This document shows positions 1-43,971 of a stretch of 43,971 nt of DNA, in pieces. The stretch is from contig JAMPDH010000010.1 in NCBI GenBank assembly GCA_023665725.1, forward strand, positions 1-43,971, in the 5' to 3' direction. The notes under the pieces were generated by a model. The model saw only the letters and a program-made list of their open reading frames with translations, did not search any database and was not told the DNA's origin. Position numbers and translations under genes: made by a program. Within the stretch, counting starts at the first letter, position 1. Every line of letters begins with the position of its first letter. Source of the DNA: Clostridium sp. (GTDB lineage Bacteria > Bacillota_I > Bacilli_A > RF39 > UBA660).

Positions 1-59
1 ATTGATTTAAATATACAATCATATATTCCTGGCATTAGTTTTATTTCTTCTTTTACCAT
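1..59 (-). CDS. 5' end of an unknown gene (cut by window edge)
   Basis: Only about 19 codons are inside the window; the product begins MVKEEIKLMPGIYDCIF. A strong ribosome binding site (GGAGGAGGTG, 61-73) sits a few bases upstream of the ATG at 57-59, which is the main reason for calling it a gene. It follows the ABC permease gene on the same strand with an 83-bp gap and no clear terminator between, so it may belong to the same transcript. Too little is visible to suggest a function. Confidence 0.6.
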   Translation of the reverse strand, partial: MVKEEIKLMPGIYDCIFKS

Positions 60-142
60 TTTTTCACCTCCTCCTACTTATAACTTACTAGATATTTTTT
101 TTATTTCCTTTTTTGAATCAAAAAAATCAGTAATTTTACTTA

Positions 143-1765
143 CTAATTTTTTATATCTCTTTTACAATAAACAATAAATGTTATAACTATAATTATAATG
201 CTTAATATAATCGAATTTATAATTGAACTATCAATATTTATATTTACAAAGGAATCTAAATATGGATAAATAACTTCATGGTAGTTTATTAATATAACTG
301 GAATATAATTAAATACTGAATTATTAAATGAAATTACATATGGCATAAATGTTAACCCAAATATTAGTATTAATAATATTGCTATAGAAATAGTTGGTAT
401 TAGAGTAATTGATGAAAGTAAAAATAATATGCTTAAGAATAAAAGACATATAACTAATGTATATAAAATATTTTTAAATGTAAAACTTATATAAGAAATT
501 TTACTTATACTTCCACTTTCATTTATTACAAGTGGTATATTAAATTCATTAAATCCATACATTATTCCACTCAATATATAAGTTATTATAATGCTAATTA
601 AATATAATGATAGAAAAATTAATATTGTCACCAATAATTTAGATAATAAAATCTTCCATCTTTTATATGGCTTAGTAAGAAGTAATCTAATACTACCCGT
701 TTTATGCTCGTTTGCAATTATTCCACCACACATTATAACTGTTATTATTAATGATACTATTGCCATATAAAATACATTGTTATTAGAAAGTCTCGTATTA
801 TATGGAATTGTAAAACCACTTGATGAATATTCTAATGGCTTTATATTATTATTTAAATAATACCAATTTTCAATATTTCTATTTTTTGCATTATCTATAC
901 TAGGTTTATTTCTATGTATGTAATCCTCATATGTTAAATAAAGCGAATTTGCATTTTGATTATAAATAAATTCTTTTTCATTATCTAATATTTCATGTTC
1001 CTGATTCAAATTAGATAAAATATCCTTAATTACTATATATTTCCAATCATTATGATCCTCAATCTTATTTTCTATAATATATTTATATAATTTTTGAGTA
1101 TCAATTAAAACATTTTTTTTCTGCTCTAACTGATGTAATCTATCTATAGCATTATAATTTGGTAAAATAGCTCTATCTTTAATCAAATTTATCTCTTTTT
1201 CTAAATCTTTAATTTCATTATCAACCTTTTTTGTTAAAGTTTCTATATATTGATAATATTTATAATTATTAAAAATATTATTATAGTATTCAATTTGTTT
1301 TTTTACTTCTTTTTGTCTATTTACTGCTTCTTCTTTAGTTTCATATTTATAATTAGTTACTACTTCATCATCCATGTCAACACCATCTAAATATAATTCT
1401 ATAATCATATTTTCTGTTTCTAAGACGTGTATTTGTTCAAAAATTTCACTTTTCCAATTAAAATCAGATATATTTAATTCATTTCTTTTTTTAGTAGATT
1501 CATAATTATGCTCAAGTATTTTTAAAGCTATTAAATTATTTGTATTTGAATCATTCTCATAATCTTTTTTAGCTCGAGCAATCATATTTTCCATTAGTGA
1601 ATTGTCTGCAATAAAACCATCTATTGAAACACTCTTATTATATATATATTCGGAAAGTTTAATTAGTCCAAAACTAGTTAATGATAAAATTATTAATATG
1701 GTAAGTATTTTTTTTAAATTTAAAATTTTATTTAACTCAAAATTAATTAATTTAAATATCTTCAT
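143..1765 (-). CDS. ABC-2 type transporter permease with a large coiled-coil extracytoplasmic loop
   Basis: A 540-residue membrane protein. One N-terminal membrane segment (about residues 18-36) is followed by some 290 hydrophilic, Lys/Glu/Asn-rich residues with heptad-like helical stretches. A C-terminal block of five or so membrane segments (about 330-535) follows, and the loop after the first of these contains the text EHKTGSIRLLLTKPYKRW, typical of ABC-2 exporters next to the membrane. It starts 4 bp after the stop of the ATPase gene 1770-2498, so the two form one exporter. The substrate is unknown. Export of a peptide, lipid or drug is possible by family, but nothing local decides between them. 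Confidence 0.85.
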   Translation of the reverse strand: MKIFKLINFELNKILNLKKILTILIILSLTSFGLIKLSEYIYNKSVSIDGFIADNSLMENMIARAKKDYENDSNTNNLIALKILEHNYESTKKRNELNISDFNWKSEIFEQIHVLETENMIIELYLDGVDMDDEVVTNYKYETKEEAVNRQKEVKKQIEYYNNIFNNYKYYQYIETLTKKVDNEIKDLEKEINLIKDRAILPNYNAIDRLHQLEQKKNVLIDTQKLYKYIIENKIEDHNDWKYIVIKDILSNLNQEHEILDNEKEFIYNQNANSLYLTYEDYIHRNKPSIDNAKNRNIENWYYLNNNIKPLEYSSSGFTIPYNTRLSNNNVFYMAIVSLIITVIMCGGIIANEHKTGSIRLLLTKPYKRWKILLSKLLVTILIFLSLYLISIIITYILSGIMYGFNEFNIPLVINESGSISKISYISFTFKNILYTLVICLLFLSILFLLSSITLIPTISIAILLILIFGLTFMPYVISFNNSVFNYIPVILINYHEVIYPYLDSFVNINIDSSIINSIILSIIIIVITFIVYCKRDIKN

Positions 1766-1769
1766 AATA

Positions 1770-2498
1770 TTACCTCAATTGTCCTTTGGATCCATGTAAT
1801 TTTTCTATAAATATATCTTCTAAAGACATATTTTTTTCTAAAAGTTCTCTGACATTTATTTTTTCTATAAACTTACCATTATCTATCATAATTATTTCAT
1901 CACAAACTTTCTGCATTTCTTCTAACATATGGCTACATAAAATAATAGTTATCTTCATTTCTTTATTAATTAATTTTAAAAACTCTCTTAATTCTTTTAT
2001 TCCAAATGGATCTAACCCATTTGTAGGTTCATCTAATATTAATATTTTTGGCTTATTTATTAATGCACATACAATACCTAATCTTTGTTTCATACCTAGT
2101 GAATAGGTTTTAACTTTATCATTTATCCTATTTTCTAATTTAGACCAAGATATTAATTTATTTATATAATTTAAATCATTAGCATTATTTAATTTAGAAT
2201 ATAGTTCTATATTTTTTTTACCACTTAAATTATTATACATATCAGGATTTTCTATTATGCACCCAATATTTTCTAAACACTTTTCTAAATTTTTTTTAAT
2301 AGAATAACTATTTATATAAATATTTCCTTTATTTATATGATATAATCCTAACATTGTTTTTATTAATGTACTTTTACCTGCACCATTAGGACCTACTATT
2401 CCGGTTATTTTTTCCTTTTCAATTGAAAAAGAAAGGTTATTTAAAATAATCTTTCCTTTTATCTTTTTTGTTAGATTATCAACTTTAATAACTTCCAT
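1770..2498 (-). CDS. ABC transporter ATP-binding protein (ABC-2 exporter partner)
   Basis: A 242-residue nucleotide-binding subunit. It shows Walker A GPNGAGKS (36-43), a signature loop in the variant form YSLGMKQR (132-139), Walker B ILILDEP (152-158) and the switch histidine H190. The YSLGMKQR form is common in BcrA/CcmA-like exporter ATPases, which include bacitracin-type and lantibiotic-immunity pumps, so export rather than import is expected. It is the first gene of a two-gene unit with the permease 143-1765. The ATG has a GAGAGG-type ribosome binding site. Its leader contains a promoter and two mutually exclusive hairpins (separate entries), so expression may be controlled in the 5' untranslated region. 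Confidence 0.92.
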   Translation of the reverse strand: MEVIKVDNLTKKIKGKIILNNLSFSIEKEKITGIVGPNGAGKSTLIKTMLGLYHINKGNIYINSYSIKKNLEKCLENIGCIIENPDMYNNLSGKKNIELYSKLNNANDLNYINKLISWSKLENRINDKVKTYSLGMKQRLGIVCALINKPKILILDEPTNGLDPFGIKELREFLKLINKEMKITIILCSHMLEEMQKVCDEIIMIDNGKFIEKINVRELLEKNMSLEDIFIEKLHGSKGQLR

Positions 2499-2540
2499 AC
2501 ATTAACCTCTCTACTTATATTATTAATTTTCTAAACTAAA

Positions 2541-2602
2541 TCCACTATAAACTCTGAGTGGAGATATAACATACATCACACAACATACAACTAACTATCT
2601 CC
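2541..2602 (-). promoter_or_regulatory. Leader with two competing hairpins upstream of the ABC exporter
   Basis: In the minus-strand transcript, GGAGATA (2596-2602) can pair with TATCTCC (2560-2566). Alternatively TCCACT (2557-2562) can pair with AGTGGA (2541-2546). The two stems share bases 2560-2562, so they exclude each other. The leader is about 160 nt long, unusually long for this window. A 13-codon reading frame starting MLCDVC lies between them, with a poorly spaced AGGAG upstream. No known riboswitch class is recognised. Confidence 0.35.
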
Positions 2603-2642
2603 TAAAACTAAATTATTATTTCTCCTTTCATTGATGCTTTAT

Positions 2643-2693
2643 GCTAGTTGTTTACTTCTAGCTAAATTATATCACTTTTATATATATTTTCAA
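2643..2693 (-). promoter_or_regulatory. Promoter of the ABC exporter with inverted repeat at the start site
   Basis: Minus strand: -35 TTGAAA (2688-2693), 16-bp spacer, -10 TATAAT (2666-2671). A perfect inverted repeat GCTAG-N10-CTAGC (2643-2662) covers the predicted start site, a position suited to a repressor operator. The promoter lies just upstream of the last codons of tgt on the downstream side. Confidence 0.6.
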
Positions 2694-2698
2694 GTATA

Positions 2699-3885
<1,187 letters not shown>

Positions 3886-3913
3886 ACTCTAGAAATGAAA
3901 GGGGAAATTTATT

Positions 3914-4447
3914 ATGAATACTAATATGTCTATTAATTTTAGTAAAATAGTAACATGCAACGCTATTTCTAAATTAGGAGAAGAAAGATTTAATCAATTA
4001 GAAAAAATGGGAAAAGAAGAAAGAAATATTTTTAACTTAGCACATCCGCTAGTTACATATAAAGATTGTCAAAGCACAGAAAAAAGCTATTTACCTAAAA
4101 AAGCCTTGGAAATAGCATTTAAATCATCAAAATATATGGATTTATCTAAAACTGAAAAATTAGTTTTAGATACAGCTATAATTTATCCAGATACATATTC
4201 TTTTGCTGAATACTTAAATAAAGAATTTAGCCTAGATGATTTAGAAAATATAGTTTCTATATTAGAAAACTATAAAAAATTAGCACTACGCTATAAATAT
4301 TTAAACCAAGATTTTAATCCAGACTTAACAATTGTAGAACCTTTTTTACAAAGATTGCAATTAATATATGGTAAGGCAAATCCAAATCATGATGGAATAA
4401 ATAAAGTAAATGGTATTCTAGTGTATCAAAAAACATTATTAAAATAA
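3914..4447 (+). CDS. Uncharacterised protein, 177 residues
   Basis: A soluble, mostly alpha-helical looking protein with no signal peptide or membrane segment. I do not recognise a family. Local features are a Lys/Glu-rich middle, the motif LAHPLVTYKDCQ (about 42-53), and a C-terminal stretch VEPFLQRLQLIYGK. It is a free-standing unit with its own consensus promoter and terminator and is the only plus-strand gene in the first 13 kb. The start at 3914 is supported by AAAGGGG upstream; an in-frame ATG four codons later is possible. It is certainly expressed-looking, but its function is unknown. Confidence 0.8.
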   Translation: MNTNMSINFSKIVTCNAISKLGEERFNQLEKMGKEERNIFNLAHPLVTYKDCQSTEKSYLPKKALEIAFKSSKYMDLSKTEKLVLDTAIIYPDTYSFAEYLNKEFSLDDLENIVSILENYKKLALRYKYLNQDFNPDLTIVEPFLQRLQLIYGKANPNHDGINKVNGILVYQKTLLK

Positions 4448-4470
4448 AACTCCAACTTAGGAGTTTTTTT
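4447..4470 (+). terminator. Rho-independent terminator
   Basis: A 7-bp stem AAACTCC (4447-4453) / GGAGTTT (4460-4466) with a 6-nt loop, ending in seven T residues. It terminates the 3914 gene and overlaps the 3' end of the convergent murF. Confidence 0.85.
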
Positions 4471-5794
4471 CTATAATAATATCCTTTATTTTTTCAAAAT
4501 GCATTCTTCTAGATGCTTTTAACAATATACAACTATTTTCTAAATGTAAATTATTTATATATTTTATAAGTAAATCATTATTATAAAAATGTTTAGACTT
4601 AACAACTTTACTAGCAGTATACATATATTTTCCAACGGTTAATACTAAAGCGTTATTTTCCCTACAATATTTTTTTAAAATTTTTCCTATTTTTTTATGT
4701 ATTTTTTTTGATTTACTCCCTAATTCTAAAACATCGCCTAATATAATTATTTTTTTATCTTTAATATTTTTTATCATGTTTAAAGCTGCTATAATTGACT
4801 CGTAACTTGAATTATATGAATCATCTACTAATACAATATTATTTTTTAACTTTATTATATTATTTCTTCCATCTAATGTTTTAAAACTAGATATTCTTTC
4901 TATTATATAATTTATATCTAATCCATATATTAAAGAGGTTTTAATAGTAAGTAAAATATTGTCTATTAAAGCAATGCTTGGAATATTAAATTTTATATTA
5001 TACTTTTTATTTTGATATATAATGTCAAAAAATAAATGATTATCTGTACAAATTACATTTGATATATCAAAATCATTTATTCCATATATATTATTATTTT
5101 TATTTTTATGTACTTTTTTTAACATTAAATCATTGTTATTTAATAATAATATTCCATTATTTAACCCTTCTGTTATTTCCATTTTAGCTTTTAAAATATT
5201 TTTTTTATTTTTTAAATAACCAATATGTGAAGAGCCTATATTTGTTATTATACATAAATTTGGCAATGTTATTGAAGATAGATTTTTAATTTCATTTAAA
5301 TGATTCATACCCATTTCTAATATTATAAGATTATAATTATCTTTCATATCAAAAAATGTTTTTGCAACTCCAAAATTATTATTTTCATTTTTTTTAGTTA
5401 CTAATATATTATATTTTTCTTTTAAAATATGTTTTAATAACTCTTTTGTTGTAGTTTTTCCTACACTTCCTGTTATAGCTATAAGGGGAATATTTATGTA
5501 TTTTTTTCTTATATAAAGTACTAAATTATTCATAAATTCTATAGTATTATCAACTTTTATAACTAAAACATTACTTTTTATTTTAATATCTTCACTAACA
5601 ATTATACATATTGCACTATCTTCAACATCTTTTACATAATCATGCCCATTTTTATTAACCCCCTTTATACATATAAATAAATCATTTTTATTGACTTCCT
5701 TACTATCAAATTTTATAGAATTTATTTTTTTTTCTGATAATTTTCCATTTAATATTTTCCCATTACTTATTTTAAATATATCATATAAATTCAT
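4457..5794 (-). CDS. murF: UDP-MurNAc-tripeptide--D-alanyl-D-alanine ligase
   Basis: A Mur ligase that adds D-Ala-D-Ala to the cytoplasmic peptidoglycan precursor. It has an N-terminal substrate domain, then the ATP loop ITGSVGKTTT, the central EMGMNHLNEI and TNIGSSHIGY motifs, and the C-terminal DDSYNSSYES and ILGDVLELG motifs that are typical of MurF rather than MurC/D/E. A longer frame opens at 5815, but the ATG at 5794 has GGTG at the right distance and gives the usual N-terminus (MNLYDIF), so I use it. This start lies inside the 3' end of the amidotransferase-like gene 5781-6389, implying translational coupling. The sequence is very Asn/Lys-rich, as expected from base composition. Confidence 0.93.
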   Translation of the reverse strand: MNLYDIFKISNGKILNGKLSEKKINSIKFDSKEVNKNDLFICIKGVNKNGHDYVKDVEDSAICIIVSEDIKIKSNVLVIKVDNTIEFMNNLVLYIRKKYINIPLIAITGSVGKTTTKELLKHILKEKYNILVTKKNENNNFGVAKTFFDMKDNYNLIILEMGMNHLNEIKNLSSITLPNLCIITNIGSSHIGYLKNKKNILKAKMEITEGLNNGILLLNNNDLMLKKVHKNKNNNIYGINDFDISNVICTDNHLFFDIIYQNKKYNIKFNIPSIALIDNILLTIKTSLIYGLDINYIIERISSFKTLDGRNNIIKLKNNIVLVDDSYNSSYESIIAALNMIKNIKDKKIIILGDVLELGSKSKKIHKKIGKILKKYCRENNALVLTVGKYMYTASKVVKSKHFYNNDLLIKYINNLHLENSCILLKASRRMHFEKIKDIIIEKNS

Positions 5795-6389
5795 TATTAT
5801 CACCCTTACAAGCATCTATAAATCTATCTATTAATCTAACTTGTATAATGTCATAATCTATCATAGATTCAGGATGCCACTGTACACCTACTATAAATGT
5901 TTTGCTTTGGTCTTCTATTGCCTCTATAACACCATCACTAGAATAGGCCGACACAAATATATTAGGATTTATAAGTTTGTCATGATGTCTACTATTAACT
6001 GTAATATGCATAGACTTTATAATTTTATAAAGTAATGATTTATTATCTATTTCTATACTATGGATATATCTATCCTTACTATAATGGTTACTTACACTAA
6101 CTATTTCACCATTAAAATACTCTCCTATTGACTGCATTCCAAGACATATACCAAGAAGAGGAATATTATATTCCAGACAATATTTGATTATTAAAAAATC
6201 TATTGTTTTAGAATCACCACCAGGAAGAATAAATCCATCGCACATTTTTATAAGATTTTCATCATATGAAATTATTGGTATTATTTCTATATTTTTTTTA
6301 ATTAAATAATCACATAATTCCTTATTAAACACGTAAACGTTATTATTTTGCGTTTTATCAATTCTACTTACTACCCCTATTTTAATCAC
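5781..6389 (-). CDS. Class I glutamine amidotransferase-like hydrolase (peptidase C26, PuuD-like)
   Basis: A 202-residue single-domain protein with the complete triad: C82 in GICLGMQ, and H172 and E174 in GVQWHPES. The oxyanion text ILPGGDS (54-60) fits the gamma-glutamyl-GABA hydrolase (PuuD) branch. It reads from a GTG codon with AGGTGA upstream. It overlaps the start of murF by 14 bp. Family members cleave gamma-glutamyl bonds or supply ammonia from glutamine. The coupling to murF suggests a role in cell-wall precursor or D-Glu/amide metabolism, but that is inference. No MurT partner is present, so it is not a clear GatD. Confidence 0.85.
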   Translation of the reverse strand: MIKIGVVSRIDKTQNNNVYVFNKELCDYLIKKNIEIIPIISYDENLIKMCDGFILPGGDSKTIDFLIIKYCLEYNIPLLGICLGMQSIGEYFNGEIVSVSNHYSKDRYIHSIEIDNKSLLYKIIKSMHITVNSRHHDKLINPNIFVSAYSSDGVIEAIEDQSKTFIVGVQWHPESMIDYDIIQVRLIDRFIDACKGDNNEFI

Positions 6390-6483
6390 TTATATCACCT
6401 ATTTTAATGTATGCATAAAGTTTATTTTAGGAATTAAAAAAGAAAAAAATATATGTGATTATAATTTTACATTAAATTCAAAT

Positions 6484-6522
6484 AAAAAAGTCGAGAATAG
6501 TTATTGGTTATTCTCAACTTTT
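6484..6522 (-). terminator. Terminator of the GH3 hexosaminidase gene
   Basis: A 14-bp stem, AAAAGTCGAGAATA (6486-6499) against 6509-6522. The single mismatch becomes a U-G pair only in the minus-strand RNA, which ends in a run of U. This orients the terminator to the minus strand. Confidence 0.88.
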
Positions 6523-7754
6523 ATTTGTTCAATTACTTTATTATGCTCACTACTACCAAGTACCTCTTTACCAAGCATTTTATAATCCTCTAGATAAGTA
6601 TATTTAAATGTTAATATTTTTTTAACTGACTCATTTATTCTTTCTTCTGTAATATTATTTTTTATAACATTAATTGCTTCTTTATAATCATTTGGCATAA
6701 GTAATAAATCAACTCCTGCTTCTACTGATTTTATATATATTTCACTATTACTATAAGTATTGGTTAAAGCTTTCATATTTAATGCATCTGTTATTACCAA
6801 TCCATTATACCCCATATTGTCTTTTAGAATATCAGTTATTATTACTTTAGATAAGGTTGCTGGAGTATTATCGCCTGTAATTTGAGGAAGTGCGATATGC
6901 CCTACCATTATTATTTTAGCACCCTGTTCTATAGCTTTCTTAAACGGAATTAACTCTACTTCGTTTATTTCATTGTAGGTTTTATTTATTACTGGTAAAT
7001 TATAGTGGGAATCTATATCAGTATCTCCATGGCCTGGAAAATGTTTATAGGTTGCTATTACACCATTTTCTTCTAAGCCTTTTGCAAGATTTGTAGACAT
7101 TTTAGATACTGTATCGGGATTTTCACTAAAACTTCTTTTACCAATAACAGTATTGTTTTTATTTAAATATATATCTGCAACAGGTGCATATGTTACATTA
7201 GCACCTATTGTTCTCAACTCTTCTGCCATTATTTTACCAACTTGATATGAAAGATGTTCATCATTTGTTTTCCCCAAATCATACATATAAGGTATATATG
7301 TTGGATTAACATCGGTTAAATATTGCATTCTTTGTACATTTCCACCTTCTTGATCAACACTTATTATTAAAGGTATTGAACTATTTTCCTGCAATGTAGA
7401 AACAAATTCTTTAGTTTTATCATAAGTTGTAAAGTTTTTCTTCATTAGTATAAAACCACCTAGTGTATTTTTATTTAATGTTTCTAATATGTCTTCCCCT
7501 ACTTCATCATTTTCATAATAAATTATTAACATTTGTGATATTTTTTGTTCTATTGTCATATTTTCCATAATTTGGTTTACTTTTTGTTCTATTAGTTCAT
7601 CTTTGCTTAATTTATTATCTGGAATTAATTTATCATCCGTACTTAATTTATTATCATTATTAAAAAATATAAATAATACTAACGCTATTATAATCATTAA
7701 TAAGAATATAGTTATAATTATCTTTTTGTTCATTTTATCAATTTTCTTTTCCAT
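6501..7754 (-). CDS. nagZ: Membrane-anchored GH3 beta-N-acetylhexosaminidase
   Basis: A 417-residue NagZ-type glycoside hydrolase that removes GlcNAc from muropeptides during wall recycling. One N-terminal membrane segment (about 11-31) is followed by a charged linker with the repeated text DNKLS/DDKLI. The GH3 domain follows with SVDQEGG (132-138), the KHFPGHGDT...DSH motif (237-250, with the D248/H250 acid-base pair of NagZ enzymes) and the nucleophile D323 in ITDAL. It is anchored outside the cell, as in Bacillus NagZ, and unlike the cytoplasmic enzyme of Gram-negatives. It lacks the extra C-terminal domain of the longer Bacillus protein. The ATG is supported by GAGGG. It is a single-gene unit. 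Confidence 0.93.
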   Translation of the reverse strand: MEKKIDKMNKKIIITIFLLMIIIALVLFIFFNNDNKLSTDDKLIPDNKLSKDELIEQKVNQIMENMTIEQKISQMLIIYYENDEVGEDILETLNKNTLGGFILMKKNFTTYDKTKEFVSTLQENSSIPLIISVDQEGGNVQRMQYLTDVNPTYIPYMYDLGKTNDEHLSYQVGKIMAEELRTIGANVTYAPVADIYLNKNNTVIGKRSFSENPDTVSKMSTNLAKGLEENGVIATYKHFPGHGDTDIDSHYNLPVINKTYNEINEVELIPFKKAIEQGAKIIMVGHIALPQITGDNTPATLSKVIITDILKDNMGYNGLVITDALNMKALTNTYSNSEIYIKSVEAGVDLLLMPNDYKEAINVIKNNITEERINESVKKILTFKYTYLEDYKMLGKEVLGSSEHNKVIEQIKVENNQ

Positions 7755-7777
7755 ATTTTTCCCTCATTATATATAAT

Positions 7778-7805
7778 AACTTATCATATATAAAAAATAT
7801 GTCAA
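7778..7805 (-). promoter_or_regulatory. Probable promoter of the hexosaminidase gene
   Basis: A perfect -35 TTGACA (7800-7805), 16-bp spacer and a weak -10 TAAGTT (7778-7783) that has an upstream TGA, making an extended -10. Confidence 0.5.
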
Positions 7806-8090
7806 TATTTTTTAATAAATTTTAGTTAATATACTTTGAAACTAAAAATTTTTATTTAAATTCAATTAGTGGTATTTTCGTAGGTATTTCTATGATATTT
7901 TCTATATTAGGAACTAGGTTAGATATTTCAACTTTACCTAATTGTATTACGATGATATTAATTATATTAATATATAAAATCTTAGGACTATTAAGTAATC
8001 ATATTATAATGAAAATTACTTCTAAATAATAATGGGATTATTATACTGTCTTTTCCTAAGATAAATTGTAATATTTATTAAAATAATATA

Positions 8091-8123
8091 AGAAAAAACG
8101 AGCACATTTGCAACTGTGTTCGT
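8091..8123 (-). terminator. Terminator downstream of tRNA-Gly
   Basis: A 9-bp stem (8098-8106 with 8115-8123) with one internal A-C mismatch in the minus-strand RNA. It is followed in the minus direction by six T residues. It lies 14 bp beyond the tRNA 3' end. Confidence 0.7.
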
Positions 8124-8137
8124 CTTTTATACATTAA

Positions 8138-8211
<74 letters not shown>

Positions 8212-8232
8212 ATAATTAAGTAGGCAAGTATA

Positions 8233-8261
8233 ATTATACAGGTATATACTTTTCTTGTCAA
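8233..8261 (-). promoter_or_regulatory. Consensus promoter of tRNA-Gly
   Basis: A perfect -35 TTGACA (8256-8261), 17-bp spacer and perfect -10 TATAAT (8233-8238). The mature tRNA 5' end is 22 bp downstream of the -10. Confidence 0.9.
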
Positions 8262-8348
8262 GTAATCAATTAAAAAATATTTAATTTTTAAATAGTTAAA
8301 CTTAGACAATAAAATATATCATATAGTGATAAACTTTACTTAAAATAT

Positions 8349-9563
8349 TTATACATTAAAATATTTTATTATAAATGTTGTTCCTTCCCCTACTTTGGAT
8401 TTAACAACTATATTACCATTTGAGTTATCAATTATACTTTTTGTTAAAGATAATCCTATTCCAATACTATCACTTTTGGAATTTTTACATTTATAAAATC
8501 TTTTAAAAATATTTTTTAAATCCTCTTTATCAATACCTTCTCCATAATCCTTTATAATTATCTTTGTATATAAATTATTATATTCAAAATTTATATCAAT
8601 ATTACTATTACTAGAATGTTCAATACAGTTTTTTAAAATATTTGTTATTGCCTCTAATTGCCACTTATAATCTCCAATAAAACTTACACTTTTATCTCCA
8701 TTTATATTAACTTCAATATTATTTATTTCTAATAATATTGATACATTTTTAACTACATTATTTAAAAGTTCTAAAACATTAATATTGTCATTATTAAATA
8801 CTATAACTCCTGCATCAAATCGTGCGAGTTTAAGAAGAGATATAACTAATGATTTAATACGATCAATTTGAATACCAATTTCATTTATAAAATCTTTTCT
8901 AATTTTTTCATCCATATCAGAATTTTCTTTTAAATTATCAAGTAATATGCTAATTGAAGTAAGAGGAGTTTTAATCTGATGAGATATATCAGAAACAGCT
9001 ATTTTGATTGATTCTTTTTCATTTTCTGATATTATAGCTTGTTCTTTTAAGGTTACAGTTATCTTATATAATTCTGTTTCTAATTTAGATAAATAACTTT
9101 CGTTCATAGTTTTAATGTGTAGGTCATAATTTTTATTATTAATTTCTTGAACATACTTAAGTATATTATCTAATCTATTATTTAATCTATGTTTATTAAT
9201 TATATATATAACTAATAACACTATCATAAATATAAATACAATAAAAGCATTAAGAATAATATTGTTTTTTAATTCCTCTTTCATTCCAATTATAAATTCT
9301 GTTTCATTTTGGTCTATTCCATATTTATTTAAAATTGAAAAGGAAATACTATCTATATTAGGTTTATTTAGAATTTCTATTATTTTTTCTTCTTCATAAT
9401 CAGGATAATTATTTTTAATATCATTTACTATTTCAAAAATTATAATATTAAATTTTCTATTATAATTTTTGTATTGTATAAAAGTTACTAATGAAAAACA
9501 AAGTATGAAACTACAAGTTATAACTATATATATTAATAAATTTTTTTTATTTAAACTTTTCAT
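8349..9563 (-). CDS. Sensor histidine kinase
   Basis: A 404-residue membrane kinase. Two membrane segments (about 10-30 and 103-121) bracket a roughly 70-residue extracytoplasmic domain. The dimerisation/phosphoacceptor helix contains H195 in SDISHQIKTPLTS. The ATP-binding domain shows the N box NILKNCIEH, G1 DYGEGID and G2 GIGLSLTKSI. It overlaps the response regulator stop by four bases (ATGA), the classic coupling of the pair. The small sensor loop and the neighbouring MacB/FtsX-type transporter resemble cell-envelope or peptide-stress sensors, but the signal is unknown. Confidence 0.93.
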   Translation of the reverse strand: MKSLNKKNLLIYIVITCSFILCFSLVTFIQYKNYNRKFNIIIFEIVNDIKNNYPDYEEEKIIEILNKPNIDSISFSILNKYGIDQNETEFIIGMKEELKNNIILNAFIVFIFMIVLLVIYIINKHRLNNRLDNILKYVQEINNKNYDLHIKTMNESYLSKLETELYKITVTLKEQAIISENEKESIKIAVSDISHQIKTPLTSISILLDNLKENSDMDEKIRKDFINEIGIQIDRIKSLVISLLKLARFDAGVIVFNNDNINVLELLNNVVKNVSILLEINNIEVNINGDKSVSFIGDYKWQLEAITNILKNCIEHSSNSNIDINFEYNNLYTKIIIKDYGEGIDKEDLKNIFKRFYKCKNSKSDSIGIGLSLTKSIIDNSNGNIVVKSKVGEGTTFIIKYFNV

Positions 9564-10204
9564 TTTTCTACCCTATAACCTATTCCTTTTATTGTAGTAA
9601 TATCATTAGTACCTAATTTTTCTCTAATCCTTTTTATATAAACTGTAAGTGTATTATCATTTACAAAACTTCCTGTTAAATCAAAAATTCTATCTAGTAA
9701 TCTTTCCCTTGTTATTACTCTATTTATATTACTAAATAAAGTAATTAAAATTTTATATTCAAGTGCTGTAAATTGAATTAATGTATTATCTTTAAATACC
9801 TTGTTGGAATCTAGTTCTATTCTAATATTTTTATATTCTATTATATCTTCATGTCTTAGTATTCTATTTATTCTAGAAATTAATTCTCCAGTTCTAAATG
9901 GTTTTATTACATAGTCTTCTGCCCCTAAATCAAAACCTAATATAACATCTTTTTCTTCATCTTTAGCACTTAAAATTATAATTGGAATAATATAATTTGA
10001 TTTTATATATTTACAAATATCAAAACCATTTCCATCAGGAAGTATAATATCTAGAATAGCTAAGTCAAAATCATTACACTTTAAAATTTCTTTTGTTTTA
10101 GAAAATGTTTCTGATAGAATAGTTTCAAATCCTGCTTGATTTAATGAATATATAAGCCCTTTTGCAATTGCTTCATTATCTTCAACTAACAATATTTTTT
10201 TCAT
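9560..10204 (-). CDS. OmpR/PhoB-family response regulator
   Basis: The N-terminal receiver domain has the acidic pair in VEDN, the phosphorylated Asp in LAILDIILPDG and the lysine in VIKPF. The C-terminal winged helix ends TTIKGIGYRVEK, typical of OmpR/VanR types. I start it at the ATG 10204 (MKKILLVEDNEAI). An in-frame GTG at 10216 would add four residues; neither has a strong ribosome binding site. The stop is TGA and overlaps the kinase start. A terminator-like hairpin just upstream means that the pair either uses a promoter I cannot see or depends on readthrough from the transporter operon. Confidence 0.93.
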   Translation of the reverse strand: MKKILLVEDNEAIAKGLIYSLNQAGFETILSETFSKTKEILKCNDFDLAILDIILPDGNGFDICKYIKSNYIIPIIILSAKDEEKDVILGFDLGAEDYVIKPFRTGELISRINRILRHEDIIEYKNIRIELDSNKVFKDNTLIQFTALEYKILITLFSNINRVITRERLLDRIFDLTGSFVNDNTLTVYIKRIREKLGTNDITTIKGIGYRVEK

Positions 10205-10238
10205 TTTTACTTTCACATCTTTCTTTTAAGTATCTAAC

Positions 10239-10270
10239 TTAAATAAAATCGGAATTTATTTTCCGATTTT
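10239..10270 (-). terminator. Terminator between the ABC exporter and the two-component genes
   Basis: A perfect 10-bp stem AAAATCGGAA (10245-10254) / TTCCGATTTT (10261-10270) with a 6-nt loop. It lies 85 bp after the permease stop and 29 bp before the GTG of the response regulator frame. The U-run is moderate, so partial readthrough is likely. Confidence 0.7.
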
Positions 10271-10355
10271 AAAATAATTATTTTTAATTTTTTAAGTAAA
10301 TATCCTAAATCTTACATTTTAATTATAACATATTCTAAAATATTAAATCAATAAA

Positions 10356-12866
10356 TTATATATTATCATTCCTTATTGTTTCTATTATATTTTGCTTATT
10401 TATCTTTCTTAAAGAATATCTCATTGTAAGACTTACTATTATAAATACAAATATGATAGATATAATTATAGATTTTATTGGAAGAATATAACCTGTTTCT
10501 AATTCTATTTCAAAACCTTTAAATAATAAATAAGATAAAATTATTCCTATTGGAATTCCAAATAGTAATGACTTAATTCCATAAAATAAACTTTCTAGTC
10601 TTATCATTTTATTAAATTCTTTTTTTGTCATTCCAATACTCTTTAACATTGCAAACTCTTTACTTCTAAGGTTCATATTAGTCGTTATTGTATTAAATAT
10701 ATTAGTTACACCTATTAAGGTAATAACGGTTATAAAGCCATATAAGAATATAGAAATTATTAAAACCAATGCATTATTAGCGCGTACCATTTCGTCATAA
10801 TCTGTATAGTGAAAATCATTAAATTCTTCAGCCTTAAATAATTCATCAAGCTGTTTTGATAATTCCTTAGAGTTATTACTTTTTATATATATTGCATCTA
10901 TATGATAATTTTCTAGTTTTTCTATATATGATTCTGGTACTATCAAATATCCAGTAGTTGAATAACTTTGTTCTAAACCCATTGGTCTAATATCAGTTCT
11001 TGCTAATATTTCTATTTCGATTTCCTTTTTATCATCAAGTGTTGTAGCTTTTAATTTATCACCAGGCTTTAATGTATATACATTAAATTGATGTTTTTTG
11101 TCATTAATATATGTAATATTATCATCTATTAAAATAGCTTTATTACCAGAATTTTTAACTCCCAACTTTTGTAAATAGTCATTATAAGCATTATCAGATA
11201 TTCCTATTAATTCAATAGATACTTGTGATTCCATTTCTCCTAAACTTTTTGCTTCATCTGTTAAAATGTTAGATGGATCTATGTTCATAACAATGCTTGT
11301 ATTAATTGAGAATTTATCGATATTATTTAATTTAGATATTCTTTCATATTTCTCATAAGAATCGGAATTTGAAGTTACAATTACGTTATATCCTATTTCT
11401 TTATAATATACATTTGATAAATTAAATCCTAAATCTATAAATGAAGATAAGCCAATAAAAGTACTTATACTAACTACTAATGATATAACTGTAGTCCTAT
11501 ATTTTTTCTTACTTCTTTTTAAATTTTTATATGAAATATCTCCACCTATTTTAAATATTTTTTTAATAATTTTTGGAGTTTTTAATTTTTTACTTTTAAT
11601 CTTTATATCATTGTTTCCTCTTATTGCTTCTATTGGTGAAATCTTACTTGCACGTTTTGCAGGTATTAAAGATGAAAGCAATATAGTTATAAATCCTAGT
11701 ATAATAGATAAAAGTATTGGTAAAAATGGTACTCTATAAATAAATTCTATTCCATTTAAAAAATCTCCTAATATTAAATTTATTACCATAATTAAAATAT
11801 ATATTGCAAGCATTCCACATAATATTCCAATAGGAATACCAATTAGTCCATATATTAGTCCCTCAAATAAGACATTATGTTTAATTTGCTTCCTTGTTGC
11901 ACCTACACTAGAAAGCATTCCATATTGTTTAAACCTTTCTGTTACTGAAATACTAAAACTATTTCTTATTACAAATATACTTGTAACTATAATAATTAAA
12001 ATTACAATAGAACCAACTACTAATAAGAATGTAATACCAGATTCATTTATATCAGCACCACTCCATCTTAGTAATTCACCGTTTTTTGTATAATCATATT
12101 TATAAGGAAAATCTTTATTCCCAGATGAATTTATTTCAAAAGTCGCATCTTTATATTTAAAAACATCCTTATATAATACAGAAATATCTGTTTCATCTTT
12201 TTCTAATTCTTCCATATAGGTTATTCCAGTATATCCTATACTATTCCAAGACTCAATTTTAGTATTTGGTTTTTCCATTATTCCTACAATTTCATATTCT
12301 CTTTCAAATAATTGCTCAAATATAGGTTTATCTTCATCATAATTATTTATATAATAATTATTTTGAGTTAAAATACTACCATTATCAAATCTTCCTTCAC
12401 TAATATTAAGTTTTAATTTATCACCTATTTTATATTTCATGTCATCTATTAATTCTTTAGTTAAAATAATTTCATTTTTATTTTTAGGTAATCTACCTTC
12501 TGTTAAATTAACCGCATTATTAATTAATGCATGTTTATCATACGCCCTAACATATATATAAGGTTTATCTTCATTTTTTATTTCTTTTAAAGGAGCATAT
12601 CCTAAATTTTGTATTAAATAAAATGCTTTTACTTCTCTGTTATTTTCAATATATTTAAGTTCTTCATTTGGAACATCTTTAAAACTTATATGATAATTTC
12701 CATCTGTTTTCTTAGCATTTTCTATTAATGTTCCTTGAAAACTTGTTATCATTCCTGCTACTGCACATATAAGTGCGGTCGATAAAATTATGCCTATTAT
12801 TGTAACAATCGTTCTTTTTTTATTTAATTTTAAATTTTTTATAGTTAATTTATTTAAAATATTCAT
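10356..12866 (-). CDS. MacB/FtsX-type ABC transporter permease (two FtsX domains)
   Basis: An 836-residue permease. A first membrane helix (about 20-40) precedes a large extracytoplasmic MacB-like domain (about 45-270). A three-helix FtsX block follows (about 275-410), containing GATRKQIKHN at the cytoplasmic turn. A second membrane helix near 457-480, another outer domain and a second FtsX block (about 700-825, SIGMTKKEFNKM) repeat the plan. Such fused permeases work with a LolD/MacB-like ATPase and use mechanical force rather than classical transport, often against antimicrobial peptides. Its start overlaps the ATPase stop by one base (TAATG). Confidence 0.92.
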   Translation of the reverse strand: MNILNKLTIKNLKLNKKRTIVTIIGIILSTALICAVAGMITSFQGTLIENAKKTDGNYHISFKDVPNEELKYIENNREVKAFYLIQNLGYAPLKEIKNEDKPYIYVRAYDKHALINNAVNLTEGRLPKNKNEIILTKELIDDMKYKIGDKLKLNISEGRFDNGSILTQNNYYINNYDEDKPIFEQLFEREYEIVGIMEKPNTKIESWNSIGYTGITYMEELEKDETDISVLYKDVFKYKDATFEINSSGNKDFPYKYDYTKNGELLRWSGADINESGITFLLVVGSIVILIIIVTSIFVIRNSFSISVTERFKQYGMLSSVGATRKQIKHNVLFEGLIYGLIGIPIGILCGMLAIYILIMVINLILGDFLNGIEFIYRVPFLPILLSIILGFITILLSSLIPAKRASKISPIEAIRGNNDIKIKSKKLKTPKIIKKIFKIGGDISYKNLKRSKKKYRTTVISLVVSISTFIGLSSFIDLGFNLSNVYYKEIGYNVIVTSNSDSYEKYERISKLNNIDKFSINTSIVMNIDPSNILTDEAKSLGEMESQVSIELIGISDNAYNDYLQKLGVKNSGNKAILIDDNITYINDKKHQFNVYTLKPGDKLKATTLDDKKEIEIEILARTDIRPMGLEQSYSTTGYLIVPESYIEKLENYHIDAIYIKSNNSKELSKQLDELFKAEEFNDFHYTDYDEMVRANNALVLIISIFLYGFITVITLIGVTNIFNTITTNMNLRSKEFAMLKSIGMTKKEFNKMIRLESLFYGIKSLLFGIPIGIILSYLLFKGFEIELETGYILPIKSIIISIIFVFIIVSLTMRYSLRKINKQNIIETIRNDNI

Positions 12867-13543
12867 TAGTTTTTAGTATCCTTTACTATTTTTCCATCTT
12901 CGATCGTTATAACTCTATCAGCACAAGATGCTATCTCATAGTCGTGTGTAATTACAATTATAGTTTGTTTAAACTTTTGATTAGAAAGTTTTAATAATGA
13001 CATAATTTCATCACTTGCCTTTGAATCTAGATTTCCTGTTGGTTCATCTGCTAAAACAATAGCAGGATTATTTATTAAGGCTCTTCCAATTGATACTCTT
13101 TGTTGTTGTCCACCAGATAATTCATTAGGTAAATGTTTTCTTCTTTTAGCAAGTCCTAAAGTGTTTATAAGCTCATCTAGCTTTTCCTTATCTATATTTA
13201 CCTTATCTAAATCACATGGAAGCGATATATTTTCTTCTACATTTAAAATGGGAATTAAATTATAAAATTGATATATAAGTCCTATTTGTCTTCTCCTAAA
13301 TATAGCAAGATTATCACTATTTAAATTATAAATATCACAGTTATCTATAAATACCTTACCACTAGTTGGATAATCAACCCCGCCTATTAAATGAAGAAGT
13401 GTTGATTTACCACTACCACTCGCTCCAATAATTGCAACAAATTCTCCCTTCTCTACTGAAAAAGAAATGTTATCTACTGCACATACTTTGTTTTCACCTT
13501 TTCCATAAGTTTTTGTTAAATTTTCTACTTTTAATATTTCCAT
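12866..13543 (-). CDS. MacB/LolD-type ABC transporter ATP-binding protein
   Basis: The ATPase partner of the permease. It has Walker A IGASGSGKST, the Q-loop IYQFYNLIP, a canonical signature LSGGQQQRVSIGRA, Walker B IVLADEPTGNLDS and the switch ITHDYEIAS. The text DEPTGNLDS is typical of the MacB/LolD/BceA group. A longer frame begins at 13573, but AGAGGTG stands six bases before the ATG at 13543, so I use that. With the permease and the two-component pair it forms a four-gene sensing and detoxification-type module. Confidence 0.95.
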   Translation of the reverse strand: MEILKVENLTKTYGKGENKVCAVDNISFSVEKGEFVAIIGASGSGKSTLLHLIGGVDYPTSGKVFIDNCDIYNLNSDNLAIFRRRQIGLIYQFYNLIPILNVEENISLPCDLDKVNIDKEKLDELINTLGLAKRRKHLPNELSGGQQQRVSIGRALINNPAIVLADEPTGNLDSKASDEIMSLLKLSNQKFKQTIIVITHDYEIASCADRVITIEDGKIVKDTKN

Positions 13544-13578
13544 TTTTTCACCTCTATTTAAATTATATTTCATAAAAA

Positions 13579-13594
13579 TGACTTTAAAGTGACT
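13579..13594. promoter_or_regulatory. Possible response-regulator binding site (11-bp spaced direct repeat)
   Basis: TGACT occurs twice at an 11-bp period (13579-13583 and 13590-13594) between the ABC ATPase and the divergent ZIP gene. OmpR-family regulators commonly bind direct repeats of about one helical turn, and one is encoded in the same module. A palindrome ACTTTAAAGT overlaps the repeats. No binding evidence; the repeats are short. Confidence 0.25.
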
Positions 13595-13678
13595 AATTTT
13601 AAAATTTTTATAGTTATTTTAATTATACCATTTTAAATATATATACATAAAATATCTCTAGAAATATAGGAGGATTAT

Positions 13679-14494
13679 ATGTTTGAATGGTTTAGTAATC
13701 TTAACTATGTAATTCAAGCTTTAATAGCTACAATATTTACATGGGGTGTTACTGCAATAGGTGCGTCTATTGTGTTTTTATTTAAAAAAGTAAATAAAAA
13801 TATAATGGACGCTATGCTTGGATTCGCAGCTGGTGTAATGATTGCAGCATCATTTTGGTCTTTACTTTCTCCATCAATTGAAATGTCAGAAAGTCTTGGT
13901 ATGAATTCATGGATTGTTGCTTCAATTGGATTTTTACTGGGTGGAATTTTATTATTTGCAGGAGATAAAATATTTGATAATAAACTTAAAAAGACTAGTA
14001 AAGTTAAGGATTCAGAAAATAATGATAATAAATTTAAAAGATGTTTAATGTTAATTTTTTCTATCACATTACATAACATTCCAGAAGGATTAGCAGTTGG
14101 AATTGCGTTTGGATCAATTGCATATAACTTAGAAGGTGCGACATTAGCATCAGCTATAATACTTGCAATAGGAATAGGATTGCAAAATTTTCCTGAAGGA
14201 AGTGCTGTATCACTCCCATTAAGACGCGAAGGGTTGTCAAGAAAGAAAGCATTTTTCTTTGGTCAACTAAGCGCAATTGTTGAACCAATCGCAGGAGTTA
14301 TAGGTGCTATTTTAGTTTTACGTGCTAGATACTTACTTCCATATTTACTAGCATTTGCAGCTGGTGCAATGATTTATGTAGTAATAGAAGAATTGATACC
14401 ACAAAGTCAATCAAATAAAAAAAAGGACTTGATGGCCCTTTTTACACTAATAGGATTTGCAGTTATGATGATTATGGATGTTGCTTTAGGTTAA
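13679..14494 (+). CDS. ZIP-family divalent metal transporter
   Basis: A 271-residue polytopic protein with about eight membrane helices, close to bacterial ZupT/GufA proteins. The metal-site motifs are present: HNIPEG (132-137) in helix 4 and QNFPEG (169-174) in helix 5, with E202 in helix 6 (AIVEPIAG). The Q in place of the first H of helix 5 is the GufA-like form. A Lys/Asp-rich cytoplasmic loop (102-120) precedes helix 4. Zinc uptake is likely by family; iron or manganese cannot be excluded. The ribosome binding site is AGGAGG. It is monocistronic, with a terminator at 14493. Confidence 0.93.
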   Translation: MFEWFSNLNYVIQALIATIFTWGVTAIGASIVFLFKKVNKNIMDAMLGFAAGVMIAASFWSLLSPSIEMSESLGMNSWIVASIGFLLGGILLFAGDKIFDNKLKKTSKVKDSENNDNKFKRCLMLIFSITLHNIPEGLAVGIAFGSIAYNLEGATLASAIILAIGIGLQNFPEGSAVSLPLRREGLSRKKAFFFGQLSAIVEPIAGVIGAILVLRARYLLPYLLAFAAGAMIYVVIEELIPQSQSNKKKDLMALFTLIGFAVMMIMDVALG

Positions 14495-14518
14495 AAGTTC
14501 TTATGAACTTTTTATTTT
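14493..14518 (+). terminator. Terminator of the ZIP gene
   Basis: An 8-bp stem AAAAGTTC (14493-14500) / GAACTTTT (14505-14512) with a TTAT loop and trailing T residues. It abuts the convergent thrS stop. Confidence 0.85.
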
Positions 14519-16266
14519 TTATTTTCTACCAAGTTTAAAATTAACTTAATAAATTCTTCTTTTGTAACAGTAATTGTATCAGTATTTCCAAACTTCCTAT
14601 AACTAATTAAATTACTGTTCTTTTCCTTATCACCAATTACTAAAGTAAAAGGTATTTTTTTAGTTTGACTTTCTCTCATTTTATATGAAAGTTTTTCTTC
14701 ACTAGAGTCTAATTTAACTCTTATATTATTTTTTTCTAATTCTTCTTTTATTACATTACAATAATCTAAATGATATTCATTAGAAACAGGTATTATATTA
14801 ACTTGAATAGGTGAAAGCCATAATGGTAAGTTACCTTTTGTTTCTTCTAAAATAAAAGCTGTAAATCTATCAAAAGTACCAAATATTGCTCTATGAATTA
14901 CTATTGGTGTTTCTTTATTTCCTTCAGAATTAATATAAAATAAATTGAATCTTTTAGGCAAAAGGAAGTCTAACTGGCATGTTGATAATGTTATTTCTTG
15001 ACCAACAGCAGGTTTTACTTCTACATCTAACTTTGGACCATAAAATGCAGCTTCACCAGTAGCTTCAAAATAATCAACTCCAAACTCATCTAAAACTTCT
15101 CTTAATGTATTTTCTGCTTTATCCCACATATTATCATCATCATAATACTTCTCTTTATCATTTTTATCTCTTAATGATAAACGAAACTTATAATCCTTTA
15201 TTCCAAAATCACGATAAACATCTAGAATTAGCTCTGTAACTTTTTTAAATTCCTCTTTAATCTGTTCAAATGTAACAAAAATATGAGCATCATTTTGACA
15301 CATACAACGAACTCTTTCTAAACCTTTAGTAGCTCCACTTGCTTCATATCTGAAATCTGTTGCAAATTCACCGATTCTAATTGGTAAATCACGATAAGAA
15401 TGTAATTCATTAGCATAGATTAACATATGATGTGGGCAATTCATTGGTCTTAAAACAAATTCTTCTTCATCTACTTGCATTTTAGGAAACATATTTTCTT
15501 TATAATGTTCCCAATGTCCTGATGTTTTATATAAATCTACAGTTCCCACACAAGGAGTATATACATGTTGATATCCTAATTTTTGTTCTTTTCTATAAAT
15601 ATAATTTTCTAATTCTTTACGTATTATTGCACCGTTTGGTAGCCATAATGGCATTCCCTTACCTACTAGATCATGTGACATAAATAAGCTTAAATCTTTT
15701 CCAATTTTACGGTGATCACGCATTTTTGCTTCTTCTAATTTTTGAGTATATTCTTGTAACTGTTCTTCATTATCAAAACAAACACCATAGATTCTTTGAA
15801 GCATCTTATTTTTAGAATCACCCTTCCAATAAGCACCACTTACCTTTAATAATTTAAAATATTTTATTTCTTTTACTGTTTCCACATGAGGTCCACGACA
15901 AAGATCAGTAAAATCTCCTTGTGTATAACAAGAAATTACAGTATCGTTTTCATCCATTCTACTAATTAAATCTATTTTATAAGGATCATCTTTAAACATT
16001 TCTAATGCTTCTTCTTTAGTTAGTTCATGTCTAATTATTCTCTTTCCGTCTTTGGAAATTTTTTTCATTTCTCTTTCAATTTTTTCCAAATCTTCTTCTT
16101 TTATAACATTATCCCCTAAATCAATATCATAGTAAAATCCATCTTCTATTACTGGACCTACCCAATATAAAGCATTAGGGTATAAATGTTTTATAGCCTG
16201 TGCCATTAAATGAGCACAGCTATGGTTTAATATACTTAATCTTTCATCTTCCTTAATATTTATCAT
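14512..16266 (-). CDS. thrS: Threonyl-tRNA synthetase without the N-terminal TGS domain
   Basis: A 584-residue ThrRS; typical bacterial enzymes are about 640. The protein starts directly in the editing domain (H15-X3-H19, and CRGPH 123-127). The class II core follows with motif 2 (306-320, ending GLERVR) and zinc ligand C277 in RPMNCPHH. The C-terminal anticodon-binding domain (about 485-584, starting IQVNIIPV) is complete. The missing part is the roughly 60-residue TGS domain. The region upstream is the T-box terminator, so it is not a mis-called start. It is regulated by a T-box leader. It follows dnaB-dnaI and the RNB gene on the same strand but has its own promoter. Confidence 0.96.
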   Translation of the reverse strand: MINIKEDERLSILNHSCAHLMAQAIKHLYPNALYWVGPVIEDGFYYDIDLGDNVIKEEDLEKIEREMKKISKDGKRIIRHELTKEEALEMFKDDPYKIDLISRMDENDTVISCYTQGDFTDLCRGPHVETVKEIKYFKLLKVSGAYWKGDSKNKMLQRIYGVCFDNEEQLQEYTQKLEEAKMRDHRKIGKDLSLFMSHDLVGKGMPLWLPNGAIIRKELENYIYRKEQKLGYQHVYTPCVGTVDLYKTSGHWEHYKENMFPKMQVDEEEFVLRPMNCPHHMLIYANELHSYRDLPIRIGEFATDFRYEASGATKGLERVRCMCQNDAHIFVTFEQIKEEFKKVTELILDVYRDFGIKDYKFRLSLRDKNDKEKYYDDDNMWDKAENTLREVLDEFGVDYFEATGEAAFYGPKLDVEVKPAVGQEITLSTCQLDFLLPKRFNLFYINSEGNKETPIVIHRAIFGTFDRFTAFILEETKGNLPLWLSPIQVNIIPVSNEYHLDYCNVIKEELEKNNIRVKLDSSEEKLSYKMRESQTKKIPFTLVIGDKEKNSNLISYRKFGNTDTITVTKEEFIKLILNLVENKK

Positions 16267-16289
16267 ATTATTTATTCCTTTCTAATTTA

Positions 16290-16505
16290 TAAATTTCGAA
16301 ATAAAAACTCCTTATGTGTTTACACAAGGAGCAAAAATGCGGTACCATCCTTTTTTTTACTTAATTTAGATAACGGTTTTACCGGAATTTTCTTTCGAAA
16401 TCTATTCATAGGTAGTAATTATTAACTAATTTTATTATCTTTCACCAATTCGATAACTCTCTTTAAAAATATTATTAATAATCATGTCCTAATCAACATA
16501 TTTAT
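16290..16505 (-). ncRNA. T-box leader (tRNA-Thr-sensing riboswitch) of thrS
   Basis: The conserved T-box TGGTACCGC reads in the minus strand at 16339-16347. It is preceded by stem I elements, AGAGAG and GGTGAAAG, typical of the distal loops. The ACTACC hexamer (two Thr codons, 16409-16414) is a candidate specifier, with ACU being the one followed by a purine. The intrinsic terminator is CTCCTT (16326-16331) / AAGGAG (16308-16313) plus a U-run. Uncharged tRNA-Thr would stabilise the antiterminator and switch thrS on. Confidence 0.9.
16303..16331 (-). terminator. T-box terminator hairpin
   Basis: Minus-strand stem CTCCTTGTGT / ACACATAAGGAG with a small loop, then five T residues, between the T-box sequence and the thrS ribosome binding site. 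Its 5' arm overlaps the antiterminator, as in other T-box leaders. Confidence 0.88.
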
Positions 16506-16511
16506 ATTTTT

Positions 16512-16540
16512 AGTCTACACTAACATTATATTTTTGTCAA
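16512..16540 (-). promoter_or_regulatory. Promoter of the thrS leader
   Basis: -35 TTGACA (16535-16540), 17-bp spacer, -10 TAGACT (16512-16517). It sits just upstream of stem I of the T-box and just downstream of the RNB gene stop. Confidence 0.65.
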
Positions 16541-16550
16541 GGACTATAAA

Positions 16551-18341
16551 TTATTTTTTCTTATTGCTTTTTTGATAAATTGTTTTATTTTCTAAATACT
16601 CACTGCAATAATAACTATTACTTTCTTTTCTATTATTTAATGATTCTGATAAATCATTTAAATAATCTTCCCAAAAGTAAATTTTATCATCACTAATTTT
16701 TTTAGTAAGTAAAAAATCATTTATCAATCTTTGTATTGTTAATGAAGCATAATTTCTAAGTGGATTTGTTGCATGACAATATGAGTCTAGTTCAAGCGCA
16801 TGATGACCTTTATTTTGTGTAGAATAATATGATTTAAGATAAATTGTATTTGCTAAATTAATAATTTCACTTATATTATTATCTTTATACATATCTAAAC
16901 CATCTAAAATATTATCATTATTGCAATAAAGAAAAGGAAATCCTAATTTATTGAATTTAGTAGATATATAATTATTAATTAATACCATAAATTTTGATAT
17001 AGCTGTACAAATACTACTTTCATTATAACCTTTAGAAATACTATGCATATCATTTAAATCTCCTACTAAAAAATTCATTTTCTCACCTATTTTTATAGTA
17101 TTAGCTAACAATTCATAATCATCTTTTTTATTTTTAATTATTTTATCAACTTGATTATATGAATAATTTTTAGATACTTTGATTATAGCTTTAAATACTT
17201 CTATATTATCAGTTTTTAACTCAAACGTATCAGAAAATACAAATTTAAATGCCATAACTTTCTTATATCCTAATACATTAAGTGATAATGAAATATTTGA
17301 TAATTTTTTAGGTAACATTGGTATATAATTTTTTGGTAAATATATTGTAAAACCTCTTCTTTTAGCCTCTAGATCAAGTGGTGTATTTAATAAAATATCA
17401 TCCTCTACATCTGAAATATATAAAGTTAATATGTAATCATTGTTTTCCTTTTCCAAAGAAAACGCATCATCAATACAACTTGTATTAGTAGAATCTATAG
17501 CTATAACATATTTATCGGTCAAATCTTTATGATAATTATATTCCTTATCTATGAAATGTATATTTTTCTTTTTAATATTTTCTATCTCTTCATAAATATC
17601 AGGTGGAAAATTACTACTTATATTATATTTATTATTTATATAATTAATATCAGATATGCTTTTACCATCTAGTATTCTACTAATAAATTGCTTTATTTTT
17701 AAACATATATTTTTTCTATCTTTTGATTTAAATGTTTTATCAAATAATATAAGATTTATTTTATCATTTAACTTATATTTAAGTAAATTTATATTTTCTC
17801 TATTGACTTGGTTTATAGGAGTTTTTATAAATATTGTGAGTAGTTTTTCATAATAATTAAAATCATTTAACTTGTATATCATAGAATTTAAATAGTTATC
17901 TATTGCGGTTGAAAATAAAGTTTTATCTTTATAATATTTAGGGTTATTTTCAAGAATTAGTTTTATCAACCAATAATTTTTTAATTCAAAAGCAATATAA
18001 CCTAATATTAGTTTTATTTTATAATCTTCTTTAATACATAAACCATTTAAACATATAGATATACCTTCCAAATATGTTTTTAATTCTAATAAATAATTTT
18101 TTGTTTCATCAAATAAAATATCATTATTTATAATAGTTTCAATATTATGTAATAATATTGAAGTATTACAAGTAATACTTAGTATTTCTTCTTCGTTTAT
18201 ATCTTTAGGATTTTCTAAAATATACTTTAGAGTTTTCAGAACACTTGTATTATTTACTATGTTATTTACGTTATCACTTAAAAGAATTGACTTTAAATTT
18301 TCTAATTCTACACATATGGAAGTTTTATTTTCACCACTCAT
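16551..18341 (-). CDS. RNB-domain (RNase II/R family) ribonuclease with a non-standard N-terminus
   Basis: A 596-residue protein. Residues about 275-560 are an RNB domain: AIDSTNTSCIDDAFSLE (281-297) carries the metal-binding Asp residues D283, D291 and D292. YCHATNPLRNYASL (521-534) corresponds to the YxHFTSPIRRYPDL block of RNase II/R, with R529 kept and the second Arg changed to Asn. The first 270 residues look alpha-helical. I see no cold-shock or S1 RNA-binding domain at either end, unlike RNase R (over 700 residues). It could be a 3'-5' exonuclease with a different RNA recognition part. It starts 23 bp after dnaI, so it is probably part of dnaB-dnaI-RNB. Confidence 0.82.
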   Translation of the reverse strand: MSGENKTSICVELENLKSILLSDNVNNIVNNTSVLKTLKYILENPKDINEEEILSITCNTSILLHNIETIINNDILFDETKNYLLELKTYLEGISICLNGLCIKEDYKIKLILGYIAFELKNYWLIKLILENNPKYYKDKTLFSTAIDNYLNSMIYKLNDFNYYEKLLTIFIKTPINQVNRENINLLKYKLNDKINLILFDKTFKSKDRKNICLKIKQFISRILDGKSISDINYINNKYNISSNFPPDIYEEIENIKKKNIHFIDKEYNYHKDLTDKYVIAIDSTNTSCIDDAFSLEKENNDYILTLYISDVEDDILLNTPLDLEAKRRGFTIYLPKNYIPMLPKKLSNISLSLNVLGYKKVMAFKFVFSDTFELKTDNIEVFKAIIKVSKNYSYNQVDKIIKNKKDDYELLANTIKIGEKMNFLVGDLNDMHSISKGYNESSICTAISKFMVLINNYISTKFNKLGFPFLYCNNDNILDGLDMYKDNNISEIINLANTIYLKSYYSTQNKGHHALELDSYCHATNPLRNYASLTIQRLINDFLLTKKISDDKIYFWEDYLNDLSESLNNRKESNSYYCSEYLENKTIYQKSNKKK

Positions 18342-18364
18342 ATTTTATTCCCACCCTTTAACTA

Positions 18365-19279
18365 TTAATTTCTTAAGTTTTTACTTACAACTTGTATTTG
18401 AACAGTAAGTTGTTTAATGCGTTCCATAATACGTTTTGCTTTAACTTCCTCTACATTATCTTTAGTTATAGCAAAATGCTGCTCAAGACCTTCCAAATCA
18501 AAATTGGAAGTAAAGAATGTTGGCTTTTTTTCTTGCATTCTATATTGTAATAAAGGTCCTAAAATTTCATCACGACTCCATAAAGTTGTATTTTCAGCGC
18601 CAATATCATCTATTAAAAGTAATTCTATTTTTTTTATATATTCATATTTTTCTTTAAAATCACTTGAAAAACTCGATTTTAATTCTCTTAAAAATTCTGG
18701 CCAAAATATAACTGCACTTTTTATATTTTCTTTAGCAAGCTCATTAAATAATGCACAAACTAAATAAGTTTTACCACAGCCAAAGTTTCCATATAAAAAT
18801 ATTCCTTTTTGATTTTTATCTTTTCTATATTCAACTAAAAATTTTTGAATATTTTCAATTGCTTCAAATCTATTCTTATCTTTAATATATATATCTTTAA
18901 TAGAAGCATTATTTAACTCTGATGGTTCATTATATAAATAAGTATTTTTTAAATATTTTGTTTCTTTAACAAGCTCTTTTTTATATTTACATGGTTGATA
19001 GTTAAAATTAAGCTTATTATCTATAACAAATGGTAAATAACAATATCCTGTTATTTCCTGTTTGCATTCCATTATATTTTTACATTTTAAACATTTATCA
19101 TAATTATCTGAACAAGTTTTAAGTGTTGATGTATATTTGCATAATAAATCTTTTTTTAATTTTAATTTATCAGCTATTTTTTTAAATTTATCATCTTTAA
19201 GTGCAATATCAAATTCTTTAGATAAAGATACTTCTTTATTTTCTGACATATCCCTTATTTTATCTTTTAACTCTATCAT
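18365..19279 (-). CDS. dnaI: Primosomal helicase loader DnaI
   Basis: A 304-residue AAA+ ATPase that loads the replicative helicase during initiation in Bacillus-type bacteria. The N-terminal part has a cysteine cluster (C56, C63, C66, C72, C80, C97) matching the zinc-binding helicase-interaction domain of DnaI. The ATPase has Walker A GNFGCGKT (164-171), Walker B LLLIDDIGAE and an arginine-rich C-terminal end. It lies 7 bp after dnaB, the conserved Bacilli order. Confident from both motif content and synteny. Confidence 0.94.
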   Translation of the reverse strand: MIELKDKIRDMSENKEVSLSKEFDIALKDDKFKKIADKLKLKKDLLCKYTSTLKTCSDNYDKCLKCKNIMECKQEITGYCYLPFVIDNKLNFNYQPCKYKKELVKETKYLKNTYLYNEPSELNNASIKDIYIKDKNRFEAIENIQKFLVEYRKDKNQKGIFLYGNFGCGKTYLVCALFNELAKENIKSAVIFWPEFLRELKSSFSSDFKEKYEYIKKIELLLIDDIGAENTTLWSRDEILGPLLQYRMQEKKPTFFTSNFDLEGLEQHFAITKDNVEEVKAKRIMERIKQLTVQIQVVSKNLRN

Positions 19280-19286
19280 ATTTCAC

Positions 19287-20582
19287 CTACTTCATATTTT
19301 TTAACTTGTTTTCGAACTCTCTTTGTTCTTCATCTGTAGCAACATCTTCTTTAATATTTTTACCAAACCACTCCGGCTTTTTCTCAGTAATTTTAGTATT
19401 ACTACTTTTTTTAGTTTTGTATTTTTTAATTACCTTATATTCCTTCTCTGCTATAGACATAGCTTCTTCTACAGTTTTAATATTACTTCTTACCCATTGA
19501 CTAGAAATACTAGTTATAAATGATTCTGTTAATTTATTATTGTTAATTTTTAAAACATAATCAATTAATACATTTACAACTCCCGGATTTAAATTTTGCT
19601 CTATCAAAAGGTATTCTAGTATTTTTAAATCTTTTTTTGTTGGCTTCGTATTATTATTTTTTACATATAAAAAATTATATGGGGATGTTGTTTCAAAGTA
19701 GTAAATCATTTTGGATTTATCTGATATTTCTTTAGTATTTTTTCTTAAATTTTCTGGTTGTGTTTTATATACTATTGTAGGTAGTTTGCCACTATTTTCA
19801 AATGAATAATATTTTCTAGCATTAGTTTTTAAAAGATCAATATCTATTAATTTATCATCACCTATTGAAACAAGAATTATTTCATTGAGTTTTTCTTCAT
19901 CTAAATCATATAAAAATGAAAGTTTTTTTAATATTAATTTAACTTCTTTTGTGATTCTTTTTTTATTTAGCATTTCATCAGGTATTAATTCAAAGATATA
20001 ATCTAAATTAATATTACTATTTACATTAACACTATTTTTATTTATTTTTTTTAAATCCTCATATTCTTCCTGACTTTTATTAGTAACTTCAAATATATCC
20101 GAAAAAGAACAAGTTATATTTTCATATGCATCAAGACTAATTTTTGGTATTTTAAAATATTCAATTAATTTTTTGTGTTCTAAAACACCTATATTATTTA
20201 AAAGTGATATATTAAGTAATGGATTATTAAAAAACTCATAGGCTGACATTGGAGAAAATAATTCATATACATAATTATTTATATCCTCTACTTTTACGTA
20301 AGTTTTCAAAAGACCAATAGCCTCTAATTTTTGTCTTGCATCTACTATGTTATCCAAACTTATTTTCATATTTGACATTAAATTATGATGAGTTGAAATG
20401 TTAGAAAGTATTTCACTTTTATCTAAAAATGACCAAAGTGTAAAAAAAAGTGAAGTTGCTATTGTTCCTATTATAGGTTGATATAGCATAGTAATGATTT
20501 TTCTATCAATTTCAGTTAAAATTGTCTTATTTATTACAATATATGTATCAGCTGGTAAAATAACTTTCTTTTTCAACTCCAT
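19287..20582 (-). CDS. dnaB: Replication initiation and membrane attachment protein DnaB (Bacillus type)
   Basis: About 431 residues. The N-terminal winged helix region (LTEIDRKIITMLYQPIIGTIATSLF) and a C-terminal DnaB/DnaD-type domain (about 305-375, ending SQWVRSNIKTVEEAM) match Bacillus DnaB, which works with DnaD and DnaI to load helicase. This is not the hexameric helicase of the same name in E. coli. The start is uncertain: TTG 20591, two GTGs and ATG 20582 are adjacent in frame, and GGTGGTG overlaps them. I chose the ATG. The C-terminal tail is acidic/Lys-rich. Confidence 0.9.
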   Translation of the reverse strand: MELKKKVILPADTYIVINKTILTEIDRKIITMLYQPIIGTIATSLFFTLWSFLDKSEILSNISTHHNLMSNMKISLDNIVDARQKLEAIGLLKTYVKVEDINNYVYELFSPMSAYEFFNNPLLNISLLNNIGVLEHKKLIEYFKIPKISLDAYENITCSFSDIFEVTNKSQEEYEDLKKINKNSVNVNSNINLDYIFELIPDEMLNKKRITKEVKLILKKLSFLYDLDEEKLNEIILVSIGDDKLIDIDLLKTNARKYYSFENSGKLPTIVYKTQPENLRKNTKEISDKSKMIYYFETTSPYNFLYVKNNNTKPTKKDLKILEYLLIEQNLNPGVVNVLIDYVLKINNNKLTESFITSISSQWVRSNIKTVEEAMSIAEKEYKVIKKYKTKKSSNTKITEKKPEWFGKNIKEDVATDEEQREFENKLKNMK

Positions 20583-20640
20583 CACCACCAAGTATTAATA
20601 TAATTTTAACATATTATATATATATTTGAAAAGTAATTTA

Positions 20641-20668
20641 TAAAAAAATAGATAAAATAATTATCTAT
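20641..20668 (-). terminator. Terminator of the rnc-yebC unit
   Basis: A perfect 8-bp stem ATAGATAA (20648-20655) / TTATCTAT (20661-20668) with a 5-nt loop. In the minus direction it is followed by seven T residues. Confidence 0.88.
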
Positions 20669-21381
20669 AATTGTACATTATGATAAACATGTTGTACATC
20701 TTCTACTTCATCAAGTAAATCTAATACACGTTTAAATGTATCTAAATCTTCTCCCGATAATGTGACTTTCTCTTTTGGTAATTTACTTATTTCGTCTATT
20801 TCAAATTGTACATTAGTAAAATTAATAGAAATTACGTCTTTTATCTTAAATAAATCTTGTGGATTTCCATATATAACTACAATACCATCTTCTGTTTCTA
20901 TATCTTGTATATCTATATCATTCTCTATTAACTTATCCATTACATCTTCTTCATTTAAATCTTTTACACCAACTATACATAAATTATCATAATTATATGA
21001 AACACTTCCAATACTTCCCATTTTAATATGACATTTATTCACAACTGCTCTTAAACTACTTACGCTTCTATTTAAATTATCAGTTAAACAATCAACTATT
21101 AATGTAGAACCAGCTGGCCCAAACATTTCATAAGTTGCTTCTTGATATGAATCATCAACTCCACTATTAACCTTATCAATAGCACGTTTTATAATGTCTC
21201 CTGGAACTTGTTCTTTTTTTGCTCTTTCTACTAATCTTTTTAAACTAGCATTAGCTTCCATACTAGTTCCTCCATTTTTAGCAGATAAATATATCTCCTT
21301 TGCATACATAGAATAAAGTTTTCCACGTGCTGCCCCAGTTTTTTGTATACTTGCCTTTCTTACTTCATATGCTCTTCCCAT
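20665..21381 (-). CDS. YebC/TACO1-family protein (YeeI-like)
   Basis: A 238-residue protein of the YebC family. The N-terminus MGRAYEVRKASIQKTGAARG resembles the MGRAHEVR start of the Bacillus YeeI branch rather than MAGHSKW of classical YebC. Family members were annotated as transcription regulators. Work on mitochondrial TACO1 and the bacterial YebC2 branch points to translation, helping ribosomes at proline-rich stretches. Soluble, full length, three-domain. It sits 17 bp after rnc in the same transcript. Confidence 0.92.
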   Translation of the reverse strand: MGRAYEVRKASIQKTGAARGKLYSMYAKEIYLSAKNGGTSMEANASLKRLVERAKKEQVPGDIIKRAIDKVNSGVDDSYQEATYEMFGPAGSTLIVDCLTDNLNRSVSSLRAVVNKCHIKMGSIGSVSYNYDNLCIVGVKDLNEEDVMDKLIENDIDIQDIETEDGIVVIYGNPQDLFKIKDVISINFTNVQFEIDEISKLPKEKVTLSGEDLDTFKRVLDLLDEVEDVQHVYHNVQL

Positions 21382-21398
21382 AAAATTTTCCCTTCTTT

Positions 21399-22064
21399 CT
21401 AACTATTTTGAGCTTTTTTCAAAGCATCTTTTGCAGCTTCTTGCTCTGCTTCTTTCTTACTGTGCGCTACTCCTTTGCCATAAATAATATCATCTATTTT
21501 AACAATAGCTTCAAATGTTTTATTATGTGATGGCCCTTCTTCATTTACAATAACATATTCTAAACTTCTTTTATCAGTTTGAACAAATTCTTGTAAAATT
21601 GATTTATAATCACTAAAAAAATCAATTTTTTTATTTTCAATTAAAGGTATTATATTTTTATAAATAAATTTATTTACAAAATCAATTCCTTGATCTAAAA
21701 ACATTGCACCTATAAATGATTCAAATATGTCAGCAACTATTGCTTTTCTATTTCTACCGCCTGTTTCTTCTTCTCCATGACCTAAAAGTAAATATTCATT
21801 TAATTTTAACATAGTTGAATATTCATATAATGCATTTTCACATACATAATGACTTCTAAGTTTTGTCATTTCCCCTTCTTCATATTCTGTATTTTTATAT
21901 AAATATTCACTCATTATAAGTTCTAAAACTGCATCACCTAAATACTCCAATCTTTCATAACTTTCAGTTTGATTTTCATTTGCATATGATGTATGTGTGA
22001 ATGCTTTTTTATATAATGATTTATGATTTGGTATTATTCCATGTTGATTCAATAATTCTTCCAT
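21399..22064 (-). CDS. rnc: Ribonuclease III
   Basis: A 221-residue double-strand-specific endonuclease that matures rRNA and trims structured mRNAs. The signature ERLEYLGDAVLEL (about 37-49), with its catalytic acidic residues, and the second acidic site ADIFESFIGAMFLD are intact. The C-terminal double-stranded RNA-binding domain (about 150-218) ends KKEAEQEAAKDALKKA. The frame is open to a GTG at 22073, but the ATG at 22064 has AGGTGG at proper spacing. It is normally next to smc or acpP; here it is followed by yebC. Confidence 0.95.
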   Translation of the reverse strand: MEELLNQHGIIPNHKSLYKKAFTHTSYANENQTESYERLEYLGDAVLELIMSEYLYKNTEYEEGEMTKLRSHYVCENALYEYSTMLKLNEYLLLGHGEEETGGRNRKAIVADIFESFIGAMFLDQGIDFVNKFIYKNIIPLIENKKIDFFSDYKSILQEFVQTDKRSLEYVIVNEEGPSHNKTFEAIVKIDDIIYGKGVAHSKKEAEQEAAKDALKKAQNS

Positions 22065-22152
22065 TTTTACCACCTATACAATATTATACCAAATTTTTAC
22101 AAAAGAGAATAAGAAATTTATTTTTATTATAAATCTTTATAAAAGTTTCTAT

Positions 22153-22179
22153 AAAAAAAGACAGTTTATTACTACTGTC
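22153..22179 (-). terminator. Terminator of the WG-repeat gene
   Basis: A 6-bp stem GACAGT (22160-22165) / ACTGTC (22174-22179) with an 8-nt loop, followed in the minus direction by seven T residues. Confidence 0.82.
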
Positions 22180-23047
22180 CATATTTATTTTTACTTACTT
22201 TTTTTACTTTTACTTTAGTTCTTTCTTTATCATCAAATTTTCTAATTTCTTTTTCAAATAATATATTAAATTGTTGTCGTAAATTTTTTAAACTTTCTTT
22301 TAGTTTTGACATTGATGGTTCGGCTAAATGAATAGTTGATTTACCAATTTTAATATCACAACAATAATCAAAAAGTGATATGTTCGTATTTCCCTCTCTA
22401 TCTATAAACGAATAAATTCTATCCTTATTCTGGACAAGCGCTAAGCCGTCATTAAAATTAGCAGCATCATATTGACATGGGATTACTTCTTTTCCTTCTT
22501 TATTTACATAGCCATAAAGACCTTGTTCATTTTTAACAGCTGCTAAACCTTCGTTAAAATCATCAGCAAAATTATATTGACATGAGATTACTTCTTTTCC
22601 TTCTTTATTTATATAGCCATAAAGACCTTGTTCATTTTTAACACGTGCTAGGCCATCATTAAAACCATAAGCATATCTATACTTACATTGAATTACTTCT
22701 GTTCCTTCTTTATTTATATAACCCCAAAGACCTTGTTTATTTTTAACACATGCTAGGCCATCATTAAAATCATAAGCAGCATCATATTGACATGGGATTA
22801 CTTCTGTTCCTTCTTTATTTATATAGCCATAAAGACCTTGTTCATTTTCAACACGTCCTAAGCCTTCTTTTAAATCATCAGCAAAATTATATTGACATGG
22901 AATTATTTCTTTTCCTTCTTTATTTATATAACCCCAAAGAGCTTGTTCATTTTTAACACGTGCTAGGTCATCATTAAATTCAGATATTCCAATATACCTT
23001 TGCTGTATATAAATTCCTGTTGAAATTTCATTACATTCTTTATCCAT
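22172..23047 (-). CDS. WG-repeat protein
   Basis: A 291-residue protein made mainly of six 34-35-residue WG-type repeats (about 33-230) of the form NEQGLYGYINKEGKEVIPCQY...FNDGLA-VK, in which W alternates with Y (GLWGYI / GLYGYI). The C-terminal 60 residues are charged, and Lys-rich at the end, with no repeat. No signal peptide or membrane segment is seen, so it is probably cytoplasmic unless exported by another route. WG repeats are thought to form beta-propeller or binding surfaces; the target is unknown. AGGAGG ribosome binding site, own promoter and terminator: a single-gene unit. Confidence 0.9.
   Translation of the reverse strand: MDKECNEISTGIYIQQRYIGISEFNDDLARVKNEQALWGYINKEGKEIIPCQYNFADDLKEGLGRVENEQGLYGYINKEGTEVIPCQYDAAYDFNDGLACVKNKQGLWGYINKEGTEVIQCKYRYAYGFNDGLARVKNEQGLYGYINKEGKEVISCQYNFADDFNEGLAAVKNEQGLYGYVNKEGKEVIPCQYDAANFNDGLALVQNKDRIYSFIDREGNTNISLFDYCCDIKIGKSTIHLAEPSMSKLKESLKNLRQQFNILFEKEIRKFDDKERTKVKVKKVSKNKYGQ
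22370..22951 (-). repeat. Tandem ~105-bp coding repeats in the WG gene
   Basis: About five to six units of 105 bp (one of 102). Long identical blocks recur at the DNA level (for example the sense text encoding KNEQGLYGYINKEG), so units have probably been duplicated or homogenised by recombination. Confidence 0.75.
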
Positions 23048-23072
23048 ATAAAACCTCCTTTAAATTTATTTT

Positions 23073-23101
23073 ATTCTATATTTTTTTAATTAATATGTCA
23101 A
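23073..23101 (-). promoter_or_regulatory. Promoter of the WG-repeat gene
   Basis: -35 TTGACA (23096-23101), 17-bp spacer, -10 TAGAAT (23073-23078), 25 bp before the ATG. Confidence 0.8.
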
Positions 23102-23126
23102 TTGTTTTAATGATTTTTTAAATAAA

Positions 23127-23155
23127 TTTACTTTTATTATTTTTTTTAGTATAAT
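23127..23155 (+). promoter_or_regulatory. Promoter of yidD and the TroA-like gene
   Basis: -35 TTTACT (23127-23132), 17-bp spacer, -10 TATAAT (23150-23155), followed by GGTG and ATG 23171. Confidence 0.7.
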
Positions 23156-23170
23156 TATTTTGGTGAATAT

Positions 23171-23392
23171 ATGAAATATATTTTAATTGGTTTCATTGGA
23201 GTATATCAAATGATGCCTTTAAAAAGTCATGGAATGTGCAAATACATACCTAGTTGCTCTAATTATGCAATTGATGCTATCAATAAATATGGTAGCATTA
23301 AAGGAATGATTTTAAGTATTAAAAGAGTACTTAGATGTAATCCAAAATCATTAGGTGGGTATGATCCAGTACCAGAAAGGAAAATAAAATGA
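23171..23392 (+). CDS. yidD: Membrane protein insertion efficiency factor YidD
   Basis: A 73-residue protein with the complete family pattern: an N-terminal hydrophobic helix, the core [17 protein letters not shown] (25-41), the KR-LRCNP block (51-57) and the C-terminal GGYDPVPE. YidD assists YidC-dependent insertion at the inner face of the membrane. It usually lies between rnpA and yidC near the origin. Here it is detached and overlaps the next gene by four bases (ATGA), forming a pair with a metal-binding-protein-like lipoprotein. Confidence 0.93.
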
Positions 23393-24249
23393 AAAAAGTT
23401 TTTATATTATTTTTAATACCATTTATTTTATGTGGATGTTTTAAAAAAGATACTATGGAGGATATAACTATATATACATCTTATTATCCTATTGAATTTA
23501 TAACTACTAATCTTTATGGAAATAATAGTGAAATTTATAGTATTTATCCAGATGGTACTAATCCAGATGAAAGAACACTTACTGATAAGCAAATACAAGA
23601 TTATTCTAACAGCAATTTATTTATTTTTTCAGGATTAAGTGATGAAAAAAATTATTTATACGATATGTTAAAATATAATAGAGATTTAAAAATTATAGAT
23701 AGTACATTGAGTATGCAGAAAAACCCTTTATACGGCAATAAAATTGAAGAACTATGGTTAGATCCTAATAACCTTCTTATGATAGCACGTAATATAAAAG
23801 ATGGTCTTGATGAATATATAACAAATTACTATTTAAAAAACGAAATTGAAAATAATTATAATACATTAAAAATAGAGCTTTCTAAATTATCTGCAACTCT
23901 TCATTCGATATCAGAAATTTCAGATGATCCTACTTTAGTTGTTTCAAATGATGTATTTAAGTTTTTAGAAAATTATGGTTTTACTATTTATTCTCTAGAA
24001 CAAAGCGATGAAAAAACAATTACCGAGGTTTCGAAACTAATGAAGGATGAAAAAATAAGTTACATTTTTGCTCTTCCTACGGATGAATCAACTGATGTAA
24101 TCAATAATTTGGTTGATACCTATAAAGTTGAAATAATAACTATAGACAGTTTATCGACTATAAGTAGAGATGATAGAGATAATAAAGAGGACTATATTTC
24201 AATAATGAAAAAAAATATAGATTTAATAAAAGAAGAAATATTTGAGTAA
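23389..24249 (+). CDS. TroA/ZnuA-like lipoprotein lacking the histidine metal ligands
   Basis: A 286-residue lipoprotein (signal with lipobox LCGC, C17) of the cluster A-I solute-binding fold. Alignment by eye: the DPHxYxP block is NPDERTLTD (D60 replaces His); the HVWLDP block is EELWLDP (E121 replaces His); the SHDAF block is SNDVF (N187 replaces His); and the last acidic ligand seems kept (D253). The canonical three-His site of Zn/Mn binding proteins is thus D/E/N/D. No ABC permease or ATPase of the Znu type is beside it. It may bind another ion or ligand, or act as an adapter. Overlap with yidD implies coupled translation. Confidence 0.8.
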
Positions 24250-24262
24250 ATATTTCTTCTTT
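24229..24262. terminator. Bidirectional terminator
   Basis: A 15-bp perfect stem (24229-24243 with 24248-24262) and a 4-nt loop between the convergent genes 23389-24249 and 24261-25199. Both strands have T-rich tails. Confidence 0.85.
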
Positions 24263-25199
24263 AATTTTCTATATCCATTTTAGAACTGTACCAATATATT
24301 TTATCATTTTGTTTTAAATATGTGTGAATATATTTTTGTCCATATTTTTCTACAAGTTTATCACTATTTAATTCTTGTAAATTATTTATAAAATCTTCAC
24401 TATTTGCACATATTTTAGTCATATCATTATTTACATAACAAATTTGATTTTTAGTATCATACTTCAAAAATTTATCATATATAATTACCCTATCATCTAA
24501 TTCTTTATAATCTACTAATGAAGTTAAAATTTTATATGAATTATTATTTTCTTTTATTAAATCGCAGTTATAATTATTATTCTCATCTTTAGTACAACTT
24601 ATATTACCATAAGTATAATTGTCACTTATTAAATCAATATTACCATATTTTTCTCTTAATAAATTATAAGCATCATTCAAATGAACTTTATATACATTAC
24701 ATGGATATGATAAATCTATTTGGCATTTCCCTGGGGATTCTGTAGTTACTAATAAAGTAAATAGAAAATCTGTACTTATAGAGTTTTTTGTTATTTCACT
24801 TTCTGAATAAAACGGTAAATCATAACTATTTAAAGTAATGTAGCTATATAACTTCTTAATATCAGAAAAAGATAAAGCTAATGTTTGCTCTTCACTATTT
24901 TTATTTGAGTTATCCTTTAAATTAATATACAATCCATAAATTATACAAACAAATGCGCATATTAATATAAATGTTTGAAATATATTTTTAGATGTGTATC
25001 TTTTTGTATTTGAAATATTTTTATTATGATTACTAACCTCTTCAAAGTCATCATTCATGTCACTTTCAAGGCCTATACTATCTGGTAAAGTCTTTTTATT
25101 TATATTTTGTTTTAAATTAGTTTCATTTTTTATACTACTTTCTTTAGAAGTTTTATTCTTAGTAATCTTATTTTTACTATTTTCTTTATTATTTGCCAT
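24261..25199 (-). CDS. Uncharacterised single-pass membrane protein downstream of ftsK
   Basis: 312 residues. A highly charged, Asn/Lys-rich cytoplasmic N-terminus (1-70) precedes one membrane helix (about 72-92, TFILICAFVCIIYGLYI). The outer domain of about 215 residues follows, with six cysteines (starting CQIDLSYPC near 180) that may form disulfides. No family is recognised. It begins two bases after the ftsK stop, with a GGAGG site inside the ftsK end, so it is co-transcribed with the DNA translocase. A division or envelope role is possible only from this position. Confidence 0.8.
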   Translation of the reverse strand: MANNKENSKNKITKNKTSKESSIKNETNLKQNINKKTLPDSIGLESDMNDDFEEVSNHNKNISNTKRYTSKNIFQTFILICAFVCIIYGLYINLKDNSNKNSEEQTLALSFSDIKKLYSYITLNSYDLPFYSESEITKNSISTDFLFTLLVTTESPGKCQIDLSYPCNVYKVHLNDAYNLLREKYGNIDLISDNYTYGNISCTKDENNNYNCDLIKENNNSYKILTSLVDYKELDDRVIIYDKFLKYDTKNQICYVNNDMTKICANSEDFINNLQELNSDKLVEKYGQKYIHTYLKQNDKIYWYSSKMDIEN

Positions 25200-25201
25200 G
25201 C

Positions 25202-27412
25202 TTAATCCTCCTTATCTAATTTAACCAATACCTCTCTAGGTTTAGAACCATTTTGAGGTCCTACTATTCCTCTTTCTTCAAGTAAATCTATGCATCTTGC
25301 TGCCCTGTTATAACCTAATCTAAATCTTCTTTGTAAAAGTGAGGCACTTGCCTTACCTTGTGTTACAACAAATTCTACTATCTCATTATATAAAGGTTCC
25401 TCTGCATCTGCTGATTTAGAATCATCATCTACCATTGTTGTTGCATTCATTTCTTCATCATCCATTAAAAATGTTTCATCATATCTAGCCTTTTGTTGGG
25501 CTATTGTATAATCAACTACTTTTTTAATATCATCATCAGATATAAATGTTCCTTGAACTCTTATAGGAGTATTCTCCCCTTGCGGTAGAAATAACATATC
25601 TCCTTTTCCAAGTAATTTTTCAGCACCAGTCATATCTAATATTGTTCTAGAATCTATACTAGATGAAACCGCAAATGAAATACGTGAAGGAATATTAGCT
25701 TTTACAACACCAGTAATTACATCTGTAGATGGTCTTTGAGTCGCAACAATTAAATGAATTCCAGCAGCTCTTGCCATCTGGGTTATTCTCATAATAGAAT
25801 CTTCTACTTCTTTAGCAGCAACAAGCATTAAATCAGCAAGTTCATCTATTATTACTACTATAAATGGTAATTTTTTAGTTTTTTCATTATCAGAAAGATT
25901 CTCATTTTTCTTATCAATATATGCATTATATCCAGCTATATTTTTTGTTCCACTTGCTTCAAACATATCATATCTTTTTTCCATCTCAACTACTATTTTC
26001 TTAAGTGCAATATTTGCTTTTCTAGCATCAGTTACAACAGGTGTAAGTAAATGTGGAACACCATTATACATACTAAGTTCTACTTTTTTAGGATCTACAA
26101 GTACAAATTTAACTTCATCAGGCTTTGATCTCATTAATATTGAAACTATTATACTATTTATACAAACTGATTTACCACTTCCTGTTGATCCTGCAACCAA
26201 AAGATGAGGTGTTTTATTGATTTCACAATAAATAGGTTTTCCCATTATATTTTTACCAAGTGTAACTGCAAGTTTACTTTCACACATATTACTTGGAATT
26301 GCCTCTATTATTTCTCTTACAGTTACCATAGATATAGATTTATTAGGAATTTCAATTCCTATAGTACTTTTACCTGGGATAGGAGCTTGGATACGTACAT
26401 CCTTAGCTGCTAAAGATAATGCTATTTCTCTATTAAGTGACAAAATTTTACTTACTTTAGTCCCTGCTTTTATTTCCATTTCATATTGTGTAACAGCAGG
26501 ACCAACATTAACTGCTACAACATGTCCTTCTATGTTAAAATCTTTAAATACATTTTTTAATGTTTCTGCAGTTTTTGTTATTTCTTCTTTAGTAATGGTT
26601 CTTTCTTTTTTACCAGGTGCAGTTAATATTGAAATAGGTGGACATTTATACCCTGTATTTTCTATATATTCTTCCTCTGTTTTATATACTACCTCTTCTT
26701 TATTTTCTTCTTTTTCTTGTTCCTTTTGTTCATCACTTTGGTGTATAAGTTCATCTACACTAGAAATTATAACTTTATTATCATTCTCATATTCGTTTGC
26801 AATTTTTGATATTTCTTTTTTCTCTTTATTAAGTTTATCATGATTTACAATATTTTTTATCTTCTTCTTGCTAGAAGATATAACGTCATAAATAGATAAG
26901 CCTGTAAACATTATAAGTCCACATATTATAAGAGCAATACATACTATATTTGTTCCTTCAATAGTAAACATTTTTACAAATAAAGTTCCAAATAGAGCAC
27001 CTATCATTCCACCACCTTGTAAGACTTGTGCTCCTTGTATATATGCAAGTAAATTATCTAATGTACTACCTAAAATATTACTTACTTCTATATTTAATTG
27101 TTTTATATAACTCATATGCATAAGTATTAAAAATGAAATAACCATTACATAAAGACCAACTAGCTTTGATGTAAAAAAAACTGGTTCTTCTCTTTTTACG
27201 ATTATATACCCTCCAACTACAAATAGTGCAGCAAGCAATATATTATTAGCTGTTCCTACAAAAAAACCTGCAAACCCACTTATAAATATACCGACAGGTC
27301 CAAATTTACATATTCCTATTATACCTAAAAGTATAAGTAAAATTCCAATTACTTCTACTTTGTATCCTTTACTTGTTTTATTTTCATCTTTACGTTTTTT
27401 CTTTTTTGGCAT
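25202..27412 (-). CDS. ftsK: DNA translocase FtsK/SpoIIIE
   Basis: A 736-residue membrane-anchored DNA pump that moves chromosomes through the division septum. About four to five N-terminal helices (20-175) are followed by a short charged linker with a Glu-rich run, as in SpoIIIE/SftA-type proteins. The motor has Walker A GSTGSGKS (about 408-415) and Walker B VVIIDELADLM. The C-terminal gamma winged helix (ASLLQRRFRLGYNRAARCID) reads KOPS/SRS-type signals. I start at ATG 27412, which has CGGAGGG at good spacing, rather than at 27439. Promoter at 27444-27472. Confidence 0.96.
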   Translation of the reverse strand: MPKKKKRKDENKTSKGYKVEVIGILLILLGIIGICKFGPVGIFISGFAGFFVGTANNILLAALFVVGGYIIVKREEPVFFTSKLVGLYVMVISFLILMHMSYIKQLNIEVSNILGSTLDNLLAYIQGAQVLQGGGMIGALFGTLFVKMFTIEGTNIVCIALIICGLIMFTGLSIYDVISSSKKKIKNIVNHDKLNKEKKEISKIANEYENDNKVIISSVDELIHQSDEQKEQEKEENKEEVVYKTEEEYIENTGYKCPPISILTAPGKKERTITKEEITKTAETLKNVFKDFNIEGHVVAVNVGPAVTQYEMEIKAGTKVSKILSLNREIALSLAAKDVRIQAPIPGKSTIGIEIPNKSISMVTVREIIEAIPSNMCESKLAVTLGKNIMGKPIYCEINKTPHLLVAGSTGSGKSVCINSIIVSILMRSKPDEVKFVLVDPKKVELSMYNGVPHLLTPVVTDARKANIALKKIVVEMEKRYDMFEASGTKNIAGYNAYIDKKNENLSDNEKTKKLPFIVVIIDELADLMLVAAKEVEDSIMRITQMARAAGIHLIVATQRPSTDVITGVVKANIPSRISFAVSSSIDSRTILDMTGAEKLLGKGDMLFLPQGENTPIRVQGTFISDDDIKKVVDYTIAQQKARYDETFLMDDEEMNATTMVDDDSKSADAEEPLYNEIVEFVVTQGKASASLLQRRFRLGYNRAARCIDLLEERGIVGPQNGSKPREVLVKLDKED

Positions 27413-27443
27413 GAAAGTCCCTCCGATTATCATATACATTTTA

Positions 27444-27472
27444 ATTATAACACGTATGAATTAATAAGTAAA
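27444..27472 (-). promoter_or_regulatory. Promoter of ftsK
   Basis: -35 TTTACT (27467-27472), 17-bp spacer, -10 TATAAT (27444-27449). Confidence 0.75.
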
Positions 27473-27520
27473 TTGATGTAATTTATATTTTACACATGTT
27501 TTTTATAAATAAATATCTAA

Positions 27521-27549
27521 AAAATTCACATTAATATTATGTGAATTTT
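27521..27549 (-). terminator. Terminator of glyA-folD
   Basis: A perfect 11-bp stem AAAATTCACAT (27521-27531) / ATGTGAATTTT (27539-27549) with a 7-nt loop and a T-run in the minus direction. Confidence 0.87.
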
Positions 27550-27561
27550 ATTACTAAAATT

Positions 27562-28398
27562 TTATTTTGAATTCATACTTTTATATACTGAATTTACATT
27601 TTCAAGTAACATTGCAACAGTCATTGGACCAACTCCTCCAGGAACTGGCGTTATTAATGAAACTTTTTCTTTTACTTTATCATAATCTACATCACCATAA
27701 AGTTTTCCATCTACTCTATTTATTCCAACATCAATGATAACACTATTTTCTTTTACCATATCCTCAGTTATTAAACCTTTTTGACCTACTGCAACTACTA
27801 ATATATCAGCATTTTTAGTAAAACTTTTTAAATCATTAGTTTTTGAATGACACACTGTAACAGTTGCATTATTATTTAAAAATAAGCTTATTAAAGGTTT
27901 ACCTACTAATTTACTTCTACCAACAATTACTACATTTTTACCTTCTATTTCAACATTATATTCCTTTAACAGTTCTATAATTCCAAGGGGAGTACATGAA
28001 GTTAAACTTTTTTTACCATTAATAAGTTTACCAATATTTACATCAGTTAGTCCATCTACATCCTTATTACGGGCAATATAATTAATTAACTTTTCTTCAT
28101 TGAATTTCTCTGGTAGTGGTAGTTGAAGTAATATACCATGTATATATTCATCATTATTTAATTCTATTATTTTATTTATTATTTCAATTTCACGAGCATT
28201 TTCATCGAATTTTATATGTTTAAAATATATTCCAACTTCACTACATGACTTTTCTTTAGAATTAATATAAATATTACTTGCTTCATCATTTCCTACTTGT
28301 ATAACTGCTAAACAAGGTTTTATCATATAAGTTTTAATTTCTGTTTTCAAGTTAGATTTTATTTTTTCGCTCAATGTTTTGCCATCCATATTATTCAT
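27562..28398 (-). CDS. folD: Methylene-THF dehydrogenase / methenyl-THF cyclohydrolase
   Basis: A 278-residue bifunctional folate enzyme interconverting 5,10-methylene- and 10-formyl-THF. Marks are the catalytic Tyr/Lys in YINSKEKSC, the QLPLP block, DVDGLT, the dinucleotide site [13 protein letters not shown] and the C-terminal [16 protein letters not shown]. The ATG 28398 is preceded by GAGGG; the frame also contains a TTG at 28410. It overlaps the glyA stop by eight bases, so the two one-carbon genes are translationally coupled: SHMT makes methylene-THF and FolD uses it. Confidence 0.97.
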
Positions 28399-29626
28399 TA
28401 TATCCCTCAATTCTAAGTGGAAATTTATCTACTAAATTTTTTACTTGTATTTTTAAGTTCTCTAATATCTCTTTATCATTATAATTTTTTAATGCTTTTA
28501 CAATTATTTCTCCAATTTCTATAAATTCATTTTCCTTCATTCCTCTTGATGTCATAGCTGGACTTCCTATTCTAATACCACTTGCAACAGCAGGCGAATT
28601 TGTATCATAAGGAATTGTATTTTTATTAACTGTTATATTTATAGAATCTAATATTTTCTCTGCCTCTAGTCCTGTTATGCCTATTGATGTTACATCTACT
28701 AAAATCAAATGATTTTCTGTCTTACCTGATACTATTCTTAAACCATTTTGTTTTAAAACATCACATAATACATTAATATTTTTTAAAACTTGTTTTTGAT
28801 AAGTAACAAATTCAGGTTGCATTGCTTCATAAAAACATTGTGCTTTAGCAGCTATAACATGCATTAAAGGTCCACCTTGTATTCCAGGAAAAATTGTCTT
28901 ATTTACCTTTTTTATTATTTCTTCACTATTTGTAAGAATTAATCCACCTCTTGGTCCTCTTAATGTCTTATGAGTTGTTGTTGTAACAATATCTGCATAT
29001 TCAAGTGGGTTTTCATGTAAATTAGTAGCAACAAGTCCAGCTATATGCGCCATATCAACCATTAAAAGAGCTCCACACTTATCAGATATTTCTTTGAAAC
29101 GTTTAAAATCTATTTTTCTAGAATATGCGCTTGCTCCTGCTACTATCAATTTTGGTTTTTCATTGAGCGCAATTGTCTCTAATAAGTCATAATCAATTGT
29201 TTCTGTTTCTTTATCAACATCATATGGAATTATTTCATAATCCATACCACTAAAATTTATAGAATGTCCATGTGTTAAATGTCCACCATGACTTAAATTC
29301 ATACCCATTATTTTATCTTTAGGATTTAATAAGGCCCTATAAACCGCCATGTTCGCACTTGAACCACTATGAGGTTGAACATTTGCGTATTTACAATTAA
29401 AAAGTTTACAAGCAAATTCGATTGCTAAATTTTCTATATCATCAATATATTGGCACCCACCATAATATCTTTTAGATGGATATCCTTCTGCATATTTATT
29501 TGTTAAAATACTTCCCTGAAGTTTAAGAATATCATTTGAAACAAAATTTTCAGATGCAATAAGTTCTATATTATTATTTTGTCTATTATATTCATTTATC
29601 AAAGCCTTTTTTATATCTATATTCAT
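28391..29626 (-). CDS. glyA: Serine hydroxymethyltransferase
   Basis: A 411-residue PLP enzyme converting serine and THF to glycine and methylene-THF. The PLP lysine is K220 in [14 protein letters not shown]. The N-terminal ELIASENF (21-28), [14 protein letters not shown] (43-57) and DMAHIAGL (191-198) motifs are intact. The GGTG ribosome binding site precedes the ATG. A -10 TATAAT lies close upstream, but I see no good -35. First gene of the glyA-folD pair. Confidence 0.97.
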
Positions 29627-29710
29627 AGTATATCACCAATATCATTATACTATATAATTTTGTAAAAAAAACACAAATAGTATATTATTTTACAAATATA
29701 GACAATTTTC

Positions 29711-29741
29711 AAAAAACATACATAAAAATTCAATGTATGTT
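29711..29741 (-). terminator. Terminator of the LCP gene
   Basis: A 9-bp stem AACATACAT (29715-29723) / ATGTATGTT (29733-29741) with a 9-nt loop and a T-run in the minus direction; it overlaps the LCP stop codon. Confidence 0.82.
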
Positions 29742-31176
29742 AATTAAAAACTTGATTAATTTTGAGTTTTGCTTCCTCTATGGTTTTATTATTAGGTACC
29801 ATTACATATAATTTCTGATGTGAATAAGAATATGTATATTCATATGAATCACTTCCGTCTAAAGATATAGAAGTTATATCCCACTTAGACATATCATCAA
29901 TTTGCATTTTAATTAAATTTGTTATCTCTTCCATTGTCATATTAGTAACAAATGTATCTTTTATGGAATCTAGTATATTAGAATAATTAGTTATTATTTT
30001 TTTTGAGGTAAATTTATCTACAAGTGCGGTTATTACTGCTTGTTGATTTTTTCCTCTAGTTCTATCTCCACCAGGCAGAGTTTTTCTTGTCCTAGAAAAT
30101 TCTAACGCTTTTTCACCATTTAAATAATTATACCCTTTATTAAAAGTATAATTTTCTCCCTTAAATGTATATTCCGAATATACATTAACACCATCTACCG
30201 CATCTACTATTTTGATTAATGAAGTAAAATTTACTTTTATATAGTAATTTATATCTATATCTAATAGTTCTTCTATTGTATTTAAGGATTTATCAACTCC
30301 ATATATTCCTGCATGAGTTAATTTATCCTTATAACCATTGGTACCAGATAAATGAACGTAATAATCTCTTGGTATTGTTATTAGAAGTATTTTCTTAGTA
30401 TTAGGATTTATAGAAGCAACTATATTTACATCACTTCTAGAAACAGATGAAATTTTGCCATATGTATCTATACCAGATATATAAATATTAAAAGAATCTT
30501 TTACAACATTTAATTCTATTTTTTCTTGTTTTTCTTCTTCTAATTGTATCTCAAAATTATAAATAATTTTTGTTTTTTCATCAAATGTAGAATATAGAGA
30601 TTCCTTATTTGCCTCGCTTACTAATAACTCTTTATATGATGTTTCTAATAGTATTGCATCTACCTTGTTACTATAAAGTTCATTTAATAATGTTTCATAA
30701 TCACCAGATATGTTTTCTTTAAATGCTATTTTAGTTTTTAAAGTATTAGATGCTCCTTTTATATCGTAAATTTCCGTTTCTACATATGAAATTTTTTTAT
30801 TTTTTAAATCTTCTATTTTATTATAATTTGAATTGTTATTTACAACAATAATATAATTTTGTGTCTTATATTTATTTGAGGATATAGTTCCTAAAACATC
30901 ATATGTTTTAATTATATATAAAAATAAAATTATATAAAATATTGAAAAAAGTGTTGCAATAAAAGACAAAAACATTCCCAATTTTTTTTGTTTTTTCTTT
31001 ATTTTCAATAAAGGTATAATAATTAATACAGTTAAAATTAATAACAAATAAACTAATGATAAATATTTAGATGGGATAACATTCAATTTAAATATAAAAT
31101 AAAAATTTAATATACATAAAAAAGATAGTATAATAGCAATAAACAAATTATATTTTTTTAATTTGTTTTTTCGCAT
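29740..31176 (-). CDS. LytR-CpsA-Psr family protein with an extra binding-protein-like domain
   Basis: 478 residues. Three membrane segments (about 11-30, 40-58, 68-90) replace the single anchor of simple LytR. Residues 105-215 look like half of a periplasmic binding domain (IEDLKNKKISYVETE... DAILLETSYKELL), similar in position to the accessory domain of streptococcal CpsA. The LCP catalytic domain starts near 229: SRSDVNIVASINP with R247, IPRDYYV with R270, LTHAGIYG and DRTRGKNQQAVI. LCP enzymes attach teichoic acids or polysaccharides to peptidoglycan outside the cell. It follows a lipoprotein gene by 15 bp, with a GGAGGTGG site. Confidence 0.92.
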   Translation of the reverse strand: MRKNKLKKYNLFIAIILSFLCILNFYFIFKLNVIPSKYLSLVYLLLILTVLIIIPLLKIKKKQKKLGMFLSFIATLFSIFYIILFLYIIKTYDVLGTISSNKYKTQNYIIVVNNNSNYNKIEDLKNKKISYVETEIYDIKGASNTLKTKIAFKENISGDYETLLNELYSNKVDAILLETSYKELLVSEANKESLYSTFDEKTKIIYNFEIQLEEEKQEKIELNVVKDSFNIYISGIDTYGKISSVSRSDVNIVASINPNTKKILLITIPRDYYVHLSGTNGYKDKLTHAGIYGVDKSLNTIEELLDIDINYYIKVNFTSLIKIVDAVDGVNVYSEYTFKGENYTFNKGYNYLNGEKALEFSRTRKTLPGGDRTRGKNQQAVITALVDKFTSKKIITNYSNILDSIKDTFVTNMTMEEITNLIKMQIDDMSKWDITSISLDGSDSYEYTYSYSHQKLYVMVPNNKTIEEAKLKINQVFN

Positions 31177-31191
31177 ATAATACCACCTCCA

Positions 31192-31611
31192 CTACTCAAT
31201 TACTTCATATTCGATACTATATAAATTTTCGAATTTAGACATAACAAGAAGACTCATTCCTTGTATTTCACCTGGCGCGAATTTATTAGTAAGAGTTATT
31301 ACTTTATATTCGGGTTCTTTTAATAAATTATTTCCATCTTTATCTTTAAAATAAATTTTTAATCCACTAACTTTTATTTCTTTATCTGTTATATTTTGTA
31401 CATCAAAATTATATGTAGCAGTTCCATCATCAAATGTTGTTACTAAAACATTTGATATTTTAAAACTATTATCATAAATAACCTTATCCTTTGTGACTTC
31501 ATCTACATCGTTTGGAATGTTTGCTAAGGGATCATCTTGTTTTTTATCTTTTTCACATCCGCAACCAGTTAATATTAAGGTTACTGTTAATAATACTAAA
31601 AACTTTCTCAT
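31192..31611 (-). CDS. Small lipoprotein with FxLYD-like domain
   Basis: 139 residues with a lipoprotein signal (LTGC, C17) followed by an acidic linker and a beta-rich domain (about 45-137). The domain text (TYNFDVQNITDKEIKVSGLKIYFKDKDGN) resembles FxLYD/DUF-type immunoglobulin-like domains of Firmicutes surface lipoproteins. Its function is unknown. It is the first gene of a two-gene unit with the LCP protein, which suggests a shared envelope role. AGGT ribosome binding site. Confidence 0.82.
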   Translation of the reverse strand: MRKFLVLLTVTLILTGCGCEKDKKQDDPLANIPNDVDEVTKDKVIYDNSFKISNVLVTTFDDGTATYNFDVQNITDKEIKVSGLKIYFKDKDGNNLLKEPEYKVITLTNKFAPGEIQGMSLLVMSKFENLYSIEYEVIE

Positions 31612-31701
31612 TATTTACCTACCTTCTGTTTTAGAGTATATCATACCAATTTTAAAAAATCAATATATGGGTCAATTATGTAACTCAAGAATAAAATATG
31701 A

Positions 31702-31720
31702 TATAATAGTCTATAGGAGG
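31702..31720 (+). promoter_or_regulatory. -10 element and ribosome binding site of glmS
   Basis: -10 TATAAT (31702-31707) with a weak -35, then AGGAGG (31715-31720) before ATG 31727. The leader would be only about 13 nt, so there is no room for a glmS ribozyme. Confidence 0.5.
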
Positions 31721-31726
31721 ATTTAT

Positions 31727-33535
31727 ATGTGTGGTATTATAGGTTATATTGGAAAGAAAAATGCAATTGAGGTTCTTATAAAAGGTCTTGAAAGGTTAGA
31801 ATATAGAGGTTATGATTCAGCTGGAATTGCATATATTCAAAATAGTAAACTAAATATAATCAAAGAGAAAGGAAAAATTGAAAATTTAAAATCAATCATA
31901 AATTTTAATAATACATCAAATCTTGGTATTGGACACACTAGGTGGGCTACACATGGAGATGCTAATAAAACTAATAGTCACCCCCATAGTGTTGGTAAAA
32001 TAACTATAGTTCATAATGGTATTATAGAAAATTTTGAAGAATTAAAGAAAACTTTAATCAAGGAAGGTGTTACTTTTAAATCAGAAACAGATACCGAAGT
32101 AGCTTGCGCATTGCTTAATAAATATTATTGTGAAAAAAATGATATAATATATGCTATAAAAAAATTTCAAGAAAATGTTTATGGAACTTATGCAATAGGT
32201 ATAATATGTAGTGATATTAATGATACATTATTTGCAATTAAAAATAAAAATCCGTTGATTATTGCGGTAGGAAATGATGAAAACTATATAGCGTCAGATG
32301 TTCCAGCTATACTTGATTTTACTAATAAATATATAATATTAAATGACGGAGAATTTGCTAAAATAACTAATAAAAATATTACTTGCTATAATAAAAATGG
32401 TATTGTTGAAAAAGAAATTAATGAATTTAATGGAGATAATCTTGATATAGAAAAAAATGGGTATGAACATTATATGTTAAAAGAAATTAATGAACAGCCT
32501 ACAACTTTTAAAAATACAGTTATGCCTTATTTGGAAAATGATATGGATAGTTTAATTGAAAAGATGCCTGATTTTTCTAAGTATGAAAGTATTAAAATAG
32601 TAGCATGTGGGAGTGCCATGCATGCTGGATTAGTTGGTAAAAATTTAATAGAAGAATTTGCTGATATTCCAGTTGAAGTTGATATTGCAAGTGAATTTAG
32701 ATATAAAAAGGTTTTCTTAAATGATAAAACTTTAGTAATAGTAATATCACAATCTGGAGAAACTGCTGATTCACTTGCTGCCCTTGAAAGAGCTAATGAA
32801 AACAATTGTGATACCCTTGGAATAATAAATGTTGTAGGAAGTTCAATAGCAAGAAGTGCTAAAAGTGTTTTATATACTAAAGCAGGTAGTGAAATTGCTG
32901 TTGCTACTACAAAGGCATATTCATCACAGGTTGCACTACTTATGTTAATCGCACTTAATATTGCTAATTCTAAGAATCTAATAAAAATTCACGAAATTAA
33001 ACAAATATTAGAAGAAATTAAAGATATTCCAAATAAAATATATAGTTTATTAAATAATGAAGAGTTATATAATGATATTGCTAAGGATATATATCAAAAT
33101 AATGACATATTTTATATAGGTAGAGATATTGATTATGCCCTTTCTATGGAAGGCTCATTAAAACTTAAAGAAATATCTTATATAAATTCTCAAGCTTATG
33201 CAGCTGGTGAATTAAAACATGGAACAATTTCTTTAATAGAAAATGGTACTCCTGTTATAGCGATATCTACTAAAAAAGATTTATCTACTAAAACTATAAG
33301 TAATATTAAAGAAGTAAAAGCACGTGGTGCTAAAGTAGTATTTATTACAACAGATGAAATAGATAAAGAATCAGATTTTTATGATCATAAAATTGTGATT
33401 CCTACAACTCATAAATTATTACAACCTTTACTTACTATAATTCCATTGCAAATGCTTTCATATAATATTGCAAAACTAAGAGGTTGCGATATTGATAAAC
33501 CTAAAAATCTTGCTAAATCTGTAACAGTAGAATAA
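31727..33535 (+). CDS. glmS: Glucosamine-6-phosphate synthase (glutamine-hydrolysing)
   Basis: A 602-residue enzyme making GlcN-6-P from fructose-6-P and glutamine, the entry to UDP-GlcNAc. Start at 31727 gives MCGIIGYIG with the N-terminal cysteine nucleophile after Met removal; the reading frame is open further upstream, but that extension would bury the catalytic Cys. The glutaminase domain (RWATHGD, HNGIIEN) is followed by two SIS sugar-isomerase domains (ACGSAMHAG, SQSGETADS, ELKHGTISL) and the C-terminal AKSVTVE. It is complete and monocistronic. Confidence 0.97.
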   Translation: MCGIIGYIGKKNAIEVLIKGLERLEYRGYDSAGIAYIQNSKLNIIKEKGKIENLKSIINFNNTSNLGIGHTRWATHGDANKTNSHPHSVGKITIVHNGIIENFEELKKTLIKEGVTFKSETDTEVACALLNKYYCEKNDIIYAIKKFQENVYGTYAIGIICSDINDTLFAIKNKNPLIIAVGNDENYIASDVPAILDFTNKYIILNDGEFAKITNKNITCYNKNGIVEKEINEFNGDNLDIEKNGYEHYMLKEINEQPTTFKNTVMPYLENDMDSLIEKMPDFSKYESIKIVACGSAMHAGLVGKNLIEEFADIPVEVDIASEFRYKKVFLNDKTLVIVISQSGETADSLAALERANENNCDTLGIINVVGSSIARSAKSVLYTKAGSEIAVATTKAYSSQVALLMLIALNIANSKNLIKIHEIKQILEEIKDIPNKIYSLLNNEELYNDIAKDIYQNNDIFYIGRDIDYALSMEGSLKLKEISYINSQAYAAGELKHGTISLIENGTPVIAISTKKDLSTKTISNIKEVKARGAKVVFITTDEIDKESDFYDHKIVIPTTHKLLQPLLTIIPLQMLSYNIAKLRGCDIDKPKNLAKSVTVE

Positions 33536-33538
33536 AAG

Positions 33539-33584
33539 AAAAAGGATATTAGAAAATAAATAATCTATTTCTAATATCCTTTTT
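33539..33584. terminator. Strong bidirectional terminator
   Basis: A perfect 17-bp stem (33539-33555 with 33568-33584) and a 12-nt loop with T-runs on both strands. It separates glmS from the convergent radical SAM gene. Confidence 0.9.
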
Positions 33585-33595
33585 AATTTTATAAA

Positions 33596-34423
33596 TTAAT
33601 ATCCTTCTTTTAATCCAGTACTATCAAAAAATAAACTTCTCCCACCGTAACCATATTCTTTTGTATATCTAAAATAAACAAATATTGTTTTTCCATTTTT
33701 GGCTACATACAAATAATTAGCACATGAACATCTTTTTCCATCAGCCATTTTTTTTGTTTCTAGAAAATCATCATTTAACGAAGATATTATATCTCGATAG
33801 TCAACAAAATTATCCTTTGTAAATTTATTGACTTGCATCATTGAAATAAATCCAACTTGAGAAATGTCTGTTTCACTTATTTTTTCCAAAAATTTAATTA
33901 TTTCCTCTTTTGAATCTATATAATTTTTTATAAGTAAGCAATTTATTCGTAAATCTGCGTTTACTTTAATATTTTTCAAATCCTCAAAAGGCAAAGTCTT
34001 AATTTGAAAAACTTGATTATTTTTCTCGTCTTCATAATGATGTCTACTAAGTTGTATTGATTCAATATTAGGATATTTGTTAAGCATATCAATATTATCA
34101 AGCAAAAAACTTCCATTTGTATTCATAGTTATTCTTCTATTATAAACGTGTAATAATTTAAGTAATTCTTCTAAATCTTTAGAATTAATTAATGTTTCTC
34201 CACCACTTATAGAAAATCTACTAACTTTATCACTTACTTTATCTAAAATTTCTTTTAAGTAATTTAAATCTAATTTACCATAGTCATTATTGCATACATT
34301 AGAACAAAAACTACATTTGGCATTACAAATATTTGTAATATTTATATAAAATGGAAATTCATTACATGGAGAACAAGCATATGGCTTAATTTCATATTCC
34401 TTATTTCTAATTTCTAATTTCAT
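33596..34423 (-). CDS. Radical SAM enzyme, probable maturase of the neighbouring repeat peptide
   Basis: 275 residues. The canonical cluster motif C33-X3-C37-X2-C40 (CNAKCSFC) is followed by SGGE (73-76), so it should bind [4Fe-4S] and S-adenosylmethionine. A second pair, C17-X2-C20, lies just before, and C44 just after. The C-terminal part has a single C232-S-C234 followed by a SPASM/twitch-like strand pattern (YVAKNGKTIFVYFR) but lacks a full SPASM cysteine set. No RRE/PqqD-like domain is obvious. Its start overlaps the end of the repeat-peptide gene by 17 bp, so translation is coupled; this is the main reason for linking the two. Confidence 0.87.
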   Translation of the reverse strand: MKLEIRNKEYEIKPYACSPCNEFPFYINITNICNAKCSFCSNVCNNDYGKLDLNYLKEILDKVSDKVSRFSISGGETLINSKDLEELLKLLHVYNRRITMNTNGSFLLDNIDMLNKYPNIESIQLSRHHYEDEKNNQVFQIKTLPFEDLKNIKVNADLRINCLLIKNYIDSKEEIIKFLEKISETDISQVGFISMMQVNKFTKDNFVDYRDIISSLNDDFLETKKMADGKRCSCANYLYVAKNGKTIFVYFRYTKEYGYGGRSLFFDSTGLKEGY

Positions 34424-34844
34424 TATGTCTCACACCATTATTTTTTCTAATTAATAATAATGATTTTCCGCTTTCGTTTTTTGAACTACAACAAGCTGGA
34501 TGACCATATCCTCCAGATGGATAACCATTTCCACAAGCTGGATGACCATATCCTCCAGATGGATAACCATTTCCACAAGCTGGATGACCATATCCTCCAG
34601 ATGGATAACCATTTCCACAAGCTGGATGGCCTAACATCTGAATTTGGTTTCTCATTTCTGATACATAATCATCATTTATTTGATAACCATAGCTATCTAA
34701 TCTTTCATTTGCAAATGCAATATTTTTTTCATTTGCAAAAAATACAGGTACAATACTATTAATTCTTTCTAATTGCCCGATTGGATTTTCTGACCTTTCA
34801 AAAATTTTTTGTAAAAAAACTTCACTATTATTTTTTCTTTTCAT
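34407..34844 (-). CDS. Repeat peptide, candidate RiPP precursor
   Basis: 145 residues. A leader-like part (1-71) contains charged, helical text and no signal sequence. Three exact copies of GHPACGNGYPSGGY follow (72-85, 86-99, 100-113), then a fourth start GHPACC (114-119) and a 26-residue Lys/Arg/Asn-rich tail. The repeat zone has one Cys, one His, two Pro, two Tyr and six Gly per unit, with Cys at 76, 90, 104, 118 and 119. A good AGGAGG site precedes the ATG. It is 43 bp after parC on the same strand, with a possible promoter (TTAATG/TATATT) in between. No homologue recognised; a short structural protein is an alternative. Confidence 0.8.
   Translation of the reverse strand: MKRKNNSEVFLQKIFERSENPIGQLERINSIVPVFFANEKNIAFANERLDSYGYQINDDYVSEMRNQIQMLGHPACGNGYPSGGYGHPACGNGYPSGGYGHPACGNGYPSGGYGHPACCSSKNESGKSLLLIRKNNGVRHNEIRN
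34493..34628 (-). repeat. Exact 42-bp tandem repeat, three copies plus a partial
   Basis: The units at 34493-34534, 34535-34576 and 34577-34618 are identical base for base, and ten bases of a fourth follow. The unit length is a multiple of three and keeps the frame of the repeat peptide. Lack of any synonymous difference points to recent expansion or ongoing copy-number change. Confidence 0.95.
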
Positions 34845-34887
34845 AATAAAACCTCCTATTTCAATATATTATTTAATATTTTTCTCA

Positions 34888-37416
34888 TTAATCTAATCCA
34901 TTTATTTTAAAGTCATCTAAGAAATCATCTATTGTCATTATTTTTTCATCTATTTTATCTAGTTCAATATTACTATCTTTATCATTATCTATATTTTGCT
35001 CTTCTTGATGTAAGTTATCTATAAGAATCATTTCTTTAAATACTTCATCTATATTATGCTTAGATATAGTCGAACCAGTTGAATATCTATCCATTATTGG
35101 TAATTCAGTTACTTTTATTTTATTTATATCATTACCTACTCTAATTCCAATTGTAGATTTATTGTTAATAATAAATGAATTTAATATGTAATAAGGATTT
35201 GTTTTTACATCCCTTATTACTTGAATTCCTTTTCTTGCTCTAGTCATGATTTCAAAATCAGAAAGTTTTACTCTTTTTCCTGTATTCTTTTCAGTAATTA
35301 TAGATAAGTAATCATCATTTTTATTGAATATTGAAAAACTTACTACTTCATCATTTTTAAGACTTATTCCTTTTACTCCTGAGCCCTTTGTTCCTATCGG
35401 AGCTACTTCTTCTAACTTAAATCTTAAACCTACTCCATTTTTTGTAACAATAAATATTTCATCTTTATTTATATATGATACATCTACTAATAAATCATTA
35501 TCTTTTAATTTTATCGCTGTTAATGTTTTATTATATCTTTGAACTTTAAATTCATTTAACTTAGTTCTTTTTATCATACCATTTTTAGTTACAAATGTAA
35601 GATATATTTCATCATTAAAATCATATACGGGCATACTTGATATAATTACCTCATCTGGATCCATTTTAACTATATTGCTAACATGTTTCCCAATTTCCTT
35701 CCATTTCATATCTGGAATGTCATGAACAGGAATATATAAATAATTACCTAAATTTGTAAATAATAATACTGTGTCTAATGTATTCATTTTATATAATCCT
35801 ATTAAATAATCACCATCTTTTAAGGCAGTATCTCCATCTGATTGTGAATAACTTCTACTAGAAACTCTTTTGATATAACCTCTTTTACTAACTATAACTA
35901 CTACATCTTCTTTAGAAATCATTTTAGTTGTATCTATTTTTATTTCTTCTACTTCCTCTTTTATTTCTGTTTTTCTAGGTGTTGCATATTTATCTTTTAT
36001 ATTTTTTAATTCATCTTTCATAACTGCTTTTAATCTTGATTCATCTCTTAATATTTCTTCTAATGATTTAATTATAATAGTTAGTTTTTTGTTTTCTTCT
36101 TCTAAATCTACAACATCTATATTTGTTAATCTATAAAGTTGTAAATCAAGAATAGCTTGGGCTTGTTCTATAGTAAATTCAAATTTTTCAACAAGATTGT
36201 TACATGCATCTTGTCTATTTTTACTTGATCTTATTACTTTTATTACCTCATCTAATATAGAAAGGGCTTTTATTAAACCAGATACAATATGTAACCTTTT
36301 TCTAGCAACATCTAAATCAAAATTAGTTCTTTTTGTTATAATATCTCTTTGATGTGCAATATAAACATCTAACATTGCAATTAATCCTAAAGTTAAAGGC
36401 CTTCCATTAACAATAGCAACCATGTTATAACTATAAGAAACCATTAAATCTGTATTTTTATACAAATAATTTAAAATAAGCTCAGGGTCTGCATCCTTTT
36501 TTAAATCTATTGCTATTTGTAAACCAGCTCTATCTGTTTCATCTCTTACTTCTAATATTCCATCTATTCTTTTTTCTATTCTAATTTCATCTATCTTTTT
36601 TACTAATTGTTGTTTATTAACTTCAAATGGAATTTCTGAAATAATTATTTGTTTTTTACCTTTAATTTCATTAACTTTTAATTTCGATTTTACAACCACT
36701 TTTCCACGGCCAGTTGTAAGTGCTTCCCTTATTTCACGTTTTCCTTCAACAATTCCTCCTGTTGGAAAATCTGGCCCTTGTACTATGTTAAATATAGTAT
36801 CCTCATGGCAATTTGGACTATCTATTCTTTTAATTGTAGCATTAATTATCTCACCTAAATTATGAGGGGGTATATTTGTTGCATATCCAGCACTTATTCC
36901 TGTTGAACCATTTACAATTAAATTAGGAAATTTTGCTGGTAAAACAGTTGGTTCAAGTAAAGTATCATCATAGTTAGGTGCCCATGATACTGTTCCTTTA
37001 TCAATATCTTTTAGTAATTCATTACTTATCTTAGATAATCTTGCCTCTGTATAACGCATAGCTGCTGGTCCATCACCATCCATGGAACCATTATTACCAT
37101 GCATATCTATTAAAATTGTATTTTGCTTCCACCACTGACTCATTCTAACCATAGCTTCATATATTGAAGAATCTCCATGTGGATGATACTGTCCCATTAC
37201 ATTTCCAACAGTTTTAGCCGATTTTTTATAAGCTTTATCAAATGTATTTCTATCTTTATACATTGCATAAAGTATTCTTCTTTGAACTGGCTTTAAACCA
37301 TCTCTAGCATCAGGTAAAGCTCTATCTTGTATTATAGTTTTAGAATACCTTGCAAATCTTTCTCCCATTATTTCTTCTAGTGAATAATCATATATTTTTT
37401 TTATAACTTCTTGCAC
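34888..37416 (-). CDS. parC: DNA topoisomerase IV subunit A
   Basis: An 842-residue DNA-cleaving subunit. The catalytic tyrosine is Y122 in AAMRYTEARL. The quinolone-pocket block is YHPHGDSSIYEAM (77-89), with the usual serines at 83 and 84. A coiled region and a C-terminal beta-pinwheel (about 500-800) follow, ending in an acidic Asp/Glu-rich tail. Translation begins at GTG 37416, with AGGTGA upstream. The gene follows the unknown 37421-37831 gene by 4 bp and belongs to the parE-X-parC unit. ParC rather than GyrA is inferred from pairing with this ParE and the absence of the GyrA-box by eye. Confidence 0.94.
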   Translation of the reverse strand: MQEVIKKIYDYSLEEIMGERFARYSKTIIQDRALPDARDGLKPVQRRILYAMYKDRNTFDKAYKKSAKTVGNVMGQYHPHGDSSIYEAMVRMSQWWKQNTILIDMHGNNGSMDGDGPAAMRYTEARLSKISNELLKDIDKGTVSWAPNYDDTLLEPTVLPAKFPNLIVNGSTGISAGYATNIPPHNLGEIINATIKRIDSPNCHEDTIFNIVQGPDFPTGGIVEGKREIREALTTGRGKVVVKSKLKVNEIKGKKQIIISEIPFEVNKQQLVKKIDEIRIEKRIDGILEVRDETDRAGLQIAIDLKKDADPELILNYLYKNTDLMVSYSYNMVAIVNGRPLTLGLIAMLDVYIAHQRDIITKRTNFDLDVARKRLHIVSGLIKALSILDEVIKVIRSSKNRQDACNNLVEKFEFTIEQAQAILDLQLYRLTNIDVVDLEEENKKLTIIIKSLEEILRDESRLKAVMKDELKNIKDKYATPRKTEIKEEVEEIKIDTTKMISKEDVVVIVSKRGYIKRVSSRSYSQSDGDTALKDGDYLIGLYKMNTLDTVLLFTNLGNYLYIPVHDIPDMKWKEIGKHVSNIVKMDPDEVIISSMPVYDFNDEIYLTFVTKNGMIKRTKLNEFKVQRYNKTLTAIKLKDNDLLVDVSYINKDEIFIVTKNGVGLRFKLEEVAPIGTKGSGVKGISLKNDEVVSFSIFNKNDDYLSIITEKNTGKRVKLSDFEIMTRARKGIQVIRDVKTNPYYILNSFIINNKSTIGIRVGNDINKIKVTELPIMDRYSTGSTISKHNIDEVFKEMILIDNLHQEEQNIDNDKDSNIELDKIDEKIMTIDDFLDDFKINGLD

Positions 37417-37420
37417 ATAA

Positions 37421-37831
37421 TCACCTTTTTCTGATTGGTGTATCCTGATTTTCTATTTCTATATCAATTGTTTGTGTATTCTTTGGTAGTAATGACCTAT
37501 ATGTTCTAAATATTTGTTCACATCTTTGTTTTTGTATAGGATTTTGTATTTGATTATTTAAAAATACATAAATATTACTTATTAAACTGTTAGTAGTAAT
37601 ATTTTTTTCTTCCTCCAATCCTTTTGTTATATCACAAATACTTAATAATGCTTTCATATCTTTACTTTCTTCTTTATCAATAGATACCATATACTGTGAT
37701 AATGTTTCAACTGTATAAAAATCTCTTTTATTAACAATTCTATCATATAAATCTATAGCATTATCATTAACTACTTTCATTCTTTCTTTAATAATCTCTA
37801 ACTCTTCTTTTGTTAATTTTTCGTTTTCCAT
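37421..37831 (-). CDS. Uncharacterised protein between parE and parC
   Basis: 136 residues, soluble, predicted helical, rich in Lys/Glu/Asn, with no recognised domain. The frame begins upstream at 37855, but AGGAGG precedes the ATG at 37831 at good spacing. It starts 13 bp after parE and ends 4 bp before parC. It must be co-translated with both topoisomerase subunits. parE and parC are usually adjacent in Bacilli, so this insert is unusual. It could be a topoisomerase partner or an unrelated passenger. Stop is TGA. Confidence 0.85.
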   Translation of the reverse strand: MENEKLTKEELEIIKERMKVVNDNAIDLYDRIVNKRDFYTVETLSQYMVSIDKEESKDMKALLSICDITKGLEEEKNITTNSLISNIYVFLNNQIQNPIQKQRCEQIFRTYRSLLPKNTQTIDIEIENQDTPIRKR

Positions 37832-37844
37832 AATTATTTTCCTC

Positions 37845-39749
37845 CTAAATTTCATAATTATCTTCTAATGAAAATACTACATTTTCTTCTATCCACTCTT
37901 TACGTGGTTCAACCTTATCGCCCATTAAAACACTTACACGTTTTTCAGCTAAAGCACCATCGTTAATGCTTACCTTTATAAGACTTCTGTTTTCAGGATC
38001 CATTGTAGTTTCCCATAGTTGATCATAATTCATTTCTCCAAGACCTTTATATCTTTGAGTTTCAAGTTTAACTTTACTGCCTTCCAATATTTCTTTTCTT
38101 TCTTCATCACTCCATGCATAATAAACTTTCTTTTCATTAAATAGTTTATAAAGTGGTGGGAGTGCAATATATAGCTTTCCTGCCTCTATAAGCGGTTTCA
38201 TATATCTATAAAAGAATGTAAGTAATAATATTTGAATATGAGCACCATCGTCATCGGCATCAGTCATTATTATTATTTTATCATAATTTGAGTCTTTTAT
38301 ATCGAAATCACTTCCGACTCCTGCACCAATTGTATGAATTATAGTATTTATTTCCTCATTTTTAAATATTTCTTCTAATTTTGTTCTTTCAGTATTTAAA
38401 ACCTTTCCTCTTAAAGGCAATATTGCTTGGAATTTTCTATCTCTTCCTTGTTTTGCAGAACCTCCTGCCGAATCACCTTCCACTAAGAATAATTCATTTT
38501 TACTTGGATTTTTCGTTTGTGCGGGTGTTAATTTATCACTTAACGATCTTTCTTTTTTCCCCTTATCTTTTCCACTTCTTGCTGCATCACGAGCACGCCT
38601 AGCAACTTCTCTAACTTCTTTACTTTTTATTATTTTATCTAATATAAGAGTTGCTATTGCTTTATTTTCTTCCAAAAATGATTGTAAATTTTCACCTACT
38701 ATTTTATCAACTGCAGTTCTTGCAACTGGTGTTCCTAATTTTGACTTAGTTTGTCCTTCAAATTGAAGTAAATCCTCTGGTATTTGTAAACTTATTATTG
38801 CAGTTAACCCTTCTCTTGTATCGCTTCCTTCTAAGTTTTTATCTTTTGATTTTAAGTAACCATTATTTTTAGCATAATCATTAAAAACTCTAGTAAGTGC
38901 TGTTTTAAACCCAACTTCATGACTACCTCCATCATTTGTTTTTACATTATTTACAAATGAAACTATATTTTCAGAATAAGTATCTGTATATTGGAAGGCA
39001 ACCTCAACTTCTATATTTTCTTTTAATCCCTTAAAAGATACAACGTTATGTAATTGTTGTTTATCATCATTTAAATATTCTACAAATGATTTTAGTCCAT
39101 TATCGTAATGAAATGTATCACTTTTACCACTTTCCATATCTTCGATAGTTATTGTTATATCTTTAAGCAAAAAGGCACATTCTTGCATTCTTTCGCAAAT
39201 CGTTGTATAAGAAAATGATGTTGTAGAAAATATATTTGAATCTGGCTTGAACTTTACCTTTGTACCAGTTTTACTTGTTTTTTCTTTTTTTGTTAATGGA
39301 ATATCTAATTTGCCACCATCTTTAAATCTTATAAAGTATTCATAACCATCTCTTTTTATTGTTACTTCCATCCATGAACTTAATGCGTTTACAACACTCG
39401 CTCCAACTCCATGAAGTCCACCAGAAACTTTATATCCACCCGATTCAAATTTTCCACCTGCATGTAATACAGTATATATAACCTCTGGTGTAGAAAGTCC
39501 AGTTGAGTGTTTTCCAACCGGTACTCCTCTACCCTCATCTTCAATACTTATGCTCCCATCTTGGTATAAAATAATTTTAACTTTTTTACCAAAACCGTTT
39601 ATTACTTCATCAACTGAGTTATCTACAATTTCCCAAACTAAATGGTGAAGTCCTCTTTTATCTGTTGAACCTATATACATTCCCGGTCTTTTTCTTACTG
39701 CTTCTAGTCCCTCGAGTACTTTTATTGAACTCTCATCATATTTTGCCAT
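37845..39749 (-). CDS. parE: DNA topoisomerase IV subunit B
   Basis: A 634-residue GHKL ATPase and toprim subunit. ATP-site motifs are EIVDNSVDE, DEGRGVPV and the lid GGLHGVGASVVNAL. The toprim domain shows LFLVEGDSAGGSA, PLRGKVLN and IIMTDADDDGAHI. The QTK loop is present as GQTKSKLG. I start at ATG 39749, with GGTGA at proper spacing, rather than the GTG at 39758. First gene of the parE-X-parC operon. Confidence 0.96.
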   Translation of the reverse strand: MAKYDESSIKVLEGLEAVRKRPGMYIGSTDKRGLHHLVWEIVDNSVDEVINGFGKKVKIILYQDGSISIEDEGRGVPVGKHSTGLSTPEVIYTVLHAGGKFESGGYKVSGGLHGVGASVVNALSSWMEVTIKRDGYEYFIRFKDGGKLDIPLTKKEKTSKTGTKVKFKPDSNIFSTTSFSYTTICERMQECAFLLKDITITIEDMESGKSDTFHYDNGLKSFVEYLNDDKQQLHNVVSFKGLKENIEVEVAFQYTDTYSENIVSFVNNVKTNDGGSHEVGFKTALTRVFNDYAKNNGYLKSKDKNLEGSDTREGLTAIISLQIPEDLLQFEGQTKSKLGTPVARTAVDKIVGENLQSFLEENKAIATLILDKIIKSKEVREVARRARDAARSGKDKGKKERSLSDKLTPAQTKNPSKNELFLVEGDSAGGSAKQGRDRKFQAILPLRGKVLNTERTKLEEIFKNEEINTIIHTIGAGVGSDFDIKDSNYDKIIIMTDADDDGAHIQILLLTFFYRYMKPLIEAGKLYIALPPLYKLFNEKKVYYAWSDEERKEILEGSKVKLETQRYKGLGEMNYDQLWETTMDPENRSLIKVSINDGALAEKRVSVLMGDKVEPRKEWIEENVVFSLEDNYEI

Positions 39750-39765
39750 AATACTCACCTTATCA

Positions 39766-39793
39766 ATTATAGCATAAAAACTTATTTTTTGTA
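39766..39793 (-). promoter_or_regulatory. Promoter of parE (extended -10)
   Basis: -10 TATAAT (39766-39771) preceded by TGC, making an extended -10. A -35-like TTTACA lies 18 bp further upstream. The start site would be only about ten bases before the ATG. Confidence 0.55.
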
Positions 39794-39817
39794 AAATATT
39801 ATTATAAATACTATAAT

Positions 39818-39849
39818 AAAAAGAATAGTTTTTACTATATACTATCCTT
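39818..39849 (-). terminator. Terminator of the secreted-protein/ABC operon
   Basis: A 9-bp stem (39821-39829 with 39841-39849) with one G-U pair in the minus-strand RNA, then a T-rich tail. It separates the ABC operon from the parE promoter. Confidence 0.75.
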
Positions 39850-39910
39850 AATTAAAATAAATTTATTTTTATAATATCAAATTTAATAAACTTTATACAA
39901 GCAATACAAT

Positions 39911-40558
39911 TTACTTATTACTTTTTGAAACTTCATTTATATTGCCATCATCTATCTCATAAACAACATCTGCCAATTCATTAATATCTTCTTTTATATG
40001 AGACGCTATAATTATTAATTTATTATTTTGTTTTTCTTCCAATAATAATTTTCTAATACGTTTAGTTGTTTCATTTTCTACTCCATTAAATGGTTCATCT
40101 AATATTATCAAATCTGGATTTTCCATTAATACTTGTGCAATTCCAAGTTTTTGTTTAGTTCCTAAAGAATATTTAGAATATTTTTTATTTGCCTCTTTTT
40201 CTAAATTAACTTTTTTTATTGTTTCTTCTATTTCCTTTTTCCCTATCTTATTTTGAATTGACGCTAATAATTCTAAATTTTCAATTCCTGTTAAATCTGG
40301 CAAAAAATTAGGTTTTTCAATTAAGGCTCTTGTGTTCTCTGGAAAAGTATTATTTTTAATATAATTATAATTATCTAGCAAAATTTCGCCTGATGTAGGA
40401 GCATAAAATCCACAAATTATTTTTAATAAAACACTTTTACCTGAACCATTTCTTCCAATAAAACCATAAATTTTACCACTTTCTAGTTTTAAACTAACAT
40501 TTTTTAGTACTTCATTATCGCCAAATTTTTTTGAAACGTTTTTTACTTCTAAAATCAT
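39911..40558 (-). CDS. ABC transporter ATP-binding protein (bacteriocin/peptide-type exporter)
   Basis: 215 residues. Walker A is GRNGSGKS, the signature the variant YSLGTKQKLGIAQ, Walker B LIILDEPFNG and the switch ASHIKED. The variant signature is that of ABC-2 exporter ATPases, such as those giving self-protection to bacteriocin producers. The frame opens at 40579, but the ATG 40558 has GGAGG at good distance. It is the last gene of the five-gene unit and follows the membrane gene 40569-41243 by 10 bp. Confidence 0.93.
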   Translation of the reverse strand: MILEVKNVSKKFGDNEVLKNVSLKLESGKIYGFIGRNGSGKSVLLKIICGFYAPTSGEILLDNYNYIKNNTFPENTRALIEKPNFLPDLTGIENLELLASIQNKIGKKEIEETIKKVNLEKEANKKYSKYSLGTKQKLGIAQVLMENPDLIILDEPFNGVENETTKRIRKLLLEEKQNNKLIIIASHIKEDINELADVVYEIDDGNINEVSKSNK

Positions 40559-40568
40559 AAAATACCTC

Positions 40569-41243
40569 CTACTTTTCAAATACTTTCTTATGAAATTTTT
40601 TTATAAATCCTTTTATTCCAAAAGTGAGTATCACTATTAAAAGTCCAGTAATAACTAATTGAATATAATGTATATTTAATACATCCTTTGGAATAATGAT
40701 TATTATAAGAATACAAATAAAATATAATATATATTTATATTTTTTTATTCCTAAAGCATAACTATAAACTAATATAAATAATAGTTGTAACAATAAAGTT
40801 AATGTTATATCATATAAAATCAATTTTATATCAAATATACCATTATTTTTTATAAAAAATAATGTACTAGATAAAAATAAATACTGTAATATTTTTAATA
40901 AAATAGTAAAAATTGTCAAAAAAGTACATTTTCTTGAAATCCATTTTTCAGGGCTCATTCTAAAAAATATATTGTCCAATTCATACATTACATCTCTTGT
41001 ATAAAGATCAATTGCTAAAAATATGTAAATACATATATTAAATGCAAACATTACATATTCAATTAAATTACTTTCTTTTAATACTAAATTTGTTCCCATT
41101 GAATAACAAATCATTTGATTATTATTTAAACTCGAATTAATAACTATTAACATTACTATAATTGGAATAGAAATTAACATTAACAGAAATTTTTTTCTTT
41201 GTTTAAAAATATATGATATATCATTGAGTAAAATATATTTCAT
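40569..41243 (-). CDS. Membrane protein, ABC-2-type permease subunit candidate
   Basis: 224 residues with about six hydrophobic segments (first about 20-38, last about 180-212) and very little soluble sequence. No catalytic motif. A DLYTRDVMYELDNIFFRMSPEKW loop after helix 2 resembles the cytoplasmic coupling stretch of ABC-2 permeases. It overlaps the upstream membrane gene by four bases (ATGA), so the subunits are made together. I assign it to the permease of the adjacent ATPase by position. Confidence 0.8.
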   Translation of the reverse strand: MKYILLNDISYIFKQRKKFLLMLISIPIIVMLIVINSSLNNNQMICYSMGTNLVLKESNLIEYVMFAFNICIYIFLAIDLYTRDVMYELDNIFFRMSPEKWISRKCTFLTIFTILLKILQYLFLSSTLFFIKNNGIFDIKLILYDITLTLLLQLLFILVYSYALGIKKYKYILYFICILIIIIIPKDVLNIHYIQLVITGLLIVILTFGIKGFIKKFHKKVFEK

Positions 41244-41992
41244 GTAATCACCATTTTCTTATTTTTTATTGTTACTTTATATACTATCATTATTATAATC
41301 TCTATAATTAAAAGAAATAATATTGAAGAGCTTAATTCTGTCATAAATGATGAATAATAAGTTTCATTAAAATAATCCCATATATTAAATGAAAAATAAT
41401 TTTTAATAGTTACATCAAAACTATGCATTCCAAATCCCACAAGAAATATAGAATTTAATAACATTGTAATTTTATCTTTAAAATTAACAAATATAAGAGC
41501 AGAAACTATTGTTATTAAAACTGCATATATTACATATCTAAATACGTAAAAAATCATATATATTAAATTATTTATTTCATAATTATTATAATTATGTATG
41601 CCAAAAAATCCAAACCTTTTAAAATTAAGTATTGTAAAATATAGAATTAAAAATATAAGCAAATGAAATAAATTTAATACAATACTATTTTTTAATAATT
41701 CTTTTACATAAGTTTTTTTTGTTTTTAATCTTATTATATAATTTGCAAAATCCTTAGTAAATGTTGAGCAAGTATTTAATGTATTTAAAAATAATAAAGC
41801 AAACATAAATATATTAAACATAAAAAATTGAAATGTAAGTATTATACAATCGATAAAGTTCTCTGCCGATTCTCCCAAAACAAAGCCTCCATATAAAGCT
41901 AAGGCAATAGTCATAATAAAAATGATTTTAAAACGTTCTGTAGAAACTATATAATTAAAAATTTTTATCTGATTATGAATTTTGCTTTTCAT
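41240..41992 (-). CDS. Membrane protein of the ABC unit
   Basis: 250 residues, six or so hydrophobic helices, with LNTCSTFTKDFANYIIRLKTKKTYVKE after the second helix as in ABC-2-type permeases that face the ATPase. GGTGAT precedes the ATG, and the gene overlaps the preceding one by 20 bp. Probably one of three dissimilar permease subunits. I do not recognise a named family. Confidence 0.8.
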   Translation of the reverse strand: MKSKIHNQIKIFNYIVSTERFKIIFIMTIALALYGGFVLGESAENFIDCIILTFQFFMFNIFMFALLFLNTLNTCSTFTKDFANYIIRLKTKKTYVKELLKNSIVLNLFHLLIFLILYFTILNFKRFGFFGIHNYNNYEINNLIYMIFYVFRYVIYAVLITIVSALIFVNFKDKITMLLNSIFLVGFGMHSFDVTIKNYFSFNIWDYFNETYYSSFMTELSSSILFLLIIEIIIMIVYKVTIKNKKMVIT

Positions 41993-42914
41993 ATGATATT
42001 ATCACCTTTTCTTTGTCTCTATAAATTATGTATACAATTATAAAGGATATTAAAGCTAATATAAAGGCAATAAAAACTGTATATATACAAGATGGTCCTG
42101 TATCAAAAAACCAATATCCAGAAATATTGAAGTAATCAGTTAACTCCTTAAATCCTAGCAATTTATTAATAATATAACAATAAACAATAACATATACAAA
42201 AATTTCCACCAATATAAATATAATATATCCCATCATTGTTGCAACAAATGAATTTTTATTTTTAATACAGCAATATAATCCAATATTACAAAACATAATA
42301 TTTAAAAGATATTGCACTAAACATACAATTAACCCATATATAAAGAAATTAGAATATTTCCATGGTTCATATACAGCAAATGTTTTTACTGAATCTGCTA
42401 TATTGAAATTAAATTTTGTTACGATTGATGAAATAATAAAAATTAATATTATTATTATAGGAGTAATTAAAGAAATTTTTAATACTTTTTTAAATATATT
42501 TCCTAAATATTTTTTATAATTAATTCTCATTAAACGATTTTTAAACATTCCACTTGAAAAGTCGGAATGAAAAGTTCCTATAACTGCAATTAAAATTAGT
42601 AATGGCGAGAAAAGTTGTAAAATAATAAAAGAAGTAGTTTCAATTATTGAACAAGTTAATGTAATAGCATCTAATTCTTTATAGCATTTAACTGGATCAT
42701 TTATATTTATATAAGATTCTAAATTCTCCTTATTATTATAAATTTTGCAATATTCATGGTCAAGATTTTTTTCTTCATAACAATTTTCTTTTATAATATA
42801 ATAATCTTTAGAATATGAAAAATTTTCATCATAAAATTGATAAAAGCATATTCCAGTAAAAATTAAAATTATTGAAAACGATAAGATAATAAATTTATTT
42901 TTTTTAAACCACAT
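41973..42914 (-). CDS. Membrane protein of the ABC unit with an outer N-terminal loop
   Basis: 313 residues. A first helix (about 8-26) leads to a roughly 70-residue extracytoplasmic loop with four cysteines (ENCYEEK, EYCKIYN, VKCYKE, LTCS). Five or more helices follow. The loop FSSGMFKNRLMRINYKKYLGN resembles the ABC-2 coupling region. A TTG at 42926 is also in frame, but ATG 42914 has GGAGGT just ahead. First membrane gene after the secreted protein. Confidence 0.8.
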   Translation of the reverse strand: MWFKKNKFIILSFSIILIFTGICFYQFYDENFSYSKDYYIIKENCYEEKNLDHEYCKIYNNKENLESYININDPVKCYKELDAITLTCSIIETTSFIILQLFSPLLILIAVIGTFHSDFSSGMFKNRLMRINYKKYLGNIFKKVLKISLITPIIIILIFIISSIVTKFNFNIADSVKTFAVYEPWKYSNFFIYGLIVCLVQYLLNIMFCNIGLYCCIKNKNSFVATMMGYIIFILVEIFVYVIVYCYIINKLLGFKELTDYFNISGYWFFDTGPSCIYTVFIAFILALISFIIVYIIYRDKEKVIISYEKQNS

Positions 42915-42956
42915 TAGTACCTCCAAATAAATATAAAGTAGGAAATCTCATTTAAC

Positions 42957-43007
42957 CTAATTTTTATTTATACTAAACTTTATTATACTAAGCTTTATTA
43001 TAATAAA
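42957..43007 (-). repeat. Three ~15-bp direct repeats and a palindrome in the operon spacer
   Basis: In the minus strand, TATAATAAAGCTTAG (42988-43002), TATAATAAAGTTTAG (42973-42987) and a 16-bp degenerate copy (42957-42972) stand in tandem. The 14-bp palindrome TTTATTATAATAAA (42994-43007) overlaps the first. They fill the gap between the secreted-protein stop and the first membrane gene. There is no U-run, so it is not a normal terminator; mRNA stability or protein binding is possible. Confidence 0.6.
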
Positions 43008-43010
43008 CTA

Positions 43011-43415
43011 TTATTGATATGTCCACATTCCCCAGAAACTTGCTGAAGAAACTAGCCATTTATTTGCTTTAAGCTCCATCTTCCAACTACCAAGAGTTTT
43101 GCTATTATCTCCTAGTGCAACTTTTGTATCAGCTACTGTTGCTACCCATGAAGAATTCTGCATCCCTGCAAGCATTCCCCTTACTCTTGCATTAACAGCA
43201 CGATTATCGCCAGATAAATCATCTATTGCATCATATTTTTCAATGTACTGCATATTAATATTATCAGTTTTATCTCTTTGCTCACTTGTATAAGTTCCTT
43301 GAAAACCTGGAATAGTAATGTCAATAAATGTTAGTGTATTTCCAGCGCTAACGTAAACTAATGAAAAAATAAATGTTGCCACAAAAGCTACAAGAGTTCC
43401 CTTTAAATATTTCAT
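43011..43415 (-). CDS. Small secreted protein, possible bacteriocin-like product
   Basis: 134 residues. A signal peptide (about 1-24, positively charged start, ending SLVYVSA) is followed by a mature part of about 110 residues, with no cysteine, five Trp and an aromatic C-terminus ASFWGMWTYQ. ATG 43415 has GGAGGT upstream; the frame continues to 43433 without a site. It is followed by three membrane proteins and an ABC ATPase, the layout of lactococcin-972-like and DUF2712-like secreted-protein units, in which the transporter often gives self-immunity. I cannot confirm membership in either family by eye. Confidence 0.78.
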   Translation of the reverse strand: MKYLKGTLVAFVATFIFSLVYVSAGNTLTFIDITIPGFQGTYTSEQRDKTDNINMQYIEKYDAIDDLSGDNRAVNARVRGMLAGMQNSSWVATVADTKVALGDNSKTLGSWKMELKANKWLVSSASFWGMWTYQ

Positions 43416-43534
43416 AAAATACCTCCAACTCATAAGATTCCCTACTGCAATAATTTTAGCATGTGGTTAACACGAAAAAAATAAAAATATGCATAAAATG
43501 TAGATATATATGTATAAAAAATAAATATATATTT

Positions 43535-43560
43535 AAAAAAATGTCTTATGACATTTTTTT
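43535..43560 (-). terminator. Terminator of the sortase gene
   Basis: A perfect 10-bp stem AAAAAATGTC (43536-43545) / GACATTTTTT (43550-43559) with a TTAT loop; T-runs on both strands. It overlaps the sortase stop codon. Confidence 0.87.
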
Positions 43561-43971
43561 AAATCCTATAACATATAACTAATAACCTTTTAGTATTATT
43601 ATCTGTGCATGTTATTAATGTAAGTGTTTGTTCTTTTGTTTCTCTTAAATATTGTGTATCATCCACCTCTATTGTTTTAATATTTCCAACTTTATAATAT
43701 CTCATTTCATTTTCTATATAAATAAGAATATTATCATTAATTTCAAGACTTCTAATATTTTTAAATACACTTTCTATATTATGACCTGCTAAAACAAGAT
43801 TTTTACTTTGTGATGTTTTTCCTTCTATTATAGCTACATATTTTTGATTTAATATTTTTTCTACATTACCTACTTTTATTGTTTTTTTTAAACTTATTTT
43901 AGGTATTTCAATATATCCTAATATATCATTATTTTCTATTTTAATATCTTGTTTTTCTTCTATTTTAACAT
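43559..43971 (-). CDS. Sortase (C-terminal 137 residues; start lies outside the window)
   Basis: The frame is open from the right edge to TAA at 43559. It reads ILGYIEIPKISLKKTIKVG, then LVLAGHN with the catalytic His, then TLTLITCTDNNTKRLLVICY, holding the catalytic Cys in the TLxTC form and the Arg nearby. This is a sortase transpeptidase that anchors surface proteins or builds pili. The TLITC motif fits class D-like enzymes. No LPxTG-type substrate is visible in the window. It is followed by a strong terminator and then the secreted-protein operon, so the two are separate transcripts. Confidence 0.9.
   Translation of the reverse strand, partial: VKIEEKQDIKIENNDILGYIEIPKISLKKTIKVGNVEKILNQKYVAIIEGKTSQSKNLVLAGHNIESVFKNIRSLEINDNILIYIENEMRYYKVGNIKTIEVDDTQYLRETKEQTLTLITCTDNNTKRLLVICYRI

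Follow-up and report, generated by a model that had tools for sequence, protein, structure and literature searches.

This locus raises the question whether a small protein with a tandemly repeated, Cys-containing tail and the radical SAM enzyme encoded directly behind it form a system for peptide modification, and what kind of product such a system would make. Both genes lie on contig JAMPDH010000010.1 of a Clostridium sp. genome, in a stretch of 43,971 nucleotides that was analysed as a whole and is referred to as the window. A first-pass annotation, made from the sequence alone, had proposed a possible new RiPP system in which an exact 14-residue repeat peptide is coupled to a small radical SAM enzyme.

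The gene pair in the window

On the minus strand a parC/gyrA-like gene is followed, after a gap of 43 bp, by the gene of the repeat protein (here called the precursor) and then by the radical SAM gene (Table 1). glmS is convergent with the radical SAM gene and a strong inverted repeat separates both; the consensus terminator scan made no call at this repeat. The 145-residue product with a leader-like front, three identical units and a partial fourth, as described in the first-pass annotation, was confirmed in coordinates and lengths, as were the 17-bp overlap with the following gene and the presence of the enzyme motifs CNAKCSFC and SGGE. It also proved correct that no protease or exporter gene adjoins the pair and that the ABC genes are more than 5 kb away. 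These start at position 39911 and comprise an ABC ATPase and three membrane proteins (39911-42926) that are unlinked to the precursor/enzyme pair.

Table 1. Coordinates of the gene pair, its parts and its surroundings in the window.
Feature	Position	Strand	Basis
Inverted repeat separating glmS from the radical SAM gene, probable terminator in both directions	33532..33592	.	RNA fold -19.8/-20.0 kcal/mol
Radical SAM enzyme, 275 aa	33596..34423	-	CxxxCxFC (C33/C37/C40), SGGE, SRHHYxD, conserved C17/C232/C234; PF04055; AF2
Overlap of precursor and radical SAM genes, 17 bp	34407..34423	-	Identical 17-bp overlap in four other genomes
Precursor/putative substrate protein, 145 aa	34407..34844	-	ORF; AGGAGG RBS; homologues in L001, L034, L035, L047
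Follower segment CSSKNESGKSLLLIRKNNGVRHNEIRN	34410..34490	-	Conserved with L001
Partial fourth unit, GHPAC	34491..34505	-	Tandem Repeats Finder, unit comparison
Repeat unit 3, GHPACGNGYPSGGY	34506..34547	-	Tandem Repeats Finder, unit comparison
Repeat unit 2, GHPACGNGYPSGGY	34548..34589	-	Tandem Repeats Finder, unit comparison
Repeat unit 1, GHPACGNGYPSGGY	34590..34631	-	Tandem Repeats Finder, unit comparison
Leader domain (residues 1-71), helical by prediction	34632..34844	-	AF2; conserved in five genomes; dN/dS 0.157
Perfect Shine-Dalgarno AGGAGG of the precursor gene, just 5' of ATG	34852..34857	-	Sequence
Type II topoisomerase A subunit (parC/gyrA-like)	34888..37416	-	Co-directional, 43 bp upstream of precursor; name read from sequence

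Conservation of the pair in related genomes

The precursor and the enzyme, with the identical 17-bp overlap, were found in five genomes: that of the window, the rumen MAG RUG840 (L001), whose enzyme is 91% identical to the window enzyme, and three species of another genus of the window's family (L034, L035 and L047). Across these genomes the leader is conserved and the cores vary in length and sequence. A precursor-profile search of 291 genomes of the family recovered the precursor in three, all of which carry the enzyme, and no HPxCG-type precursor without the enzyme was found among the 291. That the enzyme is adjacent in all five precursor genomes, with an equal overlap, lends strong support to the proposed enzyme/precursor pairing; a search for the same pair in related genomes, which had been suggested as a check, thus gave four further cases. 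The locus has the features generally expected of a RiPP, i.e., a precursor gene adjoining a tailoring-type enzyme, a conserved leader and a core that is variable around fixed residues. Two sister species of the window's genus have neither precursor nor enzyme and carry other genes behind parC. As the pair occurs at different loci and is absent from these species, it is an accessory cassette that is kept as a pair.

The precursor ORF is a genuine gene, since a perfect AGGAGG precedes its ATG and dN/dS between the window and L001 is low for the leader (0.157) and the enzyme (0.064). Between L034 and L035, dN/dS of core and tail is 0.063. Over all comparisons the values range from 0.03 to 0.064 for the enzyme, from 0.10 to 0.157 for the leader and from 0.063 to 0.17 for core and tail; judged by these ratios, purifying selection is acting on every part, i.e., leader, core/tail and enzyme. 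Just upstream of the precursor, L034 (5225-5959) and L035 (8123-8863) encode a protein of 244-246 aa of no known family, in which C, H and D residues look papain-like, a putative reading. It was rejected as a protease of the system, having no family or PDB match, no counterpart beside the L047 pair and none found in the window genome.

A different partner is found in L002, a Bacilli genome from goat gut. Its enzyme is 63% identical to the window enzyme and falls inside the HPxCG clade of the enzyme tree (100/100), as sister to the window and L001 (95/84). No HPxCG precursor was found in the L002 genome. The gene just upstream of the enzyme encodes a 369-aa protein with a weakly LXG/ESAT-6-like N-terminus and ten TTCSGx repeats that lack His, and a WXG100-like gene follows just downstream. 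One close enzyme lineage thus seems to have swapped its Cys-repeat partner for a different one, which suggests that the enzyme follows the Cys repeat and not the leader. As a separate observation, the radical SAM gene of L002 lies within a run of WXG100/LXG-like genes (149-3900), and the 369-aa protein is possibly a radical-SAM-modified type VII secretion substrate.

Architecture of the precursor

The repeat array has a 42-bp period with 3.3 copies, 100% match and a score of 276 in Tandem Repeats Finder, and the DNA copies of the three full 14-aa units contain a single synonymous difference. A 21-bp sub-period (75% match) shows that each unit is itself a doublet, GHPACGN/GYPSGGY. In the AF2 model, residues 1-70 form a helical leader (block mean pLDDT 72-87) and the core is predicted to be disordered (31-46 for residues 71-130), which backs the earlier logic of a folded leader and a disordered, modifiable core. 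The precursor has no family in Pfam, NCBIfam, PHROGs or PADLOC, the Pfam rows being far under the cut-off, and in the fold search the top Z was 3.5, with none above chance. A Nif11 leader, suggested by GYxIN ahead of the last helix, was rejected: the window precursor has no Nif11 match in Pfam or NCBIfam at E up to 10, and neither have L001 and L034 in Pfam or L034 in NCBIfam at E up to 1. An approximate leader query gave no match against plasmids.

The window precursor contains five Cys. Comparison of the five precursors shows which residues are shared: the units, of 13-16 residues, vary in sequence around a constant H, P and C, with A or S filling the gap (H-P-[A/S]-C), and G follows the Cys in every unit except the last one of the window and of L001. 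In L001 the units are 13 aa long and arranged as A-B-B-A, and those of L034, L035 and L047 are variable, so that the 14-residue repeat, taken as the defining feature in the first-pass annotation, loses this role; exact repeat identity is peculiar to the window genome among the five. Furthermore, the number of Tyr per unit varies from 0 to 2, with several units of the relatives having none. As H, P and C are fixed and Tyr is not, crosslinks at Tyr, which had been put forward as candidates, are not supported as the shared chemistry.

The radical SAM enzyme

The enzyme belongs to the radical SAM superfamily (PF04055, 57.7 bits with a cut-off of 29.5), C33/C37/C40 forming the CxxxCxxC motif, and its AF2 model has a pLDDT of 90.6. 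The closest fold is MoaA (Z 19.1), and SuiB (18.1), viperin (about 17), SkfB (15.6), 5why (14.3) and EpeE (14) were also matched; by sequence, YydG is the top-scoring relative of solved structure (7.7e-14). Beyond the superfamily, no named family was reached at its cut-off in Pfam, PHROGs and PADLOC or among the best 25 of 50 NCBIfam matches. The enzyme scores 39.7 bits with the YydG epimerase model TIGR04078 (cut-off 300), 40.3 bits with the His-Xaa-Ser model TIGR03977 (HxsC; cut-off 267.9), the core here being HPxC and not HxS, and 34.9 bits with the viperin model NF038283 (pVip; cut-off 180). The PADLOC pVip model, which states no cut-off, gives 41.3 bits, and the MoaA cut-off of NCBIfam is far from reached. 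For the GrrM/GrrA and triceptide models of NCBIfam, the precursor has no match at E up to 10, the enzyme being judged on the best 25 of 50 matches. The description as a new system therefore holds within the libraries searched, neither protein falling into a named family.

In alignments of the enzyme relatives, C232 is invariant and C234 and C17 are conserved to at least 90%. No SPASM domain was matched in Pfam at E up to 10 and no SPASM/twitch was recognised; a diverged cluster-binding region with C232/C234 is possible. Moreover, no RRE was recognised with Pfam and NCBIfam, and an N-terminal RRE is not possible because the match to the SAM domain begins at residue 27, leaving too little sequence.

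A wider enzyme family with cysteine-tailed partners

Distant enzymes with the signature SRHHYxD..N, C17 and C232xC234 are encoded in further Bacilli genomes of this family (L036-L041) and on many phage contigs, including genomes of 634-735 kb, and a related enzyme of a Prevotella plasmid (L060) retains the signature partly. Their partners are mostly proteins of 81-211 aa with diverse N-termini and Ser/Gly/Cys-rich tails ending in Cys. In a first set, 14 of 25 loci have a Cys-ending gene directly upstream, whereas only 3 of 382 background ORFs end in Cys; in a second, viral set, which shares six contigs with the first and is not an independent sample, this applies to 18 of 22 loci, and three of the other four have a Cys-ending gene directly downstream. 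At three further loci a Cys-ending neighbour was seen on inspection. Non-terminal tail Cys are followed by G or S in 34 of 53 cases, the shuffles having a mean of 29% and none of 2000 reaching the observed count, in a tail set that was partly picked for a terminal Cys and not for CG/CS. There are exceptions: no Cys-tailed neighbour is present at L049, L057, L074 or on the plasmid, nor was one seen at L055. The precursors of the window, L001 and L035 lack the C-terminal Cys that is typical in the wider family, the His of the partner tails is not conserved outside the HPxCG group, and no HPxCG precursor was found in the viral contigs searched with it.

Retention of the radical SAM gene in relatives that lack the repeat gene had been named in advance as evidence against the proposal. 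Such relatives do occur, but most of them keep another Cys-tailed protein, so that the substrate class is wider than the first reading had assumed. As the distant relatives mostly adjoin Ser/Gly/Cys-tailed proteins ending in Cys, the shared substrate looks, at the sequence level, like Cys-Gly/Ser sites in a disordered tail, of which the tandem repeat would be one elaboration. Weaker radical SAM matches (L005-L022) are other radical SAM enzymes that have no such partner. In L042 and L043, a 570-aa protein combines an N-terminal half of unknown type with a related radical SAM domain (SRHHFDD motif).

Some neighbours recur in these relatives. NadR and PnuC are encoded near the enzyme in four Bacilli (L037, L039, L040, L041) and five phages (L050, L058, L059, L075, L077) plus duplicates. 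In the Bacilli, enzyme and Cys-tailed protein lie inside a large cluster for NAD synthesis/salvage with PnuC, NadR, NadD-like, NadE, nicotinate phosphoribosyltransferase, Nudix, Prs and NAD kinase genes; on the phage contigs, two of them of 634-642 kb, the pair adjoins NadR and the nicotinamide riboside transporter PnuC. Most other phage loci have an RlmN-like radical SAM gene of ~260 aa near the Cys-tailed protein (L051, L052, L054, L072, L076, L080, L082, L083, L086, L087, L089, L091, L093, L094). NADK is a neighbour in L052 and an RNA 2'-phosphotransferase in L086. These NadR/PnuC or RlmN-like contexts are seen in relatives and not in the window. Among the open-access papers searched none was found that joins radical SAM RiPPs to PnuC/NadR, to jumbo/huge phages or to WXG100, and the word 'radical' does not occur in a survey of NAD+-ADPr in viruses (PMC9503650).

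Proposed mechanism and alternative explanations

The reading that we favour, and hold to be probable, is that of an enzyme and its protein substrate, in which the leader recruits the enzyme, a tail Cys is modified once per repeat and the product probably stays in the cell. The folded helical leader (residues 1-71) would bring in the radical SAM enzyme, which would cleave SAM to generate a 5'-deoxyadenosyl radical, and this radical would modify the tail in one event per repeat, the disordered tail being, as we infer, the substrate. The most likely target would be the Cys of H-P-[A/S]-C-G, which may form a thioether with a residue close by while its thiolate is held by an auxiliary Fe-S cluster on C17, C232 and C234. 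Such a predicted cluster is plausible given the extra conserved cysteines and a fold nearest to MoaA, SuiB and SkfB, and this makes a thioether the leading guess; the geometry of the cluster and the cellular role are likewise guesses. The repeats would multiply the modification sites within a single polypeptide.

The product may be a modified mini-protein with an intracellular function. From the gene context, an intracellular product appears likelier than a secreted peptide antibiotic, given that the pair has neither a protease nor an exporter linked to it and is located behind topoisomerase genes. A RiPP in the natural-product sense, with leader cleavage and export, finds no support within the window, where no leader-removing protease or transporter lies beside the pair. 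The only Peptidase_C39 transporter found in the genome was rejected as exporter, as it serves its own 46-aa GG bacteriocin-like peptide; at that locus (L069, G000:C8, 4544-7194) the double-glycine peptide, the C39 peptidase transporter and a small accessory protein are encoded together.

Other explanations account for parts of these data. The tail might stay unmodified and the Cys/His-rich protein might be a helper that binds metal or Fe-S and so supplies, or shields, a cofactor needed by the enzyme or by some other protein. H and C of every HPxCG unit could bind metal, the tail is disordered in the AF2 model and distant partners carry a terminal Cys; as His is unconserved outside the HPxCG group and the ESX-like L002 partner has Cys repeats lacking His, such a helper is rather unlikely. 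The conserved pairing could also reflect binding of the partner without modification. A peptide epimerase like YydG/EpeE, which would abstract alpha-hydrogens in the tail and leave D-residues and an uncrosslinked Cys, is unlikely: YydG is the best-scoring solved relative and the enzyme is a single-domain protein of similar size, but the score with the YydG model is under its cut-off, MoaA-, viperin- and SuiB-type folds outscore EpeE, and the conserved substrate Cys would be left without a role.

We regard as quite unlikely that the substrate is a nucleotide, as for MoaA (GTP) or viperin (CTP), with the small protein as carrier, acceptor or regulator of the product. Both enzymes are among the near folds and the neighbours described above recur in relatives; however, the cut-offs of both NCBIfam models are far from reached, the pair has no linked nucleotide gene within the window, and a fold match by itself shows no function. 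Least credible is a chance neighbourhood of a low-complexity repeat ORF and an ordinary radical SAM enzyme. Tandem repeats arise easily and the slot behind parC is filled differently in sister species, but this explanation is contradicted by the conservation of the pair, which recurs with its overlap at different loci of five genomes, with leader and core under purifying selection.

Returning to the favoured reading of an enzyme acting on its own protein substrate, it can be extended, tentatively and with considerable doubt, to the whole family. Enzymes and Cys-tailed partners might make up a class of their own, that of radical SAM-modified mini-proteins which stay inside the cell, are common to huge phages and uncultured Bacilli of the gut, and are linked to NAD or RNA metabolism. 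In this class the tail would serve as a protein-borne cofactor or crosslinked cap and not as a released natural product, and in the window lineage the site would have been multiplied as tandem repeats. Provided that the pairing is correct, the locus offers a small two-gene system that has a short motif as its substrate, is suited to easy reconstitution and comes from an enzyme family without a named member in the libraries searched. On the same condition, the phage copies (634-735 kb genomes, several with NadR/PnuC, and many smaller contigs with an RlmN-like gene) would suggest that a modified peptide is made during infection, and radical SAM peptide modification would be set apart from the secreted-antibiotic setting in which it has mostly been studied.

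Comparison with known systems

With MoaA and viperin the enzyme shares the fold, whereas their family cut-offs are not reached and the neighbours of the enzyme family are Cys-tailed proteins. In the His-Xaa-Ser (HxsC) and GrrM/GrrA systems, too, a radical SAM enzyme has a partner that is repetitive or rich in glycine; the window precursor has no NCBIfam match at E up to 10 and the enzyme stays below the HxsC cut-off. YydG/EpeE of the epipeptides, the best sequence relative with a known structure, also acts on a peptide, whereas the window precursor matches no model and the C17/CxC pattern and SRHHYxD mark the family of the window enzyme.

The maturases of sactipeptides and ranthipeptides (AlbA, SkfB, CteB; PMC8326336) resemble the proposed system in that a core Cys is the expected donor and extra conserved cysteines lie past the SAM motif, and SkfB and the sactipeptide thioether enzyme 5why are among the fold matches. 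An auxiliary cluster that holds the substrate thiolate, as suggested here, has been proposed for CteB (PMC8326336). In contrast, the window enzyme has only 275 aa, no SPASM/twitch match and no RRE, and its 145-aa precursor protein has a folded leader.

The nearest known system in its logic is the TVG pathway, in which a tandem-repeated TVGG core (TvgA) receives one cyclopropylglycine per repeat and the rSAM-SPASM enzyme TvgB targets Val, in a cluster with an oxygenase and a peptidase/transporters (PMC9062424). The window pair differs from it in having no TVGG repeat, SPASM domain, adjacent oxygenase or peptidase/transporter, and Cys, not Val, is the expected target. What both have in common is a radical SAM enzyme that adjoins a precursor with a tandem-repeated core, the modification of each repeat being, for the window pair, a proposal.
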